The notes under the pieces are model-generated. The model was not told the DNA's origin. It saw only the letters and a list, made by a program, of their open reading frames with translations, and made no database searches. Positions 1-64,000 of a DNA stretch of 64,000 bases are shown here, one piece after another; position 1 is the first letter of the stretch, and each line of letters begins with the position of its first letter. The stretch spans positions 1 through 64,000 of the forward strand of contig NZ_FNIT01000008.1 in assembly GCF_900104035.1 (NCBI RefSeq), given 5' to 3'. Source of the DNA: Aureimonas jatrophae (GTDB lineage Bacteria > Pseudomonadota > Alphaproteobacteria > Rhizobiales > Rhizobiaceae). Made by a program: the position numbers and the translations under genes.

Positions 1-1
1 C

Positions 2-307
2 GAGTGGATCGCGGCGGTCGGGGCCAGGACCGCGTTCATCGAGCCGGGCAGCCCCTGGGAGAACGGTTATTGCGAAAGCTTCAACTCCAAGCTCCGCGAC
101 GAACTCCTCAACGGCGAGATCTTCTACAGCCTAGCCGAAGCCCGGATCGTCATCGAGAGCTGGCGCTGCCACTACAACACCAAGCGACCGCACTCCTCGC
201 TCGGCTACCGGCCACCCGCTCCAGCCACCGTGCCGTGGCCGGCTGCGCCACCCCAACCTGCTTCGCCGGCCACCTCTACCGTCGCCTGCAAGCCCACCAT
301 GCATTAG
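2..307 (+). CDS. IS3-family transposase (OrfB), C-terminal fragment
   Basis: This is the last 101 residues of an integrase-core (rve) transposase, open at the left edge of the window. It contains the hallmark stretch PGSPWENGYCESFNSKLRDE, whose second Glu in ENGYCES is the final acid of the DDE triad. The typical YNTKRPHSSLGYRPP segment follows, then a Pro/Ala-rich tail. It catalyses cut and strand transfer of the element. The first two catalytic acids and any upstream OrfA are outside the window, so activity cannot be judged. Confidence 0.92.
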   Translation, partial: EWIAAVGARTAFIEPGSPWENGYCESFNSKLRDELLNGEIFYSLAEARIVIESWRCHYNTKRPHSSLGYRPPAPATVPWPAAPPQPASPATSTVACKPTMH

Positions 308-308
308 A

Positions 309-335
309 TTGAAACCGGGCCACCTAACCGGGGCA
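309..335 (-). repeat. Right terminal inverted repeat of the IS3-family element
   Basis: The sequence between the transposase stop and position 335 is the presumed IRR. On the minus strand it starts TGCCCCGGTTAGG and ends GGTTTCAA. It supplies the last three codons and the stop of the neighbouring minus-strand ATPase frame, which places the insertion junction at 335/336. Confidence 0.7.
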
Positions 336-2108
336 GGCCATTGCCGTCTTGAGCCGGCGGAGGGAACCGCCCCCCCACATCTTGCGAATCACTCCAAGCT
401 CGTCGTGGGCCAGCGGCGGGCTCCACGCAGGGTCCATGCCGGCATCGATCGCAATATCCATGACGATCCGACGAGCGAGATCGCCGAGATGTTCCGGGCG
501 GGCGTCGGGCATTTCGATCACCCGGAAGCGGTCCCGCAGCGGAGCGGGCACGCCGTCGAGGCTATTCGCGGTCGCCAGGAAGCCAACGTACGAAAGGTCG
601 GCAGGGCGCTCGATGCCGACCTCGAAATACGCCGAGGCCGTGTGCCGTTCGAGCATCGGCAGGAGCGACGTCAGGAGAGAACCGTGGTTGCCGCCGGTAC
701 CCGTCTTCTCGATCTCGTCCAACACCAGGACCGGGTTTGCAAGATTCGCTGCCCGGATTGCTTCAAGAGGCGTCGAAGCACGCCTGGTACCCCACTGCGC
801 CGGCGTGCCGCCGAAGGAGTTGTCGGAGACGGACGCGCACGGGTAGACCGTGGTCGCCATGCCCAAAGCCGTCCCGATCTCGCGGACCAAGCTCGTCTTT
901 CCGGACCCAGGCCTGCCGACGAGTAGCGTCGGGCGGAAGCGGATCGGCTCGCCGGGCTGGACGTCCCGGAGGATCCGGTCGATTACACAACGGGCATGCG
1001 GCCAGGCGTCACCGAGCGTCCGGGCGATCCCAGCAACGTCCCTTGGCGCACAGGTAAGGTCCAGGTGACGGCCGGAGATCGATCCCAGATGCCGGATCAA
1101 TTCGTTGTCGCCTCCGCCGGGCGCCTTCGCGTCGCCGCCCGAGGGCTGCAGGTCAGCGAGGACGACCAAGTGAGGATATGCCGCCGTGGGACGGTCGGGC
1201 CGCGCCGCCTTCCGCTCCGCCGTCACCTTCGCCACGTGTGACCTGATCCGCGCCGCCCGTTCCTCGGGAGGCTCGTCCGAGGTCTCGTCGACGACCTCGT
1301 TGAGGTGGAGATCCCACAGCAGCCCGGACCCAGCACGGAAGTACCGGTTCGGGTCGTCCGGGCCGACGTAGTCTTCGGCCTCGGTTGCGGGTGCCGGCTC
1401 GACGACGGATTCCGTCTTGACCTCGACGTTTTCGGACTTCTCCATTTCGCGCTCGAAGGCCTTTGTCCTGGCGATCGTCACGAGATCCCGAAGCCATGCC
1501 CTTTCGGCCGCCGCGTGCTCCTCCTGCGGACTTGGGCGCCTGATCGCATCCCGCCAGTCGCAGACCGCGTTGACGGCACTCGACTGCAAGGAGATGCGCG
1601 TGGCGAGTTCGCCCGCACCGCGGATCAGGATCCAGATCTCGACACCGGGATGCCACGACCAGGCGGCGTTCCCCGTAATCGCCTTCGCATGGTGCACCAG
1701 ACCGATCACGAATGCGGCTCGTAGGTCCACCGACGCATGGTACCGGCGGTACAAGTCCTTGGCCGCATCGACGTCGCCATAGATCGCGAGCCAGTACTCA
1801 AGCCGCTGCCTGTCGTTGCCGGCCGGCATGTGATCCCGCAGGTCGCTCAGGATGGCACGCGTCGGCAAGTCGGTGGAGGCGACGAGGAGGCGGAGTTCAC
1901 CATCGTCAGAGAGCAGACGACGTCGACGGATGGACTCGGCCCACAGGCCGAAGTCGGTCAGGATCGAGCCGGCGGCAGGCGGACCGCCCTTCAGCAGGAG
2001 ATCGAGAGAGGCATACTCCAGGCCCGCAAGAACAGGCTGCAGGCTCTCGTCGTAGATCTGGGTTTCGGAAATTAGGACGTCGTACGGACTCGCGGCGTCG
2101 GAAGACAC
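324..2108 (-). CDS. AAA+ ATPase of Lon-like type, 3' end truncated by the IS
   Basis: The 594-residue frame starts at GTG 2108 with AAGGTGG upstream. The first 350 residues are not recognised. The C-terminal part is a AAA+ module: Walker A GRPGSGKTS at 398-406, Walker B LVLDEIEK at about 461-467, sensor-1 LATAN at 511-515 and an arginine-finger-like LRDRF at 524-528. The arrangement resembles the ATPase half of Lon, and no protease domain is visible. The last genome-encoded residues are ...LRRLKTAMA. The final CPG and the stop codon come from the IS terminus, so the helical lid and any downstream domain are lost. Its location beside a tRNA suggests island cargo. Function unknown. Confidence 0.75.
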   Translation of the reverse strand: MSSDAASPYDVLISETQIYDESLQPVLAGLEYASLDLLLKGGPPAAGSILTDFGLWAESIRRRRLLSDDGELRLLVASTDLPTRAILSDLRDHMPAGNDRQRLEYWLAIYGDVDAAKDLYRRYHASVDLRAAFVIGLVHHAKAITGNAAWSWHPGVEIWILIRGAGELATRISLQSSAVNAVCDWRDAIRRPSPQEEHAAAERAWLRDLVTIARTKAFEREMEKSENVEVKTESVVEPAPATEAEDYVGPDDPNRYFRAGSGLLWDLHLNEVVDETSDEPPEERAARIRSHVAKVTAERKAARPDRPTAAYPHLVVLADLQPSGGDAKAPGGGDNELIRHLGSISGRHLDLTCAPRDVAGIARTLGDAWPHARCVIDRILRDVQPGEPIRFRPTLLVGRPGSGKTSLVREIGTALGMATTVYPCASVSDNSFGGTPAQWGTRRASTPLEAIRAANLANPVLVLDEIEKTGTGGNHGSLLTSLLPMLERHTASAYFEVGIERPADLSYVGFLATANSLDGVPAPLRDRFRVIEMPDARPEHLGDLARRIVMDIAIDAGMDPAWSPPLAHDELGVIRKMWGGGSLRRLKTAMACPG

Positions 2109-2474
2109 AGGGCCACCTTGGCGATCGGGAACGGGAAGGGCGGGGGGTGGGTGCTGCTTATCGATGGTCCGCAGTCACCGAGCCCTCGTAGTCTCAGCCT
2201 CTTCCACGGTCGACGCACCCTCTGGGGTCGAGGAGAAGACTAGCGCAGGCTGAGTCCGTCCAGCACCCCCGATCCGAGGCGACATTGAAGCAGCGTTTCC
2301 GAGAAGTTTTCCTAAACTCAGCCAGTTCGAGCGACCGTCGCAACCCTTCGTTCAGACTTGTGAACGGAATGCTTTGAAATTCGATTTGCCCCCAACTTGC
2401 CCCCGCGGATCGGATCAGGGCAACGGACTCGTTCGTCGAGTGGCTAAAACGTCAACAAGTAAGGGAAGTTAGAA
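2109..2474. other. Intergenic stretch between ATPase gene and tRNA-Thr
   Basis: About 365 bases carry no convincing gene. It ends against the 3' side of the tRNA gene, the usual position of tRNA-type attachment sites. It contains two direct TTGCCCCC repeats near 2390, listed separately. No integrase is present on this side. Confidence 0.5.
2386..2404. repeat. Two TTGCCCCC direct repeats, 11 bp apart
   Basis: TTGCCCCC occurs at 2386-2393 and again at 2397-2404, so the copies are spaced 11 bp, one helical turn, and lie about 70 bp from the 3' end of tRNA-Thr. Helically phased short repeats next to a tRNA 3' end resemble arm-type integrase sites. That reading is inference. Confidence 0.4.
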
Positions 2475-2550
2475 TGGTGCCGCTTAGGTGACTCGAACAC
2501 CTGACCCCATCATTACGAATGATGTGCTCTACCGACTGAGCTAAAGCGGC
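2475..2550 (-). tRNA. tRNA-Thr (anticodon CGT)
   Basis: The minus strand folds into a full cloverleaf of 76 nt. The acceptor stem is GCCGCTT/AAGCGGC, the D arm has GCTCAGTCGGTAGAGC, and the anticodon stem CATCA/TGATG holds the loop TTCGTAA, giving anticodon CGT (threonine, ACG codons). The T arm has AGGTG-TTCGAGT-CACCT. The discriminator is A, and the CCA end is encoded at 2475-2477. Confidence 0.96.
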
Positions 2551-2553
2551 CCG

Positions 2554-2568
2554 CCCGGCTTGGCCGGG
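2554..2568 (-). terminator. Short GC hairpin between nitronate monooxygenase gene and tRNA-Thr
   Basis: CCCGGC at 2554-2559 pairs with GCCGGG at 2563-2568 around a TTG loop. It lies just downstream of the minus-strand oxygenase gene. There is no U-tract, so termination is only possible. Confidence 0.3.
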
Positions 2569-2635
2569 GAACGGGGGTCTCATAGCGCCGGGCGTCGCCG
2601 AAGACAAGCCGAAAACGACGACGCACCGATGGGCG

Positions 2636-3583
2636 TCATCGGCGAAGGCGTCGGCGCGCCGCCTCGTACTCGTTTGCAAGCCGCTCCACGAGGGCGGCGG
2701 CCGGGACCACGGCGTCCACCGCGCCGATGCCCTGGCCCGAGCCCCAGATGTCGCGCCAAGCCTTGGCCGCGCCCGCGCCGAAGTTCATCGCGCTCGGGTC
2801 GCTTTGGGGTAGCGCGTCCGGATCGAGCCCAGCGGCTTCGATCGATCGGCGCAGGTAGTTGCCGTGAACGCCGGTGAAGAGATTGGTGTAGACGATATCG
2901 GCCGCCCGCCCGTCGACCACGGCCTGCTTGTAGGTCGCCTCGGCGCGCGCTTCCTCGGTCGCGATAAAGGCCGAGCCGATATAGGCGCCGTCGGCACCGA
3001 TCGCTTCCGCCGCCAGAACGCCGGCGCCGGTTGCGATCGCGCCGGACAGAAAAAGGGGACCCTCGAACCAGCGCCGGATCTCGCCGATCAGGGCGAAGGG
3101 CGATAGCGTTCCGGCATGGCCACCCGCTCCGGTGGCGACCGCGATCAGCCCATCGGCGCCCTTGTCCACGGCCTTGTGCGCGAAGCGATCGTTGATCACG
3201 TCGTGAAGAACGATGCCGCCATAGGCATGGACCGCCTGGTTCACCTCCTCGACCGCTCCGAGCGAGGTGATCACGATGGGAACCTTGTGGTCGACGCAGA
3301 CGCGCAGATCCCGTTCCAGGCGCTCGTTGGACCGGTGGACGATCTGGTTCACCGCGAAGGGCGCGGACATGCGGCCACCCGCCGCCGCCGGCTGCAGCGC
3401 CTCGCGGATCTCGTGCAGCCATTCGTCGAGCTGCTCGGCGGGCCGGGCGTTGAGGGCGGGAAACGAGCCCACGACGCCCGCCCGGCATTGCGCGATCACC
3501 AGGGCGGGGTTCGAGATGATGAACAGCGGAGCCGCGATCACCGGCAGGCGAAGCCGACCTTCGAGAATGGCGGGAAGCGGCAT
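2636..3583 (-). CDS. Nitronate monooxygenase (NMO/2-nitropropane dioxygenase family)
   Basis: The 315-residue product is an FMN-dependent TIM barrel that oxidises alkyl nitronates (for example propionate-3-nitronate) to carbonyl compounds and nitrite. Family signatures are the N-terminal PVIAAPLFIISNP (14-26), the flavin-phosphate stretch ATGAGGHAGT around 150-159 with His156 as the expected catalytic base, SGAIATG at 180-186 and GADGAYIGSAF near 197-207. Length is usual for the family. A perfect TTGACGT-TT-ACGTCAA palindrome lies 14 bp upstream of the start, suggesting repressor or activator control. Substrate cannot be told from sequence. Confidence 0.9.
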   Translation of the reverse strand: MPLPAILEGRLRLPVIAAPLFIISNPALVIAQCRAGVVGSFPALNARPAEQLDEWLHEIREALQPAAAGGRMSAPFAVNQIVHRSNERLERDLRVCVDHKVPIVITSLGAVEEVNQAVHAYGGIVLHDVINDRFAHKAVDKGADGLIAVATGAGGHAGTLSPFALIGEIRRWFEGPLFLSGAIATGAGVLAAEAIGADGAYIGSAFIATEEARAEATYKQAVVDGRAADIVYTNLFTGVHGNYLRRSIEAAGLDPDALPQSDPSAMNFGAGAAKAWRDIWGSGQGIGAVDAVVPAAALVERLANEYEAARRRLRR

Positions 3584-3596
3584 GGGCGGACCTCGA

Positions 3597-3612
3597 TTGA
3601 CGTTTACGTCAA
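3597..3612. promoter_or_regulatory. Perfect palindrome upstream of nitronate monooxygenase gene (LiuR/MerR-like operator)
   Basis: TTGACGTTTACGTCAA consists of two 7-bp arms, TTGACGT and ACGTCAA, around TT. It is 14 bp upstream of the minus-strand start. It resembles the motif described for the MerR-family regulator LiuR of branched-chain acyl-CoA catabolism genes in proteobacteria. The match is from memory of that motif. Confidence 0.55.
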
Positions 3613-3759
3613 AGTGCTACCCCGCGCGATGCCGGATGCCAAGCGCCGCGCGACGCGACCGGCGTCGGGGCGAGACGAGCCGAGCTGCCATGCGCCTAAA
3701 AATGTCGTCTTTCGCCGCCAGAGAGCACGCGGGCGCAAGGGGACGGCGAGGGGAACGGC

Positions 3760-4707
3760 ATGACGCATGCGAAGGGCTGGGGTATCGGCGCGGGATGGGC
3801 TGCGATCGTGATGATGGTCCATTCCCCGCTCGCCACCACCGCCTCGGCGGCGGACCTGTCCCCCGAGATCCTGTGGGACGGGGGCCGTGCGGAAGGGGCC
3901 GATGCCTGCCGGCGCGCCGGCGGCCGGATCCTCGAGATGCCGGTGGCCCACGTGCGTCCGTTTCGGGCGGGAACCGACGGGAGCGACGGGGCAGCGGAAG
4001 GCCGGCCGCAGGCAGGCCGCAGCGCGCTCTGCGTCTTTGGTGCCATGGCGCCCGACACTGCGATCGTCACGGGCTCGACCTGGCGGGTCGCCGCGGCGGA
4101 CACGGCATCGGAGCCGCCGGAAGCGTCGCTGCCCTTCGGGGGGCGTTGCGCCGAGGAATGCGATACCAGCCTCACGCTCCTGAGTGACGCCGATCGCGAG
4201 GCGCTGATCGAGCTGCCCGAGCGCGTGCGTCGGGAGTTGGGCGAAGGCGAAGGGGCGGGAAGCGGTGCCGAAGGGGGTGCGCGCGTCGCCCGAAGCGCGG
4301 CGGCGGCGCTCGCGAACATGGGCTCCGAGGATGAACAGGTGGTCGCCCCGCTCGACATCTCGTCCGGCGACGTCGACTGCACGTGGCGGCGCTTTCGCGA
4401 AGGCCGCGTTGTGACCGAGCCGACGCAGCGCTGCCGCATCGGCCGCGACGAGAGCGGCGCGCCGACGCTGGAACAGGTCACCGGCGAGGCGCTCGATCTG
4501 CGCCTGGAGCCTTTGACGGATCAGACCTCGGTCTACCTCGGACGCCTGCGCTCGGCGGGAGAGCCGGCCCGGGGCTACGATCGGGATGCGGTGGAGGAGG
4601 CGGCCGCCAACCGGTCGGGCCTGGCGGTCGAGGTCGGGAACCAGGTCCATCTCATCGGCGCCGACGGGGGGACGGGCTTCGCGGTTCTGACGCTGTCGGG
4701 CAACTAG
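3760..4707 (+). CDS. Exported protein of unknown function
   Basis: The 315-residue product has a likely signal peptide: a basic start, a hydrophobic stretch at about 10-27 and ...TTASA-AD as cleavage site near residue 31. GAGGGGAACGGC precedes the ATG. The mature protein is acidic and rich in Ala, Gly and Glu. It has four cysteines, C50, C92, C129 and C133, that could pair in the periplasm, and a C127-CAEEC-like cluster (GGRCAEECDTS). No family was recognised. A long reverse-strand open frame covers the same DNA, but the signal peptide and ribosome site favour this reading. Confidence 0.6.
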   Translation: MTHAKGWGIGAGWAAIVMMVHSPLATTASAADLSPEILWDGGRAEGADACRRAGGRILEMPVAHVRPFRAGTDGSDGAAEGRPQAGRSALCVFGAMAPDTAIVTGSTWRVAAADTASEPPEASLPFGGRCAEECDTSLTLLSDADREALIELPERVRRELGEGEGAGSGAEGGARVARSAAAALANMGSEDEQVVAPLDISSGDVDCTWRRFREGRVVTEPTQRCRIGRDESGAPTLEQVTGEALDLRLEPLTDQTSVYLGRLRSAGEPARGYDRDAVEEAAANRSGLAVEVGNQVHLIGADGGTGFAVLTLSGN

Positions 4708-4792
4708 TCGCCCGTCGGGCCTCCCATCCGCGCCCGATCAGCGCGGCCGGCCTCGCGCACCCTTGCCGGCGGGCGGGGGATGCCCGAACTAG

Positions 4793-5599
4793 ATGCGTCT
4801 GATGAGCGATCTCTTTCCCGCCAGCCCCCGCACGCCCGACCTGTTTGCCGCCGTCGACACGGTGGTCCGCGTCATCGACACCGAGACCGCCGGCCAACGG
4901 CTGGAGGAGGACGCGGTGATCGAGATCGGCTCGGTGGACGTCGATCTCGCCACGGGCCGCATCTTCAACCCGTTGGAAACGCTGTGCGATCCGGCCGGCG
5001 TTCCGATCAACCCGCACGCCCGGCGTGTCCACCATATCAGCGACGAGATGCTGGAGGGGGCACCGGCCTTTGCGGATGTGATCGGGCGCTTTGCGGGCGC
5101 CTCGACCTACGCCGCCCAGCGCGCGAGCTTCGACCGGGCACGCCTGCGCCTGCCCGGCCGCTGGCTCTGCACCTACAAGCTGGCGCTGCGCGCCTTTCCC
5201 GGCTGCCGCGCGCACGGCCTCCAGTCGCTGGTCAAGTACCTGCCTCTCGACCTATCCGACGTCCGGCCGCTGATGGAGGGGCTGCACGCCCATCGCGCAC
5301 TCTACGATGCGCTGTGCACCGCGGTCCTCCTGCGTCGGATCTCGGCCGAACTCCTGCCGCGCTGCCGCGACGCGGCCGACTTCCTGGACCGCGCGGAGCG
5401 CGTTTCCGCCGAGCCCGCACTGCTCGCGCGCCTGCGCTTCGGCCGGCACAAGGGTCTGAGCCTGGCCGAGGTCCCGACCGACTATCTGGAGTGGCTGGTG
5501 GCGGAACCGGGCATGGAGGCCGATGCCGTCTACACGGCTCGCCACCACCTGCGTCTTCGCCTGCGTGGTCGCGCGTTGGAGGCCGCCGCCGCCGAGTAG
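4793..5599 (+). CDS. DEDD-type 3'-5' exonuclease, ExoX/DnaQ-like
   Basis: The 268-residue protein has the exonuclease fold of the DnaQ/RNase T superfamily. Exo I is VIDTET at 27-32, with D29 and E31 as metal ligands. Exo II follows near residues 107-115 (ASFDRARL) and Exo III is represented by HAHRALYDA. The C-terminal LRFGRHKGLSLAEVPTDYLEWL matches the small module found at the end of ExoX-like proteins (DUF3820 type). It probably trims DNA ends in repair. The DNA ligase gene starts 74 bp downstream on the same strand, so co-transcription for repair is plausible. Confidence 0.82.
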   Translation: MRLMSDLFPASPRTPDLFAAVDTVVRVIDTETAGQRLEEDAVIEIGSVDVDLATGRIFNPLETLCDPAGVPINPHARRVHHISDEMLEGAPAFADVIGRFAGASTYAAQRASFDRARLRLPGRWLCTYKLALRAFPGCRAHGLQSLVKYLPLDLSDVRPLMEGLHAHRALYDALCTAVLLRRISAELLPRCRDAADFLDRAERVSAEPALLARLRFGRHKGLSLAEVPTDYLEWLVAEPGMEADAVYTARHHLRLRLRGRALEAAAAE

Positions 5600-5672
5600 C
5601 GCGTCTGGTGCCGGACCGCGCCGGCGCTATCTCCTATCGCCCGAATGCGACCTCAAGGCCCCGCGACCCGCC

Positions 5673-7334
5673 GTGCAGCGCTTTGCCGAACTCCTCGACC
5701 GCCTGGTCCTGACGCCCTCGCGCAACGGCAAGCTCAAGCTGATTGCCGACTACTTTCGCGCCGTGCCCGATCCCGAGCGCGGCTGGGCGCTGGCGGCGCT
5801 GACGGGCGAGCTCGACATCCGCTCGGTCAAGCCGGCCATGCTGCGCGACCTCATGCTCGACCGCATGGACGAGGTCCTGTTCGGCTACTCCTACGACTAT
5901 GTCGGCGATCTCGCCGAGACGATCGCGCTCGTCTGGCCGGCGCCGCACGACGGCACGGGTCCCTTGCGCAACGACGTGCCCTCGCTCTCCGAGGTGATCG
6001 GAACGCTGGAGGGAGCGACGCGGATCGAGGGGCCGAAGCTCGTCGCCGAGTGGCTCGACCGGCTGGACTCCTCGGGCCGCTACGCGCTTCTGAAGCTCGT
6101 GACGGGGCAGTTGCGCGTCGGCGCCTCCTCGCGCCTCGCCAAACAGGCATTGGCCGACTTCGGGGGCAAGGACATCACCGAGATCGAGGAGATGTGGCAC
6201 GGGCTCGACGCGCCGTACCTCGCGCTTTTCGACTGGCTGGAAGGGCGCGCCGACAAGCCCGTCTCGGCGGCCCGAAGCCCGTTTCGTCCCGTCATGCTCT
6301 CGCAGCCGCTGGAGGAGCCGGACTACGGCCGCATCGATCCCGATCACTACGCGGCCGAGTGGAAGTGGGACGGCATCCGCGTCCAGGCGACCTGCGAGGC
6401 GGGCGTCCGGCGCCTCTACTCGCGCACCGGCGACGACATCTCGGCCGCCTTCCCGGATCTGGCCGAGGCGATGGAGTTCGAGGGCTCGATCGACGGCGAG
6501 CTTCTCGTCGCGCGACCGGGCGGCGGCGGCGAGCCGCTTCTTGACCCGCACGGCTCGGTCTTGCGCGACGACATCGTGGTCGGCACCTTTTCGGATCTCC
6601 AGCAGCGCCTCAACCGCAAGAGCGTGTCGCTCGCGGTCCAGCGCAAGCATCCGGTGTTCCTGCGTGTCTACGACCTCCTGCAGGACGGCGCGGACGACCT
6701 GCGCGCGCTGCCCTTCCGCGAGCGGCGCGAGCGGCTCGATCGCTTCATGACCAAGCTCGAGCCGACGCGCTTCGATGTGTCGCCCTTCATCCCCTTCCAG
6801 ACCTTCGACGATCTGGCGCGCGCTCGCAGCCATCCCCCGCACGCGGTGATCGAGGGGCTGATGCTGAAGCGCTGGGACAGCGCCTACGTGCCCGGCCGCC
6901 CGAAGGGGCCCTGGTTCAAGTGGAAGCAGGATCCACACGTCATCGACGCGGTTCTCATGTACGCGCAGCGCGGCCACGGCAAGCGCTCGTCCTTCTACTC
7001 CGACTACACGTTCGGCGTCTGGACGGGACCGGAGGGCGCGGGCGAGCTCGTGCCGGTCGGCAAGGCGTATTTCGGCTTCACGGATGCCGAGCTGAAGCAA
7101 CTCGACAAGTACGTGCGCGATCACACGACCGAGCGCTTCGGACCGGTGCGCTCGGTGCGCGCCACGCGCGACGAGGGGCTGGTGCTGGAGATCGCCTTCG
7201 AGGGCCTCCAGCGCTCGCCGCGCCACAAGTCGGGCGTCGCCATGCGTTTCCCGCGCGTCTCGCGCCTGCGCTGGGACAAGCCCGCCGCCGAAGCCGACCG
7301 GCTGGAGACGCTGCAGCGCATGCTGCCGGCCTGA
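5673..7334 (+). CDS. ATP-dependent DNA ligase (cisplatin damage response type)
   Basis: From GTG 5673 the product is 553 residues. It begins VQRFAELLDRLV-TPSRNGKLKL, matching the conserved start of this bacterial ligase family, so longer upstream starts were not used. An N-terminal DNA-binding domain (about 1-200) is followed by the adenylation domain with EWKWDGIRVQ. Lys231 in KWDG is the AMP-accepting residue. Motif III (SIDGEL), motif IV (VIEGLMLK) and motif V (WFKWKQDP) follow, then an OB-fold ending FPRVSRLRWDKPAAEADRLE. It seals nicks in damaged DNA. The helicase and nuclease genes often linked to it are not adjacent here. Confidence 0.93.
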   Translation: MQRFAELLDRLVLTPSRNGKLKLIADYFRAVPDPERGWALAALTGELDIRSVKPAMLRDLMLDRMDEVLFGYSYDYVGDLAETIALVWPAPHDGTGPLRNDVPSLSEVIGTLEGATRIEGPKLVAEWLDRLDSSGRYALLKLVTGQLRVGASSRLAKQALADFGGKDITEIEEMWHGLDAPYLALFDWLEGRADKPVSAARSPFRPVMLSQPLEEPDYGRIDPDHYAAEWKWDGIRVQATCEAGVRRLYSRTGDDISAAFPDLAEAMEFEGSIDGELLVARPGGGGEPLLDPHGSVLRDDIVVGTFSDLQQRLNRKSVSLAVQRKHPVFLRVYDLLQDGADDLRALPFRERRERLDRFMTKLEPTRFDVSPFIPFQTFDDLARARSHPPHAVIEGLMLKRWDSAYVPGRPKGPWFKWKQDPHVIDAVLMYAQRGHGKRSSFYSDYTFGVWTGPEGAGELVPVGKAYFGFTDAELKQLDKYVRDHTTERFGPVRSVRATRDEGLVLEIAFEGLQRSPRHKSGVAMRFPRVSRLRWDKPAAEADRLETLQRMLPA

Positions 7335-7404
7335 CCGCTTCCTTGCATCCGCCACGGTCGCTCTCTACGTCAGGGCCGCTTCGTCTCTTGCATCAAGGAT
7401 CGTC

Positions 7405-7674
7405 ATGTCGGGTCAGGTCACGCGCTTTCTCGGCGGCTCGCCGCTGTCGGTGATCGTCCGGCTCGCGATCATCTCGCTCTTGGTCGGCATTCTCCTGTCC
7501 TGGCTGGATCTGCGCCCGCTCGACCTCGTCGACTGGGTCGTGGACCTCGTGCGCTATACCTGGATCTCGATCTTCGGCTCGCTTGGCCGGGCCTGGGAGT
7601 ATTTCGTGCTGGGCGCGGTGATCGTGGTGCCGATCTTTCTCGTCTCCCGCCTCCTGAAGACGGGGCGCGGCTGA
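7405..7674 (+). CDS. DUF6460 small membrane protein
   Basis: The 89-residue protein has two hydrophobic segments, about 13-31 and 66-82, joined by an amphipathic stretch (WVVDLVRYTWISIFGSLGRAWEYF). It begins MSGQVTRFLGGSPLSVIVRL, the pattern of DUF6460 proteins common in Hyphomicrobiales. AAGGA stands six bases before the ATG. It is an inner-membrane protein of unknown role. Confidence 0.75.
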   Translation: MSGQVTRFLGGSPLSVIVRLAIISLLVGILLSWLDLRPLDLVDWVVDLVRYTWISIFGSLGRAWEYFVLGAVIVVPIFLVSRLLKTGRG

Positions 7675-7687
7675 GGCTTCGAACCCG

Positions 7688-8587
7688 TCAACCGAACTCG
7701 GCGGCGACGCGGTGCAGGATCGAGTGGCGCCGGGCCAACGCCTCGATATCGCGCGAGTAGCCGCCGCCGATGACGCCGGCGATCGGCAGGCCGCGCTCGC
7801 GGCAGGTGCCGATCACGCGCCGGTCCCGCTCCGCCAATCCTGCGTCGCTCAAGGCGAGGCGGCCCAGCCGGTCGTCGCGGTGCGGATCGACGCCCGCATT
7901 GTAGAAGACGATGTCGGGCCGTGCCTCGCGGATCGCCCGGTCCAGAAGGTCCGGCAGAAGCGCGAGATAGGCGTCGTCCTCCAGGCCGTCGGGCAGGGCG
8001 ACGTCGAGATCGGAGCGCGCCTTTTCGGTCGGATAGTTGCGCTCGGCATGCATCGACAGCGTGAACACGGCCGGATCTTCGGCGAAGATGCGCGCCGTTC
8101 CGTCGCCCTGATGAACGTCGCAGTCGAAGACGAGGACGCGGCTGACGTCGCCCTCGGCCAGAAGCACGTGCGCGGCCACCGCCACGTCGTTGAACACCGA
8201 GAAGCCCGCACCCCCACTTGGGCCCGCATGATGGCTCCCACCCGCCGTGTTGCAGGCGAGTCCGCCCTCCAGCGCTAGGCGCGCCGCCAGCAGCGTCCCG
8301 CCCACGGCGCAGCGCGAGCGCATCGCGACACGCGCATCGACCGGGAAGCCGATCAGCTTTTCGCGCTCGCGCGAAACGCTCTGCGTCAGAACCGCCTCGA
8401 CGTAGAACGGGTCGTGCGCAAGTTCCAGCCAGGCGGAAAGCGCGGGGGCGGGCACCTCGAAGCCGCCGGGCGCCACGAGCCCGTCTTCCACCAGGATCTC
8501 GGCGAGCCGCGTGAACTTGCGCATCGGAAAGCGGTGCGCGGGATCGAACTCGGCGTCGAACGCGGGATGGTGGATCAGCGGGGGCAT
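7688..8587 (-). CDS. Histone deacetylase-family amidohydrolase
   Basis: The 299-residue product is a zinc-dependent deacetylase of the arginase/HDAC fold (class IV-like bacterial group). Visible signatures are GGSHHAGP with the His119-His120 catalytic pair, the zinc-binding DCDVHQGDGT (D155, D157, H159) and YNAGVDPHRDD, whose D234 completes the metal site. Bacterial members act on acetylated small molecules such as polyamines, or on proteins. The gene stands alone and converges on the DUF6460 gene with a 13-bp gap. Confidence 0.9.
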   Translation of the reverse strand: MPPLIHHPAFDAEFDPAHRFPMRKFTRLAEILVEDGLVAPGGFEVPAPALSAWLELAHDPFYVEAVLTQSVSREREKLIGFPVDARVAMRSRCAVGGTLLAARLALEGGLACNTAGGSHHAGPSGGAGFSVFNDVAVAAHVLLAEGDVSRVLVFDCDVHQGDGTARIFAEDPAVFTLSMHAERNYPTEKARSDLDVALPDGLEDDAYLALLPDLLDRAIREARPDIVFYNAGVDPHRDDRLGRLALSDAGLAERDRRVIGTCRERGLPIAGVIGGGYSRDIEALARRHSILHRVAAEFG

Positions 8588-8608
8588 CGGGCGACCGCGC
8601 GCTCGGCG

Positions 8609-9727
8609 TCAGGCGCGCTGCACCTCCCAGCCGAGCGGAGGGTCGCGGGCCAGGATCTCGTCGACCTTGGTGTCCCGGATCTGGCGGATCGTGTCGGAGC
8701 CGGTCTTGTCGAGATAGCGGATCATGCCGTTGAGAATGCGGATCGGGAGTTCCGGGCCGCCATAGATCAGCGACGTGTAGAGCTGCACGAGATCGGCGCC
8801 AGCCTCCATCTTGCCGAGCGCGGTGCGTGCGCTCTCGACCCCGCCCGCTCCGATCAGGGGGAAGTCGGAGCCGAGCGCGCGGCGGAAGGCGGCCAGCGCG
8901 TAGGTCGAGCGCGAAAAGAGCGGGCGCCCCGAAAGGCCGCCCGTCTCGTTGGCGAAGCGCCGGCCCTCGACGCCCTGACGCGAAAGCGTCGTGTTGGACA
9001 CGATCAGCCCGTCCACCTTGCGACGCAGCGCGGTCTCGGCGATCGCCTCGATCTCGTCTCGCGACAGGTCGGGCGCGACCTTCACGAAGAGGGGACGACG
9101 CTCCTCGGCCAGGATCGCGGCCGCCCCGTCGCGCGCGGCAACCGAATGCTCTAGAAGCTCATCCAGCGACGAACCCTTCTGCAGATCGCGCAGGCCCGGC
9201 GTGTTGGGCGAGGAGATGTTGACGGTGAGGTAGGAGGAGAGCGGCAGGAAGCGATGGATGCCGGCGACATAGTCGCCGATCCGGTCGCTCGTGTCCTTGT
9301 TGGCGCCGATGTTGACACCCACGATGCCGCCGCGCCGGCGTCTCGCCTCGAGGCGCTCGGCAACGTCGGCATGGCCCTCGTTGTTGAAGCCGAGACGGTT
9401 GATCACCGCAAAGGACTCCGGCAGCCGGAAGATGCGGGGCCGCTCGTTGCCCTCCTGCGGCTGGGGCGTGACGGTGCCGATCTCGACGAAGCCGAAGCCG
9501 AGCCTCAGCAGCGCATCGGGCGCCTCGGCGTTCTTGTCGTAGCCGGCCGCCAGACCTAGCGGGTTGGGAAAGCGCAGCCCCGCCACCTCGACGCGCAACC
9601 GCGCGTCCAGCGGCAGGTCCTGACGCTTGAAGAGGCCGCGCTTCAGCGCTTCCAGCGACAGACCGTGGGCGCGTTCGGGGTCGAGCGCGAAGAGAACCGG
9701 CCGGGCGAAGCGATAGAGCCGGCTCAC
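8609..9727 (-). CDS. pyrD: Dihydroorotate dehydrogenase (quinone), class 2
   Basis: PyrD oxidises dihydroorotate to orotate, passing electrons through FMN to membrane quinone in pyrimidine synthesis. The 372-residue product is of class 2 length, with an N-terminal amphipathic helix region (SRLYRFARPVLFALDPERAHGL) for membrane attachment. It has the family motifs GFGFVEIGTVTPQPQEGNERPRIFRL and NISSPNTPGLRDLQ, the latter holding the catalytic serine. The start is GTG at 9727, inside a GTGA overlap with the stop of the DUF952 gene, so the two are translationally coupled. Confidence 0.97.
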   Translation of the reverse strand: MSRLYRFARPVLFALDPERAHGLSLEALKRGLFKRQDLPLDARLRVEVAGLRFPNPLGLAAGYDKNAEAPDALLRLGFGFVEIGTVTPQPQEGNERPRIFRLPESFAVINRLGFNNEGHADVAERLEARRRRGGIVGVNIGANKDTSDRIGDYVAGIHRFLPLSSYLTVNISSPNTPGLRDLQKGSSLDELLEHSVAARDGAAAILAEERRPLFVKVAPDLSRDEIEAIAETALRRKVDGLIVSNTTLSRQGVEGRRFANETGGLSGRPLFSRSTYALAAFRRALGSDFPLIGAGGVESARTALGKMEAGADLVQLYTSLIYGGPELPIRILNGMIRYLDKTGSDTIRQIRDTKVDEILARDPPLGWEVQRA

Positions 9728-10077
9728 CGGAGGCTGTCCGGGAAGTGGTGACCGTCGCCGTCGCGGTAGTCGATGTCCTCGACATACAGCACCGCATCGA
9801 GATCGAGTGGCTCGTAGAGATGGGGGAACAGGGCGCCCCCGCGCGAGGGCTCCCAGCGCAACGCCGCGCCGAGCACGGCCGGGTCCACCGCCACCATTAC
9901 CAGCGCGCGCTCGTCCGCGAAGTGCTTGGCGGCCGTCTCGCGCACCTGCGCCGCCGTCGAGAAGTGGATGAAGCCGTCCTGAAGATCGACGGTCGATCCC
10001 TCGAAACGGCCGCGATCCTCGGCCTCGAGCCAGAGTGTGCGGGACAGGAGCTTGTAGATCGGGGCGTGCGGGCTCAT
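9724..10077 (-). CDS. DUF952 family protein
   Basis: The 117-residue product starts MSPHAPIYKLLSRTLWLEAE and carries GFIHFSTAAQV and PHLYEPLDL, typical of DUF952 (a small alpha+beta domain related to ADP-ribosyltransferase-like folds). A longer in-frame extension upstream lacks family similarity, so ATG 10077 was chosen. It overlaps the pyrD start by four bases. Function is not established. Confidence 0.85.
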   Translation of the reverse strand: MSPHAPIYKLLSRTLWLEAEDRGRFEGSTVDLQDGFIHFSTAAQVRETAAKHFADERALVMVAVDPAVLGAALRWEPSRGGALFPHLYEPLDLDAVLYVEDIDYRDGDGHHFPDSLR

Positions 10078-10109
10078 GCCTCTCGCGGTGCCAGAGGGAG
10101 GGGCGAAAA

Positions 10110-11111
10110 TCAATCCTGCGAGAGGACGCGGGACGAAGCGTCGCCGAGATGGCGCAGGAGAAAGGCTGCCATCAAAGCCTCCGAGCGCCGCGCGGCCTCC
10201 GAGGCGAAGGCCTGGTAGACATGGCAACCGTCGGGCTGGACGTCGAGCTCGGTCCGGTTACCCGCGGCCAGCCAGCGGGCGGCCATGAAGAGCGTGTCGT
10301 CGAGCAGGAGGTCGCGCGTGCCCACGCCGAAGAGCGCGGGCGGCAGGCGTTCGAGCCCGGCAAACAGCGGCGAGACCGCGGGATCGCGCAAGGCCAAGCT
10401 GTCGGGCACGAAGCGCTGGACGAACTCCACTACGTCCTGCGTGTTGAGAACGAGGCGCTCGGACCCGAAGGATCGCACCGAGGGCGTCAGCGACAGATCA
10501 TAGGCGCCGGCCACGAGATTGGCGGCGTGAAACGGCGTCTGGTCGTGGAGGTCGCGCAGGCGCAGGAGGACCAGCACCGAGAGATGGGCGCCCGCCGACT
10601 CGCCGCCGATGGCGAGCCGACCGGTCGGCGCGCCGTCCACCTCGCCTCGCAGAAGAGCCAGGGCCGCGTCCTCGCAATCGTCGGGGGCGGCCGGAAAGGG
10701 ATGTTCGGGCGCGAGCCGGTAGTCCACCGACACGCTGACAAGACCGGTCGCTTCCACGAGGCGTCGCAACCTCGCATCGTTCTCGGTGGCTTCGCCGAAC
10801 ACCCAGCCGCCGCCGTGGATGTGGAGATAGGTGCCGATCGCCGCCCGGGTGGCGGGGCGCAGGATCCGCAAGGGTATGGGATGGCCGGCCCGGCCGCGCA
10901 CGCTCACGATGCTCGCATCCGGGTCGGGCTGAAGCCCCGGAAACACGCCGCGCCCCTCGCGCCGGGCCTGGCGCACGGTTTCCAGCGGCAGGTCCCAGGC
11001 GCTCGGCATCGAGGCCTGGAAGCTCTCGATCTCGGCATTGATGCGCTTCAGCTCGGCGTCGCCCGCTTCCAGCGCGAAGGGTGCGGCCGCGATCAGTTTC
11101 TCGTCGGTCAT
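10110..11111 (-). CDS. Alpha/beta hydrolase of the hormone-sensitive lipase family
   Basis: This 333-residue esterase has the oxyanion-hole motif HGGGW at 99-103 and the nucleophile elbow GGESAGA with Ser172. An Asp in GTRDLLLDD (about 274-282) and a His in DGCHVYQAF near 303 complete the triad. These are the hallmarks of bacterial HSL-type (family IV) esterases acting on short acyl esters. It lies 32 bp upstream of the DUF952-pyrD pair on the same strand and may share its transcript. Natural substrate unknown. Confidence 0.9.
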   Translation of the reverse strand: MTDEKLIAAAPFALEAGDAELKRINAEIESFQASMPSAWDLPLETVRQARREGRGVFPGLQPDPDASIVSVRGRAGHPIPLRILRPATRAAIGTYLHIHGGGWVFGEATENDARLRRLVEATGLVSVSVDYRLAPEHPFPAAPDDCEDAALALLRGEVDGAPTGRLAIGGESAGAHLSVLVLLRLRDLHDQTPFHAANLVAGAYDLSLTPSVRSFGSERLVLNTQDVVEFVQRFVPDSLALRDPAVSPLFAGLERLPPALFGVGTRDLLLDDTLFMAARWLAAGNRTELDVQPDGCHVYQAFASEAARRSEALMAAFLLRHLGDASSRVLSQD

Positions 11112-11233
11112 GGGTCAAACGCTCCGGCTGTGATTTCGCCTGCAACCCGAGGCCAAGGCCGACGGTTGCCTGAAACCCCGGCAAGAATAGCGCGCCGCAT
11201 TGCGGTCGCTACGCCCCAGCGGATCCATGACCC

Positions 11234-11671
11234 ATGCAGACGCTCGACCAGCAGTTCATCGCGACGCTCCGCTTCGAAACGCGCGGGCGCGGGCTTCAGG
11301 ACATCACCGCCTCGCTCGCCGCCCGCCTGGGCGAGGAAGGGGCGGGTGATGGCCTGCTGACGATCTTCCTGCGCCACACCTCGGCCTCGCTGACGATCCA
11401 GGAGAATGCCGATCCCGACGTTCGCACGGACCTTCTCGCCGCCTTCGACCGTCTGGCGCCCGAGACGGCACCCTACGTCCATACGATCGAGGGACCCGAC
11501 GACATGCCCGCCCATATCAAGTCGGTTCTAAGCGGCGTCAGCCTGTCGGTGCCGGTGGAGAACGGACGCATGATGCTCGGCACCTGGCAGGGCGTCTACC
11601 TGTTCGAGCATCGCCGCCGGCCCCACCGGCGCGAGGTGGCGCTGCATTTCCTGGGGACGAAGCGCCGCTAG
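11234..11671 (+). CDS. YjbQ/UPF0047 family protein
   Basis: The 145-residue protein belongs to the YjbQ family, reported to have weak thiamine-phosphate synthase activity. Its core signature LRHTSASLTIQENADPDVRTD and the later GPDDMPAHIKS are intact, as is GTWQGVYLFEHR near the C-terminus. Length is normal. It is a single gene, divergent from the esterase gene. Confidence 0.9.
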   Translation: MQTLDQQFIATLRFETRGRGLQDITASLAARLGEEGAGDGLLTIFLRHTSASLTIQENADPDVRTDLLAAFDRLAPETAPYVHTIEGPDDMPAHIKSVLSGVSLSVPVENGRMMLGTWQGVYLFEHRRRPHRREVALHFLGTKRR

Positions 11672-11713
11672 CGCCGTGACGTTTCCCGCGCAGGTTGCCT
11701 TCACGGTTCCACA

Positions 11714-11738
11714 CGGTCACTCTTTCGTGTGGCTACCT
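11714..11738 (+). terminator. Weak hairpin between yjbQ-like gene and mscL
   Basis: CCACACG and CGTGTGG form a 7-bp stem just upstream of mscL. It could end the previous transcript or shape the mscL leader. No U-tract follows. Confidence 0.3.
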
Positions 11739-11759
11739 TAGCGTGAAGGAGACAGACCC

Positions 11760-12215
11760 GTGCTCAAGGAGTTTCGCGAGTTCGCCCTGAAGGGCAACAT
11801 GGTCGACCTTGCCATCGGCATCATCATCGGCGCGGCCTTTTCGGGCCTCGTGAACTCGGTGGTGGCCGACCTGTTCATGCCGATCATCGGCCTGATCACG
11901 GGCGGCGTCGACTTCACCAACAAGTTCGTCGCCTTGTCGTCCAACGTCACCGCGACCAGCCTGGCCCAGGCGCGCGAGCAGGGACCTGTCCTGGCCTACG
12001 GCAACTTCATCACGCTTCTCATCAACTTCGTGATCGTGGCCTTCGTGCTGTTCCTGGTGGTGAAGGGCATGAACCGCCTGAAGCGCCGCGAGGAGGCCAA
12101 GCCCGCCGAGGAGAAGAAGGTGCCGCGCGAGGAGGAACTCCTGGAGGAGATCCGCGACCTTCTGGCCAGCGGACGCGGGGCGCGTCCGGGCCAGGTGCCG
12201 GGCATCGGTCTCTGA
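11760..12215 (+). CDS. mscL: Large-conductance mechanosensitive channel
   Basis: MscL is the pentameric inner-membrane channel that opens at high membrane tension and protects against hypo-osmotic shock. The 151-residue product has the amphipathic N-terminus and TM1 signature [20 protein letters not shown], the periplasmic loop, TM2 ([20 protein letters not shown]) and the cytoplasmic bundle ending in acidic [12 protein letters not shown]. It starts with GTG at 11760, preceded by AAGGAG. Confidence 0.97.
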
Positions 12216-12325
12216 CACCCCACGGGGGTTGACGCCGGGCCCGGGAAGGCGGAGCACAGCGATGGTCGGCAGGGCGCTTTGCGGCGCCGGCCGGCGTCCT
12301 GCCCGCATTGCCCTTCCGGATGCCC

Positions 12326-13495
12326 ATGAGCCTTCTTCAACGCCTGCGCCCCGCCGCTCTCGCCGCACCCGAGAGCGGCATCGTCCGGGTGATCAACCAT
12401 GCGCGCGGCCGTGAGGGACTGATCCCACTGTGGGCGGGCGAAGGGGACCTGCCGACCCCCGCCTTCATCGCGGATGCCGCCGCGCAGAGCCTGCAGGCGG
12501 GCGAGACCTTCTACACCTGGCAGCGCGGCATCCCGGACCTGCGCGAGGCGCTCGCGGACTACGTCGCGCGGCTCTACGACCGTCCGACCGCGCCCGAGCG
12601 CATCTTCGTGACGGGTTCGGGCATGCACGCCATCCAGACCGTGATCGCAGCGCTGGCCGGGACGGGCGACGAGATCGTCTTCGTCGCTCCGCTCTGGCCG
12701 AACTTCGCGGCCGCCGCCGGGCTGGCGGGCGCGCGGCCCGTCGAAGTGCCTCTCGAGATCCGCGACGGCGCCTGGCGGCTCGATCTCGTTCAGCTCGCGG
12801 CGGCGATCACCCCGCGCACGCGTGCGATCTTCCTGAACACGCCCAACAACCCGACCGGCTGGACGGCGGATGCGCAGACGATCCGCGCGGTGCTGGACCT
12901 CGCGCGCGAGCGGGGCGTGTTCGTGATCGCCGACGAGATCTACAGCCGCTTCTTCTACGCCGGCACGCGCGCGCCCTCGTTCCACGACGAGATGCGGGAC
13001 GACGATCCCGTGATCTTCGTCAACTCCTTCTCCAAGAACTGGGCGATGACGGGCTGGCGGGTCGGCTGGATCGAGGCGCCGGCCGCCTTCGGCGACGTCG
13101 TCGAGAACCTCGTGCAGTATTCCAACTCCGGGGTTGCCGCCTTCATGCAGCGCGGGGCCGTGGCCGCGATCCGGGAGGGCGAATCCTTTGTCGCGTCCCA
13201 GGTCGAGCGGGCGGGCGCGGCGCGGGACCTCTTCTGCGACGCGCTGCTGGCCACCAACCGCGTGCGCCTCGTCAAGCCCGAGGGCGCGTTCTACGCCTTC
13301 TTCGCGATCGACGGGATCGAGGACGGAATGACGGCCGCGCTGCGCATCGCCGACGAGGCGAATGTGGGCCTTGCTCCCGGCGCCGCCTTCGGACCGACCA
13401 CTGAGAACTACCTGCGGGCCTGCTTCCATCGTCGCCTCGACGAGGTGGAGGAGGCCGCCGACCGGCTCGTTCGCTGGATCGGACGCGCCACGTGA
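12326..13495 (+). CDS. PLP-dependent aminotransferase, fold type I (AspC-like)
   Basis: The product is about 389 residues from ATG 12326 (MSLLQRL...). ATG 12320 is equally possible. Class I/II aminotransferase signatures are NTPNNPTGW, IADEIYSRF and NSFSKNWAMTGWRVGW, with the PLP-binding Lys at about 237 and the carboxylate-binding Arg in FHRR-like C-terminal sequence. It transfers amino groups between amino acids and 2-oxo acids. Exact specificity is not evident. Its stop overlaps the GTG of the next gene. Confidence 0.9.
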   Translation: MSLLQRLRPAALAAPESGIVRVINHARGREGLIPLWAGEGDLPTPAFIADAAAQSLQAGETFYTWQRGIPDLREALADYVARLYDRPTAPERIFVTGSGMHAIQTVIAALAGTGDEIVFVAPLWPNFAAAAGLAGARPVEVPLEIRDGAWRLDLVQLAAAITPRTRAIFLNTPNNPTGWTADAQTIRAVLDLARERGVFVIADEIYSRFFYAGTRAPSFHDEMRDDDPVIFVNSFSKNWAMTGWRVGWIEAPAAFGDVVENLVQYSNSGVAAFMQRGAVAAIREGESFVASQVERAGAARDLFCDALLATNRVRLVKPEGAFYAFFAIDGIEDGMTAALRIADEANVGLAPGAAFGPTTENYLRACFHRRLDEVEEAADRLVRWIGRAT

Positions 13496-14598
13496 GCGTC
13501 GCCGCGGCGCAGGGCAGCGCCGCGCGCCTCGGACTGACCCTCCTCGTCGGCTCCGCGGGCGGCGCGCTCGCGACGCTTCTCGATCTGCCGGTGAGCTGGC
13601 TTCTGGGCTCGACCCTGGCCGTGGCCGTGGCGGGTCTGTCGGGCCTGCGCGTTCATCTGCCGAACCGGTTGCGCGACCTCGTCTTCTTTGTTCTCGGCAT
13701 CCAGGCGGGATCCGGCGTGACGCCGGAGGTGCTGGGTCAGCTCGCGTTGTGGCCCTTGTCCTTCGCGATCCAGATGGGGGGCGTCGTTCTGGTCGTGATC
13801 GCGACCCGCGCCTTTCTCCAGCACGTCTTCGGCTGGGATCGCGAGACGGCGCTCTTCGCCGCCATGCCGGGCGCCTTATCGTTCGTGCTCGCCGCCGCCT
13901 CGCAGACGCGCGCCGACATGACCCGCATCGTGGTGGTTCAGTCCATGCGGCTTCTTCTCCTGATCGGCGCGCTGACGCCTCTCCTGGGATGGCTGGAGGG
14001 CGGCGACGTGGTCGCGCAAGGATTGCGAGGCGGCGCGATCGGTGCCTGGTGGCAGTACCTTCTCCTTGTCGGCATCTGCCTGGCGCTGGCCGCGGCCGGC
14101 GTCGCGACCAAGGTGCCGGGCGGCCTCATCCTCGGCGCCATGCTCGGCAGTGCGCTCATGCACGGCTCGCAGATCGCGGCGGTCGCGATACCCAACGAGA
14201 TCGCCATCCCCGCGCTGGTGATCCTCGGTTGCGTGATCGGCGGACGCCTGCGCCCCGAGGATCGAGCCTCGATGCTGCCGTTGCTGCCGGCCTCGCTCGG
14301 CGCCTTCGTGATCGGCGTCGTCCTGTCGGGACTGGCCGGGCTTGTCGCGCTCGTCGCGCTCGGCATCGATTTCGGCAAGATCGCGCTGGCCTACGCACCC
14401 GGCGCCCTGGAGGCGCTGACGGTTCTAGCCTTTCAGTTCGATCTCGACCCGGCCTATGTCGCCGCGCACCACGTCGTGCGCTTCGTGGCGCTGGCGCTGG
14501 CCGTGCCGCTTCTGGCGCGGCGTCTCCCGTCGCGGCAGGCCGAGGTGGCCGGCGACGCCGCCGCGCGCGACACCGAGGATCCGGCCGACCGCACGTGA
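13492..14598 (+). CDS. AbrB-family (PF05145) integral membrane protein
   Basis: The 368-residue protein has about ten hydrophobic segments and two related halves, each with a PVSWLLGSTLA or PGGLILGAMLGSALMHG type motif, as in the AbrB duplication family once annotated as putative ammonia monooxygenase. Members are membrane proteins of unclear transport role. The start GTG 13492 overlaps the aminotransferase stop by four bases (GTGA), so the two are co-translated. Confidence 0.85.
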   Translation: MSVAAAQGSAARLGLTLLVGSAGGALATLLDLPVSWLLGSTLAVAVAGLSGLRVHLPNRLRDLVFFVLGIQAGSGVTPEVLGQLALWPLSFAIQMGGVVLVVIATRAFLQHVFGWDRETALFAAMPGALSFVLAAASQTRADMTRIVVVQSMRLLLLIGALTPLLGWLEGGDVVAQGLRGGAIGAWWQYLLLVGICLALAAAGVATKVPGGLILGAMLGSALMHGSQIAAVAIPNEIAIPALVILGCVIGGRLRPEDRASMLPLLPASLGAFVIGVVLSGLAGLVALVALGIDFGKIALAYAPGALEALTVLAFQFDLDPAYVAAHHVVRFVALALAVPLLARRLPSRQAEVAGDAAARDTEDPADRT

Positions 14599-14603
14599 AA
14601 CGA

Positions 14604-14637
14604 CGAGGGGCCGGGTTATCGCTCGCCCGGCCCCTCG
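14604..14637. terminator. Strong hairpin between convergent genes
   Basis: CGAGGGGCCGGG (14604-14615) pairs perfectly with CCCGGCCCCTCG (14626-14637) around a 10-nt loop. It lies between the AbrB-family gene and the end of hemA and could terminate both. The flanks are only weakly T-rich. Confidence 0.7.
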
Positions 14638-14662
14638 ATCGGTCAGTTCGTTTTCGTGAGTC

Positions 14663-15946
14663 TCAGCCGCCGGCCTGCGCCACCAGAAGCGCCGGCATCC
14701 GCTCGGGCGCTCGCTCGCTCGCCTCGCCGCGCTCGGAGGCGAAGGGAATGCCGAGCGCCGACCAGGTCTCGCGCAGCGCCTCGCGCAGATGCGCCACCAG
14801 CGCGTCGTCGTGAAGCGGGGTCGGCGTGATGCGCAGTCGCTCCGTGCCGCGCGGCACGGTCGGGTAGTTGATCGGCTGGATGTAGATGCCGTGCACCTCG
14901 AGCAGCCGGTCGCTCGCCCGCTTGCACAGGTCCGGGTCGCCCACCAGAACCGGCACGATATGCGTGTCGGACGGCATCACCGGCAGGTCGGCCTCGGCCA
15001 GGAGCTGCTTCACCGCGCCGGCCTGACGCTGCTGTCCGGCGCGCTCGGCGCCCGAGGCCTTGAGGTGGCGGATCGAAGCCGTCGCGGCCGCCGCGAGCGC
15101 GGGCGGGAGGGCGGTGGTGAAGATGAAGCCCGGCGCGTAGGAGCGCACCGCGTCGATCACGGCGCGCGAGCCCGCGATATAGCCACCCAGCACGCCGAAG
15201 GCCTTGGCCAGCGTTCCCTCGATCACGTCGAGACGATGCGCGACGCCGTCGCGCTCCGTGATGCCGCCGCCATGCGCGCCGTACATCCCGACCGCATGGA
15301 CCTCGTCGATATAGGTCATCGCGTTGTAGCGGTCGGCGAGGTCGCAGATCGCGGAGATCGGCGCGACGTCGCCGTCCATCGAGTAGACGCTCTCGAAGAC
15401 GATCAGCTTGGGCCGGCCCGGATCCGCGGCGGCCAGCAACTCCTCGAGGTGCTGTAGGTCGTTGTGACGGAAGACCTGCTTGCGCACGCCGGAGCGGCGC
15501 ACGCCCTCGATCATCGAGGCATGGTTCAGCTCGTCCGACAGGATCAGGCAGTCGGGCAGGAGCTTGGCGATGGTCGAGATCGACGCCTCGTTCGACACGA
15601 AGCCCGAGGTGAAGACGAGGGCCGCCTCCTTGCCGTGCAGCTCGGCGAGCTCGCGCTCGAGCTCCACCAGCGGGTGGCTGGTGCCCGAGATGTTGCGCGT
15701 GCCGCCCGCGCCCGAGCCCAGACCCTGCGCGGTCGTGGTCATCGCGTCGATGACGCTCGGGTGCTGGCCCATGCCGAGATAGTCGTTGGAGCACCAGACC
15801 GTGATCTCGCGGCTCTTGCCCTCGTGCCGCCAGAGGGCAGCCGGAAAGCGGCCTGCGATGCGCTCGAGATCGGCGAAGACGCGGTAGCGCTTCTCGGCAT
15901 GAATAGCTTCGATCGCCGCTTCGAAGTGCGAATGGTAGTCGATCAT
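14663..15946 (-). CDS. hemA: 5-aminolevulinate synthase
   Basis: This PLP enzyme condenses glycine and succinyl-CoA to 5-aminolevulinate, the first step of heme synthesis by the C4 route used in alphaproteobacteria. The 427-residue form starts [24 protein letters not shown] at ATG 15946, seven bases after AAGGAG. An upstream ATG precedes that ribosome site and was rejected. The PLP lysine lies in [14 protein letters not shown] at position 248, the same number as in the Rhodobacter enzyme. [22 protein letters not shown] and the C-terminal [10 protein letters not shown] are all present. Confidence 0.97.
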
Positions 15947-16052
15947 GCGGGACTCCTTCATGAGAAGCGTTCTAGGCTTCCCGGCTCCTTGAGTCCACCT
16001 GGACAGACGGTCCTAGGGCCGCTTCGCCGCATGGATCACGCATGCGTTCGTG

Positions 16053-16223
16053 TCATGGCTCACCGTTGTCGGCGGCCATTTCCTCGCCCCCGTCCGGTGC
16101 CTCGCCAGAATCGCGCCTAGCCTTGGCCTGTGCCTTGCGCCGCTTGAGGTTCTCGCGCAGCTGCTCCTCCAGCCGCTTCTGCCGCTGCAGCTTGGCGGGA
16201 TCCTTGGGCGCGTGGTCGCTCAT
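16053..16223 (-). CDS. Small charged conserved hypothetical protein
   Basis: The 56-residue product MSDHAPKDPAKLQRQKRLEE... is almost wholly charged and helical, with a basic middle (RENLKRRKAQAKARR) and an acidic tail. Its ATG overlaps the stop of the epimerase gene (ATGA). The coupling supports it as a real gene, and such short proteins are common downstream of other genes in Rhizobiales. Function unknown. Confidence 0.65.
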   Translation of the reverse strand: MSDHAPKDPAKLQRQKRLEEQLRENLKRRKAQAKARRDSGEAPDGGEEMAADNGEP

Positions 16224-17137
16224 GGCCTGGCTCCGATGCGTTCGAGTTCGCGGATCATGCGGTGGTCCTCCCATCCGAGCGCCTCCAGCGCGCTTGTCGT
16301 GGGACGCCAGTTGGTTTCGCGGCGAAACCGTGCGTCGTGGAACACAAGACTGCCCTCGACGCGCCGCCAGGTCTCGCCGCGTCCCAGAAGCCGGGCGGCC
16401 AGTCGGGGCAGGGCGCTCGGCAACGCAAGTGGGGCGCCGCCGCGCATGGCGCCTGCCATATCACGCAAGGTCGGCGCCTCGTCGGCGGCCACGAGATAGG
16501 GACCGCCCGTCGGCGCACCCTCCAGCGCGCGCGCAAACGCCTCTAGGGCATCGCCAAGCCACAGGACGCTGCGCCGCCCCCCGTCGGGAACGGGCACGGG
16601 CACGGGCAGGCGTGTCAGCCGCCGCAGCTGGGCGATCGCGCCACGCCCGCCGGGACCGAAGACCGGCGGCAGGCGCAGGGCGACACCGCGCGTTGAGCCA
16701 CCCTCGAGCGATTGCGCCAACTCGGCCTCGGCCGCGAGCTTTGAGGCGGCGTAAAGGTTCTGCGGAGCGATGCGCTCCGCTTCCGTGACCGGCGCTTCGC
16801 CGAGGCCATGGACGAGGCCGGTCGACGCCACGACGACCACGCGTGCGCCCACGCCCGCCGCGCGGCTCGCGAGCGCCCGCGTTCCCTGCGCGTTGGCCGC
16901 CATCAGAGCCGCGTCGTCGAGCGCCTCGCGCGCGCCGCGCGCCGGGTTGAGAGCGGCCAGATGCGCCACCGCCTCGATGCCGTCCGGCCAGCCGGTCCAG
17001 TCCCGGACGGCGCGCAGATCGTCTGGTGCCGCGCCATGGCCGCGCAGGAGCGGCACGACCTCGTGGCCGCGCGCTTGCAGGAAGGGAAGAAGATGGCGGC
17101 CGATGAATCCGCGGGAGCCGGTCAGGAGAATGCGCAA
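16220..17137 (-). CDS. NAD-dependent epimerase/dehydratase (extended SDR)
   Basis: The 305-residue protein begins LRILLTGSRGFIGRHLLPFL, whose TGxxGFIG loop binds NAD(P). NLYAASKLAAEAEL supplies the YxxxK catalytic pair, preceded by the VASTGLV serine strand. The likely start is TTG 17137, as no ATG or GTG lies between it and unrelated sequence. It probably modifies a nucleotide sugar. It diverges from a sugar-phosphate transferase gene, which supports a role in surface polysaccharide. Substrate unknown. Confidence 0.82.
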   Translation of the reverse strand: MRILLTGSRGFIGRHLLPFLQARGHEVVPLLRGHGAAPDDLRAVRDWTGWPDGIEAVAHLAALNPARGAREALDDAALMAANAQGTRALASRAAGVGARVVVVASTGLVHGLGEAPVTEAERIAPQNLYAASKLAAEAELAQSLEGGSTRGVALRLPPVFGPGGRGAIAQLRRLTRLPVPVPVPDGGRRSVLWLGDALEAFARALEGAPTGGPYLVAADEAPTLRDMAGAMRGGAPLALPSALPRLAARLLGRGETWRRVEGSLVFHDARFRRETNWRPTTSALEALGWEDHRMIRELERIGARP

Positions 17138-17188
17138 GCGGGGAAACGGTCCTTGTTTCCGGCCGGGTTCTCCGGCAATCGAAGCGCC

Positions 17189-17743
17189 ATGAAGCGCCTC
17201 TTCGACATCGTGGCAAGTCTCGGCGGGCTCGTGGTCCTCGGCTGGCTGATCGTGCTCCTCGCCGTTCTCGTCCGGCGCGACAGCGCGGGACCGGGTCTGT
17301 TCCGGCAGGAGAGGGTCGGGCGCAACGGCGTGCCGTTCACGTGCCTGAAGCTGCGAACCATGCGGATCGACACGGTCTCGGCCGCCTCGCACGACACGCC
17401 GGCCTCGGCCGTCACCGCGCTCGGCGCCCGCCTGCGGCGCTGGAAGCTCGACGAGTTGCCCCAGCTCTGGAACGTCTTGAAGGGCGAGATGAGCTTCGTC
17501 GGTCCGCGTCCCTGCCTGTTGATCCAGCGCGAGCTGATCGAGGAGCGACGCCGTCGCGGCGTCCTTGCGCTGCGCCCCGGCATCACGGGTCTGGCGCAGG
17601 TTCAGGGCATCGACATGCGCGATCCCGTGCGCCTGGCCGAGATCGATGCACGCTACGGCGCCTCGCGCTCGTTCCTGGGCGATCTCGCGCTGATCCTGCG
17701 CACCGTCGCGGGCGGAGGGCAGGGCGACCGTGTCGCCAGCTGA
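17189..17743 (+). CDS. Undecaprenyl-phosphate sugar phosphotransferase (initiating glycosyltransferase)
   Basis: The 184-residue membrane enzyme transfers a sugar phosphate from a nucleotide sugar to undecaprenyl phosphate, beginning polysaccharide or glycan assembly. It has the short monotopic form: MKRLFDIVASLGGLVVLGWL re-entrant helix, then FRQERVGRNGVPFTCLKLRTM, LRRWKLDELPQLWNVLKGEMSFVGPRP and LALRPGITGLAQVQG. All are hallmarks of the bacterial sugar transferase family (PF02397). It lacks the N-terminal multi-TM domain of WbaP/WcaJ, like PglC. Confidence 0.92.
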   Translation: MKRLFDIVASLGGLVVLGWLIVLLAVLVRRDSAGPGLFRQERVGRNGVPFTCLKLRTMRIDTVSAASHDTPASAVTALGARLRRWKLDELPQLWNVLKGEMSFVGPRPCLLIQRELIEERRRRGVLALRPGITGLAQVQGIDMRDPVRLAEIDARYGASRSFLGDLALILRTVAGGGQGDRVAS

Positions 17744-18434
17744 CGAGACGTCCATGCCCCGCCCGCTTCGCTGTCTGACCTGGAACCTCCACGGCTTCAT
17801 CGGAGAAGGGCGGCGGCCCGATCCCGAGCGGTCCCTGCGCGTCATCCGCGAGATCGACGCGGATGTCGCGGCCCTGCAGGAGGTCGATGGCCGAACCCGT
17901 CTGGGCCGCTTGCCGAAGGCCTTCGAGCGGCTCACCGCAGGGCTCGGCGGCTTCGTCCTGGAGGCCCGCCTGTTCGGCGAAGGCGAGACTGCGTATGGCC
18001 ACATGCTCTGGAGCCGATACCCGCTGAGCGGCGAGGTCGTGCTCCTGCCGGGACCTGGCAACGAGCCGCGCGGAGTGATCCGGGCCCGGGTCGAGACGCC
18101 GCGAGGCCCGCTCCACGTTCTCGCCACGCATTTCGGCCTGCGCCCCCAGGCGCGGCGGCGGCAGGCGGAGGCCGTGGCAGGCCTGGTCGGGTCCGGCCCG
18201 ACGATCGCGCTCGGCGACTTCAACGAGTGGAACCCGAAGGGCGGCGTCGACCGGCGACTGCGCGCCGTCCTCTCGGCGCGCGCGGCGCTCGCGTCCTGGC
18301 CCGCGCAGCGACCGCTCGTGCCGCTCGACCGAGCTTATGCGGGTGGCGGTGCGCGCATCGTCGGGGCACGGACGGCGCCCGCCACCGCACCGGCGTCGGA
18401 CCATCTGGGTCTTGTCGTCGACCTGGAGTTCTAG
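17730..18434 (+). CDS. Endonuclease/exonuclease/phosphatase family protein
   Basis: The 234-residue protein has the EEP fold signatures LRCLTWNLHGF, ALQEVDGR with the metal-binding Glu, HVLATHFGLRP, IALGDFNEWN and the terminal SDHLGLVVDL. It could act as a metal-dependent phosphodiesterase or nuclease. It overlaps the sugar-transferase gene by 14 bases from GTG 17730; ATG 17754 is an alternative start. Its stop shares the palindrome CTAG with the stop of the convergent permease gene. Confidence 0.85.
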   Translation: MSPADETSMPRPLRCLTWNLHGFIGEGRRPDPERSLRVIREIDADVAALQEVDGRTRLGRLPKAFERLTAGLGGFVLEARLFGEGETAYGHMLWSRYPLSGEVVLLPGPGNEPRGVIRARVETPRGPLHVLATHFGLRPQARRRQAEAVAGLVGSGPTIALGDFNEWNPKGGVDRRLRAVLSARAALASWPAQRPLVPLDRAYAGGGARIVGARTAPATAPASDHLGLVVDLEF

Positions 18435-19249
18435 CGCGCGCGCCGCGGGTCCAGAAGGTCGCGCAGGCCGTCGCCCGCGAGGTTGAAGCCGAGAACGAGC
18501 AGCGCGATCGCACCGGCCGGCGCGGCGAGCAGCCAGGGCGCCGGGCCGAGATAGGTCTGCGCATCCGCCAGCATCCGGCCCCAGGAGGGTGCGGGCGGCG
18601 GCGGGCCGACGCCGATAAACGACAGCCCGGCCTCGGTGATCACCGCCAGCCCCATCTGGATCGAGGCCTGCACCGCGACCTCGCCGCCGATCGCGGGCAG
18701 GACGTGGCGCCGCACGATGCCCGCGCCGGGCACGCCCAGCGCGCGGGCGGCGCGCACGAAGTCCTGCGCCAGGACGCGCCGCGCCCCGTTGCGCGCGACG
18801 CGGGCGAAGACCGGCAGCGTGAAGAGCGCGATGGCGGCGATCGCACTGGTTCGTCCGGCTCCGAGCGCGGCCCCGAGCATCAAGGCCGACAGCACCGGGG
18901 GAAAGGCGAACAGAAGATCCATCGCCCGCATCAGCGCCCGCTCGAGCCGTCCGCCGCGCAGAGCGGCCAGAAGGCCGATCGCGGTGCCGAGGGCCGCGCC
19001 GATCAGAACCGAGACCACGGCCACGACGAGCGTCTGGCCGGCGCCGAGCATCAGGAGCGAGAAGGTATCGCGCCCCAGTGCGTCGGTCCCGAACCAGGCT
19101 TCGGAACCGGGCGCGAGAAGGCGCGCGCGCATGCGCAGGCGCAGCGGCTCCGCGACCGGCGTCCACCACGCCGCCACGAGGGCCAGCCCCGCGACCAGTG
19201 CGAGAAGCATGCCGCCCACGAGAAGACGCGGCGGCGTCCGTTCCCTCAT
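18431..19249 (-). CDS. Dipeptide/oligopeptide-type ABC permease (DppC-like)
   Basis: The 272-residue permease of the DppC/OppC type has an N-terminal helix (about 9-29), the FGTDALGRDTFSLLMLGA entry motif, several transmembrane helices and the cytoplasmic EAA-loop sequence VRAARALGVPGAGIVRRHVLP. It lies last in an SBP-permease-permease operon, overlapping its upstream partner by four bases. No ATP-binding subunit gene is present nearby. Confidence 0.93.
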   Translation of the reverse strand: MRERTPPRLLVGGMLLALVAGLALVAAWWTPVAEPLRLRMRARLLAPGSEAWFGTDALGRDTFSLLMLGAGQTLVVAVVSVLIGAALGTAIGLLAALRGGRLERALMRAMDLLFAFPPVLSALMLGAALGAGRTSAIAAIALFTLPVFARVARNGARRVLAQDFVRAARALGVPGAGIVRRHVLPAIGGEVAVQASIQMGLAVITEAGLSFIGVGPPPPAPSWGRMLADAQTYLGPAPWLLAAPAGAIALLVLGFNLAGDGLRDLLDPRRAR

Positions 19250-20175
19250 GGCCGCTCGCCCCATCGCGGGTCGAGCCGGCCGAGCGCGAAATCCACCAGC
19301 GCGTTCACGCCGATCACGGTCGCGACCAGAAGCAGCGCGACCGCCTGGAGCGTGACGAGGTCGCGGTTCTGAAGCGACTGCACGGCAAGCTGCCCGAGGC
19401 CGGGCAAGGCGAAGACCGTTTCCACCAGCACCGCGCCGCCCACCAGGAACGAGAACTGCAGGCCCATGACCGTGGCAACCGCCACCAGGCTGTTGGGCAG
19501 GGCGTGGCGACGCAGCGCCTGGCCGCGCGACAGGCCCTTGGCGCGGGCGGTGCGCATATAGTCCTCGGACCCGACATCCATCAGCGCGGCGCGCGCCACG
19601 CGCGCCAGCACCATGCCCTGAGGCAGCGCCAGCGCGAGCGTTGGCAGCGCCAGGCTCTGCAGCGCGGGGAGAAACCCGTCCTGCCATCCGGGAAAGCCAC
19701 CGGTGGGCCAGGCGGTGCTGCGGCTCGCCAGAAGCACGAGACAGAGCCCGACCACGAAGGCCGGCACCGCGGTTCCCGCCTGCGTGGCGATCGTCGTCAA
19801 TCGGTCGAGCCAGCCGCCCGGCCGCCGGGCCGACAGGAGACCGAGCCCAAGCCCGATCGCGGCGGCGAGCAGAAAGCCGAGGAACGCGAGCGGCAGGGTC
19901 AGCGCGAGGCGTGCCCCGACCAGCACTGAGACCGGCGTGCCGTAGGTCAGCGAACGTCCGAGATCGCCCCGCAGCGCATCGCCCAGCCATTCGAGCCAGC
20001 GCAGGAGGATGGGGCGGTCGAGGCCGAGTTCGAGGCGAAGGGCCGCCAGCGTGTCGGGCCGAGCCGCCGTTCCCAGCATCACGGCGGCCGGGTCGCCCGG
20101 CAGGGCGTTCGCGGCCAGGAAAATGATGAGCGAGGCGCCCACCAGCATCAGGAGGACGCCGGCGGCGCCCTTCAC
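19246..20175 (-). CDS. Dipeptide/oligopeptide-type ABC permease (DppB-like)
   Basis: The 309-residue permease begins at GTG 20175 ([20 protein letters not shown]) and shows the DppB/OppB pattern: ALPGDPAAVMLG, GDLGRSLTYGTPVSVLV and the EAA loop YMRTARAKGLSRGQALRRHALPNS split over its usual place. It overlaps the binding-protein gene stop (GTGA), so translation is coupled. It forms the membrane channel with the DppC-like subunit. Confidence 0.93.
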   Translation of the reverse strand: MKGAAGVLLMLVGASLIIFLAANALPGDPAAVMLGTAARPDTLAALRLELGLDRPILLRWLEWLGDALRGDLGRSLTYGTPVSVLVGARLALTLPLAFLGFLLAAAIGLGLGLLSARRPGGWLDRLTTIATQAGTAVPAFVVGLCLVLLASRSTAWPTGGFPGWQDGFLPALQSLALPTLALALPQGMVLARVARAALMDVGSEDYMRTARAKGLSRGQALRRHALPNSLVAVATVMGLQFSFLVGGAVLVETVFALPGLGQLAVQSLQNRDLVTLQAVALLLVATVIGVNALVDFALGRLDPRWGERP

Positions 20176-21671
20176 GGCTGCCAGCGGACCGCCGTCAGGT
20201 CGTTGGCGGGGATCGGCTCGTCGCTCCACAAGCCGGTGAGGCGCTTGTCCCAGATGCCGAGCTTGGGCATGACGAAGAGGTAGAGGGCGGGCAGGTCGTC
20301 GGCGAGAATGCGCTGCGCGTCTCCGTAGAGGGCCAGCCGGTCCTCCTCGTCCAGCGTGCGCTCGGCCTGGGCCAGCGTCTCGTCGAAGCGCGGGTTTCGA
20401 TAGCCGAAATAATAGTCGGGGCGTGCGTAGATCCCGATGTCGAGCGGTTCGGCATGGGCGACGATGGTCATGTCGAAGTCGTGGCCCTTGAGGACCTGGT
20501 CGACCCAGACCGCGGGAAACTCCGTCGGCACGATGCGCAGCGTGACGCCGATCTCGGCGAGAAGCGCCTGCAGCACCTCGGCGGAACGGGTGGCGTAGGC
20601 CATCTGCGGTGTGCGGATCGTGGTCTCGAAACCGTTCGGGTAGCCCGCCTCGGCCAGAAGCCGCTTGGCCGCCTGCGGATCGTAGGGAACGTGGTTCGCG
20701 AGATCGACATAGCCCGGGTCGTTGGGCGTGTAGTGGCTGCCGATCGGGGTGCCGAAGCCCGCCCACGCCCCCTCGATCACGGCCGCGCGGTCTACCGCCA
20801 TCATCAGGGCGCGTCGCACGCGGGTGTCGTCGAAGGGCTTGCGCCGCTCGTTCATGCCGGCGACGACCTTGAGCTCCGTGTCGCCGATCACGACCGCCAG
20901 CCGCTCCTCGCGCCGAAGGTCCTCGACGAGCTCGGGCGCGCCGAACTCGGGAATGGCGTCGACGGCACCCGAGCGCAGCGCCGCCGCCTGGGCCTGCGGG
21001 TCGCTGATGAAGCGGAACTCCGCCTCGCGCAACGCCGGCGCCGGGCCCCAGTAGGTCTCGATGCGCTCCAGGCGCAGACGGTCGCCCGGCCGCCACTCGG
21101 CCAGGCGATAGGGGCCGGTGCCGACCGGCGCGGAGCGGTTGGTCTCTGCGCTGGAGGGTTCCACCATGACGGCCGCCGGCCAGCCGAGATGGGTGAGGAG
21201 GTCGCCGGACGGCTCGGAAAGGCGCAGCACCAGCGTTCGGGGATCGGGCGTCTCGACCGCCTGGATCTTCGTGAAGAACTGCTTCTGCGGATTGGTGGAG
21301 CCGTCGCCGCGCGCCCGGTCGATCGAGAACCGGGCGGTGGAGGCGTCGAAGGCGACGCCGTTGCTGAAGCGCACGCCTTCGCGCAGCGTGAAGCTGACGG
21401 TGCGCCCCTCGTCGGACACGGTCCAGTCGGTCGCGAGCTGGGGCAGGATCTGCCCGTTCTCGTCGATTCGCGTCAGGCCTTGGAAGACGTTCTGCCAGAC
21501 GATCTGGCCGATCGCGGCGGGCGCGGCCGCGGTCGGGTCGAGGCCCGCCGGTTCGATCGACATCGCGATGCGAATGTCGTCGCGCGGCGTCTGCGCACCG
21601 GCGGGAAGGCTGCTCGGCAGCGCGAGAACCAACGCCGCGAGAGCCAGGCGCCAGCGAGGAAGGAGGGCCAT
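20172..21671 (-). CDS. ABC transporter substrate-binding protein, peptide/nickel family 5
   Basis: The 499-residue periplasmic protein has a signal peptide ([27 protein letters not shown]), followed by typical SBP_bac_5 sequence: [41 protein letters not shown] and [20 protein letters not shown]. It captures peptides or similar solutes and delivers them to the two permeases encoded directly downstream. Ligand not predictable. Confidence 0.93.
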
Positions 21672-21762
21672 GACGGGGTCCCCTTGGATACGAACGGACG
21701 GCCCGGGTGGCCGCATCGGCGCACAGGCAGCACAGAAGCGGCGTCGTGTCGAGATGAGGCGG

Positions 21763-23538
21763 CTAGCGCTCGCCGAAGAGGTCGCGCTGCGCCTTCTCCA
21801 GCTCCTCGGCATAGCGCTTGCGCGCGTGGCTTTCGGACAGGACGCCCAGCACCGAACCGTCCGGGGCGAGCACGACGACCTCGTCGGCGCCGGTCTCGTC
21901 GAAGACGTGCATCGTGGTCTGGATGTCGTCGCCCGGCTCCAGCACCGCATCGTGGGTGCCCATCAGGGTTCCGACCGGGCTCTCGGCCTCCAGTCCCTCG
22001 GCAAAGGCACCCGCGGTCTGGACGATGCCGGCATAATGGCCCGCCTCGTCCAGAAGCACGACGCGGCCGACCGAACCGAGCGGAAAGCGACGCCGGAACT
22101 CGGCGATCGTCGCGGTCTCAGGAATGGTCCGGGCGTCGCGCCGCATCATCCGGCCGGCCGTGAGCGTTCGGACCCAGCCGACGTCGCGCGCACTCTTGAC
22201 GGTCTCGCCACGCAGGTGAAGGCGCCACGTGGAGAAGGAGTAGCCGAAGACCTCGCGAACGATCAGCGAGGCGACCAGCGAGGCGGCGAGCACGGCGCCC
22301 ACCAGCGCGAAGTCCTGCGTCGTCTCGAGCACCAGCATCGCCATGGTCATCGGCCCGCCGATTACCGACACCGCGAGCGCCGCCATGCCCACCACCGCCG
22401 CATCCCCGCCATCCAGCAGCGGCCGACCGGCCAATCCCGCAAGGCCGGCCGCAAAGAGATGGCCGAGCAGCGTTCCCAGAAACAGCGAGGCGAAGAACAG
22501 GCCGCCGCGAAAGCCGAAGCCGAGCGAGACCACCGAAGCGAGCGACTTGAGAAGGAACACCGCCGCCACCAGCCCGATGCCGGCACCCGCCGCGATGTCG
22601 AGGTGCATGGCGCCGTGGCCGGCCGAGAGCGTCTGAGGCGACAGAAAGGCGATCGGCACAAGCAGGAGGCCGCCCACGGCCGGGCGCAGCCAGCGCGGCA
22701 GCCACGCGGGCCGGGTGTGCGCTTCCAGAAGCGCCACCAGGCGCATCAGCGCGATGCCGAACAGCGCCGCCGCCACGCCCAAGCCCGCATAGGCGAGATA
22801 GCTCGCCGTATCCAGCGCCGCCGCCTCTGTGACGTGAAGCACGTAGCCCTTCGCGCCGAGCGCCTCGGCGGCCAGCGCTCCCGTCAGCGACGCGGCCACC
22901 ACGGGTGCGATCGCGGCCGGCGTGTAGGCGCCGATCACGATCTCGAAGGCGTAGAAGGCGCCCACCAGCGGGGCGCCGAAGGCCGCCGCGATGCCCGCAC
23001 CCGCTCCCGCGCCGGTCAGCGTTCGGAAGTCGGCGCGACGCAGCGCGAAGAGGCGGCCGCCGAGCGACGCCGCCGCGCCGCCCATCTGCGCATAGGCCGC
23101 CTCGAGGCCGACCGAGGCGCCGAAGCCGTTGGAGATCACGGTCTGGCCGGTGATCACGAGGCTGTCGCGCCCCGACATGCGTCCGCCGTGCAGCGCGTTG
23201 GCCTCGACCGCGTCCACCAGCGCGCGGCGGCGGGCCCTGACGAGGAGGCCGAACAGGCCGAGCGCGAGGCCCCCGAGCGGCAGGATGGCGAGCTGCCAGG
23301 GCTCCAGCGACGGCTGCGCGCTGAGCCGCTCGGGCTGAGGCAGCTGAAACAGGAGTACCTGGATCGCGTAGGCAAGGCGGCTGATCAGAACGGTGAGCAC
23401 GCCGCTCGCCCCGCCCACGAGCGCCGCCAGAAGAACGAACCAGACCTCGGAGCGGCGAAACAGGCGACGCAGCGTCTCGCGCCATCCCGTCTCGCGCAGG
23501 CGGCGAACGCGGCGGCGCAGCGTGTCCGAGGCGCTCAA
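21763..23538 (-). CDS. ClC-family chloride channel/antiporter with CBS pair
   Basis: The 591-residue membrane protein has a ClC core to about residue 430 and two cytoplasmic CBS domains (about 455-585: [36 protein letters not shown]). The ClC signatures are divergent. The gating-glutamate motif reads VGLEAAYAQ (Glu146) rather than GREGP, and the third motif reads GGLFFASLF rather than GxFx[23 protein letters not shown] is well conserved. It moves chloride or another anion, and the exact ion is uncertain. Confidence 0.88.
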
Positions 23539-23688
23539 CGGCGCCGGCCCGGCCGCGAGGCGCCGTTATTGGATCGATTTGAACGGGGGCAGGGGCGAAG
23601 TTCAACTGGCATGGGGGCACGGATCGCGTTAGAGCGCGGACGACTCGAGGCCGGAGCCTCCCTCCGGCATGGCAGGAAAGGTCGTACC

Positions 23689-24669
23689 ATGACAGTTGAG
23701 CCCAAGCGCATTGCGGTAACCGGCGCGGCCGGACAGATCTGCTACTCCCTCCTGTTCCGCATCGCCAACGGCGACGTCTACGGCAAGGACACGCCGGTCA
23801 TCCTGCAGCTGCTCGACCTGCCCCAGGCGCAGAAGGCCGTGCGGGGCGTGGTGATGGAGCTCGAGGACTGCGCCTTCCCGCTCCTGCGCGACGTCGTGAT
23901 CACGGACGATCCGGCGGATGCGTTCCGCGACATCGACGCCGGCTTCTTCGTGGGCTCGCGTCCGCGCACCGCCGGCATGGAGCGCCGCGATCTCCTGAAC
24001 GCCAACGCCGAGATCTTCCGCACGCAGGGACGCGCTCTCGACGCTGCGGCCAAGCGCGACGCCAAGGTGATCGTGGTCGGCAACCCGGCCAACACCAACG
24101 CGATGATCCTGGCGGCCAACGCGCCGGGCTTCCCGACCGAGAACATCACCGCCATGCTGCGGCTCGACCACAACCGCGCGCTGACCCAGTTCGCGCAGCG
24201 CGGCGGCGTGGGGGTCGACGAGATCCGCAAGCTCGTGGTCTGGGGCAACCACTCGCCCACCATGTTCGCCGACTGGCGCAACGCCACGGCCGCCGGCAAG
24301 CCGCTGCCCGACGTGATCGGCGACGAGACCTGGTACAGGGACACGCTGATCCCGACCGTGGGCAAGCGCGGCGCGGCGATCATCGAGGCGCGCGGCGCCT
24401 CGTCGGCCGCCTCGGCGGCCAACGCCGCGATCGACCACATGCGCGACTGGATCAAGGGCTCCGACGGCGACTGGGTGTCGATGGGCATCTCGTCGGACGG
24501 TTCCTACGGCATCCCGGAAGGCCTGATGTGCGGCGTTCCGGTGATCTGCGCGAACGGCTCCTACGAGCGCGTGCAGGGCCTGGAGATCAACGCGTTCCAG
24601 CAGCAGATGCTGGACCGCACCGTGGCCGAGCTCGTGGAAGAGCGCGACGCCGTCTCGGCGCTGCTCTGA
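23689..24669 (+). CDS. mdh: Malate dehydrogenase, cytosolic (SF1) type
   Basis: The 326-residue enzyme oxidises malate to oxaloacetate with NAD. It is of the type resembling cytosolic MDH of eukaryotes rather than the LDH-like MDH usual in rhizobia. The nucleotide loop is TGAAGQI at 11-17. Asp43 in LLDL should select NAD. GNPANTN (131-137), RLDHNRA (Asp160, Arg163) and WGNHS (His188) give the catalytic groups. GCAGGAAAGG precedes the ATG. It stands alone, with no sucCDAB partners, and is followed by a hairpin terminator. Confidence 0.95.
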
Positions 24670-24683
24670 ACGTGATCGCGGGG

Positions 24684-24705
24684 CGGGGGCGCGCAGGCGC
24701 CCCCG
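24684..24705 (+). terminator. Rho-independent terminator after mdh
   Basis: CGGGGGCGC (24684-24692) pairs perfectly with GCGCCCCCG (24697-24705) around GCAG. CTCTTTT follows a few bases later. Confidence 0.7.
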
Positions 24706-24765
24706 AAACCCTCTTTTAAGCCTCCGCGGCGAAACTCGGGTCACAGTCGCGTTCCGAGTTGCCTG

Positions 24766-25452
24766 ATGCCGACGAGCCGCATTCCCGTCTTTCTCCTGCT
24801 CGTGGCGCTGGCCGCCCTGGCAAGCGGTTGCGCGCGCGTCCAGCGCATGAGCTCGCAGGAATGCCTGGCCCGCGCGATGTATTTCGAGAGCAACCGCTCC
24901 AGCGAGGAGGGCATGCTGGCGGTCGGCACCGTGGTCATGAACCGCCTGCAGTCCGGCAAGTACCCCGAAAGCGTCTGCGGCGTGGTCGGGCAGAAGAACC
25001 AGTTCGCACCGGGCGTCCTGTCGAAGCCCATGGCCAAGGGCCGGGACCTCGCCATGCGCACCGCGGGCCGGGTTCTCAAGGGCGAGCGCCATCCGCGCGT
25101 CGCCAAGGCGATGTTCTTCCACACCGCCGGCTATTCCTACCCCTATACCAACATGCACTACGTCACGATCCAAGGCGGCAACGCCTTCTACGAGAAGCGT
25201 CGCAACGCGACCTCGACGCAGGCCGCCGTCGCCGCGCGCGAGGCGGCCGAACGCGAAGGGCGGCTGCCCTACCAGCCGGCCGCGCGCCAGGTCGCCGTGG
25301 TCTCCGCGCCGGCCGCTCCCGCGACTGCTCAGGGCGTCGCCCTGCGCCGCGCGGCTCGCCAGATCGCCGCGGAGGGACCGCCGCCGCGCGCCACCGGACA
25401 AACCCTCGACACGATGTCGATCGAGGACCTGATCCGCATGAACGGCGGCTGA
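24766..25452 (+). CDS. SleB-like cell wall hydrolase, lipoprotein
   Basis: The 228-residue protein has a lipoprotein signal (ALAALASGC, lipidated Cys at 22). A hydrolase_2 (SleB/CwlJ) domain follows: CLARAMYFESNRSSEEGMLAVGTVVMNRL with the conserved Glu of YFES, then YPESVCGVV, KNQFAP and AMFFHTAGYSYPY. The tail is Ala/Arg-rich. It likely cleaves peptidoglycan in the periplasm from the outer or inner membrane. Confidence 0.9.
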   Translation: MPTSRIPVFLLLVALAALASGCARVQRMSSQECLARAMYFESNRSSEEGMLAVGTVVMNRLQSGKYPESVCGVVGQKNQFAPGVLSKPMAKGRDLAMRTAGRVLKGERHPRVAKAMFFHTAGYSYPYTNMHYVTIQGGNAFYEKRRNATSTQAAVAAREAAEREGRLPYQPAARQVAVVSAPAAPATAQGVALRRAARQIAAEGPPPRATGQTLDTMSIEDLIRMNGG

Positions 25453-25463
25453 CGGTGCGTCGC

Positions 25464-26312
25464 TCACGCGTCCGGGAAGTCCGCCGAGAGCGAGACGTCG
25501 CGCAGGTTCTCGATCTGCGTCAGCCGCTCGCGCAGGCGCTGCGTGATCCCCTCGAAGGCGGGCTTGCCCAGCACCAGGTGGCGCGGGGCCTCGGCCATCT
25601 CGGTCGCGCGGATCATCGCCTCGCCGGCGCGAACCGGATCGCCCGGCTGCTTGCCGCTGATGTCGGACGTGCCCTTGAGCCGCGCGCCGGCGGTCTCGGC
25701 ATAGGCCTCGATGCGGTTCGGCGTCTGGCGCAGCGAGCGGCCCGCCCAGTCGGTGCGGAAGGGGCCGGGCTCGACGCAGGTCACCTTGATGCCGAGCGGC
25801 TTGCCCTCCACCGCGAGCGCGTCCGAGAAGCCCTCCACCGCGTGCTTGGTGGCGGCGTAGTAGCCCGAGCCGGGATAGCCGATGAAGCCGGCCTGCGAGG
25901 TGATGTTGAGGACGTGGCCGCTGCGCTGCTCGCGCATCGCGGGCAAGACGGCGCGTGTCATGGCGAAGAGGCCGAAGACGTTGGCGTCGAACTGCTGGCG
26001 GATCTCGTTCTCGTCGCCCTCCTCGATCGAGGCCTGGTAGCCGTAGCCCGCGTTGTTGACGAGCACGTCGATGCGGCCGAACCGGTCGAGGGCGTCCTTC
26101 ACGGCGGCGTCGATCTCCGCCTGTTTCGTGACGTCGAGCGTGACCGCCAGCGCCCGCTCGGGCGCGAGCGCGACGAGATCGGCCAGGCGCGCCTTGTCGC
26201 GCGCCGTGACTACCGCGCGCCAGCCGCGACCAAGAACCAGGCGCGCGAGCTCGAGGCCGAAGCCGGTGGAGCAGCCGGTGATGAACCAGACGGGTGCGGT
26301 GTTGTCGGCCAT
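25464..26312 (-). CDS. Short-chain dehydrogenase/reductase
   Basis: The 282-residue classical SDR has the cofactor loop FITGCSTGFGLELA, the NNAGYGYQ structural motif and the catalytic set S...YYAATKHA (YxxxK). An AGGAGG ribosome site precedes ATG 26312. The pattern with GYGYQASIEEG and the long C-terminal part resembles oxidoreductases annotated as YdfG/retinol-type. Substrate unknown. Confidence 0.88.
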   Translation of the reverse strand: MADNTAPVWFITGCSTGFGLELARLVLGRGWRAVVTARDKARLADLVALAPERALAVTLDVTKQAEIDAAVKDALDRFGRIDVLVNNAGYGYQASIEEGDENEIRQQFDANVFGLFAMTRAVLPAMREQRSGHVLNITSQAGFIGYPGSGYYAATKHAVEGFSDALAVEGKPLGIKVTCVEPGPFRTDWAGRSLRQTPNRIEAYAETAGARLKGTSDISGKQPGDPVRAGEAMIRATEMAEAPRHLVLGKPAFEGITQRLRERLTQIENLRDVSLSADFPDA

Positions 26313-26479
26313 GGGGCCTCCTTGGGTGGCTGGAAACGAAGGGGAGTGGGGCGGCCCGCGACACGGAGCCGCCGACGCGTCGCCCGCTATCTGGAACCTC
26401 CACGCCCCCGTGCCAGGGGTTCCCTTACGATCCGCGCCCCGGGGCGCATGACCTTCCTCGCTTCGGGTTCCTGACCGCC

Positions 26480-27505
26480 GTGCCTCGCATCTCCTGCCTT
26501 CGTGCGCTTCTGGCGCTGCCGATCCTCGTCTCGCTCGCCGCCTGCCAGACCGCCGACCTGTCGCGCGTGGACCTGGCGGCCGGTCTCGTGCCGCCGTCCA
26601 AGGCCCCGGCACTGACCGCGACCAGCGAGGTACCCTCGAGCCGCACGCCCTCGGCCATCGTGATCGACCAGGATACGGGCCGCGTCCTCTTTGCCGACGA
26701 CGCCGACGGCCTGCGCCATCCCGCCTCGACCACGAAGCTGATGACGCTGCTTCTCCTGTTCGAGGCGATGGATGCGGGCAAGGTGACCCTGGACACGCCG
26801 CTCGCCGTTTCGGCGCGGGCCGCAGCGCGTCCGCCCTCCAAGCTCGGCCTTCGTCCGGGCTCCACGATCCGCGTGCGCGACGCGCTTCCCGCTCTGGCGG
26901 TGAAGTCGTCCAACGACGTCGCAAGCGTGGTGGCCGAAAACCTCGGCGGCACCGAGGAGCGCTTCGCGCTCCAGATGAATGCCAAGGCGCGCCAGCTCGG
27001 CATGACGCGCACCAACTTCGCCAACGCGTCCGGCCTGCCGGACGAGCGCCAGATCTCGACCGCGCGCGACCTCGCGGTACTCGGCCTCACCATCCGCAAG
27101 CGCTTCCCCGGCATGCGCGGGCTCTTCATGACCGAGGGGTTCGAGTACAACGGCCGGCACTACGCCTCGACCAACAAGCTGCTCGGGCGCGTTCCCGGCG
27201 TCGACGGCATGAAGACGGGCTACGTCAACGCGTCGGGCTTCAACCTCGTCGCCAGCGCCCGGCGCGGCGGGCGCGGCGTGATCGTGGTGGTGATCGGGGG
27301 CGCGAGCGGTCGCTCGCGCGACGCACGCGTCGAGGACCTGATCGATACCTATCTCGGCCCCGCCGGCGGCAGCGCGCCGGCGGCTGCGGCGCCGGTCGTG
27401 ATGGCGGCGCCCGCGCGCGTGGCGCCCGCCGTGCCGGTTGCCCTTGCGCCGGCCGCTCCCGCCACGCTGCCAGGCGACTTCGGGATGCCCGGGCTCGACG
27501 AGTAG
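26480..27505 (+). CDS. D-alanyl-D-alanine carboxypeptidase (peptidase S11), lipoprotein
   Basis: This low-molecular-mass penicillin-binding protein trims the terminal D-Ala from peptidoglycan stem peptides. From GTG 26480 it is 341 residues with a lipobox (LVSLAAC, Cys22). The three active-site motifs are S83-TTK, S143-S-N145 and K245-T-G, all intact. The C-terminal 60 residues are a low-complexity Ala/Pro/Val stretch. No clear ribosome site precedes the GTG, so the exact start is uncertain. Confidence 0.92.
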   Translation: MPRISCLRALLALPILVSLAACQTADLSRVDLAAGLVPPSKAPALTATSEVPSSRTPSAIVIDQDTGRVLFADDADGLRHPASTTKLMTLLLLFEAMDAGKVTLDTPLAVSARAAARPPSKLGLRPGSTIRVRDALPALAVKSSNDVASVVAENLGGTEERFALQMNAKARQLGMTRTNFANASGLPDERQISTARDLAVLGLTIRKRFPGMRGLFMTEGFEYNGRHYASTNKLLGRVPGVDGMKTGYVNASGFNLVASARRGGRGVIVVVIGGASGRSRDARVEDLIDTYLGPAGGSAPAAAAPVVMAAPARVAPAVPVALAPAAPATLPGDFGMPGLDE

Positions 27506-27509
27506 CGGA

Positions 27510-28175
27510 TCAGTCGGAGTAGCGTTCCTCCGCGAAGGGGTCGCCGCGATTGTGGTAGCCCCGGACCTCCCAGAAGCCCGGCTGGTCGCGCGTGCGGAAC
27601 TCGATCTCGCGCAGCCACTTCGCGCTCTTCCAGAAGTAGAGATGCGGCACCACGAGCCGGATCGGCCCGCCATGCTCGCGCGTCAGCGGTTCTCCTTCCC
27701 AGGAATGGGCGATGATGGCGTTCTCGGCCGCGAAGTCCTCCAGAGCGAGGTTGGTCGTGTAGCCGTCGTAGGAGGACAGGATCACGAAGGCCGCGTCCGC
27801 GCGCGGCTGGACGATGTCCAGGAAGTCGCGCGTCGACAGCCCGTCCCAGCGGTTGTCGTAGCGCGACCAAGTGGTCACGCAGTGGATGTCGGTGGTCTCG
27901 CTGGTCTGCTTCTGCGCGCGAAACGTGGCGAAGTCCCAACTCTGCGGCCGCTCCACCGCGCCCTTCACGTCGAGGCGCCAGCGCTCGGTCGGGACGCCGG
28001 GCGTCAGGCCGAGATCCAGCACGGGCCAGTTCCGGACGAGGTGCTGACCGGGCGGAAGGCGCTCGGCTTCGGGCCGCACGACGCGTCCGGTCAGGAAGCG
28101 GCCCTCGCGCGCCCAGCTTTCCTTGGTGCGCGTCAGCTTGGAATCGTCGGGCGTCGGGCTCGCGTCGTCGCTCAT
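27510..28175 (-). CDS. Sulfite oxidase-like molybdopterin oxidoreductase
   Basis: The 221-residue protein contains only the molybdopterin-binding domain of the sulfite oxidase family (YuiH-like). The Mo-ligating cysteine is Cys99 in DIHCVTTWSRYD. Other motifs are GLSTRDFLDIVQP, LILSSYDGYTTN-like sequence and GGPIRLVVPHLYFWKSAKW. There is no signal peptide, unlike MsrP, so it is probably cytoplasmic. Natural substrate unknown. Confidence 0.9.
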   Translation of the reverse strand: MSDDASPTPDDSKLTRTKESWAREGRFLTGRVVRPEAERLPPGQHLVRNWPVLDLGLTPGVPTERWRLDVKGAVERPQSWDFATFRAQKQTSETTDIHCVTTWSRYDNRWDGLSTRDFLDIVQPRADAAFVILSSYDGYTTNLALEDFAAENAIIAHSWEGEPLTREHGGPIRLVVPHLYFWKSAKWLREIEFRTRDQPGFWEVRGYHNRGDPFAEERYSD

Positions 28176-28266
28176 CGCTCAGGTCTCCTCGAAACGATCC
28201 GAACGTAGGCAGCCGCAGCGGAGCGCTCAAGCGCAGTCCGTTCTTGAAAACCGCGGCAAACGGCCG

Positions 28267-28623
28267 ATGTGCTGGCCGATGGTACGACGCGCGACGAACC
28301 GACGGCAGGGACCGGGAGCTTGGCTGCCTATGCTGCTTCTGCTCGCGGGCCTGGTCGCGCTCGCGAGCCCCGTCGCGGCGGTTCCGCGCGAGGCGCATCC
28401 GCTGTCGCAGACGATGGCTGATTGCGCCGGGCACGACGAGCCGACGTCCGGTGCGCGTCACGCCGATCTCTGCTGCGCCTTTCACTGCGCGCCGGCGATC
28501 CCGATCGTCGCGCCGGCTGCGATCCGGCCGATTCCGGCCCCCTTCCGCTACGCCCGTCCCGCGGACGAGGATCCGGCGCAATGGGGCCGGCCCGTCCCGG
28601 TTCCACCGCCACGCGTGGCCTGA
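28267..28623 (+). CDS. Small exported cysteine/histidine-containing protein
   Basis: The 118-residue product has one hydrophobic helix (LPMLLLLAGLVALASPVAAV) acting as a signal sequence, then a short mature part with a C-x-H site (DCAGHDE) and the cluster DLCCAFHC. The tail is Pro-rich. It precedes a DUF305 gene, and the Cys/His motif could bind copper, as in DUF2946-like proteins, but no family was firmly recognised. Upstream starts lack support. Confidence 0.55.
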   Translation: MCWPMVRRATNRRQGPGAWLPMLLLLAGLVALASPVAAVPREAHPLSQTMADCAGHDEPTSGARHADLCCAFHCAPAIPIVAPAAIRPIPAPFRYARPADEDPAQWGRPVPVPPPRVA

Positions 28624-28690
28624 CCCCCTTCGAATTCCGCTTCTCCTGACCATGGCGCCGTCGGCCGAACCGGCGACAGGCGCGAACGCT

Positions 28691-29119
28691 ATGGATTTCC
28701 CTATGTTCGATCGCTCGATACCGGCCGCGATGCTGTGCGCGGCGCTTCTGTTCGTCACCCCGCCCGCGCGGGCGCAGGACCATTCCGGCCACGCCATGCC
28801 GGCAGAGCCGGGTGCCGCGGCGGCGGCCCACGCCGGTCATGCGGCCATGTCGCCCGGCTCGCCCTCGGCCGCCTACATGGACGCCATGCGCGGCATGGAT
28901 GAGGCCATGGCAGCCATGCCCATGACCGGCCAGGCCGGCGTCGACTACGCCCGCATGATGATTCCGCACCACCGCAGCGCCGTGGAGATGGCCCGTGCCT
29001 ATCTCGCTAGCGGCGAGCGCGACCCCGTCCTCGTCAAGCTCTCGCAGGAGATCGTCGCCTCGCAGGAGCGCGAGATCGCGCTTCTGGAGGGCTGGCTGCG
29101 CGAGCACGCGCCGCAATAG
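28691..29119 (+). CDS. DUF305 exported protein
   Basis: The 142-residue protein has a signal peptide ending PPARA-QD, a His/Met-rich linker (DHSGHAMP, HAGHAAMSPG, MRGMDEAMAAMPM) and the DUF305 core MMIPHHRSAVEMARAYL with a C-terminal helix EREIALLEGWL. Such proteins are ferritin-like four-helix domains often linked to copper handling in the periplasm. A GC-rich terminator follows. Confidence 0.9.
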   Translation: MDFPMFDRSIPAAMLCAALLFVTPPARAQDHSGHAMPAEPGAAAAAHAGHAAMSPGSPSAAYMDAMRGMDEAMAAMPMTGQAGVDYARMMIPHHRSAVEMARAYLASGERDPVLVKLSQEIVASQEREIALLEGWLREHAPQ

Positions 29120-29131
29120 GCAACCTGCGCG

Positions 29132-29157
29132 GGACCGCCCCTCGCCGGGGGCGGTCC
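29132..29157 (+). terminator. Terminator hairpin after the DUF305 gene
   Basis: GGACCGCCCC (29132-29141) pairs with GGGGCGGTCC (29148-29157) around TCGCCG. TTCCCC follows, so the U-tract is short. Confidence 0.65.
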
Positions 29158-29207
29158 TTCCCCTAGCTGGCTAGACTTGTTCTTCCGCATCCTGGAACAA
29201 TCCCCCC

Positions 29208-29930
29208 ATGTCCACACTGCCAAGGAGCGCCCGCCCGATCTGGCGTTCGATCTTCGAGCGCCTCGAGATCCGCGGCCTCGTCGTGCTCCTGCTGGCTTCC
29301 GGCGCGATCGGGGCGTTCCTGGCGATCGCCGGAGAGGTGGGGGAGGGCGACACGCACGCCTTCGACGACGCGATCCTCCTGTGGTTCCGCACGCCCGGCG
29401 ATCCGTCCGACCCGATCGGCCCGCTCTGGGTGGAACTGGCCTTTCGCGATATCACCGCGCTCGGCGGCATGACCGTCCTGACGCTCATCACGGTCACGGT
29501 CGCGGCCTATCTGGCGCTGGTTCGCAAATGGTCCTCGGCGCTGCTCGTGCTCGCCTCGGTTCTCGGCGCGATACTCGTCTCGAGCCTTCTGAAGCTCGGC
29601 TTCGACCGGCCGCGTCCCGATGTCGTGTCGCATCTCGTGGACGTCCACACGCTGAGCTTCCCGAGCGGCCACGCCATGCTGTCGGCCGCGACCTACCTGA
29701 CGCTCGGCGCGCTCCTGTCGCGCACGCAGGCCGCGCTCACGACGCGCATCTACCTGATGGGCGTCGCGATCGCGCTGACCCTCCTGATCGGCACGAGCCG
29801 CATCTTCCTCGGCGTCCACTACCCGACCGACGTCCTGGCCGGCTGGTGCGCCGGCTCGGCCTGGGCGCTCCTGTGCTGGACGGTCGCGCGCTGGCTGCAG
29901 CACAGGGGCGACGTCGAGCCGTCGAGCTGA
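29208..29930 (+). CDS. PAP2-family membrane phosphatase
   Basis: The 240-residue protein has five to six transmembrane helices. The acid phosphatase motifs are KLGFDRPRP (129-137), FPSGHAM (151-157, catalytic His155) and SRIFLGVHYPTD (197-208). It likely dephosphorylates a lipid phosphate such as undecaprenyl pyrophosphate or phosphatidate at the periplasmic face. Single gene. Confidence 0.92.
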   Translation: MSTLPRSARPIWRSIFERLEIRGLVVLLLASGAIGAFLAIAGEVGEGDTHAFDDAILLWFRTPGDPSDPIGPLWVELAFRDITALGGMTVLTLITVTVAAYLALVRKWSSALLVLASVLGAILVSSLLKLGFDRPRPDVVSHLVDVHTLSFPSGHAMLSAATYLTLGALLSRTQAALTTRIYLMGVAIALTLLIGTSRIFLGVHYPTDVLAGWCAGSAWALLCWTVARWLQHRGDVEPSS

Positions 29931-29951
29931 CGCCGCCGCTGGAAGTTTCCG

Positions 29952-31037
29952 TCAGGCCTCGATCGGCATCCGGATCTGCATCTTCACCTCGCCCTTGGGG
30001 GCCTGGGCGGCGAGCTTGAAGGCCTCGACGCTCTCCTCGAAGGAAAACGTGCGGGTGATCAGCGGCGACAGGTCGATCGCGCCGGACGCCAGCATCGCGA
30101 TGCAACGCGGGAAGACGTGCGCGTAGCGGAACACGTGCTCGACGCGCGCTTCCTTCACCATGGCGCCCACCACGTCGTAGCTCGGCTTCTTCATGGGCAT
30201 GCCGACGAACACCACCGTGCCGCCGGGGCAGAGCGGGTCGAAGATCGTCTCGATGGCCCGTTCGGAACCGGCGCACTCGTAGACGACGTCGGCGCCCCAG
30301 CCCGCCGTCTCGCGACGCACCGCCTCGCCGAGATCCTCGCGCCCGACGTTGACCGCCGTCACCGAGCCAAGCGTCTTGGCGATCTCCAGCTTCGTGTCGT
30401 CGACGTCGGAGACGATCACATGCGCCGCTCCCGCCGCCAGCGCCGCCAGCACGGTCACGAGGCCGATCGGTCCCGCGCCGATCACCACCGCGACATGGCC
30501 GGGCTCGCCGCGCGCCTTGGTCGCCGCGTGGACGCCGACGGCGAGCGGCTCCACCATCGCGGCCTGGGCGAAGCTGACCGTGTCCGGCAGCTTGAACGTG
30601 AAGGCCTCCGGGTGAACCACGGAGGAGCGCAAGACGCCGTGGATCGGCGGCGTCGCCCAGAAGCGCACGGCCGGATCGAGATTGTAGAGGCCGAGCCGCG
30701 TCGCCCGCCCGTTCGGATCCGGGATGCCGGGCTCCATGCACACCCGGTCGCCGGCCTTCAGCGTCGTGACCGCCGCACCCGTCTCGGTCACGATGCCGCT
30801 GGCCTCGTGGCCGAGGATCATCGGCTCCTTGACCACGAAGGAGCCGATGGCGCCGTGCGTGAAGTAGTGGACGTCCGAGCCGCAGATGCCGACCGTATGG
30901 ATCGCGATGCGCACGTCGTTGGGGCCGAGCGGCTCGTCCAGCACGAAGTCGCGCAGCGCCAGCCGGTCCTTCTCCTCCAGGACGAGGGCACGGCCGCTCT
31001 GGGTCGTCGTGCGCTTGAGCTCCTCGATCGATGTCAT
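29952..31037 (-). CDS. Polyol-type zinc dehydrogenase (sorbitol/xylitol/L-idonate family)
   Basis: The 361-residue medium-chain dehydrogenase has catalytic zinc ligands C52 (ICGSD), H77 and E78 (LGHEASG) and an NAD fold ([12 protein letters not shown], then SDVDD, whose acidic residues favour NAD). The structural-zinc four-cysteine lobe is missing: [19 protein letters not shown] stands there, as in many sorbitol dehydrogenases. It oxidises a secondary alcohol of a polyol or aldonate. Single gene, so substrate is not defined by context. Confidence 0.88.
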
Positions 31038-31168
31038 GGCCCGCTTCCTCCTGATGCGATGTCGCTTCACCATCGCTCCACCGCTTTCCCGGCGCCGCGT
31101 CAAGTGCGAAGCCGGCGAGGTCGGGGCGTGGCACCGCAATCGTGGTCCTGTGCGGCGGGCCGGTTTCG

Positions 31169-31193
31169 GGAACCGGCACCGGCAAGACCCGTT
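31169..31193 (+). promoter_or_regulatory. EcfG-type general stress promoter
   Basis: GGAAC at 31169-31173 and CGTT at 31190-31193 are separated by 16 bp, an exact match to the GGAAC-N16/17-CGTT consensus of the alphaproteobacterial general-stress sigma factor EcfG. It lies 32 bp upstream of the small basic protein gene at 31226, at a normal promoter distance. Confidence 0.7.
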
Positions 31194-31225
31194 CTCGCAG
31201 GGTGAAACGATGGATGGAGGGCGCC

Positions 31226-31543
31226 ATGCCACGCGGCGACAAGTCCAAGTACACCGACAAGCAGGAGCGAAAGGCGGACCATATCGCCGAAAGCTACGAA
31301 TCGCGGGGCGTGCCCGAGGCGGAAGCCGAGCGGCGCGCCTGGGCGACCGTCAACAAGGAGGACGGCGGCGGCAACAAGAGCGGGTCCGGCCGCGGTCATC
31401 CGACCGACCACACGCCCTCCAAGAAGGGCGGGAAGAAGGGTGGCAAGGCGTCCGCATCGCGCACCGCCGCGGAGCGCTCGGCGTCAGCCAAGAAGGCGGC
31501 CGCCACGCGCAAGCGGAACGCGGAGCACCGTGCGGGGGCCTGA
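31226..31543 (+). CDS. Small basic Lys/Gly/Ala-rich protein (annotated elsewhere as plasmid stabilisation protein)
   Basis: The 105-residue protein starts [20 protein letters not shown] and includes the conserved [30 protein letters not shown] segment. This is known from a widespread alphaproteobacterial family often named plasmid stabilisation protein without functional proof. The C-terminal half is low complexity, with [11 protein letters not shown] and [17 protein letters not shown], which could bind nucleic acid. GGAGG stands before the ATG. The EcfG-type promoter upstream suggests induction in stress. Confidence 0.8.
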
Positions 31544-31807
31544 CAGGTCCTAGCGGCGGAACGCTGCGCCGCCCCGCCGGCGGCTCGTCTTCCCGGGCCA
31601 TCGACGACAAGCCGATCGCGTATCCGGCCGGGCGCGTTGTTGCGCGTAATGATCCGACGCCGGGCCCTCTTCGGGCGCCGCACTCCACAGGTTGGCGCAT
31701 CGGCACGGCTCGCGCGTCACGCGCCGCATTCAGCGTTCGACCTGTCACCCTCACGCGAGAAACCGACCGGGCTTCCCGAGACCGATCCCGACTATCGGAC
31801 CGGAAAC
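31544..31807. other. Gene-poor stretch
   Basis: Between the small basic protein gene and the convergent repeat-protein gene I see no gene, RNA or clear repeat in these 264 bases. The terminator of the next gene follows. Confidence 0.5.
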
Positions 31808-31837
31808 AAAAAAGGGCGCCGGCCGAAGCCAGCGCCC
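31808..31837 (-). terminator. Rho-independent terminator of the NPVPG-repeat protein gene
   Basis: On the minus strand GGGCGCTGGC-TTCG-GCCGGCGCCC forms a 10-bp stem with one G-U pair and a stable UUCG-type loop, followed by six T. It is the clearest intrinsic terminator of the window. Confidence 0.9.
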
Positions 31838-31856
31838 CCGTTCGAATGCGACGAAC

Positions 31857-32219
31857 TTACTTCGACGGCGGGGTGATGTTGCCGTCGCCGGTCGAGGTGC
31901 CGGGAACCGGGTTCGAGGTCTGCTGGGTCGGCGAACCCGTGGCCGGGGCGTTGCCGGTGGTCACGACCGTGCTGGCCGCGGCGGCGGGCATGGCGGACTC
32001 TTTGCCCTGATCCGTACCCGGGACCGGGTTCGAGGTCTGCTCCGGCTGCGCGGTCGCGGCCGGTGCCATCGCGCCGGACGGGGCGGTCGGCGGAATCACG
32101 GAGGTCTCGCCGGCCTCGGAGCCCGGGACGGGATTGGTGTTGGTGGTGGAGGTGTCCTGGGCGAGGGCAGCGCCGGAAACCAGCGTGGCGACGGCGAGGG
32201 CGAGCATGGTACGCTTCAT
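31857..32219 (-). CDS. Exported protein with three NPVPG repeats
   Basis: The 120-residue product has a signal peptide (MKRTMLALAVATLVSGAALA-QD). A low-complexity mature chain follows with three imperfect repeats: TNTNPVPGSEAGE, QTSNPVPGTDQGKE and QTSNPVPGTSTGDG, spaced about 34 and 36 residues. The rest is Ala/Thr/Pro-rich with no cysteine. It is probably unfolded in the periplasm or outside. Function unknown. A GGAAC-N17-TGTT near-match to the EcfG promoter lies about 90-115 bp upstream. Confidence 0.75.
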   Translation of the reverse strand: MKRTMLALAVATLVSGAALAQDTSTTNTNPVPGSEAGETSVIPPTAPSGAMAPAATAQPEQTSNPVPGTDQGKESAMPAAAASTVVTTGNAPATGSPTQQTSNPVPGTSTGDGNITPPSK

Positions 32220-32372
32220 GATGCTAACTCCAGATGACGGGACGATCTTTGAAGCCTGCCCGCCGCGTCCCGCTCCGGGCCGGACAAGCATTCTCGACGC
32301 CCTCAACACGATTTCGCCTTATATGGTTCCGCACCAATTCCATGATCCCCTTCCGGCGACCGGAACGAATCC

Positions 32373-34046
32373 GTGACGGCGGGTCGCATCGCCTTTCGCG
32401 CGGCGCGCGGCCTGCTCCTCGACCCCGCGATCGCACCACGCGAGAAGCGCGAGCGGTTCCGCTGGCCGGAGCCCCAGCCCTTCAACTGGGCGCTGGACTG
32501 GTTCGACGGCGTCTTGGCGGCCGATCCGGAAACCGCCACGCGACCCGCGTTGCGCATCCGCGAGGCGAGGCAGGGGATCGAGACGGTCCTGAGCTTTCGT
32601 GACCTCTCGAATCGCTCCTCGCGCGTGGCCCGCCTTCTCGTGAATCTGGGTCTGCAGCGCGGTGACCGGCTGCTCGTGATGCTGCGGAACGAGCCGGCGC
32701 TGTGGGAAACCCAGCTCGCCTGCTTCAAGGCGGGCATCACGGTGATCCCCGCCAGCCCGCTTCTGGCACCGCACGAGTTGCGCGATCGTCTGCAACGCGG
32801 GCAGGCGCGGTGCGTCGTCGCGCGCCAAACGCTGGGGGCCGTTCTCGACGAGGTCGGCTTCCGCGGACGGCGCCTATCGCCCGAGCGCGAGGCGCCGAAG
32901 GGCTGGCGCAGCCTCGCGGAGGCCGACGGGCTCGACGCGTCCTTCCACCCCGCGCACGAGACGGCGCCGGACGATCCGATGCTTCTGTATTTCACGTCGG
33001 GCACCACGGCGCTGCCCAAGCTCGTGCTCCACACCCACCGCTCCTATCCCGTGGGGTCGCTGTCCACGATGCACTGGCTGGGCGTGCAACCCGGCGACAT
33101 CCATCTCAACGTATCCTCGCCGGGGTGGGCGAAGCACGCCTGGAGCTCGCTGTTCGCGCCCTGGAGCGCCGGTGCGACGGTGGCGGTCCTAGAACAGGAG
33201 CGCTTCGAGCCGGGGCGGCTTCTGGCGACGCTGGACGACATGGCCGTGACGACCTTCTGCGCGCCGCCGACGGTGTGGCGCCATCTCGTCGGCCACGGAC
33301 TGGGCGTGCGGCCCGGCCGGCTGCGCGAGGCGGTCTCGTCGGGCGAGCCGCTGAATGCTCCGGTGATCGAGGCCGTTGCCCGCGCGTGGGGCCTGCGCGT
33401 TCGCGACGGCTACGGCCAGACCGAGACCACGGCCATGGTCGGGCACGTTCCCGGTGCGGTCGGCGCGATCGGATCCATGGGGCGGCCGCTGCCGGGATAC
33501 CCGATCGTGCTTCTGGACGCCGACGACCGCGAGGTGACCGAGGGTGAGGTCGCGCTGCGCTGGACCGAAAACCGACCCGGCGGCCTGACGGCGAGCGCGA
33601 CGCTGTCGGGAACCGGCGTCTACCGCACCGGCGACGTCGCGCGTCGCAACGCGGACGGGACGCTCACCTTCGTCGGGCGCGTCGACGACGTCTTCAAGTC
33701 ATCGGATTATCGCGTCAGCCCCTTCGAACTCGAAAGCGCGCTGGTGGCGCATCCGGCGGTGCGCGAGGCGGCCGTGGTTCCAATGGCCGACGCGCTGCGC
33801 CTGGCCGTGCCGCAAGCCTTCGTCCTGCTGGAGAACGGCCATCCGGCGAGCAAGGAGACGGCACGCCTTCTGTTCGAGCACCTTCAGGGACGCTTGTCGC
33901 CCTACCAGCGCATCCGGCGCATCACCTTCGTGGACGACCTGCCCAAGACGCTGTCGGGCAAGATCCGTCGCCGCGACCTGCGGGTCGAGGGAAGGGGTGA
34001 CGAGGGGAGCGGTTTCGACGAGGCGGCGATCGCCGGTCGTGTCTGA
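32373..34046 (+). CDS. AMP-binding acyl-CoA synthetase
   Basis: The 557-residue ANL-superfamily ligase activates a carboxylic acid with ATP to an acyl-adenylate and then an acyl-CoA. The phosphate loop is LLYFTSGTTALPK (about 207-219). DGYGQTETTAM, YRTGDVARRNADG and the C-terminal LPKTLSGKIRRRDL with its catalytic Lys follow. NWALDWFDGVLA near the start and the overall pattern resemble medium-chain acyl-CoA synthetases. The start used is GTG 32373, which lacks an obvious Shine-Dalgarno sequence. Confidence 0.9.
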   Translation: MTAGRIAFRAARGLLLDPAIAPREKRERFRWPEPQPFNWALDWFDGVLAADPETATRPALRIREARQGIETVLSFRDLSNRSSRVARLLVNLGLQRGDRLLVMLRNEPALWETQLACFKAGITVIPASPLLAPHELRDRLQRGQARCVVARQTLGAVLDEVGFRGRRLSPEREAPKGWRSLAEADGLDASFHPAHETAPDDPMLLYFTSGTTALPKLVLHTHRSYPVGSLSTMHWLGVQPGDIHLNVSSPGWAKHAWSSLFAPWSAGATVAVLEQERFEPGRLLATLDDMAVTTFCAPPTVWRHLVGHGLGVRPGRLREAVSSGEPLNAPVIEAVARAWGLRVRDGYGQTETTAMVGHVPGAVGAIGSMGRPLPGYPIVLLDADDREVTEGEVALRWTENRPGGLTASATLSGTGVYRTGDVARRNADGTLTFVGRVDDVFKSSDYRVSPFELESALVAHPAVREAAVVPMADALRLAVPQAFVLLENGHPASKETARLLFEHLQGRLSPYQRIRRITFVDDLPKTLSGKIRRRDLRVEGRGDEGSGFDEAAIAGRV

Positions 34047-34060
34047 GGGAGCGATGCGCC

Positions 34061-34438
34061 TCAGCGCATGCTGATGACGCGGCCGAGGCTATTGGCGAGC
34101 GAACGGCCGTCGCAGGGCTTGCTGCACACGGTGACACCGGGGTAGCGGCGCGTCAAAACCGCCTTTTCGCCCTGGCCCGTGTGGAACACGAAGGGCACCT
34201 GCCGCTCGTGGAGAAGGTCGGCGACCGGATAGGAGGCCTCGCCGTGCAGGTTGAGGTCGAGCACGACGGCGTCGAAGGCACCGCCCTCCGCCTTCGCGCG
34301 GGCCTGGGCCAGCGTGCTGGCGCAAACGACGCTCGCGCCGCAGTCCTCGAGTTCGGCTTCGATGTCGAGCGCGACCAGAAACTCGTCCTCGACCACGAGA
34401 ACCCTCTTGCCCTGCAGCGTCACAGACTGCGTCATCAT
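34061..34438 (-). CDS. Single-domain response regulator
   Basis: The 125-residue protein is only a receiver domain: acidic pair Glu17-Asp18, phospho-acceptor Asp61 in VVLDLNLHG, Thr87 and Lys107 in CSKP. There is no output domain. The VLDLNLHGE-YPVADLL pattern is typical of receivers paired with HWE-type histidine kinases in alphaproteobacteria. Two adjacent ATG codons mark the start. No kinase gene is close by. Confidence 0.92.
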   Translation of the reverse strand: MMTQSVTLQGKRVLVVEDEFLVALDIEAELEDCGASVVCASTLAQARAKAEGGAFDAVVLDLNLHGEASYPVADLLHERQVPFVFHTGQGEKAVLTRRYPGVTVCSKPCDGRSLANSLGRVISMR

Positions 34439-34681
34439 AACCGAGGCTCCGACCCGTCCTGTCACGCCACTTCCATTCGCGCCTACACAACGCACGGAAG
34501 GGGATTTGGCTCCCGTTTCGTTGCGGCGCAACCCGATCGAACCCCGCGGCCCGCCGTTATCCCGACGGAACCGTTCGCTCTGGTCGTGTCCGCATCTGGC
34601 GCGATGGGGCCGGAGGGCGAGGGGCACCCACCTCGTCGCGGCGGTTGCGTTGCGGATCGGTCACAGCGTCGGCGCCGACGG

Positions 34682-35701
34682 TCAGCCCGCGACCTCGACG
34701 ATCGCCTTCACCAATCCCTGCTTGTCGTGGGCCCAGACGGGGATGCGGGTGGCCGCCTCGTCCAGCGTCGTGCGGTGGGTTGCCAGGCGGTCCGTCGGGA
34801 CGAGGCCGGCGCGGATCGAGGCCATGACGTGCTCGAAGTCCACCGCCAGAGCGTTGCGGCTGCCGACGAGCCGCATCTCGCGCTTGTGGAACTCGGGGTC
34901 CGAGAAGCGGATGTCGCCAGTCACGACGCTCACGAGAACCAGCGTTCCCCCGTGCCCGACATCGGCAAAGCCCGCCTGCATCGAGGCCGGGTGTCCGGTC
35001 GCGTCGAACACGACCTCGAACCCATCGCCGGCCGTCATCTCGCGCACGCGCTCGGTGCGTGCCTCGTCGGCGACCATGGCTCGGGGAAGACCGAGCGCGC
35101 TGGTGGCAAAGTCGAGGCGCTCCTGGATCGGGTCCATGATCGTGACGTCGAGCCCGGCCAGCTTGGCGAAGATCGCCGTGCCGAGGCCGATCGGCCCGGC
35201 GCCGACAACCAGCGCATGACCCTCGGTGATCTGCGAGCGACGCACGGCATGCGCGCCGATCGCCAGGAATTCCACCATCGCGGCGTCGCGCAACGACAGA
35301 TCGCCCGCCGCGATGAGGTTGCCCTCCGGCACCTCGATGCGCTCGCACAGCGCGCCGTCCCGGTGGACGCCCAGCACCTCGATCCGCATGCAGCAGTTGA
35401 AGCGACCCCGGCGGCAGGCCGCGCAGGTGCCGCAGCTGACATAGGGATTGACGACGACCGGCGTGCCCTCGGGCAGGCGTGCGCTCTGCGCGACGCGCCC
35501 GGAGACCTCGTGGCCCATCACCCGCGGATACTGGAGAAAGGGGTGCTTGCCCTCGAAGATGTGGTAGTCGGTGCCGCAAATCCCGACATGGCCAACGTCC
35601 ACCAGCGCCCATCCCTCGCGGGTCTGGCTTGGCCTCTCCCGCTCGTCCAGCGCCAGCCGGCCCGGCTCGGCGCAGACCAGCGCCCGCATCGCATGCGTCA
35701 T
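34682..35701 (-). CDS. Zinc-dependent alcohol dehydrogenase of the L-fucose locus
   Basis: The 339-residue medium-chain dehydrogenase has catalytic zinc ligands C42, H64 and E65 (ICGTDYH, MGHEVSG) and a complete structural-zinc set C90, C93, C96 and C104. GAGPIGLGT begins the nucleotide fold and MDP follows the second strand. It lies 11 bp after the ABC permease gene, so it is the last gene of the transport operon. It resembles L-galactonate/L-threonine-type dehydrogenases. A role in fucose or a related deoxy sugar is inferred from position only. Confidence 0.85.
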   Translation of the reverse strand: MTHAMRALVCAEPGRLALDERERPSQTREGWALVDVGHVGICGTDYHIFEGKHPFLQYPRVMGHEVSGRVAQSARLPEGTPVVVNPYVSCGTCAACRRGRFNCCMRIEVLGVHRDGALCERIEVPEGNLIAAGDLSLRDAAMVEFLAIGAHAVRRSQITEGHALVVGAGPIGLGTAIFAKLAGLDVTIMDPIQERLDFATSALGLPRAMVADEARTERVREMTAGDGFEVVFDATGHPASMQAGFADVGHGGTLVLVSVVTGDIRFSDPEFHKREMRLVGSRNALAVDFEHVMASIRAGLVPTDRLATHRTTLDEAATRIPVWAHDKQGLVKAIVEVAG

Positions 35702-35712
35702 CGGATCCGCTC

Positions 35713-36693
35713 CTACTGCCGGCGACGGCGCAGCTGGTCGAAGTAGACGATCACGATGATCAGTCCGCCGGTGATGATGCGCTGCCAGAAGGAATTGACG
35801 TTGAGGAGGTTGGCGCCGTTGTTGATGGTGGCGAGGATGAACGCGCCGATCAGCGGGCCCTGCACCGAGCCGACCGCGCCGAAGAGCGAGGTGCCGCCGA
35901 TCACGGAGGAGGCGATGGCCTGCAGCTCCCAGCCTTCCGCCTGCGTGGCGTTGCCCACGCCGATGCGCGCGGCCAGGAGCACGCCGACGAAGGCGGCGAA
36001 GACGGCCGAGAGCGAGTAGGCCATGTAGATCATGCGCGGCACGTTCACGCCCGACAGGCGCGCGGCCTCGGGGTTGGAGCCGACCGCGAAGAGGTAGCGC
36101 CCGAACCGGCTCATATGAAGGAAGACGTAGGCCGGCACCGCGACCAGGATCACCATCCAGAACAGGTTGGGGATGCCGAGGAAGCTCTCGCGCGAGAAGG
36201 CGTTGAAGCCCGCGTCCGTGATCGAGATCGTGGAGCCGTTGGTGATCACGAGGCCGATGCCGCGCAGCGCGGTCAGCGTCGCCAACGTGATGATGAAGGG
36301 CGGCAGGCCCATCTTCACGATGCCGAAGCCGTGGAACAGGCCGATCAGGAGACCCATGACGAGGGTCAGGATCACCGCCGCCCAGACCGGCACGCCGGCC
36401 TGCAGGAGGTAGGCGATCACCGTGGTCGAGAAGCCGACGATAGCGCCCACCGACAGGTCGATGCCCGAAGTGATGATCACGAAGGTCTGGCCGATCGCCA
36501 GGATCGCGATCATCGAGCCCTGGCGCAGGAGGTTGGCGATGTTGTTGGCGGTGGCGAAGGTCGGCGTCGCGAAGCTCAGGAACACCCAGAGCGCGACCAA
36601 GAGGCCGAGCAGCGTCAGCGCGAACAGGAAGCCGAAGTTGCGACGCGCCACGGGGGCGGCCTCCGGCGCGGCGGGGGAGGTCTGAACGGTCAT
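35713..36693 (-). CDS. Sugar ABC transporter permease (RbsC-like)
   Basis: The 326-residue permease of the ribose/xylose class (BPD_transp_2) has eight to ten helices and family signatures AIGQTFVIITSGIDLSVGAIVG and GWELQAIASSVIGGTSLFGAVGSVQGPLIGA. It forms the channel with the ATPase and binding protein encoded upstream on the same strand. Context suggests L-fucose as solute. Confidence 0.94.
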   Translation of the reverse strand: MTVQTSPAAPEAAPVARRNFGFLFALTLLGLLVALWVFLSFATPTFATANNIANLLRQGSMIAILAIGQTFVIITSGIDLSVGAIVGFSTTVIAYLLQAGVPVWAAVILTLVMGLLIGLFHGFGIVKMGLPPFIITLATLTALRGIGLVITNGSTISITDAGFNAFSRESFLGIPNLFWMVILVAVPAYVFLHMSRFGRYLFAVGSNPEAARLSGVNVPRMIYMAYSLSAVFAAFVGVLLAARIGVGNATQAEGWELQAIASSVIGGTSLFGAVGSVQGPLIGAFILATINNGANLLNVNSFWQRIITGGLIIVIVYFDQLRRRRQ

Positions 36694-36730
36694 GGGCGCC
36701 TCGCAAAACGCTCGAAGGAAGGAAGCACGG

Positions 36731-38287
36731 TCAGACCCCGATCGCCTGGGCGAGGATGGTCTCGTGACTGGTCTCGTGGAAGCCGCTGGAGCCGACGAGC
36801 CGTCCGCTGCGGAAGACGTGCAGCGTGTCGGCGAGCTCGTAGACCTCCGGCAGGTAGGAGGAGATCAGGAGGATGCCGGCGCCCTTCTGGAGAAGCTGGC
36901 CGAACAGGCGGTAGATTTCGGCCTTGGTGCCGACGTCGACGCCCACCGTCGGCTCGTCGAAGATGAAGAGCTCGGCACCGTGGGCGAGCCACTTGCCGAT
37001 CACGATCTTCTGCTGGTTGCCGCCCGACATGGCCGAGGCGAGCGTGCGGCGGCTCGGCGTCTTGATCGCGAGATCGCGGATCTGCCGGTCGGCCTCCTCG
37101 GCCTCGCGGCGGCGCGAGATCGTGAGGCCGCTCGTCACGCGGTCGTAGATCGGGAGGTTCAGGTTGAGGCCGATCGGCAGGTTGAGGGCGAGGCCCTGGT
37201 CGCGCCGCGACTCGGGCGCGAGCGCGAGGCCGAGGTCGATCGCCTGGCGCTCGGAGCGGATGTCGACCGGCTTGTTCTTCCAGAAGATCTCGCCCGCGGT
37301 CTTCGGGTTGCGACCAAACAGCGAGAGCGCGAACTCCGAGCGCCCCGCGCCGATCAGGCCGTAGAGCCCGACGATCTCGCCGCGCCGAACGGTCAGCGAG
37401 ACGTCCTCGAAGCCCTTGCCCGAGAGATGGCGCGCCTCGATCAGCGGCTCCCCGATCGCGACCTTGTCCTTGTGATAGATCTGGTCGAGCGAGCGGTTGA
37501 TCATCAGCGAGACGAGTTCGGCGTCGTTCGTCTCGCGGATGTTGCGCGTTCCCACATGGGTGCCGTCGCGCAGCACCGACACGCGGTCGGCCAGCTCGAA
37601 CACCTCCTCCATGCGGTGGCTGATGTAGACGATCGTGACGCCCTCGCTCTTGAGGCGGCGGATCAGCGTGAAGAGCTGGGCGGCCTCCTGGCGCGTCAGG
37701 TAGGCGGTGGGCTCGTCGAAGATGATGAAGCGCGTGCCGCGCAGCGAGGCTCTGGCGGTGGCGACCAACTGCTGCTGGCCGATCGTCAGGCTGCCGAGCT
37801 CGGCGGTGGCCGGCAGGCGGAAGCCCATGTCGTCGAGGATGACCTGTGCGGCGCGGTTCATCTCGCGCTTGCGAAGCAGGCCGCCGCGCACGCTCTCGTC
37901 GCCCAGGAAGATGTTGGCGGCCACCGACAGGTGGCGGCACAGAACGACCTCCTGGTGGACGGCGTTGATGCCGTGGTCGATCGCCTCCTGCGGGGTGGCG
38001 AGCGCGACGGGGGCGCCGCGCCAGACGATCTCGCCGCCCGAGCGACGGATGACGCCGGTCAGAAGCTTGATCAGCGTCGACTTGCCGGCGCCGTTCTCGC
38101 CGACGATCGCGTGGATCTCGCCGGCACGGAACGAGAGCGAACAGGGCTTGAGCGCGAGAACCTGGCCGTAGCGCTTCTCGAGGCCGCGCAGTTCCAGGAT
38201 GGTCTCGCCGGCGGCCACGGGCGGCTCGGCGGGCGCGGCGTGTTCGCCGGCCGGTCGCGGATCGAGGGGGGAGGGCGCTGTGGTCAA
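36731..38287 (-). CDS. Sugar ABC transporter ATPase, duplicated (RbsA-like)
   Basis: The 518-residue protein contains two fused ATPase domains. The first has Walker [10 protein letters not shown], a divergent signature (LTIGQQQLV) and Walker B FIIFDEPTA. The second has a degenerate P-loop region GLIGAGRSE and signature MSGGNQQKIVIGK, then LFIFDEPT. The start is TTG 38287, chosen because AAGGAGG lies six bases upstream; the longer frame has no ribosome site. It drives uptake with the adjoining permease. Confidence 0.94.
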   Translation of the reverse strand: MTTAPSPLDPRPAGEHAAPAEPPVAAGETILELRGLEKRYGQVLALKPCSLSFRAGEIHAIVGENGAGKSTLIKLLTGVIRRSGGEIVWRGAPVALATPQEAIDHGINAVHQEVVLCRHLSVAANIFLGDESVRGGLLRKREMNRAAQVILDDMGFRLPATAELGSLTIGQQQLVATARASLRGTRFIIFDEPTAYLTRQEAAQLFTLIRRLKSEGVTIVYISHRMEEVFELADRVSVLRDGTHVGTRNIRETNDAELVSLMINRSLDQIYHKDKVAIGEPLIEARHLSGKGFEDVSLTVRRGEIVGLYGLIGAGRSEFALSLFGRNPKTAGEIFWKNKPVDIRSERQAIDLGLALAPESRRDQGLALNLPIGLNLNLPIYDRVTSGLTISRRREAEEADRQIRDLAIKTPSRRTLASAMSGGNQQKIVIGKWLAHGAELFIFDEPTVGVDVGTKAEIYRLFGQLLQKGAGILLISSYLPEVYELADTLHVFRSGRLVGSSGFHETSHETILAQAIGV

Positions 38288-38376
38288 GGAATGCCTCCTT
38301 CGAGCAGGGGCCTGCGAGCGGGGCCGCATCGCGGGCGGCCTCCCTGTCTCGCCTTGCCCCGCAAGGGGGCGAGAAA

Positions 38377-38436
38377 GCCGGGGCGCTTCACAGCCCCGGC
38401 CCTTCGTGACGGCCGCCAACCCGGTCGGCGGCCGTC
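38377..38436 (-). terminator. Tandem perfect hairpins between binding-protein and ATPase genes
   Basis: GCCGGGGC/GCCCCGGC (38377-38384 with 38393-38400) and GACGGCCGCC/GGCGGCCGTC (38408-38417 with 38427-38436) form two perfect stems, with no U-tract. In a binding-protein-first operon such structures usually stabilise the upstream mRNA and reduce downstream transcription. Confidence 0.65.
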
Positions 38437-38452
38437 TGTCAGCCCGTCGCGG

Positions 38453-39436
38453 TCAGTTGACCTTCGGGTTGAGGAGTTCCTGCGAGCGCTGGTCCATCAT
38501 GTTGGCCGTCGTGATCAGGTTCGCGCCGGTGTCGACGTTCTTGGCTACGCTCTCCTTCTTGGAGACAGCAAGCGCGGTCTTGATGCCGTCGTAGCCCATC
38601 CGGTACGGATCCTGGACCACGAGGGCCGAGATCACGCCGTCCTTCAGGAAGCCGACGAGACGCTCGTCCGAGTCGAAGCCGACCAGGGCCACCTTGTCCT
38701 TGACGCCGTTCTCGGCGACCGCCTGCCCGGCACCCTGCGCCATGATCAGGTTCGAGGCGAAGATGCCGACGAGGTTTGGGTTGGCGGTGAGAAGGTCGGT
38801 CGTGATGTTGAGACCGGTGGCCGCCTGGCCGTCGGCGTAGCGGTCGGCGACGAGCTTGAGACCCGGATACTTGGCGAGCTCCTCGGTGAAGCCCTTCTTG
38901 CGCTCCTCCAGCGAGCCGGCGTTCGGCGCGTTGGTGATCAGCGCGACGTCGCCCTCTTCCTTGCCGGTCTTGGCTTTGATCGCCTCGGCGAGGCCGCGCG
39001 CGGCGATGCGTCCGCCCTCGACGTTGTCGGTGGTGAGGAACGACGAGAAGGCGTCGGTCTCGGCCGAGGAGTCGATGCCGACGATCGGAACGGACTTGGC
39101 GGCCTCGGTGATCGGGGCGCCGAGCGCGGTGCGCTCGGTCGGCGCGATCACGACCGCGGCCGGCGAGCCCGCCACCGCGTTCTCAAGGATCGAGATCTGG
39201 CCGTTGATGTCGGTCTCGGCCTGGGCGCCGAGCTCGGGCACGTTGACGCCGAGATCCTTGCCCGCCTGCCGGGCGCCGGCCAGGACGATCTGCCAGTAGA
39301 AGGAGGTCGTGTCCTTCACGATGATCGGGATGGTGGGCTGCTGGGCCAGGGCCGGACCGCCGGGCAGGACAAAGGCGGCGGCCAGAAGGGCGACGCTGGC
39401 CAGGGCCGCGCGGCGGGTCGGAAGGCGGGACTGCAT
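38453..39436 (-). CDS. Sugar ABC transporter substrate-binding protein (RbsB-like)
   Basis: The 327-residue periplasmic protein has a Tat-like or long signal peptide (RRAALASVALLAAAFVLPGGPALA-QQ). A peripla_BP_4 fold follows with IPIIVKDTTSFYWQIVLAGARQAGKDLGV, IAPTERTALGAPITEA and NVEGGRIAARGL. It captures the sugar carried by this operon, most likely L-fucose. Its promoter region holds GTACG palindromes. Confidence 0.92.
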   Translation of the reverse strand: MQSRLPTRRAALASVALLAAAFVLPGGPALAQQPTIPIIVKDTTSFYWQIVLAGARQAGKDLGVNVPELGAQAETDINGQISILENAVAGSPAAVVIAPTERTALGAPITEAAKSVPIVGIDSSAETDAFSSFLTTDNVEGGRIAARGLAEAIKAKTGKEEGDVALITNAPNAGSLEERKKGFTEELAKYPGLKLVADRYADGQAATGLNITTDLLTANPNLVGIFASNLIMAQGAGQAVAENGVKDKVALVGFDSDERLVGFLKDGVISALVVQDPYRMGYDGIKTALAVSKKESVAKNVDTGANLITTANMMDQRSQELLNPKVN

Positions 39437-39460
39437 CGGAATGGTTCCTCCTTGAGAAAG

Positions 39461-39512
39461 CGTACGTATCCGCCGGGTCGGCCCGGTTCTTTCTGGATAT
39501 CGTACGGGTACG
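39461..39512. promoter_or_regulatory. GTACG-type palindromes upstream of the fucose transport operon
   Basis: CGTACG at 39461-39466 and the palindrome CGTAC-GG-GTACG at 39501-39512 lie 25-76 bp upstream of the binding-protein start. The outer sequences GTACGTATCC and GGATATCGTAC also form an imperfect inverted repeat. Two-site symmetry of this kind suits a GntR or LacI repressor. The GntR-like gene at 41154 is the nearest candidate. Confidence 0.5.
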
Positions 39513-39555
39513 CTAGCGGCTTCCGCGATTCTCCGCAAGCCGTTTCAACACAGTT

Positions 39556-40002
39556 TCATTTTGGAACAGAATTTCCAATAAGTACACCCGTCGTCAGGAT
39601 CAGATTGCCGTAGAGCCGGCGCTCGCCGGTGGCGACAATCAGCTGGGCGCGGCGGGCGCGCTCATAGAAGGCGAAGCGCTCGATCGGCTCGATCGGAAAG
39701 TCGCCGCCCGACAGCCGGGCGATCGCGTCGGCAAAGAGATCGGTGATCGGCGGCACCTCGTCGGGCCGGTCCACGACGGCCATGCGGAAGGCGGCCCGGT
39801 CCACGAACGTGTCGAGCGGCAGGTGGGTCAGGATGGCTTCCGCGGCTTCCACGGCGTCGATGCCGTCGAGGCGTACGACGCGCGGGCCGAGCGAGTGGGA
39901 CGGGAAGTTCGCATCGGCGATCACGACCTCGTCGCCATGTCCGAGCGACCGGAGCGCGTGGAGAAGGTCGGGGCCGAGCAGGGGGTGGACGTGGCGCAGC
40001 AT
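39556..40002 (-). CDS. fucU: L-fucose mutarotase (RbsD/FucU family)
   Basis: The 148-residue enzyme interconverts the alpha and beta anomers of L-fucose. It shows the FucU pattern: MLRHVHPLLGPDLLHALRSLGHGDEVVIADANFPSHSLG, with the catalytic His22 in GHGD, and later FYERARRAQLIVATGERRLYGNLILTTGV. Length is usual. It lies 20 bp downstream of the aldo/keto reductase gene, which uses one anomer. Confidence 0.92.
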   Translation of the reverse strand: MLRHVHPLLGPDLLHALRSLGHGDEVVIADANFPSHSLGPRVVRLDGIDAVEAAEAILTHLPLDTFVDRAAFRMAVVDRPDEVPPITDLFADAIARLSGGDFPIEPIERFAFYERARRAQLIVATGERRLYGNLILTTGVLIGNSVPK

Positions 40003-40022
40003 GGGAAGGCCTCCTGGAACGC

Positions 40023-41012
40023 TTATCGGTTGATCGTGTGGGGCTCGAAGGCGGCAAAACGCGCGGGCTCGATCGCGGGAGCGAAGCCGGCGAGGTTGCG
40101 CTGCAGGCTTTCGGGACGCCCGGTGCCGAGAAGGATGCTGGCCACCGCCGGCTCGTTGAGCGGAAACTGGAGGGCGGCGCGGCTGAGCGGGATGCCCTCG
40201 CGCTCGGCGACCTCTTCCAGGCCTCGCACCGCCGCGAGAACCTCCTCGTTGGCCGGTCCGTAGTCGAAGTTCGCGCCCTCGCGCGCGCCGGTGGCCAGGA
40301 TGCCGGAGTTGAAGACGCCGCCGACCACGATCGAGGTGCCGTGCTGGCGGCAGAGCGGCAGAAGCTCGCGCTCGGCCGCGCGGTCGAGCAGCGTGTAGCG
40401 GCCGGCGAGAAGGATGCAGTCGAGCGGCGCCTCGCGCAAGACCGTGAGGCAGACGTCGACCTCGTTGACGCCGAGCCCGTAGGCACCGATCACGCCGCTG
40501 CTCTTCAGCTCTTCCAACGCCTTCAGCCCGGAACCGAAGAGCTGGCCGAGATGCGTGCGCGTCAGCTCCGGCCCATGCGTGTAGACGCCGATGTCGTGGA
40601 CGAAGAGAATGTCGATGCGGTTGAGCCCGAGCCGGGCGTAGCTCGATTCCACCGAGCGCATGATCGCATCGTAGCTGTAGTCGTATTCCACCGCGAAGGG
40701 CAGGGGATCGACGTAGCCGAGGCCCGGCAGGTCCTCGCCGGGCGCGGGCCGCAGGCGCCGGCCGACCTTGGTGGACAGGACGAACGCGTCGCGCGGCTTC
40801 TCCTGGAGGAAGTCGCCCATGCGGCGCTCCGACAGGCCGAACCCGTAGAAGGGCGCGGTGTCGAAGTAGCGGATCCCGGCTTCCCAGGCGCCGTCCATCA
40901 CCGCCATGGCGTCCTCGCGCGGCACGGCGCGGTAGAGGTTGCCGAGCGCGGCGCCGCCCAGGCTGATCTCCGTGATCTCGAGCGCCGTTCGGCCGATTCG
41001 CCGCTTGTTCAT
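40023..41012 (-). CDS. Aldo/keto reductase, probable L-fucose (D-threo-aldose) 1-dehydrogenase
   Basis: The 329-residue NAD(P)-dependent enzyme has the AKR tetrad D51 and Y56 (YFDTAPFYGFGLSERRMG), K82 (LSTKVGR) and a His in ILFVHDI. The family includes D-threo-aldose 1-dehydrogenase, which oxidises L-fucose to L-fuconolactone. Pairing with FucU and L-fuconate dehydratase supports that reaction here. The gene leads the minus-strand operon and is divergent from the GntR-type regulator. Confidence 0.88.
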   Translation of the reverse strand: MNKRRIGRTALEITEISLGGAALGNLYRAVPREDAMAVMDGAWEAGIRYFDTAPFYGFGLSERRMGDFLQEKPRDAFVLSTKVGRRLRPAPGEDLPGLGYVDPLPFAVEYDYSYDAIMRSVESSYARLGLNRIDILFVHDIGVYTHGPELTRTHLGQLFGSGLKALEELKSSGVIGAYGLGVNEVDVCLTVLREAPLDCILLAGRYTLLDRAAERELLPLCRQHGTSIVVGGVFNSGILATGAREGANFDYGPANEEVLAAVRGLEEVAEREGIPLSRAALQFPLNEPAVASILLGTGRPESLQRNLAGFAPAIEPARFAAFEPHTINR

Positions 41013-41153
41013 CGCCTGGTTCCTCCTCGCGCGCCCGGTTGGAGCGCGGCGGCAGGTCTATCCCACCTGTCTTTCATCGACAAGGAACCAAGGCTGTCGT
41101 AATCAATCGGTTTCCCAAGCGCGGTTCCGGCCGCGCGATCCTGCGCATTCCCG

Positions 41154-42095
41154 ATGGCCAAACCCAACACGCTCTTCAAGGACGCCTACAACCGCGCCCT
41201 CGCGCTTCTCTCGCAGGACGGCGAACTCCCCTCGGAAGGGGCGCTCGCCCGCCAGCTCGCGGTCAGCCGCACCACCGTGCGCGCGGTTCTGGCCCGCATG
41301 GCGGACGGGGGGATCCTGAGCGTGGAAGGCGGCCGCAAGGCGATGATCCGCCGGCCCACGGCCGCCGACCGCTTTCCCGCCGACGAGACCGACCCGCTGG
41401 ATCAGATCATCGAGCGCGGCTTCATGCAGCGCATCCTGCAAGGGGGCGCGCAGCCGGGCGACGCGATCGGCGAGGCGGACCTGGCGCGCGAGCTCGGCGT
41501 GGGCGTTTCGGCGGTGCGCGAGTTCCTGATCCGCTTCTCGCGCTTCGGCCTGATCGAGAAGCGGCGCAACAGCCAATGGGTGCTGAAGGGTTTCACACGC
41601 GGCTTCGCGCTAGAGCTGACGGAGGTGCGCGAGCTGTTCGAGCTGCGCTCCGTGCTGGCCTTCGTGGAACTGCCCGATACGCACCCGGCCTGGGCGTCGC
41701 TGGCGGAGATCGAGGAGGAGCATCGCGCGTTGCTGCCGCGCGTCGAGGAGCAGCGCGCCGCCTTCTCGCGGCTCGACGAGCGCTTCCATCGCCTGATCCA
41801 CGAGGCGTCCGGCAACCGCTTCGTGATCGACTTCTACGACGTGATCGCCATGATCTTCCACTACCACTACCAGTGGAACAAGCAGGGCGAGGCGGAGCGC
41901 AACCGTCAGGCGCTGGCGGAGCATCTCGACATCATCGCCGCGTTGCGCGCGCGCAACGCCATGGAGGTCGAGTTCTACGGCCGCCGGCACCTGCGCTCGG
42001 CGCGCGAGACGCTTCTGCGCTCGATCCCCCCGGCCGCGGGCGAGGCGGCCGAAGGGGAAGACGCGTCCCGGCCTCAGGCGGCCGTCACGTCCTGA
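41154..42095 (+). CDS. GntR-family regulator with two winged helices and an FCD domain
   Basis: The 313-residue protein has a first winged helix at about 8-60 (LPSEGALARQLAVSRTTVRAVLARMADGGILSVEGG) and a second at about 83-147 (AIGEADLARELGVGVSAVREFLIRFSRFGLIEKR). An FCD ligand domain at about 155-290 follows, with its metal-site pattern D...H...H (DERFHRLIH, AEHLDIIAAL, RRHL). The usual family form has a single winged helix. It probably controls the divergent fucose operon. Its 3' end overlaps the convergent hydrolase gene by 22 bp. Confidence 0.85.
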   Translation: MAKPNTLFKDAYNRALALLSQDGELPSEGALARQLAVSRTTVRAVLARMADGGILSVEGGRKAMIRRPTAADRFPADETDPLDQIIERGFMQRILQGGAQPGDAIGEADLARELGVGVSAVREFLIRFSRFGLIEKRRNSQWVLKGFTRGFALELTEVRELFELRSVLAFVELPDTHPAWASLAEIEEEHRALLPRVEEQRAAFSRLDERFHRLIHEASGNRFVIDFYDVIAMIFHYHYQWNKQGEAERNRQALAEHLDIIAALRARNAMEVEFYGRRHLRSARETLLRSIPPAAGEAAEGEDASRPQAAVTS

Positions 42096-42919
42096 CGCTG
42101 CTCGCCGAGGCCCTCGACGCCGAGACGTACCACCTGGCCGGGCTTGAGATAGACGGGCTCGGGCTTGATGCCCATGCCGACGCCCGGCGGCGTGCCGGTG
42201 GTGATCACGTCGCCCGGCTGCAGGCTCATGAACTGCGAGAGGTAGGACACGACGTGCGCGACGCCGAAGATCATGGTGCGTGTCGAGCCGTCCTGGTAGC
42301 GATGGCCGTCGACCTCGAGCCACATGGAAAGGTCCTGCGGGTCAGCGACCTCGTCGCGCGTCACGAGCCAGGGACCGATGGGCCCGAACGTGTCGGCCGA
42401 CTTGCCCTTGGTCCACTGGCCGCCGCGCTCGGTCTGGAAGGCGCGCTCCGACAGGTCGTTGACGACGCAGTAGCCCGCCACGAAGCGGAGCGCCTCGCTC
42501 TCCTCGACGTAGCGCGCCTCGCGGCCGATCACGACGCCGAGCTCGACCTCCCAGTCGGTCTTCACCGAGTTGCGCGGGATCAGGATGCCGTCGTTGGGGC
42601 CGGTGATGGCGCTGGTCGCCTTCATGAAGATGATCGGCTCGGCCGGGATCGGCGCGCCGGTCTCGGCGGCGTGGTCGGCGTAGTTCAACCCGATGCAGAT
42701 GAACTTGCCGACGCGCCCGACGCAGGCGCCCATGCGCACGCCGTCCGGCACGGCGGGAAGCGCGGCCGGATCGAGCGCCCGGATGCGCGCCAGGCCCTCG
42801 TCCGACAGCACGTCACCCGCGATGTCCTCGACATGGCCGGACAGGTCGCGCAGCGTTCCGGTGCTGTCGAGGAGGCCGGGCTTCTCGTGGCCGCGCTCGC
42901 CGTATCGCAGGAGCTTCAT
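42074..42919 (-). CDS. FAH-family hydrolase, probable 2,4-diketo-3-deoxy-L-fuconate hydrolase
   Basis: The 281-residue metal-dependent fumarylacetoacetate-hydrolase-type enzyme has KFICIGLNYADHAAETG, the E-x-E metal site VELGVVIGRE with DWE, and the lysine in KGKSADTFGPIGPW. Relatives cleave 2,4-diketo-3-deoxy-sugar acids to pyruvate and lactate. Neighbouring fuconate genes suggest the L-fuconate derivative. It follows the SDR gene by 19 bp on the same strand. Confidence 0.85.
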   Translation of the reverse strand: MKLLRYGERGHEKPGLLDSTGTLRDLSGHVEDIAGDVLSDEGLARIRALDPAALPAVPDGVRMGACVGRVGKFICIGLNYADHAAETGAPIPAEPIIFMKATSAITGPNDGILIPRNSVKTDWEVELGVVIGREARYVEESEALRFVAGYCVVNDLSERAFQTERGGQWTKGKSADTFGPIGPWLVTRDEVADPQDLSMWLEVDGHRYQDGSTRTMIFGVAHVVSYLSQFMSLQPGDVITTGTPPGVGMGIKPEPVYLKPGQVVRLGVEGLGEQRQDVTAA

Positions 42920-42938
42920 GGGATGTCCTCTCCGGGGG

Positions 42939-43682
42939 TCAGATGTTGGTCCAGCCGCCGTCGATCGCGAGCGCCTGGCCCGAGACGAAGGCGGATTCCG
43001 GCGCCGCGAGATAGGCCGCGAGCGCGGCGATCTCGTCGGGCGTGCCGATGCGGCCCATGGGCTGGCGCGCGATGAAGGCGCGGCGTGCGGCGTCCGCGTC
43101 GCCGGTGGCCTCCAGGCGCTGCTGCAGCGAGGGACTCTCCACGGTGCCCGGACAGATCGCGTTGCAGCGAATGCCTTGCGCCACGAAATCGGCCGCGACC
43201 GACTTGGTGAGGCCGATCACGGCGGCCTTGGAGGCGCCATAGACGAAGCGGTTCGGCACCGCGATCATCGAGGACGCGACCGAGGCGATGTTGATGATCG
43301 ACCCGCCGCCGCCCGCCACCATGCCGGGCAGGAAGGCCCGCACCATGCGATAGGTCGACTTGACGTTGAGCGCGAACGAGAAGTCGAAGTCCGCTTCCTC
43401 GCAGTCGAGGATCGTGCCGGCGTGAACGAAGCCCGCGCAGTTGAAGAGGATGTCGGTGCGGCCTGCCGCGGCCGCGAGATCGCGCACCGCCCCGTCGTCC
43501 AGCACGTCCACTACGCGCGTCGTGATCCCGTGCGCGCCCGCCAGCTCGGCGAGCTTCTCGCCGTTGATGTCGCAGGCGATCACCTCGGCGCCCTCCTGCG
43601 CGAAGCGCAGCGCGGTCGCGCGGCCGATGCCCTGGGCTGCGGCGGTGACGACGGCCCTCAGGCCCTCCAGGCGTGCGGTCAT
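42939..43682 (-). CDS. SDR, probable 2-keto-3-deoxy-L-fuconate dehydrogenase
   Basis: The 247-residue classical SDR has VTAAAQGIGRATA as cofactor loop, an acidic ACDIN after the second strand (NAD preference), FNCAGFVH, and catalytic S...YGASKAA. The C-terminal SAFVSGQALAIDGGWTNI is typical. In the oxidative fucose route such an enzyme makes the 2,4-diketo acid that the next gene product cleaves. The function is inferred from context. Confidence 0.87.
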   Translation of the reverse strand: MTARLEGLRAVVTAAAQGIGRATALRFAQEGAEVIACDINGEKLAELAGAHGITTRVVDVLDDGAVRDLAAAAGRTDILFNCAGFVHAGTILDCEEADFDFSFALNVKSTYRMVRAFLPGMVAGGGGSIINIASVASSMIAVPNRFVYGASKAAVIGLTKSVAADFVAQGIRCNAICPGTVESPSLQQRLEATGDADAARRAFIARQPMGRIGTPDEIAALAAYLAAPESAFVSGQALAIDGGWTNI

Positions 43683-43704
43683 CGCTCGAACCCTCCCGTT
43701 TCAT

Positions 43705-43726
43705 CGGCGAACAACGGTTTCATAGA
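43705..43726. promoter_or_regulatory. GTTTCAT motif upstream of the SDR-hydrolase operon
   Basis: The region between the SDR start and the IclR stop holds GTTTCATC and, 20 bases on, GTTTCATAGACGCTC. The second resembles one side of the GTTTCATATATGAGC site near 44530. It may be a second, weaker IclR site; this is inference. Confidence 0.35.
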
Positions 43727-43733
43727 CGCTCGC

Positions 43734-44519
43734 TCAGCCGTTTTCAACGCAGTTCGCGATGCGCCCGGCCGCGTCACGCAGCCGATCCGCCAGATCCGCC
43801 GGCTGCTCCGCGGCATCGAGAAGCCGAATGAAGGGGCAGGAAAGCGCGGCCAGGACCTCGCCGGTGGCGGGATCGATCACCGGCGCCGAGATGTCCGTGA
43901 TGCCCTCGGCCAGGCGCGAGGGTCGCAGGACATGGCCTGCCGCGCGAATCGATCCGAGCGTCTCGGCGAGCCAGGCCCGCTGGCCGTCCCGCTCCGGACT
44001 GTCCTGCAGCGTGCGCTCGCGCCGCGCTGGCGACATGAAGGCGAGAAGGCAGAGGCCCGAGCCCGTCAGCGCGATGGGCTGGCGATGCCCGATGCGCACC
44101 GCGAAGCCGACATGCGCCGGGCTGGGCACGTGGGCGACCACCACCATCTGCGACCCGCTCGCCACGGCGAGGTGGCAGCTATGGCCGGTCTCCTCGGCAA
44201 AGCGGCGCATCTCGGGCAGAGCGGCCTCGGCCAGTGCGCGCTGGCGCGGCTGCTGCATGGCGAGCGAGAACAGGCGGTCGCTGAGCGCGAAGCGATCCGG
44301 CGCGACGCGCTCGATATAGCCGCGCCGCTCCAGGACGGCGACCATGCGGAAGATCTCGCCGCGCGTTCGCCCCAACGCCTCGCCGAGGTCGCCGAGCGTC
44401 GGCGCGTCGGTCACCGATCCCAGATGCTCCAGGATGTCGAGGCCCTTCTCCAGTGCCGGCGCGTGGTAGCGCGGGCCGGGATCCGCGTCGTCGGTCATTG
44501 ACACGTCCTGTTCGCTCAT
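43734..44519 (-). CDS. IclR-family transcriptional regulator
   Basis: The 261-residue protein has an N-terminal winged helix ([13 protein letters not shown]...[18 protein letters not shown], about 20-75) and a C-terminal effector domain with [13 protein letters not shown] and the [23 protein letters not shown] stretch typical of IclR. The start chosen is ATG 44519. It is divergent from the L-fuconate dehydratase gene, and a TCATATATGA palindrome sits between them, so it probably senses a sugar acid of this pathway. Confidence 0.88.
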
Positions 44520-44528
44520 GATTTCTCG

Positions 44529-44543
44529 TTTCATATATGAGCG
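44529..44543. promoter_or_regulatory. Palindromic operator between iclR-type and fuconate dehydratase genes
   Basis: GTTTCATATATGAGC contains the perfect 10-bp palindrome TCATATATGA (44531-44540). It is AT-rich in GC-rich surroundings, 11 bp before the IclR-gene start and 16 bp before the dehydratase start. Similar TTTCAT-ATGAAA elements are bound by sugar-acid-responsive IclR regulators such as KdgR. Confidence 0.6.
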
Positions 44544-44556
44544 AGGAGGAGAGCCC

Positions 44557-45837
44557 ATGTCCATCACCATCCGCGGCTTCGAAACGCACGACATCCGCTT
44601 TGCGACCTCCGCCAAGCTCGACGGTTCGGACGCGATGAACCCCGACCCGGACTATTCCGCCGCCTATGTCCGGCTCGACACGGACGACCCGGCGCTGTCG
44701 GGCCATGGCCTCGCCTTCACGATCGGGCGCGGCAACGACATCGTGGTGGACGCGATCGCGCGTGCCGCCGAGCGGGCCGTCGGCTGGAGCCTCGACGACA
44801 TCGCGCGCGACATGGGCGGCTTCTGGCGCTTCATGACAGGCGACTCGCAACTGCGCTGGCTCGGGCCCGACAAGGGCGTCATGCACATGGCGATCGGCGC
44901 CGTGGTGAACGCGGTCTGGGACCTGTGGGCCAAGCGGGAGGGCAAGCCGGTCTGGCGCCTCGTCTGCGACATGGAGCCCGAAGCGCTGCTCGCTTGCGTC
45001 GACCTGCGCTACCTCTCCAACGCGATCACCCGCAACGAGGCGCTTGCCATCCTCGAGCGCGCAAGGGCGGGGCGCGAGGCGCGTCTCGCCACGCTCGAAG
45101 CCGAGGGCTACCCGACCTACACGACCTCGGCCGGCTGGCTCGGCTACCCCGACGAGAAGGTGCGCGCGCTGTGCCGCGAGGGGCTGGCGGCGGGCTGGAC
45201 GCACTTCAAGCTGAAGGTCGGGCGCGACCTCGAGGACGACCGCCGGCGCTGCCGCATCGTGCGCGAGGAGATCGGTCCCGACCGGACGCTGATGATCGAC
45301 GCCAACCAGGTGTGGGAGGTCGGCGAGGCGATCTCGTGGGTGCGCGAACTCGCCGAGTTCCGGCCGTGGTTCATCGAGGAGCCGACCTCTCCCGACGACG
45401 TCCTCGGCCACGCCGAGATCCGCCGCGGCGTCCATCCCGTCCAGGTCGCGACCGGCGAGATGGGCCAGAACCGCATCCTCTTCAAGCAGTTCCTGCAGGC
45501 CGAGGCGATCGACGTCGTGCAGATCGATGCCGCGCGCGTCGGCGGGCTCAACGAAAACCTCGCTATCATGCTGATGGCGGCCAAGTTCGGAAAGCCGGTC
45601 TGTCCGCATGCGGGAGGCGTGGGGCTTTGCGAATACGTCCAGCACCTGTCGATCATCGACTGCCTGGCGATCTCGGGCACCTCGGAAGGGCGGGTCGCCG
45701 AATATGTCGACCACCTGCACGAGCACTTCGTCGAGCCCTGCCGCGTCCTGAACGGGCGCTACCTGCCGCCGACCGCGCCGGGCTTCTCGATCGAGATGAA
45801 GCCGGCCTCGCTCGCGGCCCACGCCTTCAGGGGCTGA
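44557..45837 (+). CDS. L-fuconate dehydratase (enolase superfamily)
   Basis: The 426-residue enzyme removes water from L-fuconate to give 2-keto-3-deoxy-L-fuconate. Catalytic residues line up exactly: K218 and K220 (HFKLKVG), metal ligands D248 (MIDANQ), E274 ([10 protein letters not shown]) and E301 (ATGEMGQNR), and H351 ([12 protein letters not shown]). The spacing and numbering fit the characterised Xanthomonas enzyme as I recall it. GAGGAGGAGAGCCC stands before the ATG. It is the key evidence that this locus handles L-fucose. Confidence 0.95.
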
Positions 45838-45843
45838 GGCGTT

Positions 45844-47247
45844 TCAGGCTCCGGCGACCGTGTCGCCGCGCCGCTCGTGCTGGCGGAAGCGCATGGTCAT
45901 CAGGACCGCCGAGACCGCCAGCCCGATCGCCAGGCCCCACCACACGCCGACCCCGCCCCAGCCGAGCCCGAAGGCCAGCCCGGAGGCCACCGGCATGCCC
46001 ACCGCCCAGTAGGAGAAGAGGGCGATAAAGAGCGGCACGCGCGTGTCCTTCAGCCCGCGCAGCGAGCCGCTCGCCACGACCTGGATGGAATCGACGATCT
46101 GGAAGGCGCCGGCCACGAACAGGAGCGGCACAGCGGCCGCGACGACCGTCTGCGCCAGCGGGTCGGCCCGGTCGACGAAGAGCGAGATCAGGGGTACCGG
46201 CAGAAGCCAGAACAGGAGGGCGGCGCCGACCGAGACGAGGGTGGCGAGTCCGATCACGCTGCGCGCGGCGCGCGAGACGCCGAGCCGGTCGCCCTGGCCA
46301 AAGGCCGTGCCGACGCGCACGGTCGCCGCCGCCGCAAGGCCGAGCGGAATCATGAAGGAGATCGAGGCCAGCTGCAGCGCGATGCCGTGCGCGGCCAGCT
46401 CCACCGTGCCGATCCAGCCCATCAGGAGCGCGGCTGCCGTGAAGAGCCCGGCCTCGGCGACGATCGTGGCCCCGATCGGCCAGCCGAGGCGCACGACCTC
46501 GCGAAAGGCCGCCCAGTCCGGTCGCCAGAAGCGCACCAGGATCTCGTTGGCGGCCAGCTCCGGCCGCCAACGGTCGTAGAACGCCAGAAGAAGCAGCATG
46601 ACGCTCGAGGTGAGGATCGTCGCCAGTCCCGATCCGGCGAGCCCCATGGCCGGCAGGCCGAGATGGCCGAACACGAAGACGACGTTCAGCCCCACGTTCA
46701 CGCAGGCGCCGAGGATCGTGACGATCAGCACGACGGCGGGGCGCTGCAGCGCGCTGAAGTAGGAGCGGAACACGAAGATCGCGAGGTAGGGCAGCATCGC
46801 CCACTGGAGGACGCGAACGTAGCCGCCCGCCATCGCGGCGACGCCCGGTTCCTGGCCGAGCGCCACGAGGATGCGCTCGGCGAACCAGAGCGGCACCATC
46901 ACGCCGAGGCTGTAGAGCGCGACGATCCACAGGCCCATGCGCACCGCGCGGCGCACGCCGCGCACGTCGCCCGTGCCGTGAGCGGCGGCGGCCATTGGCA
47001 TCACCGCGTAGGCAAAGCCCGAGCCGAACATCCAGAACAGGTAGAAGCACTGCGCGCCCAGCACGGCGGCGGCCAGCTCGCGCGCGCCGATCTGCCCGGC
47101 GACCACCGTGTTGGTGACGTTGATCGAGACCTGGGCGAGTTGCGCGCCCGCCAGCGGTAGCCCCAGCAACACCGTCTGGCGCGCATGCTCGCGCCAGCCG
47201 AGCGGGGCGGCGGTCTCGGCAGCGAGCGGCGGGGCGGCAAGGGTCAT
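45844..47247 (-). CDS. MATE-family multidrug efflux protein (NorM-like)
   Basis: The 467-residue protein has twelve predicted transmembrane helices in two related halves. Sequences such as LLGLPLAGAQLAQVSINVTNTVVAGQIGARELAAAVLG and LGWPIGATIVAEAGLFTAAALLMGWIG begin each half. MATE proteins export cationic drugs in exchange for H+ or Na+. It converges on the dehydratase gene with a 6-bp gap and is divergent from gguC. No link to sugar use is evident. Confidence 0.93.
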   Translation of the reverse strand: MTLAAPPLAAETAAPLGWREHARQTVLLGLPLAGAQLAQVSINVTNTVVAGQIGARELAAAVLGAQCFYLFWMFGSGFAYAVMPMAAAAHGTGDVRGVRRAVRMGLWIVALYSLGVMVPLWFAERILVALGQEPGVAAMAGGYVRVLQWAMLPYLAIFVFRSYFSALQRPAVVLIVTILGACVNVGLNVVFVFGHLGLPAMGLAGSGLATILTSSVMLLLLAFYDRWRPELAANEILVRFWRPDWAAFREVVRLGWPIGATIVAEAGLFTAAALLMGWIGTVELAAHGIALQLASISFMIPLGLAAAATVRVGTAFGQGDRLGVSRAARSVIGLATLVSVGAALLFWLLPVPLISLFVDRADPLAQTVVAAAVPLLFVAGAFQIVDSIQVVASGSLRGLKDTRVPLFIALFSYWAVGMPVASGLAFGLGWGGVGVWWGLAIGLAVSAVLMTMRFRQHERRGDTVAGA

Positions 47248-47476
47248 GGAGCGGGCTTGGGATGCGGGACAGATCGGGTATCAGCTGGCGGGGTAGACTT
47301 ACGATCCTTGCTTGTCCAGCAGGCACATGCCCATGCGCTGAGCAGCTTGCGCGCGGCTGCGATCGCGTTGACAAACTTGGGACGGTTCGAAATAACCTCG
47401 GTCTGGAATAAAGCAGACAAATAGCCTCGGCTCTGCCGTCCGGCTCCCTTCCTCCGCACAGTGGATCGCGTAAACC

Positions 47477-48475
47477 ATGGCGCTTCGTCTCTCCCAGGTC
47501 CGAACGCCCGCAGGGCTCGTGGTGGCGGCCAGCGACGACGCGGGCGAGGCGACCATCGTGCCGGGCTTCGGCTCGACCTACGATCTGGCGAGCCGGGCGA
47601 TCGTGGACGGCGTGTCGCTGGCCGAGGCGGTGGAGCGCGCGGGCCGGGGCGAGCGGATCGACCTGTCCGCGATGCTCGGGGAAGGGCGCGTCGCGCTGCC
47701 CGTCCACCACGCGGACCCCGCCCACTTCATCGTGGCCGGTACGGGCCTGACCCATCTCGGCTCGGCCGACGGGCGCGACAAGATGCACAAGGCGGCGGCC
47801 GGCCAGCAGGTCACCGACTCGATGAAGATGTTCCAGATGGGCGTCGAGGGCGGCAAGCCGGCGGCCGGCACGGTCGGCGCTCAGCCCGAATGGTTCTACA
47901 AGGGCGACGGCTCGATGCTGGTCGGGCCTGGCGAGGACCTGGTCTCGCCCGCCTTCGCGCTGGACGGCGGCGAGGAGCCGGAGCTGGCCGGCCTCTACCT
48001 CATCGGCCCCGACGGGACGCCGCACCGCCTCGGCTTCTGCCTCGCCAACGAGTTCTCGGACCACGTGACCGAGCGCGGCAACTACCTCTGGCTCGCCCAT
48101 TCCAAGCTGCGCCAGGCCGCGCTCGGTCCCGAGCTTCTGGTCGGCGAGCTGCCGGACAGCGTCGAGGGCTCGTCGCGCATCCGTCGCGGCGAGGCGGTCA
48201 TCTTCGACAAGCCCTTCCTGTCGGGCGAGGCGAACATGAGCCATTCGGTCGCCAACCTCGAGCACCACAACTTCAAGTACGACCTGTTCCGCCGGCCTGG
48301 CGACCTTCACGTCCACTTCTTCGGCACGGCGACGCTCTCGGTGACGCACGGCGTGAAGACCGAGGCCGGCGACCGCTTCGAGATCGAGGCCGCGCCCTTC
48401 CGCCTGCCGCTCGTGAACACGCTTCGCGTAGCGAGCGGCGCCGCCGACGCGCTCGTCGCCGTGCGGAGCCTTTGA
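47477..48475 (+). CDS. gguC: GguC/AraD1 family protein (FAH superfamily)
   Basis: The 332-residue protein matches the AraD1/GguC family, with GTGLTHLGSADGRDKMH, WFYKGDGS and ANEFSDHVTERGNYLWLAHSKLRQAALGPEL. In Agrobacterium gguC follows chvE-gguA-gguB; here it heads the catabolic operon and the importer genes lie 7.5 kb away. The FAH-type fold suggests action on a 2-keto-3-deoxy acid such as the L-arabinonate product. The biochemical role is unproven. Confidence 0.9.
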   Translation: MALRLSQVRTPAGLVVAASDDAGEATIVPGFGSTYDLASRAIVDGVSLAEAVERAGRGERIDLSAMLGEGRVALPVHHADPAHFIVAGTGLTHLGSADGRDKMHKAAAGQQVTDSMKMFQMGVEGGKPAAGTVGAQPEWFYKGDGSMLVGPGEDLVSPAFALDGGEEPELAGLYLIGPDGTPHRLGFCLANEFSDHVTERGNYLWLAHSKLRQAALGPELLVGELPDSVEGSSRIRRGEAVIFDKPFLSGEANMSHSVANLEHHNFKYDLFRRPGDLHVHFFGTATLSVTHGVKTEAGDRFEIEAAPFRLPLVNTLRVASGAADALVAVRSL

Positions 48476-48477
48476 GC

Positions 48478-49413
48478 ATGACCCTTCGCGTCGCCATCGT
48501 GGGTCTCGGCAAGATCGCCCGCGACCAGCACGTGCCCTCGATCAGCGCGGTGGAGGGCGTCGAGCTGACCGCCGTCGCCAGCCGCAACGCCGAGCTGCCG
48601 GGCGTCCTCAACGTCGCCACGATCGACGATCTCCTCGCGCACGCCGATGCGTTCGACGCCGTCGCGCTCTGCACCCCGCCGCAGGGGCGGCACGCGCAGG
48701 CCTGGAAGGCGCTGTCGGCCGGCAAGCACGTGCTTCTGGAAAAGCCGCCGGGTGCCACCGTCGCCGAGATCGCCTCGCTCGAGACGCTCGCGCGCGAGCG
48801 GGAGGTGTCGCTGTTCGCCACCTGGCACTCGCGCTTCTCGGCCGCCGTCGAGCCCGCGCGCCTCTTCCTCGCCGGGACGCAGATCCGTTCGGTGCGCGTC
48901 CTGTGGAAGGAGGACGTGCGCAAGTGGCATCCCGGCCAGGCCTGGATCTGGGAGCCGGGTGGCCTCGGCGTCTTCGATCCCGGCATCAACGCGCTGTCGA
49001 TCGTCACCGCGATCCTGCCCGAGCCGATCTTCCTCGACCGCTCCGACCTGTTCTTCCCGGCGAACCGCGCGGCGCCGATCGCCGCGAACCTGGGCTTCGC
49101 CTCGCCCTCGGGTCTCTCCGTCTCGGCCGAGTTCGACTGGCGCGTGACCGGCGGCGAGACCTGGACGGTCGAGGTGGACACCGCGGACGGCCTCCTGCGC
49201 ATCCAGAACGGCGGGCGCCTTCTGGATCTCGACGGCCGGTCGATGACCGACGAGCCGGACCTCGAATACCAGGGCATCTACGCGCGCTTCCGCGACCTCT
49301 GCGCCGCGCGCAGCGGAGATGTCGACCTGTCGCCGCTGCAGCTGGTGGCCGACGGCTTCCTTCTCGGGCGCCGGCACGAGGTCGAGGCCTTCCACGAGGA
49401 GCCCGCGCGATGA
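48478..49413 (+). CDS. Gfo/Idh/MocA dehydrogenase, probable D-galactose/L-arabinose 1-dehydrogenase
   Basis: The 311-residue NAD(P) enzyme starts MTLRVAIVGLGKIARDQHVPSI, the family nucleotide loop, and has LLEKPPGAT with the conserved EKP. WHPGQAWIWEPGGLGVFDPGINAL marks the sugar 1-dehydrogenase subgroup. It oxidises D-galactose or L-arabinose to the lactone. The gap to gguC is 2 bp and the stop overlaps galM, so it is an operon member. Confidence 0.9.
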   Translation: MTLRVAIVGLGKIARDQHVPSISAVEGVELTAVASRNAELPGVLNVATIDDLLAHADAFDAVALCTPPQGRHAQAWKALSAGKHVLLEKPPGATVAEIASLETLAREREVSLFATWHSRFSAAVEPARLFLAGTQIRSVRVLWKEDVRKWHPGQAWIWEPGGLGVFDPGINALSIVTAILPEPIFLDRSDLFFPANRAAPIAANLGFASPSGLSVSAEFDWRVTGGETWTVEVDTADGLLRIQNGGRLLDLDGRSMTDEPDLEYQGIYARFRDLCAARSGDVDLSPLQLVADGFLLGRRHEVEAFHEEPAR

Positions 49414-50480
49414 GCTTGCGGCGCGAAGCCTTCGGGCAGCTCGACGACGGCCGGGCGGTCGAACGGATCACGCTGCGCCATGCCTCCGGGCTGGAGGCTG
49501 CGGTCCTGACCTACGGGGCGACGTGGCACTCGCTTCTGGCGCCCGACCGCGAGGGGACCCAGGCCGACATCCTTCTCGGCCACGACGACGTGAGCGGATA
49601 CGAGCGCACGCGTGGCTTCTACGGGGCGACGATCGGGCGCTACGCCAACCGCATCGCCAAGGGGCGCTTCGCGCTCGACGGCGAGACGTTCGTTATTCCC
49701 GCCAACGACGGCCCGAACGCGTTGCACGGCGGGCCCGATGGCTTCGACCGGCGCATCTGGCAGGTGGGCGAGACCGGGGAAGGCGATCAGCCCTTCGCCA
49801 CGCTTCACCTGACCAGTCCAGACGGCGACCAGGGCTTTCCCGGAACGCTCCAGGCGAGCGTCACCTACCGCCTTCTCGACGGCGAGACGCTGGAGATCGC
49901 GTGGCAGGCGACCACCGATCGCACCACCGTCGTCAACCTCACCAACCATGCGTTCTTCAACCTCGGCGGCGCGGCACGCGTCGAGTCGGTGCTCGACCAC
50001 GAGCTGATGGTCTCGGCCTCGCTGTTCACCGCGATCGACGAGACCTCGATCCCGCTCGAGGGCACCGGCAGCGGCGTCGCGGGTACGCCCTTCGACCTGC
50101 GCGAGGGTGCGCGGATCGGCGACCGGGTGCGCGAGGCGCACGAGCAGCTGCGGCGCGGTCGCGGCATCGACCACAACTTTGTTCTGGACGGCTGGCACGA
50201 GGGCGGCGACCCGGTGCCGGCCGCCGTCGTGTTCGATCCCGAAACGGGCCGCACGCTGGAGCTTCTGACCGACCAGCCGGGGCTGCAGGTCTATACCGGC
50301 AACTTCCTGGACGGGACGGTGGCCGGCAAGAACGGGCAGATCTACCGCATGGGCGACGCGCTCTGCCTCGAGCCCCAGCGCTTCCCCGACACGCCGAACC
50401 GTCCCGACTTCCCCTCCGCCCGGCTCGAGCCCGGCGAGACCTATCGTCACCGTTCCCGCTACCGCTTTTCCGTCCGATAA
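49410..50480 (+). CDS. galM: Aldose 1-epimerase (galactose mutarotase)
   Basis: The 356-residue enzyme interconverts sugar anomers and feeds the 1-dehydrogenase. The catalytic His lies in NLTNHAFFNLGG and the catalytic Glu in LCLEPQRFPDTPN. GATIGRYANRIAKGRFALDG and NALHGGPDGFDRR are family signatures. The ATG overlaps the previous stop (ATGA). Confidence 0.95.
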   Translation: MSLRREAFGQLDDGRAVERITLRHASGLEAAVLTYGATWHSLLAPDREGTQADILLGHDDVSGYERTRGFYGATIGRYANRIAKGRFALDGETFVIPANDGPNALHGGPDGFDRRIWQVGETGEGDQPFATLHLTSPDGDQGFPGTLQASVTYRLLDGETLEIAWQATTDRTTVVNLTNHAFFNLGGAARVESVLDHELMVSASLFTAIDETSIPLEGTGSGVAGTPFDLREGARIGDRVREAHEQLRRGRGIDHNFVLDGWHEGGDPVPAAVVFDPETGRTLELLTDQPGLQVYTGNFLDGTVAGKNGQIYRMGDALCLEPQRFPDTPNRPDFPSARLEPGETYRHRSRYRFSVR

Positions 50481-50537
50481 CGCTTGAGCGACGCCTCGCC
50501 CCTCGTGGGCTCGAGACGCCGAGAGGAGACAAGACCC

Positions 50538-52376
50538 ATGGCCAACCTTCCTTCCGCCACCCAGAAGACCGGCGATCTCGCGCCCGTGACCGGCGGCAAC
50601 AAGCTGCGCTCGCGCGCCTGGTTCGACAATCCCGACAATGCCGACATGACCGCGCTCTATCTCGAGCGCTACATGAACTTCGGCCTCAGTCAGGAAGAGC
50701 TGCAGTCCGGCCGACCGATCATCGGCATCGCGCAGACGGGTTCGGATCTCAGTCCCTGCAACCGCCATCACCTCGAACTCGCCCATCGCTTGCGCGAGGG
50801 CATCCGCGAGGCGGGCGGCATCGCGATCGAGTTCCCGGTGCACCCGATCCAGGAGACCGGCAAGCGCCCGACCGCGGGCCTCGACCGGAACCTCGCCTAT
50901 CTCGGCCTCGTCGAGATCCTCTACGGCTACCCGCTCGACGGCGTGGTGCTGACCATCGGCTGCGACAAGACCACGCCCGCCTGCCTCATGGCGGCGGCGA
51001 CCGTGAACATCCCGGCCATCGCGCTCTCGGTCGGGCCGATGCTGAACGGCTGGTTCCGCGGCGAGCGCACGGGGTCGGGCACGATCGTCTGGAAGGCGCG
51101 CGAGCTGCTCGCCAAGGGCGAGATCGACTATGCCGGCTTCGTGAAGCTCGTGGCCTCGTCGGCGCCCTCGACGGGCTACTGCAACACGATGGGCACGGCG
51201 ACCACGATGAACTCGCTCGCCGAGGCGCTGGGCATGCAGCTGCCCGGCTCGGCCGCGATCCCCGCGCCCTACCGCGACCGCCAGGAGGTCGCCTACCGCA
51301 CCGGCCTTCGCATCGTCGACATGGTGCGCGAGGACCTGAAGCCCTCCGACATCCTGACGCGCGACGCCTTCATCAACGCCATCCGCGTCAACTCGGCGAT
51401 CGGCGGCTCCACCAACGCGCCGATCCACCTCAACGCGCTCGCCCGCCACATCGGCGCCGAGCTCTCGATCGACGACTGGCAGGAGTTCGGCGAGGAAATC
51501 CCGCTTCTCGTCAACCTCCAGCCGGCCGGCGAGTATCTCGGCGAGGACTACTATCATGCCGGCGGCGTGCCGGCCGTGGTCGCCCAGCTCATGGAGAAGG
51601 GGCTGATCCGCGAGGACGCTCTGACCGTCAACGGGCGCACGATCGGCGACAACTGCCGTGGCATCCGCATCGAGGACGAAAAGGTCATCCGGCCCTACGA
51701 CCAGCCGCTCAAGGCCAAGGCCGGCTTCCTCGTCCTGCGCGGCAACCTGTTCACCTCGGCCATCATGAAGACGAGCGTGATCTCGCCGGAATTTCGCGAG
51801 CGCTACCTCGCCAACCCGAACGACCCCAACGCCTTCGAGGGCCGCGCCGTCGTGTTCGACGGGCCGGAGGACTACCACCACCGCATCGACGATCCGGCGC
51901 TCGGCATCGACGAGCACACGATCCTCTTCATGCGCGGCGCCGGCCCGATCGGCTATCCCGGCGCTGCCGAGGTCGTGAACATGCGCGCGCCGACCTACCT
52001 TCTGGAGAAGGGCGTCACCTCGCTCGCCTGCATCGGCGACGGACGCCAGTCGGGAACGTCCGGTTCGCCGTCGATCCTCAACGCCTCGCCGGAGGCGGCG
52101 GCGGGCGGCGGTCTGGCGCTTCTCCGGACGGGCGATCGCGTGCGCATCGACCTTGGGCGCGGCACGGCCGACATCCTGATCTCCGACGAGGAACTGAATG
52201 AGCGGCGCGCGGCGCTCAAGTCCGATGGCGGCTACAAGTATCCCGAGCACCAGACCCCCTGGCAGGAGATCCAGCGCACGCTGGTCGGCCAGATGGAGAC
52301 GGGCGCGGTCCTCGAGAACGCCGTGCAGTACCAGCGCATCGCCCAGACGCGCGGCATCCCGCGCGACAACCACTAA
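50538..52376 (+). CDS. IlvD/Edd-family aldonate dehydratase (L-arabinonate/D-galactonate)
   Basis: The 612-residue iron-sulfur dehydratase converts an aldonate to its 2-keto-3-deoxy acid. Cluster-binding cysteines are in [27 protein letters not shown] and [37 protein letters not shown] and [22 protein letters not shown] are also diagnostic. Length and sequence fit sugar-acid rather than branched-chain dehydratases. Neighbours DgoK and DgoA argue for D-galactonate, and relatives also take L-arabinonate. AGGAGAC lies before the ATG. Confidence 0.92.
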
Positions 52377-52388
52377 AGGCGCACGGGA

Positions 52389-53270
52389 ATGACCGAGGTC
52401 GCCATCCTGTCGGACCATCCCTGCCACCTCGGCGAGGGACCGACCTATGACGGGCCGAGCGACACGCTCTGGTGGTTCGACATTCTGGAGAAGCAGCTCT
52501 TCGAGACCAAGGTCTCGGCGGGCGAGACGACGGTCCATACCCTGCCGACCATGGCGAGCGCGCTCGCCTATGTCGACGACGCCCATCAGCTCGTCGCCAC
52601 CGCCGACGGGCTGTACCTTCGCGACATCGCCACGGGACGCCTTCAGCTGCACACGCGGCTGGAGGAGGACAACGGCCTGACGCGCTCCAACGACGGGCGC
52701 GTCCACCCCTGCGGCGCGCTCTGGATCGGAACGATGGGCCGGCGCGCGGAAGAAGGGGCGGGCTCGATCTACCACTTCTTCCGGGGCGAGCTGACGAGAC
52801 TCTACGGGCAGATCACCATTCCCAACGCCATGTGCTTCTCGCCGGACGGGCGCACGGGCTACTTCACCGACACCCATGCCGGCGTTCTCCAGCGCGTCGC
52901 GCTCGACCCCGACACCGGCCTGCCGACAGGCGAGCCGTCGACGCTCGTCGACCACCGCGGCGGCGAGGGCGGGCTCGACGGCGCGGTGGTCGACGCGGAG
53001 GGCTGCATCTGGAACGCGCGCTGGGGCGCCGGCTGCATCGACCGCTACTCGGCGGACGGCGAGCACCTCCTGACGATTCCCGTGCCGGCCAGCCGGCCGA
53101 CCTGCCCGATGTTCGTCGGCCGCGATCTCGACCGAATGATCGTCACCTCCGCGCGCGAGGGACTGGACGCGGCGGGCCTCAAGCGCGACGCGCAGGCCGG
53201 CCAGACCTTCATCCTCGACCCCGGCGTGCGCGGCCTGCCCGAGGCACGCGTTCGGGTCGACCGCTCGTGA
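52389..53270 (+). CDS. SMP-30/gluconolactonase-family sugar lactonase
   Basis: The 293-residue beta-propeller enzyme hydrolyses an aldonolactone with a divalent metal. Family features are HLGEGPTYDGPSDTLWWFDI with the metal Glu, TRSNDGRVHPCGALWIGTMG, IPNAMCFSPDG and the GLDGAVVDAEGCIWNARWGAG segment with the catalytic Asp. It should convert galactonolactone or arabinonolactone to the acid, between the dehydrogenase and dehydratase steps. It shares a GTGA overlap with dgoK. Confidence 0.92.
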   Translation: MTEVAILSDHPCHLGEGPTYDGPSDTLWWFDILEKQLFETKVSAGETTVHTLPTMASALAYVDDAHQLVATADGLYLRDIATGRLQLHTRLEEDNGLTRSNDGRVHPCGALWIGTMGRRAEEGAGSIYHFFRGELTRLYGQITIPNAMCFSPDGRTGYFTDTHAGVLQRVALDPDTGLPTGEPSTLVDHRGGEGGLDGAVVDAEGCIWNARWGAGCIDRYSADGEHLLTIPVPASRPTCPMFVGRDLDRMIVTSAREGLDAAGLKRDAQAGQTFILDPGVRGLPEARVRVDRS

Positions 53271-54205
53271 GCGCCGCGCCTGCCTTCGCCCTGGTCGACT
53301 GGGGCACCACCTCGTTTCGCGCCTGGGCCACGGCGGCCGACGGCACGGTGCTCGGCGAACGACGCGCGCCGGATGGCCTCGTCACCGCCGGACCGAAGGG
53401 CTTCGGCCGCGTTCTCGAGGAGCACCTCGCGGCGCTCGGCGTTCCCGCCGGCGTGCCCGCGGTTCTGTGCGGCATGGTCGGCTCGCGCACGGGATGGGTC
53501 GAGGCGAGCTATCTCGACGCGCCGGTCGGTCTCGACGATCTGGCCGCCCGCGCGACCGCGATCACCCACGAATCGCGTCCCGTCTTCGTGCTGCCCGGCA
53601 TCGCGCAGCGCACCGAAGCCGAACCCGACGTCATGCGCGGCGAGGAGACGCAGCTTCTGGGCGTCGTGGCGGAGGGCTTCCGCACCGGCCTCGTCTGCAT
53701 GCCCGGCACCCATTCCAAGTGGGTGCGGCTGCAGGAGGGTGTCGTGGAGGGCTTCTCGACCTTCATGACGGGCGAGCTCTTCCAGATGCTGCGCGCCAAT
53801 TCCATCCTCGCGCAGGCCGTCCAGACCGAGGCGGCCCCGTCCGCGAACGACCCGGCCTTCGAGGCCGGCGTGCGCCATGCGCTGGATGAGCCCGCCCTCG
53901 TTACCAACCGCCTGTTCCAGGTGCGGGCCGGCTGGCTCCTGCAGGGTGCCTCGCCGCAGAGCGGGCTCGCCCGCCTGTCCGGCACGTTGATCGGCCTGGA
54001 GGTCGCGGGCGCGATCGCGCGGCATGACGCAGCGAACGCGCCGGTCGCGCTGATGGGCAGCGGCCCCATCGTCGCGCTCTACGAGCGTGCGCTCACGCTG
54101 GCCGGCCTCGCGTCACCGCGCCGTCTGGACGCCGACGCCTGCGTGCGCCACGGCCTTCTGGCCGCAGCGCGGCTCCTGTTCGCTTCGAAGGACTCCGGCC
54201 GATGA
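53267..54205 (+). CDS. dgoK: 2-dehydro-3-deoxygalactonokinase
   Basis: DgoK phosphorylates 2-keto-3-deoxygalactonate at C6 with ATP. The 312-residue product starts at GTG 53267 and has ALVDWGTTSFRAWA as the phosphate loop of the sugar kinase/actin fold, CGMVGSRTGW, MRGEETQLLG and CMPGTHSKWV, then ALMGSGPIVALY near the end. All match the DgoK family. It overlaps genes on both sides by four bases. Confidence 0.95.
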   Translation: MSAAPAFALVDWGTTSFRAWATAADGTVLGERRAPDGLVTAGPKGFGRVLEEHLAALGVPAGVPAVLCGMVGSRTGWVEASYLDAPVGLDDLAARATAITHESRPVFVLPGIAQRTEAEPDVMRGEETQLLGVVAEGFRTGLVCMPGTHSKWVRLQEGVVEGFSTFMTGELFQMLRANSILAQAVQTEAAPSANDPAFEAGVRHALDEPALVTNRLFQVRAGWLLQGASPQSGLARLSGTLIGLEVAGAIARHDAANAPVALMGSGPIVALYERALTLAGLASPRRLDADACVRHGLLAAARLLFASKDSGR

Positions 54206-54846
54206 CCACCGTCCGCTCGCATGCCTGGCCCCACCTTCGGCGCTCGCTGGTGGCGATCCTGCGCGGGATCCGCCCCGACGAGGCCGATGCCGCGGTCGAT
54301 ACGCTCGTGGACGCCGGGTTCGAGATGATCGAGATCCCGCTGAACTCGCCGGACGCCTTTCGCTCGATCGAGTCGGCGGCACGCCGCGCCCCGGCCCATG
54401 TATGGATCGGCGCCGGTACGGTTCTCGACACGGGTGCGGTCGACAGCCTGGCCGCGGCCGGCGGCCGGCTTCTTGTCTCACCCAATGTCGACGCCGACGT
54501 CCTGCGCCGCGCCGGCGAGCACGCCATGGTCACGATGCCGGGCGTCTTCACGCCGACCGAGGCCTTCGCGGCCTTGAAGGCCGGTGCCTCGGCGCTGAAG
54601 TTCTTTCCCGCCAGCGTGCTGGGGCCCGCCGGCGTCAACGCCATTCGCGCCGTTCTTCCGAAGGATTGCGTGGTGGGCGTGGTGGGCGGCGTCGGCGAGG
54701 ACGACTTCGAGGGATTCGCGAAGGTGGGCGTGCGAACCTTCGGTCTTGGCTCGTCGCTCTACAAGCCCGGAATGAGCGTCGCGGAGGTGCGCGAGAGGGC
54801 CGACAGGGCGGTCTCGATCTACGATCGCGTCTACGGTTTAGGATAA
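54202..54846 (+). CDS. dgoA: 2-dehydro-3-deoxy-6-phosphogalactonate aldolase
   Basis: The 214-residue class I aldolase of the KDPG/KDPGal family splits KDPGal to pyruvate and glyceraldehyde 3-phosphate. The Schiff-base lysine is Lys133 in SALKFFPAS. VAILRGIRPDEA, EIPLNSPDAF, GAGTVLD and LVSPN complete the signature. The PLNSP form is typical of DgoA rather than Eda. A GCGCCGA/TCGGCGC hairpin follows the stop. Confidence 0.95.
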   Translation: MTTVRSHAWPHLRRSLVAILRGIRPDEADAAVDTLVDAGFEMIEIPLNSPDAFRSIESAARRAPAHVWIGAGTVLDTGAVDSLAAAGGRLLVSPNVDADVLRRAGEHAMVTMPGVFTPTEAFAALKAGASALKFFPASVLGPAGVNAIRAVLPKDCVVGVVGGVGEDDFEGFAKVGVRTFGLGSSLYKPGMSVAEVRERADRAVSIYDRVYGLG

Positions 54847-54852
54847 ATCACG

Positions 54853-54879
54853 GCGCCGAAAGAATTCATTTGTCGGCGC
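54853..54879 (+). terminator. Possible terminator after dgoA
   Basis: GCGCCGA (54853-54859) pairs with TCGGCGC (54873-54879) across a 13-nt AT-rich loop. There is no U-tract. It could reduce read-through into the chvE operon. Confidence 0.35.
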
Positions 54880-54887
54880 GCGGCGGC

Positions 54888-54907
54888 TTACGCTAGCTAT
54901 CACGTAA
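54888..54907. promoter_or_regulatory. TTACG-N10-CGTAA inverted repeat upstream of chvE
   Basis: TTACG at 54888-54892 and CGTAA at 54903-54907 form a symmetric site about 150 bp upstream of the chvE start, in the only AT-richer part of the leader. Agrobacterium chvE is controlled by the LysR protein GbpR; whether this is a comparable site is inference. Confidence 0.4.
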
Positions 54908-55058
54908 TTGTTGGAGATCGGCGGGCGGGCGGAGCGCCCGGCGGCCGGGTCCGACAGGATGGGGCAGGCGCGAGCGGCCCCGAGATTCTGGGTTTCGGCG
55001 GCACGGCAGTCGTGCCGCCCGGCGCGTGCAGCCGCACCGCCGCTTGGGGAGGATGAGA

Positions 55059-56126
55059 ATGACTGGAATGAAGACCCTGCTGGCGGCCGTGGCCCTCGGC
55101 GCGATGACGTTTGCCGGCAGCGCGTTCGCGCAGGACAAGGGCACGGTCGGCGTGCTCATGCCCACCAAGGCCTCGGCCCGCTGGATCGCCGACGGCGACA
55201 ACATGGTGAAGTCGCTCAAGGAGCGCGGCTACCAGACCGACCTGCAGTATGCCGAGGACGACATCCCGACCCAGCTCTCCCAGATGGAGAACATGGTCGC
55301 CTCGGGCGTGAAGTACCTCGTCGTCGCCTCGATCGACGGCACGACGCTGACCGACGTGCTGCAGCAGGCGCACGACAAGGGCGTGAAGGTCATCGCCTAC
55401 GACCGCCTGATCCGCAACTCGCCGAACGTCGACTACTACACGACCTTCGACAACTTCCAGGTGGGCGTCCTCCAGGCCCAGTCGATCGTCGACAAGCTCG
55501 GCCTCGCCAGCGCCTCGGAGCCCAAGAACATCGAGCTCTTCGGCGGCTCGCCGGACGACAACAACGCCTTCTTCTTCTACAACGGCGCGATGAGCGTGCT
55601 GCAGCCCTTCATCGACCAGGGCAAGCTCGTGATCCCGTCGGGCGAGATGGGCATGGAGCGCGTCGGCACGCTGCGCTGGGATCCGGCGGTCGCCCAGGCC
55701 CGCATGGACAACCTCCTGTCGTCCTACTACGGCGACAAGACCGTGGACGCCGTGCTCTCGCCCTATGACGGCCTGTCGATCGGCATCATCTCGGCGCTCT
55801 CGGCCGTGGGCTACGGCTCGGGCGACAAGCCGATGCCGGTGGTCTCGGGCCAGGACGCCGAGGTGCCGTCCGTCAAGTCGATCGAGAACAACCAGCAGTA
55901 CTCGACGATCTTCAAGGACACCCGCGAGCTCGCCAAGGTCACCGTCGACATGATCGACGCGCTCGGCACCGGCAAGGAGCCGGAGGTCACCGACACCAAG
56001 ACCTACGACAACGGCGTCAAGGTCGTCCCGTCCTACCTCCTTAAGCCGGTTCTCGTCACCAAGGACAACATCAAGGCGACGCTGGTGGACTCGGGCTACT
56101 ACACCGCGGACCAGATCAAGCCCTGA
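55059..56126 (+). CDS. chvE: ChvE-type multiple-sugar ABC binding protein
   Basis: The 355-residue periplasmic protein has a signal peptide ending GSAFA-QD and the ChvE pattern [60 protein letters not shown] and [20 protein letters not shown]. It binds D-galactose, L-arabinose, glucose and related sugars in Agrobacterium. The start ATG 55059 was chosen because GGGGAGG lies six bases upstream; 55068 is also possible. The importer operon continues with gguA and gguB. Confidence 0.95.
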
Positions 56127-56253
56127 TCTGATCGCATGACGATCGGGGTGGGCTCGACGCTTTCCCCTTCCGGCCGGCGTCCCCTCGGGGCGCCGGCCGG
56201 TCCCGTCGGCGCCTGGAGGTGCCGAGGCCAAGCGACGCGGGAGAGAAACGCGG

Positions 56254-57789
56254 ATGGCACCCATTCTGGAGATGCGCGGCATCACCAAGACGTTTCCGGG
56301 CGTCAAGGCGCTCGACAACGTCAACCTGACCGTTCAGGCCGGCGAGATCCATGCGATCTGCGGCGAGAACGGGGCCGGCAAGTCGACCCTCATGAAGGTC
56401 CTGTCCGGCGTCTATCCTCACGGCAGCTACGAGGGCGACATCGCCTATGACGGGCAGGTGCGCGCGTTCCGCGACATCCGCGACTCGGAGCATGCCGGCA
56501 TCATCATCATCCACCAGGAGCTGGCGCTGGTGCCGCTTCTGTCGATCGCCGAAAACATCTTCCTCGGCAACGAGATCTCGCGCGGCGGCGTGATCGACTG
56601 GGACGAGGCGCACCGGCGGGCCGCCGAGCTCTTGAAGCAGGTCGGCCTGAACGAACTGCCGACGACCCTCATCAAGGACATCAGCGTCGGCAAGCAGCAG
56701 CTCGTCGAGATCGCCAAGGCGCTCTCGAAGAAGGTGCGCCTCCTGATCCTCGACGAGCCGACCGCCTCGCTCAACGAGCGCGACAGCCAGGCGCTTCTTG
56801 ACCTCCTCCTGGAGTTCAAGAAGCAGGGCCTCACCTCGATCATGATCAGCCACAAGCTGAACGAGATCTCACGCGTCGCCGACTCGATCACGGTAATCCG
56901 CGACGGTTCCACGGTCTCGACCCTCGACTGCTCCCAGGGCGTCAGCGAGGACCAGATCATCCGCGACATGGTGGGCCGCCAACTCGACGACCGCTATCCG
57001 CCGCGCCATCCCCAGATCGGCGAGGTCCTCTTCGAGGTCCGCAACTGGAACGCCTACCACCATCTCAACACCCAGCGTCATATCGTGAAGGACGTGTCCT
57101 TCAACGTGCGGCGGGGCGAGATCGTCGGCATCGCGGGCCTGATGGGCGCGGGTCGCACCGAGCTTGCCATGAGCGTCTTCGGCCGTTCCTACGGTCGCAA
57201 CATCTCCGGCGAGGCCCTGATGAAGGGCAAGCCGGTCGACGTGTCGTCGATCCCGAAGGCGATCGATGCGGGCCTTGCCTACGTCACCGAGGACCGCAAG
57301 CAGCTCGGCCTGATCCTGGAAGAGGACATCCGGCAGAACATCACGCTGGCGAACCTTCCAGGCATCGCCAAGGGCGGGGTGATCGACGCCGACCGCGAGC
57401 GGGGCATCGCCGAGGACTACCGCCGCAACCTGCGCATCCGCTCGGCCGGCATCTTCCACAAGACGCTGAACCTGTCGGGCGGAAACCAGCAGAAGGTGGT
57501 CCTGTCCAAGTGGCTCTTCTCGAACCCCGATCTCCTGATCCTCGATGAGCCGACGCGCGGCATCGACATCGGCGCCAAGTTCGAGATCTACACGATCATC
57601 GAGCGCCTGGCCTCGGAGGGGAAGGGCATTCTCATGATCTCGTCGGAGATGCCGGAACTGCTCGGCATGTGCGACCGCATCTACGTAATGAACGAAGGCC
57701 GATTCGTGGCCGAAATGGCGAGGGGCGAGGCGACGCAGGAGAGCATCATGCGCGCCATCATCCGCTCCGCAGGAAGGAACGCCGCATGA
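56254..57789 (+). CDS. gguA: GguA/MmsA multiple-sugar ABC transporter ATPase
   Basis: The 511-residue duplicated ATPase has N-terminal Walker [11 protein letters not shown] (about 36-45), signature [15 protein letters not shown] and Walker [11 protein letters not shown] second domain follows with [24 protein letters not shown] and [12 protein letters not shown]. This is the sugar-importer architecture of MmsA/XylG/GguA. It overlaps the permease gene by four bases (ATGA). Confidence 0.96.
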
Positions 57790-59012
57790 GCATCAAGACC
57801 TTCGATGCGCCGCAGAAGGCCGGGGAAGGCGCAGGCGCGAGCCTCGACTACTTCAAGAGCCACCTGCGCGAGTACGGAATGCTGGTAGCGCTGGTCGCCA
57901 TCATCATCTTCTTCGCGGCCTATTCGGCGGCGACCGGGCGCCCGACCTTCGTGTCGGCCTCGAACCTGACCAACCTGTTCCTCCAGAACAGCTACGTCAT
58001 CATCATGGCGATCGGCATGCTGCTGATCATCATCACCGGCCATATCGACCTGTCGGTCGGCTCGGTGGTAGGCTTCGTGGGCGCGGCCGGCGCGGTGCTG
58101 ATGGTGCTCTACGGGGTGCCGGTGCCGATCGCCTGCCTGATCTGCCTTGCGCTCGGTGCCTTGATCGGCGCGGTGCAGGGCTACTTCGTCGCCTTCCTGC
58201 GCATCCCGTCCTTCATCGTGACGCTGGCGGGCATGCTGGTGTTCCGCGGCCTCACCTTCATGCTGCTCGGCGGGTCGTCCTCGATCTCGCCGATCCCCGC
58301 CTCGCTGCGTGCGCTCTCGACCGGCACGATTCCGGACCTCGTGCCGGCCTTCGGCCTCCAGAACGCGACGACCCTGATGATCGCCGTGGTGCTGGCGGCG
58401 GCGTTTGCGGTGTTCGCCTTCGTCAGCCGCAACCGCAAGGCCAAGCTCCGGCCGGTGGACGAGCCCTTCGCGTTCTTCGTGGGCCGCGTCGCGCTGGTGT
58501 CGGTGGCGCTCGTCTATATCGGCTACCTCCTGTCCACCAACCGCGGCCTGCCGAACGTCCTGATCCTTATGGCGCTCCTGATCGCGATCTACGCCTTCGT
58601 GACCGCGCGCACCACGATCGGTCGCCGCGTCTACGCGGTGGGCGGCAACGAGAAGGCGGCCAAGCTGTCGGGCGTGAAGACCGAGCGGATCGTCTTCCTC
58701 GCCTTCGTCAACATGGGCGTCCTCGCGGCCATCGCCGGCCTCGTGTTCTTCGCCCGCGTCGGCTCGGCCACCGCCAAGAACGGCACGGGCCTCGAGCTCG
58801 ACGTCATCGCGGCCTGCTTCATCGGCGGCGCCTCGGCCTATGGCGGCGTCGGCAAGGTGATGGGCGCGGTGATCGGCGCCTTCATCATGGGCGTCCTCAA
58901 CATGGGCATGCAGAGCGCCATGCAGCTGTCGATCGACTACCAGCAGCTGGTGAAGGGACTCGTGCTCCTCGCCGCCGTGTGCTTCGACGTCTACAACCGC
59001 AACAAGGCCTGA
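57786..59012 (+). CDS. gguB: GguB/MmsB multiple-sugar ABC transporter permease
   Basis: The 408-residue permease is longer than RbsC, as usual for GguB/XylH. It has about ten to twelve helices, the [29 protein letters not shown] motif, [15 protein letters not shown] and [24 protein letters not shown]. It forms the channel for sugars delivered by ChvE. A strong intrinsic terminator follows. Confidence 0.96.
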
Positions 59013-59040
59013 CGCACCCAGCGCCGGGCGCGAACGGGAA

Positions 59041-59070
59041 GGGGCGTCGGTTCGGCCGGCGCCCCTTTTT
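59041..59070 (+). terminator. Rho-independent terminator of chvE-gguAB
   Basis: GGGGCGTCGG pairs with CCGGCGCCCC (one G-U pair) around TTCGG, followed directly by five T. Confidence 0.9.
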
Positions 59071-59081
59071 CGTGCGAGGAT

Positions 59082-59102
59082 ACCTGATAAGAGATGTCAG
59101 GT
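59082..59102. promoter_or_regulatory. ACCTGA-N9-TCAGGT operator before the DUF2218 gene
   Basis: A perfect 6-bp inverted repeat, ACCTGA at 59082-59087 and TCAGGT at 59097-59102, brackets TAAGAGATG just 19 bp before the DUF2218 start, where a promoter would lie. The symmetry suits a dimeric repressor. The regulator is unknown. Confidence 0.55.
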
Positions 59103-59121
59103 TTTAGTCCGGAGTCGTTCC

Positions 59122-59409
59122 ATGTCCCGCAGCCTCGCCACCGTTCCCACCGAGCACGCCAGCCGCTACCTCCAGCAGCTCTGCAAGCATTGGGCGCACA
59201 AGTTTCCCGTGGAGTTCACGCCGGAGGCGGGCACGATCGACCTGCCGGCCGGGCGGACGGAACTCGGCGCGGACGGCGCTGCGCTTCGTATCGCGATCAC
59301 GGCGGGGGAGGGCGGCGACCTCGACCGGCTGGAGGCGGTCGTCGCCGATCACATCAAGCGCTTCGCGTTTCGCGAAGAGCTCAGCTTCGATTGGCACCGG
59401 GAGGCCTGA
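59122..59409 (+). CDS. DUF2218 protein
   Basis: The 95-residue protein shows the DUF2218 pattern: VPTEHASRYLQQLCKHWAHKFPVEF, then GTIDLPAG, and the C-terminal FAFREELSFDWHREA. Members are small proteins of unknown role, often found with iron or siderophore genes in other bacteria. No such genes are visible here. GGAG lies before the ATG. Confidence 0.88.
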   Translation: MSRSLATVPTEHASRYLQQLCKHWAHKFPVEFTPEAGTIDLPAGRTELGADGAALRIAITAGEGGDLDRLEAVVADHIKRFAFREELSFDWHREA

Positions 59410-59427
59410 CGCTCCCCTGCCGAAGCC

Positions 59428-60630
59428 TCAGGCGCCGCCCGCGCGCTGGAGGAGGCCGCGATAGATCTCGTCGTCGTCGCACAGGCCCGCGAGACGGCCG
59501 AGGTCGTCGACGAGCAGGATCGGATGGTTGGTCTGGCGCTTGAGCGCGATCGCCGCGCGCAGGCGCAGGTCCACCGGCGCCACCACGACATCGCAGGTCC
59601 CCGCGATCGCGCCGTCCTCGGCGCCCGCACGGCCGAGGCGCGCGGCGCCGCCGTCGATCCGCACGGCGGTCGGCCGGTCGCTCTCGTCGACCGCGAGCCG
59701 CACGCGGCCGGCGTCGTCCAGAAGGAGCTCGCCGCCCTCGCGCCGAATGGCATGGGCCGGACGCATCAGCGCCGCGCCGCGCAGAACGTTCAGCGGGTTC
59801 ACGTGGCGCACGAACTCCGCGACGTAGGGCGTCGCGGGCGAGAGCAGGATATCCTCGGCACTGCCGGCCTGTACGATGCGCCCGTCCTGCATGATGGCGA
59901 TGCGGTTGCCGAGCTTCATCGCCTCGTCGAGGTCGTGGCTGACGAAGAGGATGGTCTTCCGGAGCGTCTTCTGCAGATCGAGGAGTTCGTCCTGCAGCTT
60001 GGTGCGGATCAGGGGATCGAGCGCCGAGAAGGGCTCGTCCATCAGGAGGATCGGCGCATCGGTCGCAAAGGCGCGTGCGAGGCCGACGCGCTGCTGCATG
60101 CCGCCCGACAGCTCGTGGGCGTACTTGTCGCCCCAGGCGCCGAGCCCGACCATGGCGAGCTTCTCGTCCACCACGCGTCGTCGCTCCGCCGGAGATACGC
60201 CCTGCAGTTCCAGTCCGAGCCCCGCGTTCTCGCGCACCGTGCGCCAGGGCAGGAGGCCGAACTGCTGGAATACCATGGAGACGGTGTGGGTGCGCAGCGC
60301 CCGCAGCGTGCGCGCGTCGCAGTGCGCGACATCCACCGGCCGGCCCTCGTGGCTGACCAGCACCTCGCCGCGCGCGACCTCGTTCAGGCCGTTCACGGCG
60401 CGCAGGATCGTGGACTTGCCGGAGCCCGACAGGCCCATGAGGACGCAGATCTCGCCCGGCTCGACGCGCAGGGAGACGCCGGCCGCACCCAGCACCACGT
60501 CGGTCTCGTCGAGGATGCGCGCACGGTCTGCGCCGTTGTCGAGAAGCCGCAGTGCGCCCGTCTGGTCGCGCCCGAACAGGATGTCGACTTGGCGGAACTC
60601 GATCGCGGGAAGCCCGCTTGCGGCGCTCAT
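59428..60630 (-). CDS. choV: Choline ABC transporter ATPase
   Basis: The 400-residue glycine-betaine/choline-type ATPase has Walker A GLSGSGKST, Q-loop VFQQFGLLPWRTV, signature LSGGMQQRVGLARAFA and Walker B ILLMDEPFSALD. A C-terminal CBS-like regulatory part runs from about 290 to the end. The insert ...IEFRQVDILFG...RILDETDVVLGAAG... near the start is typical of ChoV. It overlaps choW by four bases. Confidence 0.94.
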   Translation of the reverse strand: MSAASGLPAIEFRQVDILFGRDQTGALRLLDNGADRARILDETDVVLGAAGVSLRVEPGEICVLMGLSGSGKSTILRAVNGLNEVARGEVLVSHEGRPVDVAHCDARTLRALRTHTVSMVFQQFGLLPWRTVRENAGLGLELQGVSPAERRRVVDEKLAMVGLGAWGDKYAHELSGGMQQRVGLARAFATDAPILLMDEPFSALDPLIRTKLQDELLDLQKTLRKTILFVSHDLDEAMKLGNRIAIMQDGRIVQAGSAEDILLSPATPYVAEFVRHVNPLNVLRGAALMRPAHAIRREGGELLLDDAGRVRLAVDESDRPTAVRIDGGAARLGRAGAEDGAIAGTCDVVVAPVDLRLRAAIALKRQTNHPILLVDDLGRLAGLCDDDEIYRGLLQRAGGA

Positions 60631-61493
60631 GCCCCGCGCTCCCGGCGCACCGCGCGTCGCGCGACCGGGCGCTTGCATATGCGGTCGAGAAGGATGGCGA
60701 GGATCACGATGGCCAGTCCCGCCTCGAAGCCCATGCCGATGTTCACCGTGTTGAGCGCCCGCACCACCGGCTTGCCCAGGCCGTCGGCGCCCACCAGCGC
60801 CGCGATCACCACCATGGAGAGCGACAACATGATGCACTGCGTGACGCCGGCCATGATGGTCGGCAGCGCGTGCGGCAGCTCGACCTTGAACAGGAGCTGG
60901 CGGCGCGTCGCGCCAAAGGCCGCAGCTGCCTCGCGAAGCGCCGTCGGAACGGAGGAGAGGCCGAGATAGGTGAGACGGATCGGGGCGGGGATCGCGAAGA
61001 TCACGGTGGAGATGAGGCCGGGCACCGCGCCGAGGCCGAAGAGCACCAGGGTCGGGATCAGGTAGACGAAGGTCGGGATCGTCTGCATCAGGTCGAGAAA
61101 GGGCCGCAGCACCGTGTAGACCCACGGGCGATGGGCCGCCGCAATGCCGAGCGGCACGCCCACCACCACGCAGACCAGCGTCGCGCAGAACACCAGCGAC
61201 AGGGTCTGCACCGTCTCGGTCCAGTAGCCGAGATTGATGATCAGGAGGAGCGACAGCACCGCGAACGCCGCAAGCGCAAGCGAGCGGTGCAGCCAATAGG
61301 CCCCCGCACCCACGAGCGCCACGAAGAGAAGAGGAGGAACGAGTTCGAGCCCCGCGGTGAGGGCGTCGATCAGGCCGCCCAGCGCCAGCGAGACGGCGTC
61401 GAAGAAACCCTGGCCATGCGTCGTCAGGCCGTCCACGAAGCCCCTCAGCCACAGGCCGAGGGGGATCTTGTGTTCCGTCAGCCAGTCGTACAT
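60627..61493 (-). CDS. choW: Choline ABC transporter permease
   Basis: The 288-residue ProW-type permease has six to seven helices and the core PFLDLMQTIPTFVYLIPTLVLFGLGAVPGLISTVIFAIPAPIRLTYLGL region (EAA-like loop with ATRRQLLFKVELPHALPTIMAG). It starts MYDWLTEHKIPLG, as ChoW proteins do. It lies 43 bp after choX. Confidence 0.94.
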   Translation of the reverse strand: MYDWLTEHKIPLGLWLRGFVDGLTTHGQGFFDAVSLALGGLIDALTAGLELVPPLLFVALVGAGAYWLHRSLALAAFAVLSLLLIINLGYWTETVQTLSLVFCATLVCVVVGVPLGIAAAHRPWVYTVLRPFLDLMQTIPTFVYLIPTLVLFGLGAVPGLISTVIFAIPAPIRLTYLGLSSVPTALREAAAAFGATRRQLLFKVELPHALPTIMAGVTQCIMLSLSMVVIAALVGADGLGKPVVRALNTVNIGMGFEAGLAIVILAILLDRICKRPVARRAVRRERGA

Positions 61494-61536
61494 CGCGAGC
61501 CTTGCGTCGTGAGGGAAGGGCCGGGACGCGCCGCGG

Positions 61537-62490
61537 TCAGCCGCCGAGCGCCGTCTCGACCGCCTCCGCGCCGGGCTTGCCGTCGAAGGTCGTCACGCCG
61601 TCGAGCCAGGGGCTCCAGGTATCGGAATGGTCGGCCAGCCAGGCCTTGGCCGCTTCGCCGGCATCCTTCCCGTCGTTCAGGATCGCGCCCATGATCTCGT
61701 TCTCCATGGGAAGCGAGAAGACGAGGTTGGCGAGAAGCTTGCCGAGGTTCGGGCAGTCCGCGGACAGGCCCTTGCGCGTCAGCGTGTAGATGGTCGCCCC
61801 GCCGTAGTTCGAGCCGAAGACCTCGTCGCCGCCCGACAGGTAGGACAGCTTGAAGTTCGCGTTCATCGGATGGGGCTCCCAGCCGAGGAAGACGATCGGC
61901 TGGTTCTGCCGGGTCTGGCGCGCGACCTGGGCGAGCATGCCCTGCTCGGATGACTCCACCAGCTCGAAGCCCTTGAGGCCGAACTGATTGTTTTCGATCA
62001 TGCCGAGGATGAGGCGGTTGCCGTCGTTGCCCGGCTCGATGCCGTAGATGCGGTTGTTCAACTGATCCTTGAAGCGCGCGATATCGGCGAAGGTCTTCAG
62101 GCCGTCGTTGTAGAGGGTGGTCGGCACCGCCAGCGTGTACTTCGCGCCTTCCAGGTTGGCGCGGATCACCTCGATCGAGCCCTCGTCGCGGTAGGGCTTC
62201 AGATCCGCCTCCATGGTCGGCATCCAGTTGCCGAGGAAGACGTCGATGTCCCGGTTCTTCAGCGAGGCGAAGGTGACCGGCAGGGCGAGAACGTCGGTGC
62301 GCGGCTCGTATCCGAGCGCCTGGAGGATCACCGACGCCGAAGCCGTGGTCGCCGTGATGTCGGTCCACCCGACATCGGCAAAGCGCACCGCGCGGCAGCT
62401 GGCAGGATCGGCGGCCTGGGCCGCGGCCCCGCCCAGCAACGCGGCGGCGAGGGCAAGGGGAAGGGCGCGAGCGAGACGGTTGGCGAGCAT
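61537..62490 (-). CDS. choX: Choline ABC transporter substrate-binding protein
   Basis: The 317-residue periplasmic protein has a signal peptide ending AAAQA-AD. The OpuAC-type fold carries the choline-site residues in VRFADVGWTDITATTA, FLGNWMPTME, GIEPGNDGNRLI and FLGWEPHPMN, close to Sinorhizobium ChoX. It gathers choline for conversion to glycine betaine by the divergent bet gene(s). A BetI-like site precedes it. Confidence 0.94.
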   Translation of the reverse strand: MLANRLARALPLALAAALLGGAAAQAADPASCRAVRFADVGWTDITATTASASVILQALGYEPRTDVLALPVTFASLKNRDIDVFLGNWMPTMEADLKPYRDEGSIEVIRANLEGAKYTLAVPTTLYNDGLKTFADIARFKDQLNNRIYGIEPGNDGNRLILGMIENNQFGLKGFELVESSEQGMLAQVARQTRQNQPIVFLGWEPHPMNANFKLSYLSGGDEVFGSNYGGATIYTLTRKGLSADCPNLGKLLANLVFSLPMENEIMGAILNDGKDAGEAAKAWLADHSDTWSPWLDGVTTFDGKPGAEAVETALGG

Positions 62491-62617
62491 GCTGCGAGTG
62501 GTCCTTCTGGGCTTCGGAAGGGCGGAAGATACAGGAGCAGGCCGTCGATCGGGTGCACAATCGCACGATCTTCCCGTCATTCGGTGTCGGGAAACGGCAC
62601 TTGTCAAGCCGCATCGC

Positions 62618-62632
62618 TGAACGTTCGTTCGA
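62618..62632 (-). promoter_or_regulatory. BetI-like operator on the choX side
   Basis: TGAACGTTCGTTCGA includes the palindrome GAACGTTC and shares GTTCGTTCRAT (one ambiguous base) with the site at 62758. It is about 130 bp upstream of choX. Confidence 0.55.
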
Positions 62633-62757
62633 TGCTTGCGCGGGATGGTTATGAGGGCCCTCGCCGTAGGCATCCTGCCCAGGATACGATCAGGACATGG
62701 CGAGGTTTCAGGCGCCTTCCGACCCGCTTCCGAAAGCCAGTGCCCTGTCCCGGCGCG

Positions 62758-62777
62758 TTGATTGAACGAACAATCAA
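62758..62777 (+). promoter_or_regulatory. BetI operator upstream of betI-betB
   Basis: TTGATTGAACGAACAATCAA has perfect 7-bp arms TTGATTG/CAATCAA around AACGAA. It closely resembles the TTGATTGAACGTTCAATCAA-like sites described for BetI. It lies 40 bp upstream of the start codon, consistent with autoregulation. Confidence 0.75.
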
Positions 62778-62817
62778 GGAGCGCTACAGTCGGGGTTCCC
62801 GCCAGGAGGTTTGAAGC

Positions 62818-64000
62818 ATGAGCCGCAGCGCCGTCGCCGTTCGGAGCCCGACCGAGGACCAGCGCCGCCGCCAGCTGGTGGACGCGACGATCCAGTCGCT
62901 CGCCGAGATCGGCTTCTCGGCCTCCAGCCTGGCGGAGATCGCGGGGCGGGCCGGCGTCGCGCCCTCGCTCGTCGCCCACTACTTCGGCGACAAGGACGGC
63001 CTCCTGGAGGCCACGCTGCGCCATCTGGCCCGCCGCATCTCGGATGCCGCCCGTCTACGACTGCGCCGGGCGGAGGGACCGCGCGAGCGCATCCAGGCGG
63101 TGATCGACGCCAACCTCGCGGCCGAGGAGTTCGACGCGCGGACCTGCGCCGTTTGGCTCGCCTTCTGGGGGCAGGTGCCGCATTCCGCCCGACTGAAGCG
63201 CGTCCAGCGCGTGTATCAGCGACGCATGCTGTCCAACCTCGTCTTCGACCTACGCAGCCTGGTCGCGCCCGAGGAGGCGCCGCGCATCGCGCAGGCGATC
63301 GCCGCGATCATCGACGGGTTGTGGCTGCGCGCCTCGCTGGCCGAGGTCGCCGAAACCGACAGCCTAGCCGCGCGCGCCACGGCCTCCGCCTTCACGGATG
63401 CCCAGATTGCGGGCGCCGTACCTCGGCGCGCCGACCGTCCGCGACGCGCGGCACCGGGGCTTCGCCTCCTGACGAGCCATGTGGGCGGTGCCTACATCGA
63501 TGCGGGACGCGAGCCGCAGGTCTTCCAGACGCTCAATCCGGCTACCGGCGAGGTGCTGGCCGAGATCGCGGTGGCGGACGCCGCCGTGGTCGACCATGCG
63601 GTCGCGACGGCCGCCGAGGCGCAGCGCGGATGGGGAGCGATGACCGGCGCCGAGCGCGGTCGTATCCTTCAACGTGTCGCCGCGCGGCTGCGCGAACGCA
63701 ACGACGAACTGGCCGTCCTGGAGGCGCGCGACACCGGCAAACCGATCGCCGAGACGTCCACGGTGGACGTCCTGTCGGGCGCCGACTGCATCGAGTTCTT
63801 CGCCGGAATGGCGGCCGGACTGTCGGGCGACCACGTCGATCTCGGACCGCTCGCCTTCGGCTACACGCGACGCGAGCCGCTCGGCGTCGTCGCCGGTATC
63901 GGTGCCTGGAACTATCCGCTCCAGATCGCCTGCTGGAAGGCGGCGCCCGCGCTGGCCGCCGGCAACAGCGTCGTCTTCAAACCGGCCGAGCTGACGCCGC
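62818..64000 (+). CDS. BetI repressor fused in frame to betaine aldehyde dehydrogenase (BetB), open at window end
   Basis: One uninterrupted frame from ATG 62818 (AGGAGG upstream) reads 394 codons to the window edge. Residues 1 to about 200 are a TetR-family BetI-type repressor: [52 protein letters not shown], then [21 protein letters not shown] and [14 protein letters not shown]. About 20 Arg/Ala/Pro-rich residues follow. From about 222 the frame is Bet[75 protein letters not shown] and [12 protein letters not shown]. No stop lies between. An in-frame GTG at 63481 could restart BetB but lacks a ribosome site. The catalytic Cys and Glu of the dehydrogenase are beyond the window. Confidence 0.88.

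Follow-up and report, generated by a model that had tools for sequence, protein, structure and literature searches.

In the betIBA and betICBA operons of E. coli, Sinorhizobium and Ruegeria, the repressor BetI and the betaine aldehyde dehydrogenase BetB are separate proteins. In Aureimonas jatrophae, both appear to lie in one continuous reading frame at the end of the window, the 64,000-nucleotide stretch of contig NZ_FNIT01000008.1 (positions 1 to 64,000) analysed here. Is a single protein encoded at this locus, and what would the enzyme half do for the repressor to which it is joined?

The ATG at 62818 opens a single frame that is free of stops to the end of the window (64000). On the contig beyond the window, the frame continues to 64920, with its stop codon at 64918-64920, and gives a product of 700 aa. 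Pfam matched TetR_N (residues 20-65, 45.7 bits), the BetI-type C-terminal domain TetR_C_6 (residues 88-197, 87.4 bits) and Aldedh (residues 234-689), all above their cut-offs, and no other domain, so that neither an RHH head nor a proline dehydrogenase was among its matches. The head passes the NCBIfam BetI equivalog TIGR03384 (208.9 bits versus a cut-off of 201.3), a model that is also matched by all 20 Aureimonas heads. The body passes the betaine aldehyde dehydrogenase (BADH) models TIGR01804 (672.5 versus 668.6 bits, residues 222-687) and NF009725 (765.5 versus 593). Residues N365 (NYP), E462 (LELGGK) and C496 (GEVCSN), which we take to be the catalytic Asn, Glu and Cys of BADH, are present, and the PaBADH mutants E252A and C286A are among the PDB matches. 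In the whole genome, the fusion is the sole BetI match (E <= 1e-15) and the sole betaine aldehyde dehydrogenase above the cut-off. The continuous BetI-BetB frame claimed by an earlier note on this DNA was thus borne out, together with its BetI domain at about residues 1-200 and its Arg/Ala/Pro-rich linker of about 20 residues (about 201-221). As read from the sequence, a regulator-enzyme fusion is what the locus encodes. The features are collected in Table 1.

Table 1. Features of the fusion locus in the window.
Feature	Position	Strand	Basis
choV, choline ABC transporter ATP-binding protein	59428..60630	-	TIGR03415 529.4 > 483.75
choW, choline ABC transporter permease	60627..61493	-	TIGR03416 411 > 363
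choX, choline ABC transporter substrate-binding protein, divergent from fusion	61537..62505	-	TIGR03414 460.7 > 379.05
Second operator-like palindrome CTGAACGTTCGTTCGA, choX side	62617..62632	.	12/14 to TTGAAYGNNCRTTCAA
Operator-like palindrome TTGAACGAACAATCAA, 40 bp before start codon	62762..62777	.	13/14 to TTGAAYGNNCRTTCAA
BetI (TetR-type repressor) half, residues 1-200	62818..63417	+	TetR_N, TetR_C_6, TIGR03384
Linker, residues 201-221, Arg/Ala/Pro-rich, no stop, no conserved start codon	63418..63480	+	20 Aureimonas, 73 fusions
BetB half, cut by the window end, runs on to 64920 including stop	63481..64000	+	TIGR01804

The predicted structure has the same two parts. An AlphaFold2 monomer model of a 94% identical protein (L079), built from a 73-sequence alignment, reached a mean pLDDT of 86.6 and a pTM of 0.69, and consists of a wholly helical head followed by an aldehyde dehydrogenase body, with pLDDT below 50 at residues 1-8, 207-209 and 657-677. 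Foldseek placed betaine aldehyde dehydrogenases at the top for this model (6wsa, 59% identity), and no chain covering both halves was found among the top 60 sequence matches listed per query.

The same single frame, 701-742 aa long, is present in 20 of the 21 Aureimonas genomes, that of the window among them, and the fusion is therefore not a sequencing error or a missed stop. The 19 other Aureimonas fusions are 67-94% identical over query residues 1-12 to 394, and their linkers vary in length among species and are always in frame. The remaining genome of the genus (G017), in which the fusion is missing, encodes a separate betB (59% identical; L189, 7993-9501) followed by betA (9545-11197), and no BetI match was found in it. 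This pair sits in a different context, beside genes that resemble by eye a peptide ABC transporter, and is perhaps a replacement by a foreign pair.

Beyond the genus, genome_contigs (one genome per species, 84,980 species) was scanned with the 20 Aureimonas heads as queries and two short peptide patterns, a search that favours near relatives because such patterns were sought. Relatives are encoded in 159 stretches, the best 80 of which, 15 of them from Aureimonas, were analysed. The complete fusion is found in 73 of these 80 loci, including two whose body is degenerate (L113, L119), and the catalytic Cys motif is kept in 71 of the 73. Among the other seven loci, four leave the contig inside the enzyme half, one leaves it inside BetI, L158 has Ns near the junction and L112 a frame break. 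The junction is readable in 78 of the 80 loci, and none of them has a stop between the halves. The break in L112 (6001-8123, a Parvibaculaceae MAG) lies inside the enzyme half and reflects error or decay. Named carriers include Aureimonas, Ancylobacter, Kaistia, Azorhizobium, Methylobrevis, Bosea, Faunimonas, Rhodomicrobium and Stakelama; further carriers are MAGs labelled Sphingomonadaceae, Caulobacterales, Gammaproteobacteria and Steroidobacteraceae, for which binning errors are possible. The range thus extends from Hyphomicrobiales to sphingomonads, Caulobacterales and Gammaproteobacteria MAGs, and the reading of the frame as a regulator-enzyme fusion is supported by its conservation far outside this genome.

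Three samples drawn at different ranks gave the surroundings of this distribution. Among 397 genomes of the order of the window, 164 matched at E <= 1e-40. All 17 matches of at least 298 bits are fused as far as their loci reach, three of them being Kaistia with a degenerate body; the next 23 matches (233-268 bits) comprise 17 short frames of 219-280 aa and six frames with a degenerate body, all six in one genus. Eight of the 17 short-frame loci were read: betB is separate and beside betI in L270-L274, and no betB match lies within the stretch read in L268, L269 and L275. A draw in the family of the window covered 394 genomes, 330 matching at E <= 1e-20, of which the best ~150 were considered; it recovered the fusion in eight genomes of the own genus and in no other genus, among the matches listed. 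In a phylum-wide draw of 398 genomes, 87 matched at E <= 1e-40 and five are fused, that of the window included. Two candidates with a long open frame by chance (G440/L276 and G174/L281) proved unfused on inspection.

A tree of 62 BetI heads, hand-chosen from 136, places all 40 fused rows in one clade with support of 97/92. The two unfused rows inside this clade are trimmed members of a genus with degenerate bodies, g116. FastTree on all 136 heads requires three changes between fused and separate states; L278 forms a long branch whose placement is unsure. This suggests a single origin of the fusion, which would have been kept across a large clade. The nearest heads outside the fused clade have separate betI and betB, and in unfused L271, L272, L273 and L274 the betI stop overlaps the out-of-frame betB ATG as ATGA (by eye), which indicates that the fusion probably arose through a frame change at or near such a junction.

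The gene neighbourhood is shared by most carriers. betA lies downstream of the fusion in the window's genome (TIGR01810, 806.3 > 732.1), and a divergent choX lies upstream in 65 of the 80 loci (best 80 of 159), some of the other 15 being short contigs. Four Aureimonas loci (L086, L088, L090 and L096; A. fodinaquatilis, A. altamirensis, A. frigidaquae) have choX before the fusion and no match to choW or choV in 6 kb upstream. In a Caulobacter MAG (L149), a choV match lies upstream, and choX and choW come after betA on its own strand, an arrangement that departs from the usual divergent one. In the window, a small DUF2218 protein (59122-59406, 118 bits) is convergent on the 3' end of choV.

The region between choX and the fusion gene contains two operator-like palindromes. 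Their motif, TTGAAYGNNCRTTCAA, was derived from these same regions and is its own reverse complement, and the two are the only sites of at least 12/14 in the 64 kb. By eye, these putative sites resemble the published BetI box, ATTGACG*CGTCAAT (PMC12442346; here and below, papers are cited from partial text). All 20 Aureimonas regions carry at least two sites at >=11/14, with 43 sites versus a mean of 0.41 in 100 base shuffles, the motif coming from these regions. Within 300 bp upstream, two or more sites were found in 19 of 29 other Hyphomicrobiales fusions, and two boxes in six of 29 regions of the fused group outside Hyphomicrobiales. Two boxes are present in 59 of 87 fused or trimmed regions and missing in 28; among unfused relatives with a divergent choX (L272-L277), two of six have more than one site.

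We examined the spacing of the boxes for helical phasing. At a preset 10.5 bp there was none (R 0.15-0.20); the best periods, found after looking, were 11.2-11.5 bp. The spacing looks stepped at ~11 bp, with phasing at 11.0-11.5 bp, and in a scan of 10-12 bp only 0.13% (27 thinned points) and 0.03% (25 fused) of random sets scored as high. This phasing is a lead only, because the thinning was chosen after seeing the spacings and two sites occur in only 59/87 regions. In vivo, fits of LacR loops gave 11.60 and 11.08 bp per turn (PMC1762422).

An indication of what the enzyme half does comes from lineages in which it has lost its catalytic motifs. In Kaistia, the fusion is present in six of 14 genomes, three intact and three degenerate, and absent from eight. 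The degenerate forms (K. granuli, L113/G407; K. adipata, L119/G408; and G422) keep a full-length body without the Cys motif, LELGGK and GAWNYP, and their deletions are in-frame. No betaine aldehyde dehydrogenase or betA above the cut-off was found in these three genomes, and choXWV is still divergent from the fusion. The tree of heads does not unite these three in a single clade, and the loss may therefore represent more than one event. In the degenerate trio the body has an omega of 0.22 and the head one of 0.07, compared with 0.04 and 0.02, respectively, in the intact Kaistia trio; omega 1 is rejected for the degenerate body (2dlnL 176), part of whose history may predate the loss. An AlphaFold2 model of the K. 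granuli protein is fair (mean pLDDT 80.4, pTM 0.44), and Foldseek still lists betaine aldehyde dehydrogenases first for it, with a TM of ~0.5 or less, so that the model does not show an intact fold. Kaistia terrae (L192, G409) has an intact fusion; no betA match lies at its locus and none above the cut-off was found in its genome, which would leave the aldehyde dehydrogenase without the enzyme that normally accompanies it.

The second case is genus g116 of the same order. Six of its eight matched genomes encode a degenerate body of ~400 aa that is 29-33% identical to the live one; the ninth, G514, gave no match. Since these bodies carry conserved motifs of their own, their common ancestor was probably already dead, and in the main this case escapes the caveat of pre-loss history that applies to Kaistia. 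Omega of the body is 0.16, and omega 1 is rejected (2dlnL 477). Without selection ~29 stops would be expected (1427 substitutions x ~2%, a rough figure); none occurs in the six frames, which were noticed because they are open. In the other two matched genomes, the enzyme half is trimmed to a short remnant, and the body is thus not indispensable. Seven of the eight matched genomes have a separate betB and a separate betA above the cut-offs, and in the four looked at, these genes come after choXWV and run divergently from the head. In the eighth, G1013, neither passes the cut-off and the head has no choXWV beside it. In L268 and L269 (G904, G1041), the BetI head is 232-233 aa long when counted from the match start, its end looks like what is left of the first helices of the lost enzyme body, and two operator-like boxes are retained. 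Two boxes are present in eight of the nine degenerate forms looked at (none in L267). Both trimmed forms keep two boxes as well, 12 bp closer than in their untrimmed relatives; the idea that trimmed forms lose box phase failed, this offset being about one turn. These patterns of sequence retention suggest that the retained dead enzyme half serves the repressor itself.

The reading that we favour, with a probability of roughly 70%, is a PutA-like repressor-enzyme with a TetR head, in which the enzyme body also serves the repressor. A single polypeptide of ~75 kDa, presumably translated as one protein, would contain an intact BetI repressor and an intact betaine aldehyde dehydrogenase. By analogy with BetI biology, the head would bind the two palindromes between choX and the fusion gene, would repress choXWV, and with it choline uptake, as well as its own betIB-betA operon, and would be released when the BetI part binds choline. 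The body, judging from its family and catalytic residues, would oxidise betaine aldehyde. After the fusion, it would have become part of the working structure of the repressor; where the catalytic motifs were lost, purifying selection has kept it in frame. TetR-type regulators function as dimers. The BADH of P. aeruginosa is tetrameric (PMC3554688), and with a BetB tetramer the fusion probably carries two DNA-binding dimers per tetramer. Such an assembly, of which our AlphaFold2 models represent the monomer, may bridge both boxes. A more specific version is tentative, and we put it somewhat short of even odds: the tetrameric ALDH body would hold two BetI dimers and bridge operators spaced by whole turns (~11 bp in vivo), coupling choline uptake, oxidation and enzyme state, and the dead enzyme would act as a scaffold or sensor in at least two lineages.

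The enzyme body could instead act as a second sensor, in which betaine aldehyde or NAD(H) bound there alters operator binding, in the way that PutA responds to NAD. For R. solanacearum PutA, NAD inhibits epsA promoter binding (PMC9132996), and the pseudo-enzyme bodies that stay conserved could have been kept as ligand sensors. However, the pseudo-enzyme lineages have deletions or changes around ISLTGEVGTG...LELGGK, which makes binding of NAD or aldehyde unlikely there, and these lineages render a structural role in oligomerisation at least as likely as sensing of NAD or substrate. Overall, we regard sensing by the body as rather unlikely.

We consider it improbable that the protein is a translated fusion of two independent domains with no effect on each other. 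The poor conservation of the linker and the trimming of the enzyme part in two g116 genomes would fit such a tether, as would the unfused BetI frames of ~200 aa that are the rule in other genera of the family, among the matches listed. Retention across a large clade after one origin argues against it, and so do Kaistia and g116, where the catalytic motifs were lost and yet the enzyme half stays in frame with omega well below 1. In g116, 7/8 matched genomes also have a separate betB above the cut-off.

The junctions bear on whether two proteins are made after all. The earlier note had suggested an internal start at 63481; a GTG codon (Val222) is indeed there, but no Shine-Dalgarno-like stretch precedes it (by eye), and it is absent from a 94% identical relative (L030). 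Three of the 20 Aureimonas junctions lack ATG, GTG and TTG, and no start codon is common to all 20. Among the 73 fusions from the best 80 of 159 stretches, 12 junctions lack all three codons, one of these belonging to an enzyme-dead form, and only six have a start with a Shine-Dalgarno-like stretch. An in-frame ATG occurs in 26 of the 73; in 15 of these, from Ancylobacter and other Xanthobacteraceae records, it lies 26-28 codons before NPATG, approximately at the old start of betB, and some free BetB may therefore be made there. Linkers of 20 to 47 residues are found among the fusions. The native BetB N-terminus is lost in, for example, L123, L138 and L150, and many fusions outside Hyphomicrobiales have a short linker and lack the first strand of BetB (both by eye). 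A joint frame that arose by accident from tight coupling, with BetB made mainly from a start inside the linker, would draw on the GTG of the window and on these 26 ATG codons, and is very improbable given the junctions without start codons, the scarcity of Shine-Dalgarno-like starts, the lack of the GTG in a 94% identical relative, the stop-free linkers of 20 to 47 residues and the BetB strand missing from some fusions.

To our knowledge, PutA is the sole known aldehyde-dehydrogenase-bearing repressor. Trifunctional PutA represses its own gene along with that of its pathway's transporter (PMC5293562). The fusion resembles it in having an N-terminal DNA-binding head fused to a catabolic enzyme that includes an aldehyde dehydrogenase domain, and differs from it in that the head is TetR/BetI rather than RHH, that only one enzyme step is joined, without proline dehydrogenase, and that this step belongs to the choline pathway. 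Lacking an RHH head and proline dehydrogenase, the fusion is not a PutA, and it may work like one. Like the separate BetI and BetB proteins, each half passes its family cut-offs, whereas here one polypeptide is encoded and the fused heads form one clade. Another aldehyde dehydrogenase fusion enzyme, which appears among the PDB matches, is 10-formyltetrahydrofolate dehydrogenase. ALDH-ADH fusions are others (PMC12454647). Both have an aldehyde dehydrogenase domain inside a fusion protein; in them two enzymes are joined, whereas here a transcription factor is joined to an enzyme. A literature search, with subscription journals mostly outside its scope, found no BetI-BetB or TetR-aldehyde dehydrogenase fusion named in a title or abstract opening among the matches listed.

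With one fused clade, unfused sisters whose genes are out of frame, and natural dead and trimmed forms, the role of the enzyme for the transcription factor is directly testable, as heads of one kind come with living, dead or trimmed bodies that can be compared. The fusion would be a second, independent solution beside PutA, one that draws on the large TetR superfamily and on a pathway at the centre of osmoprotection.
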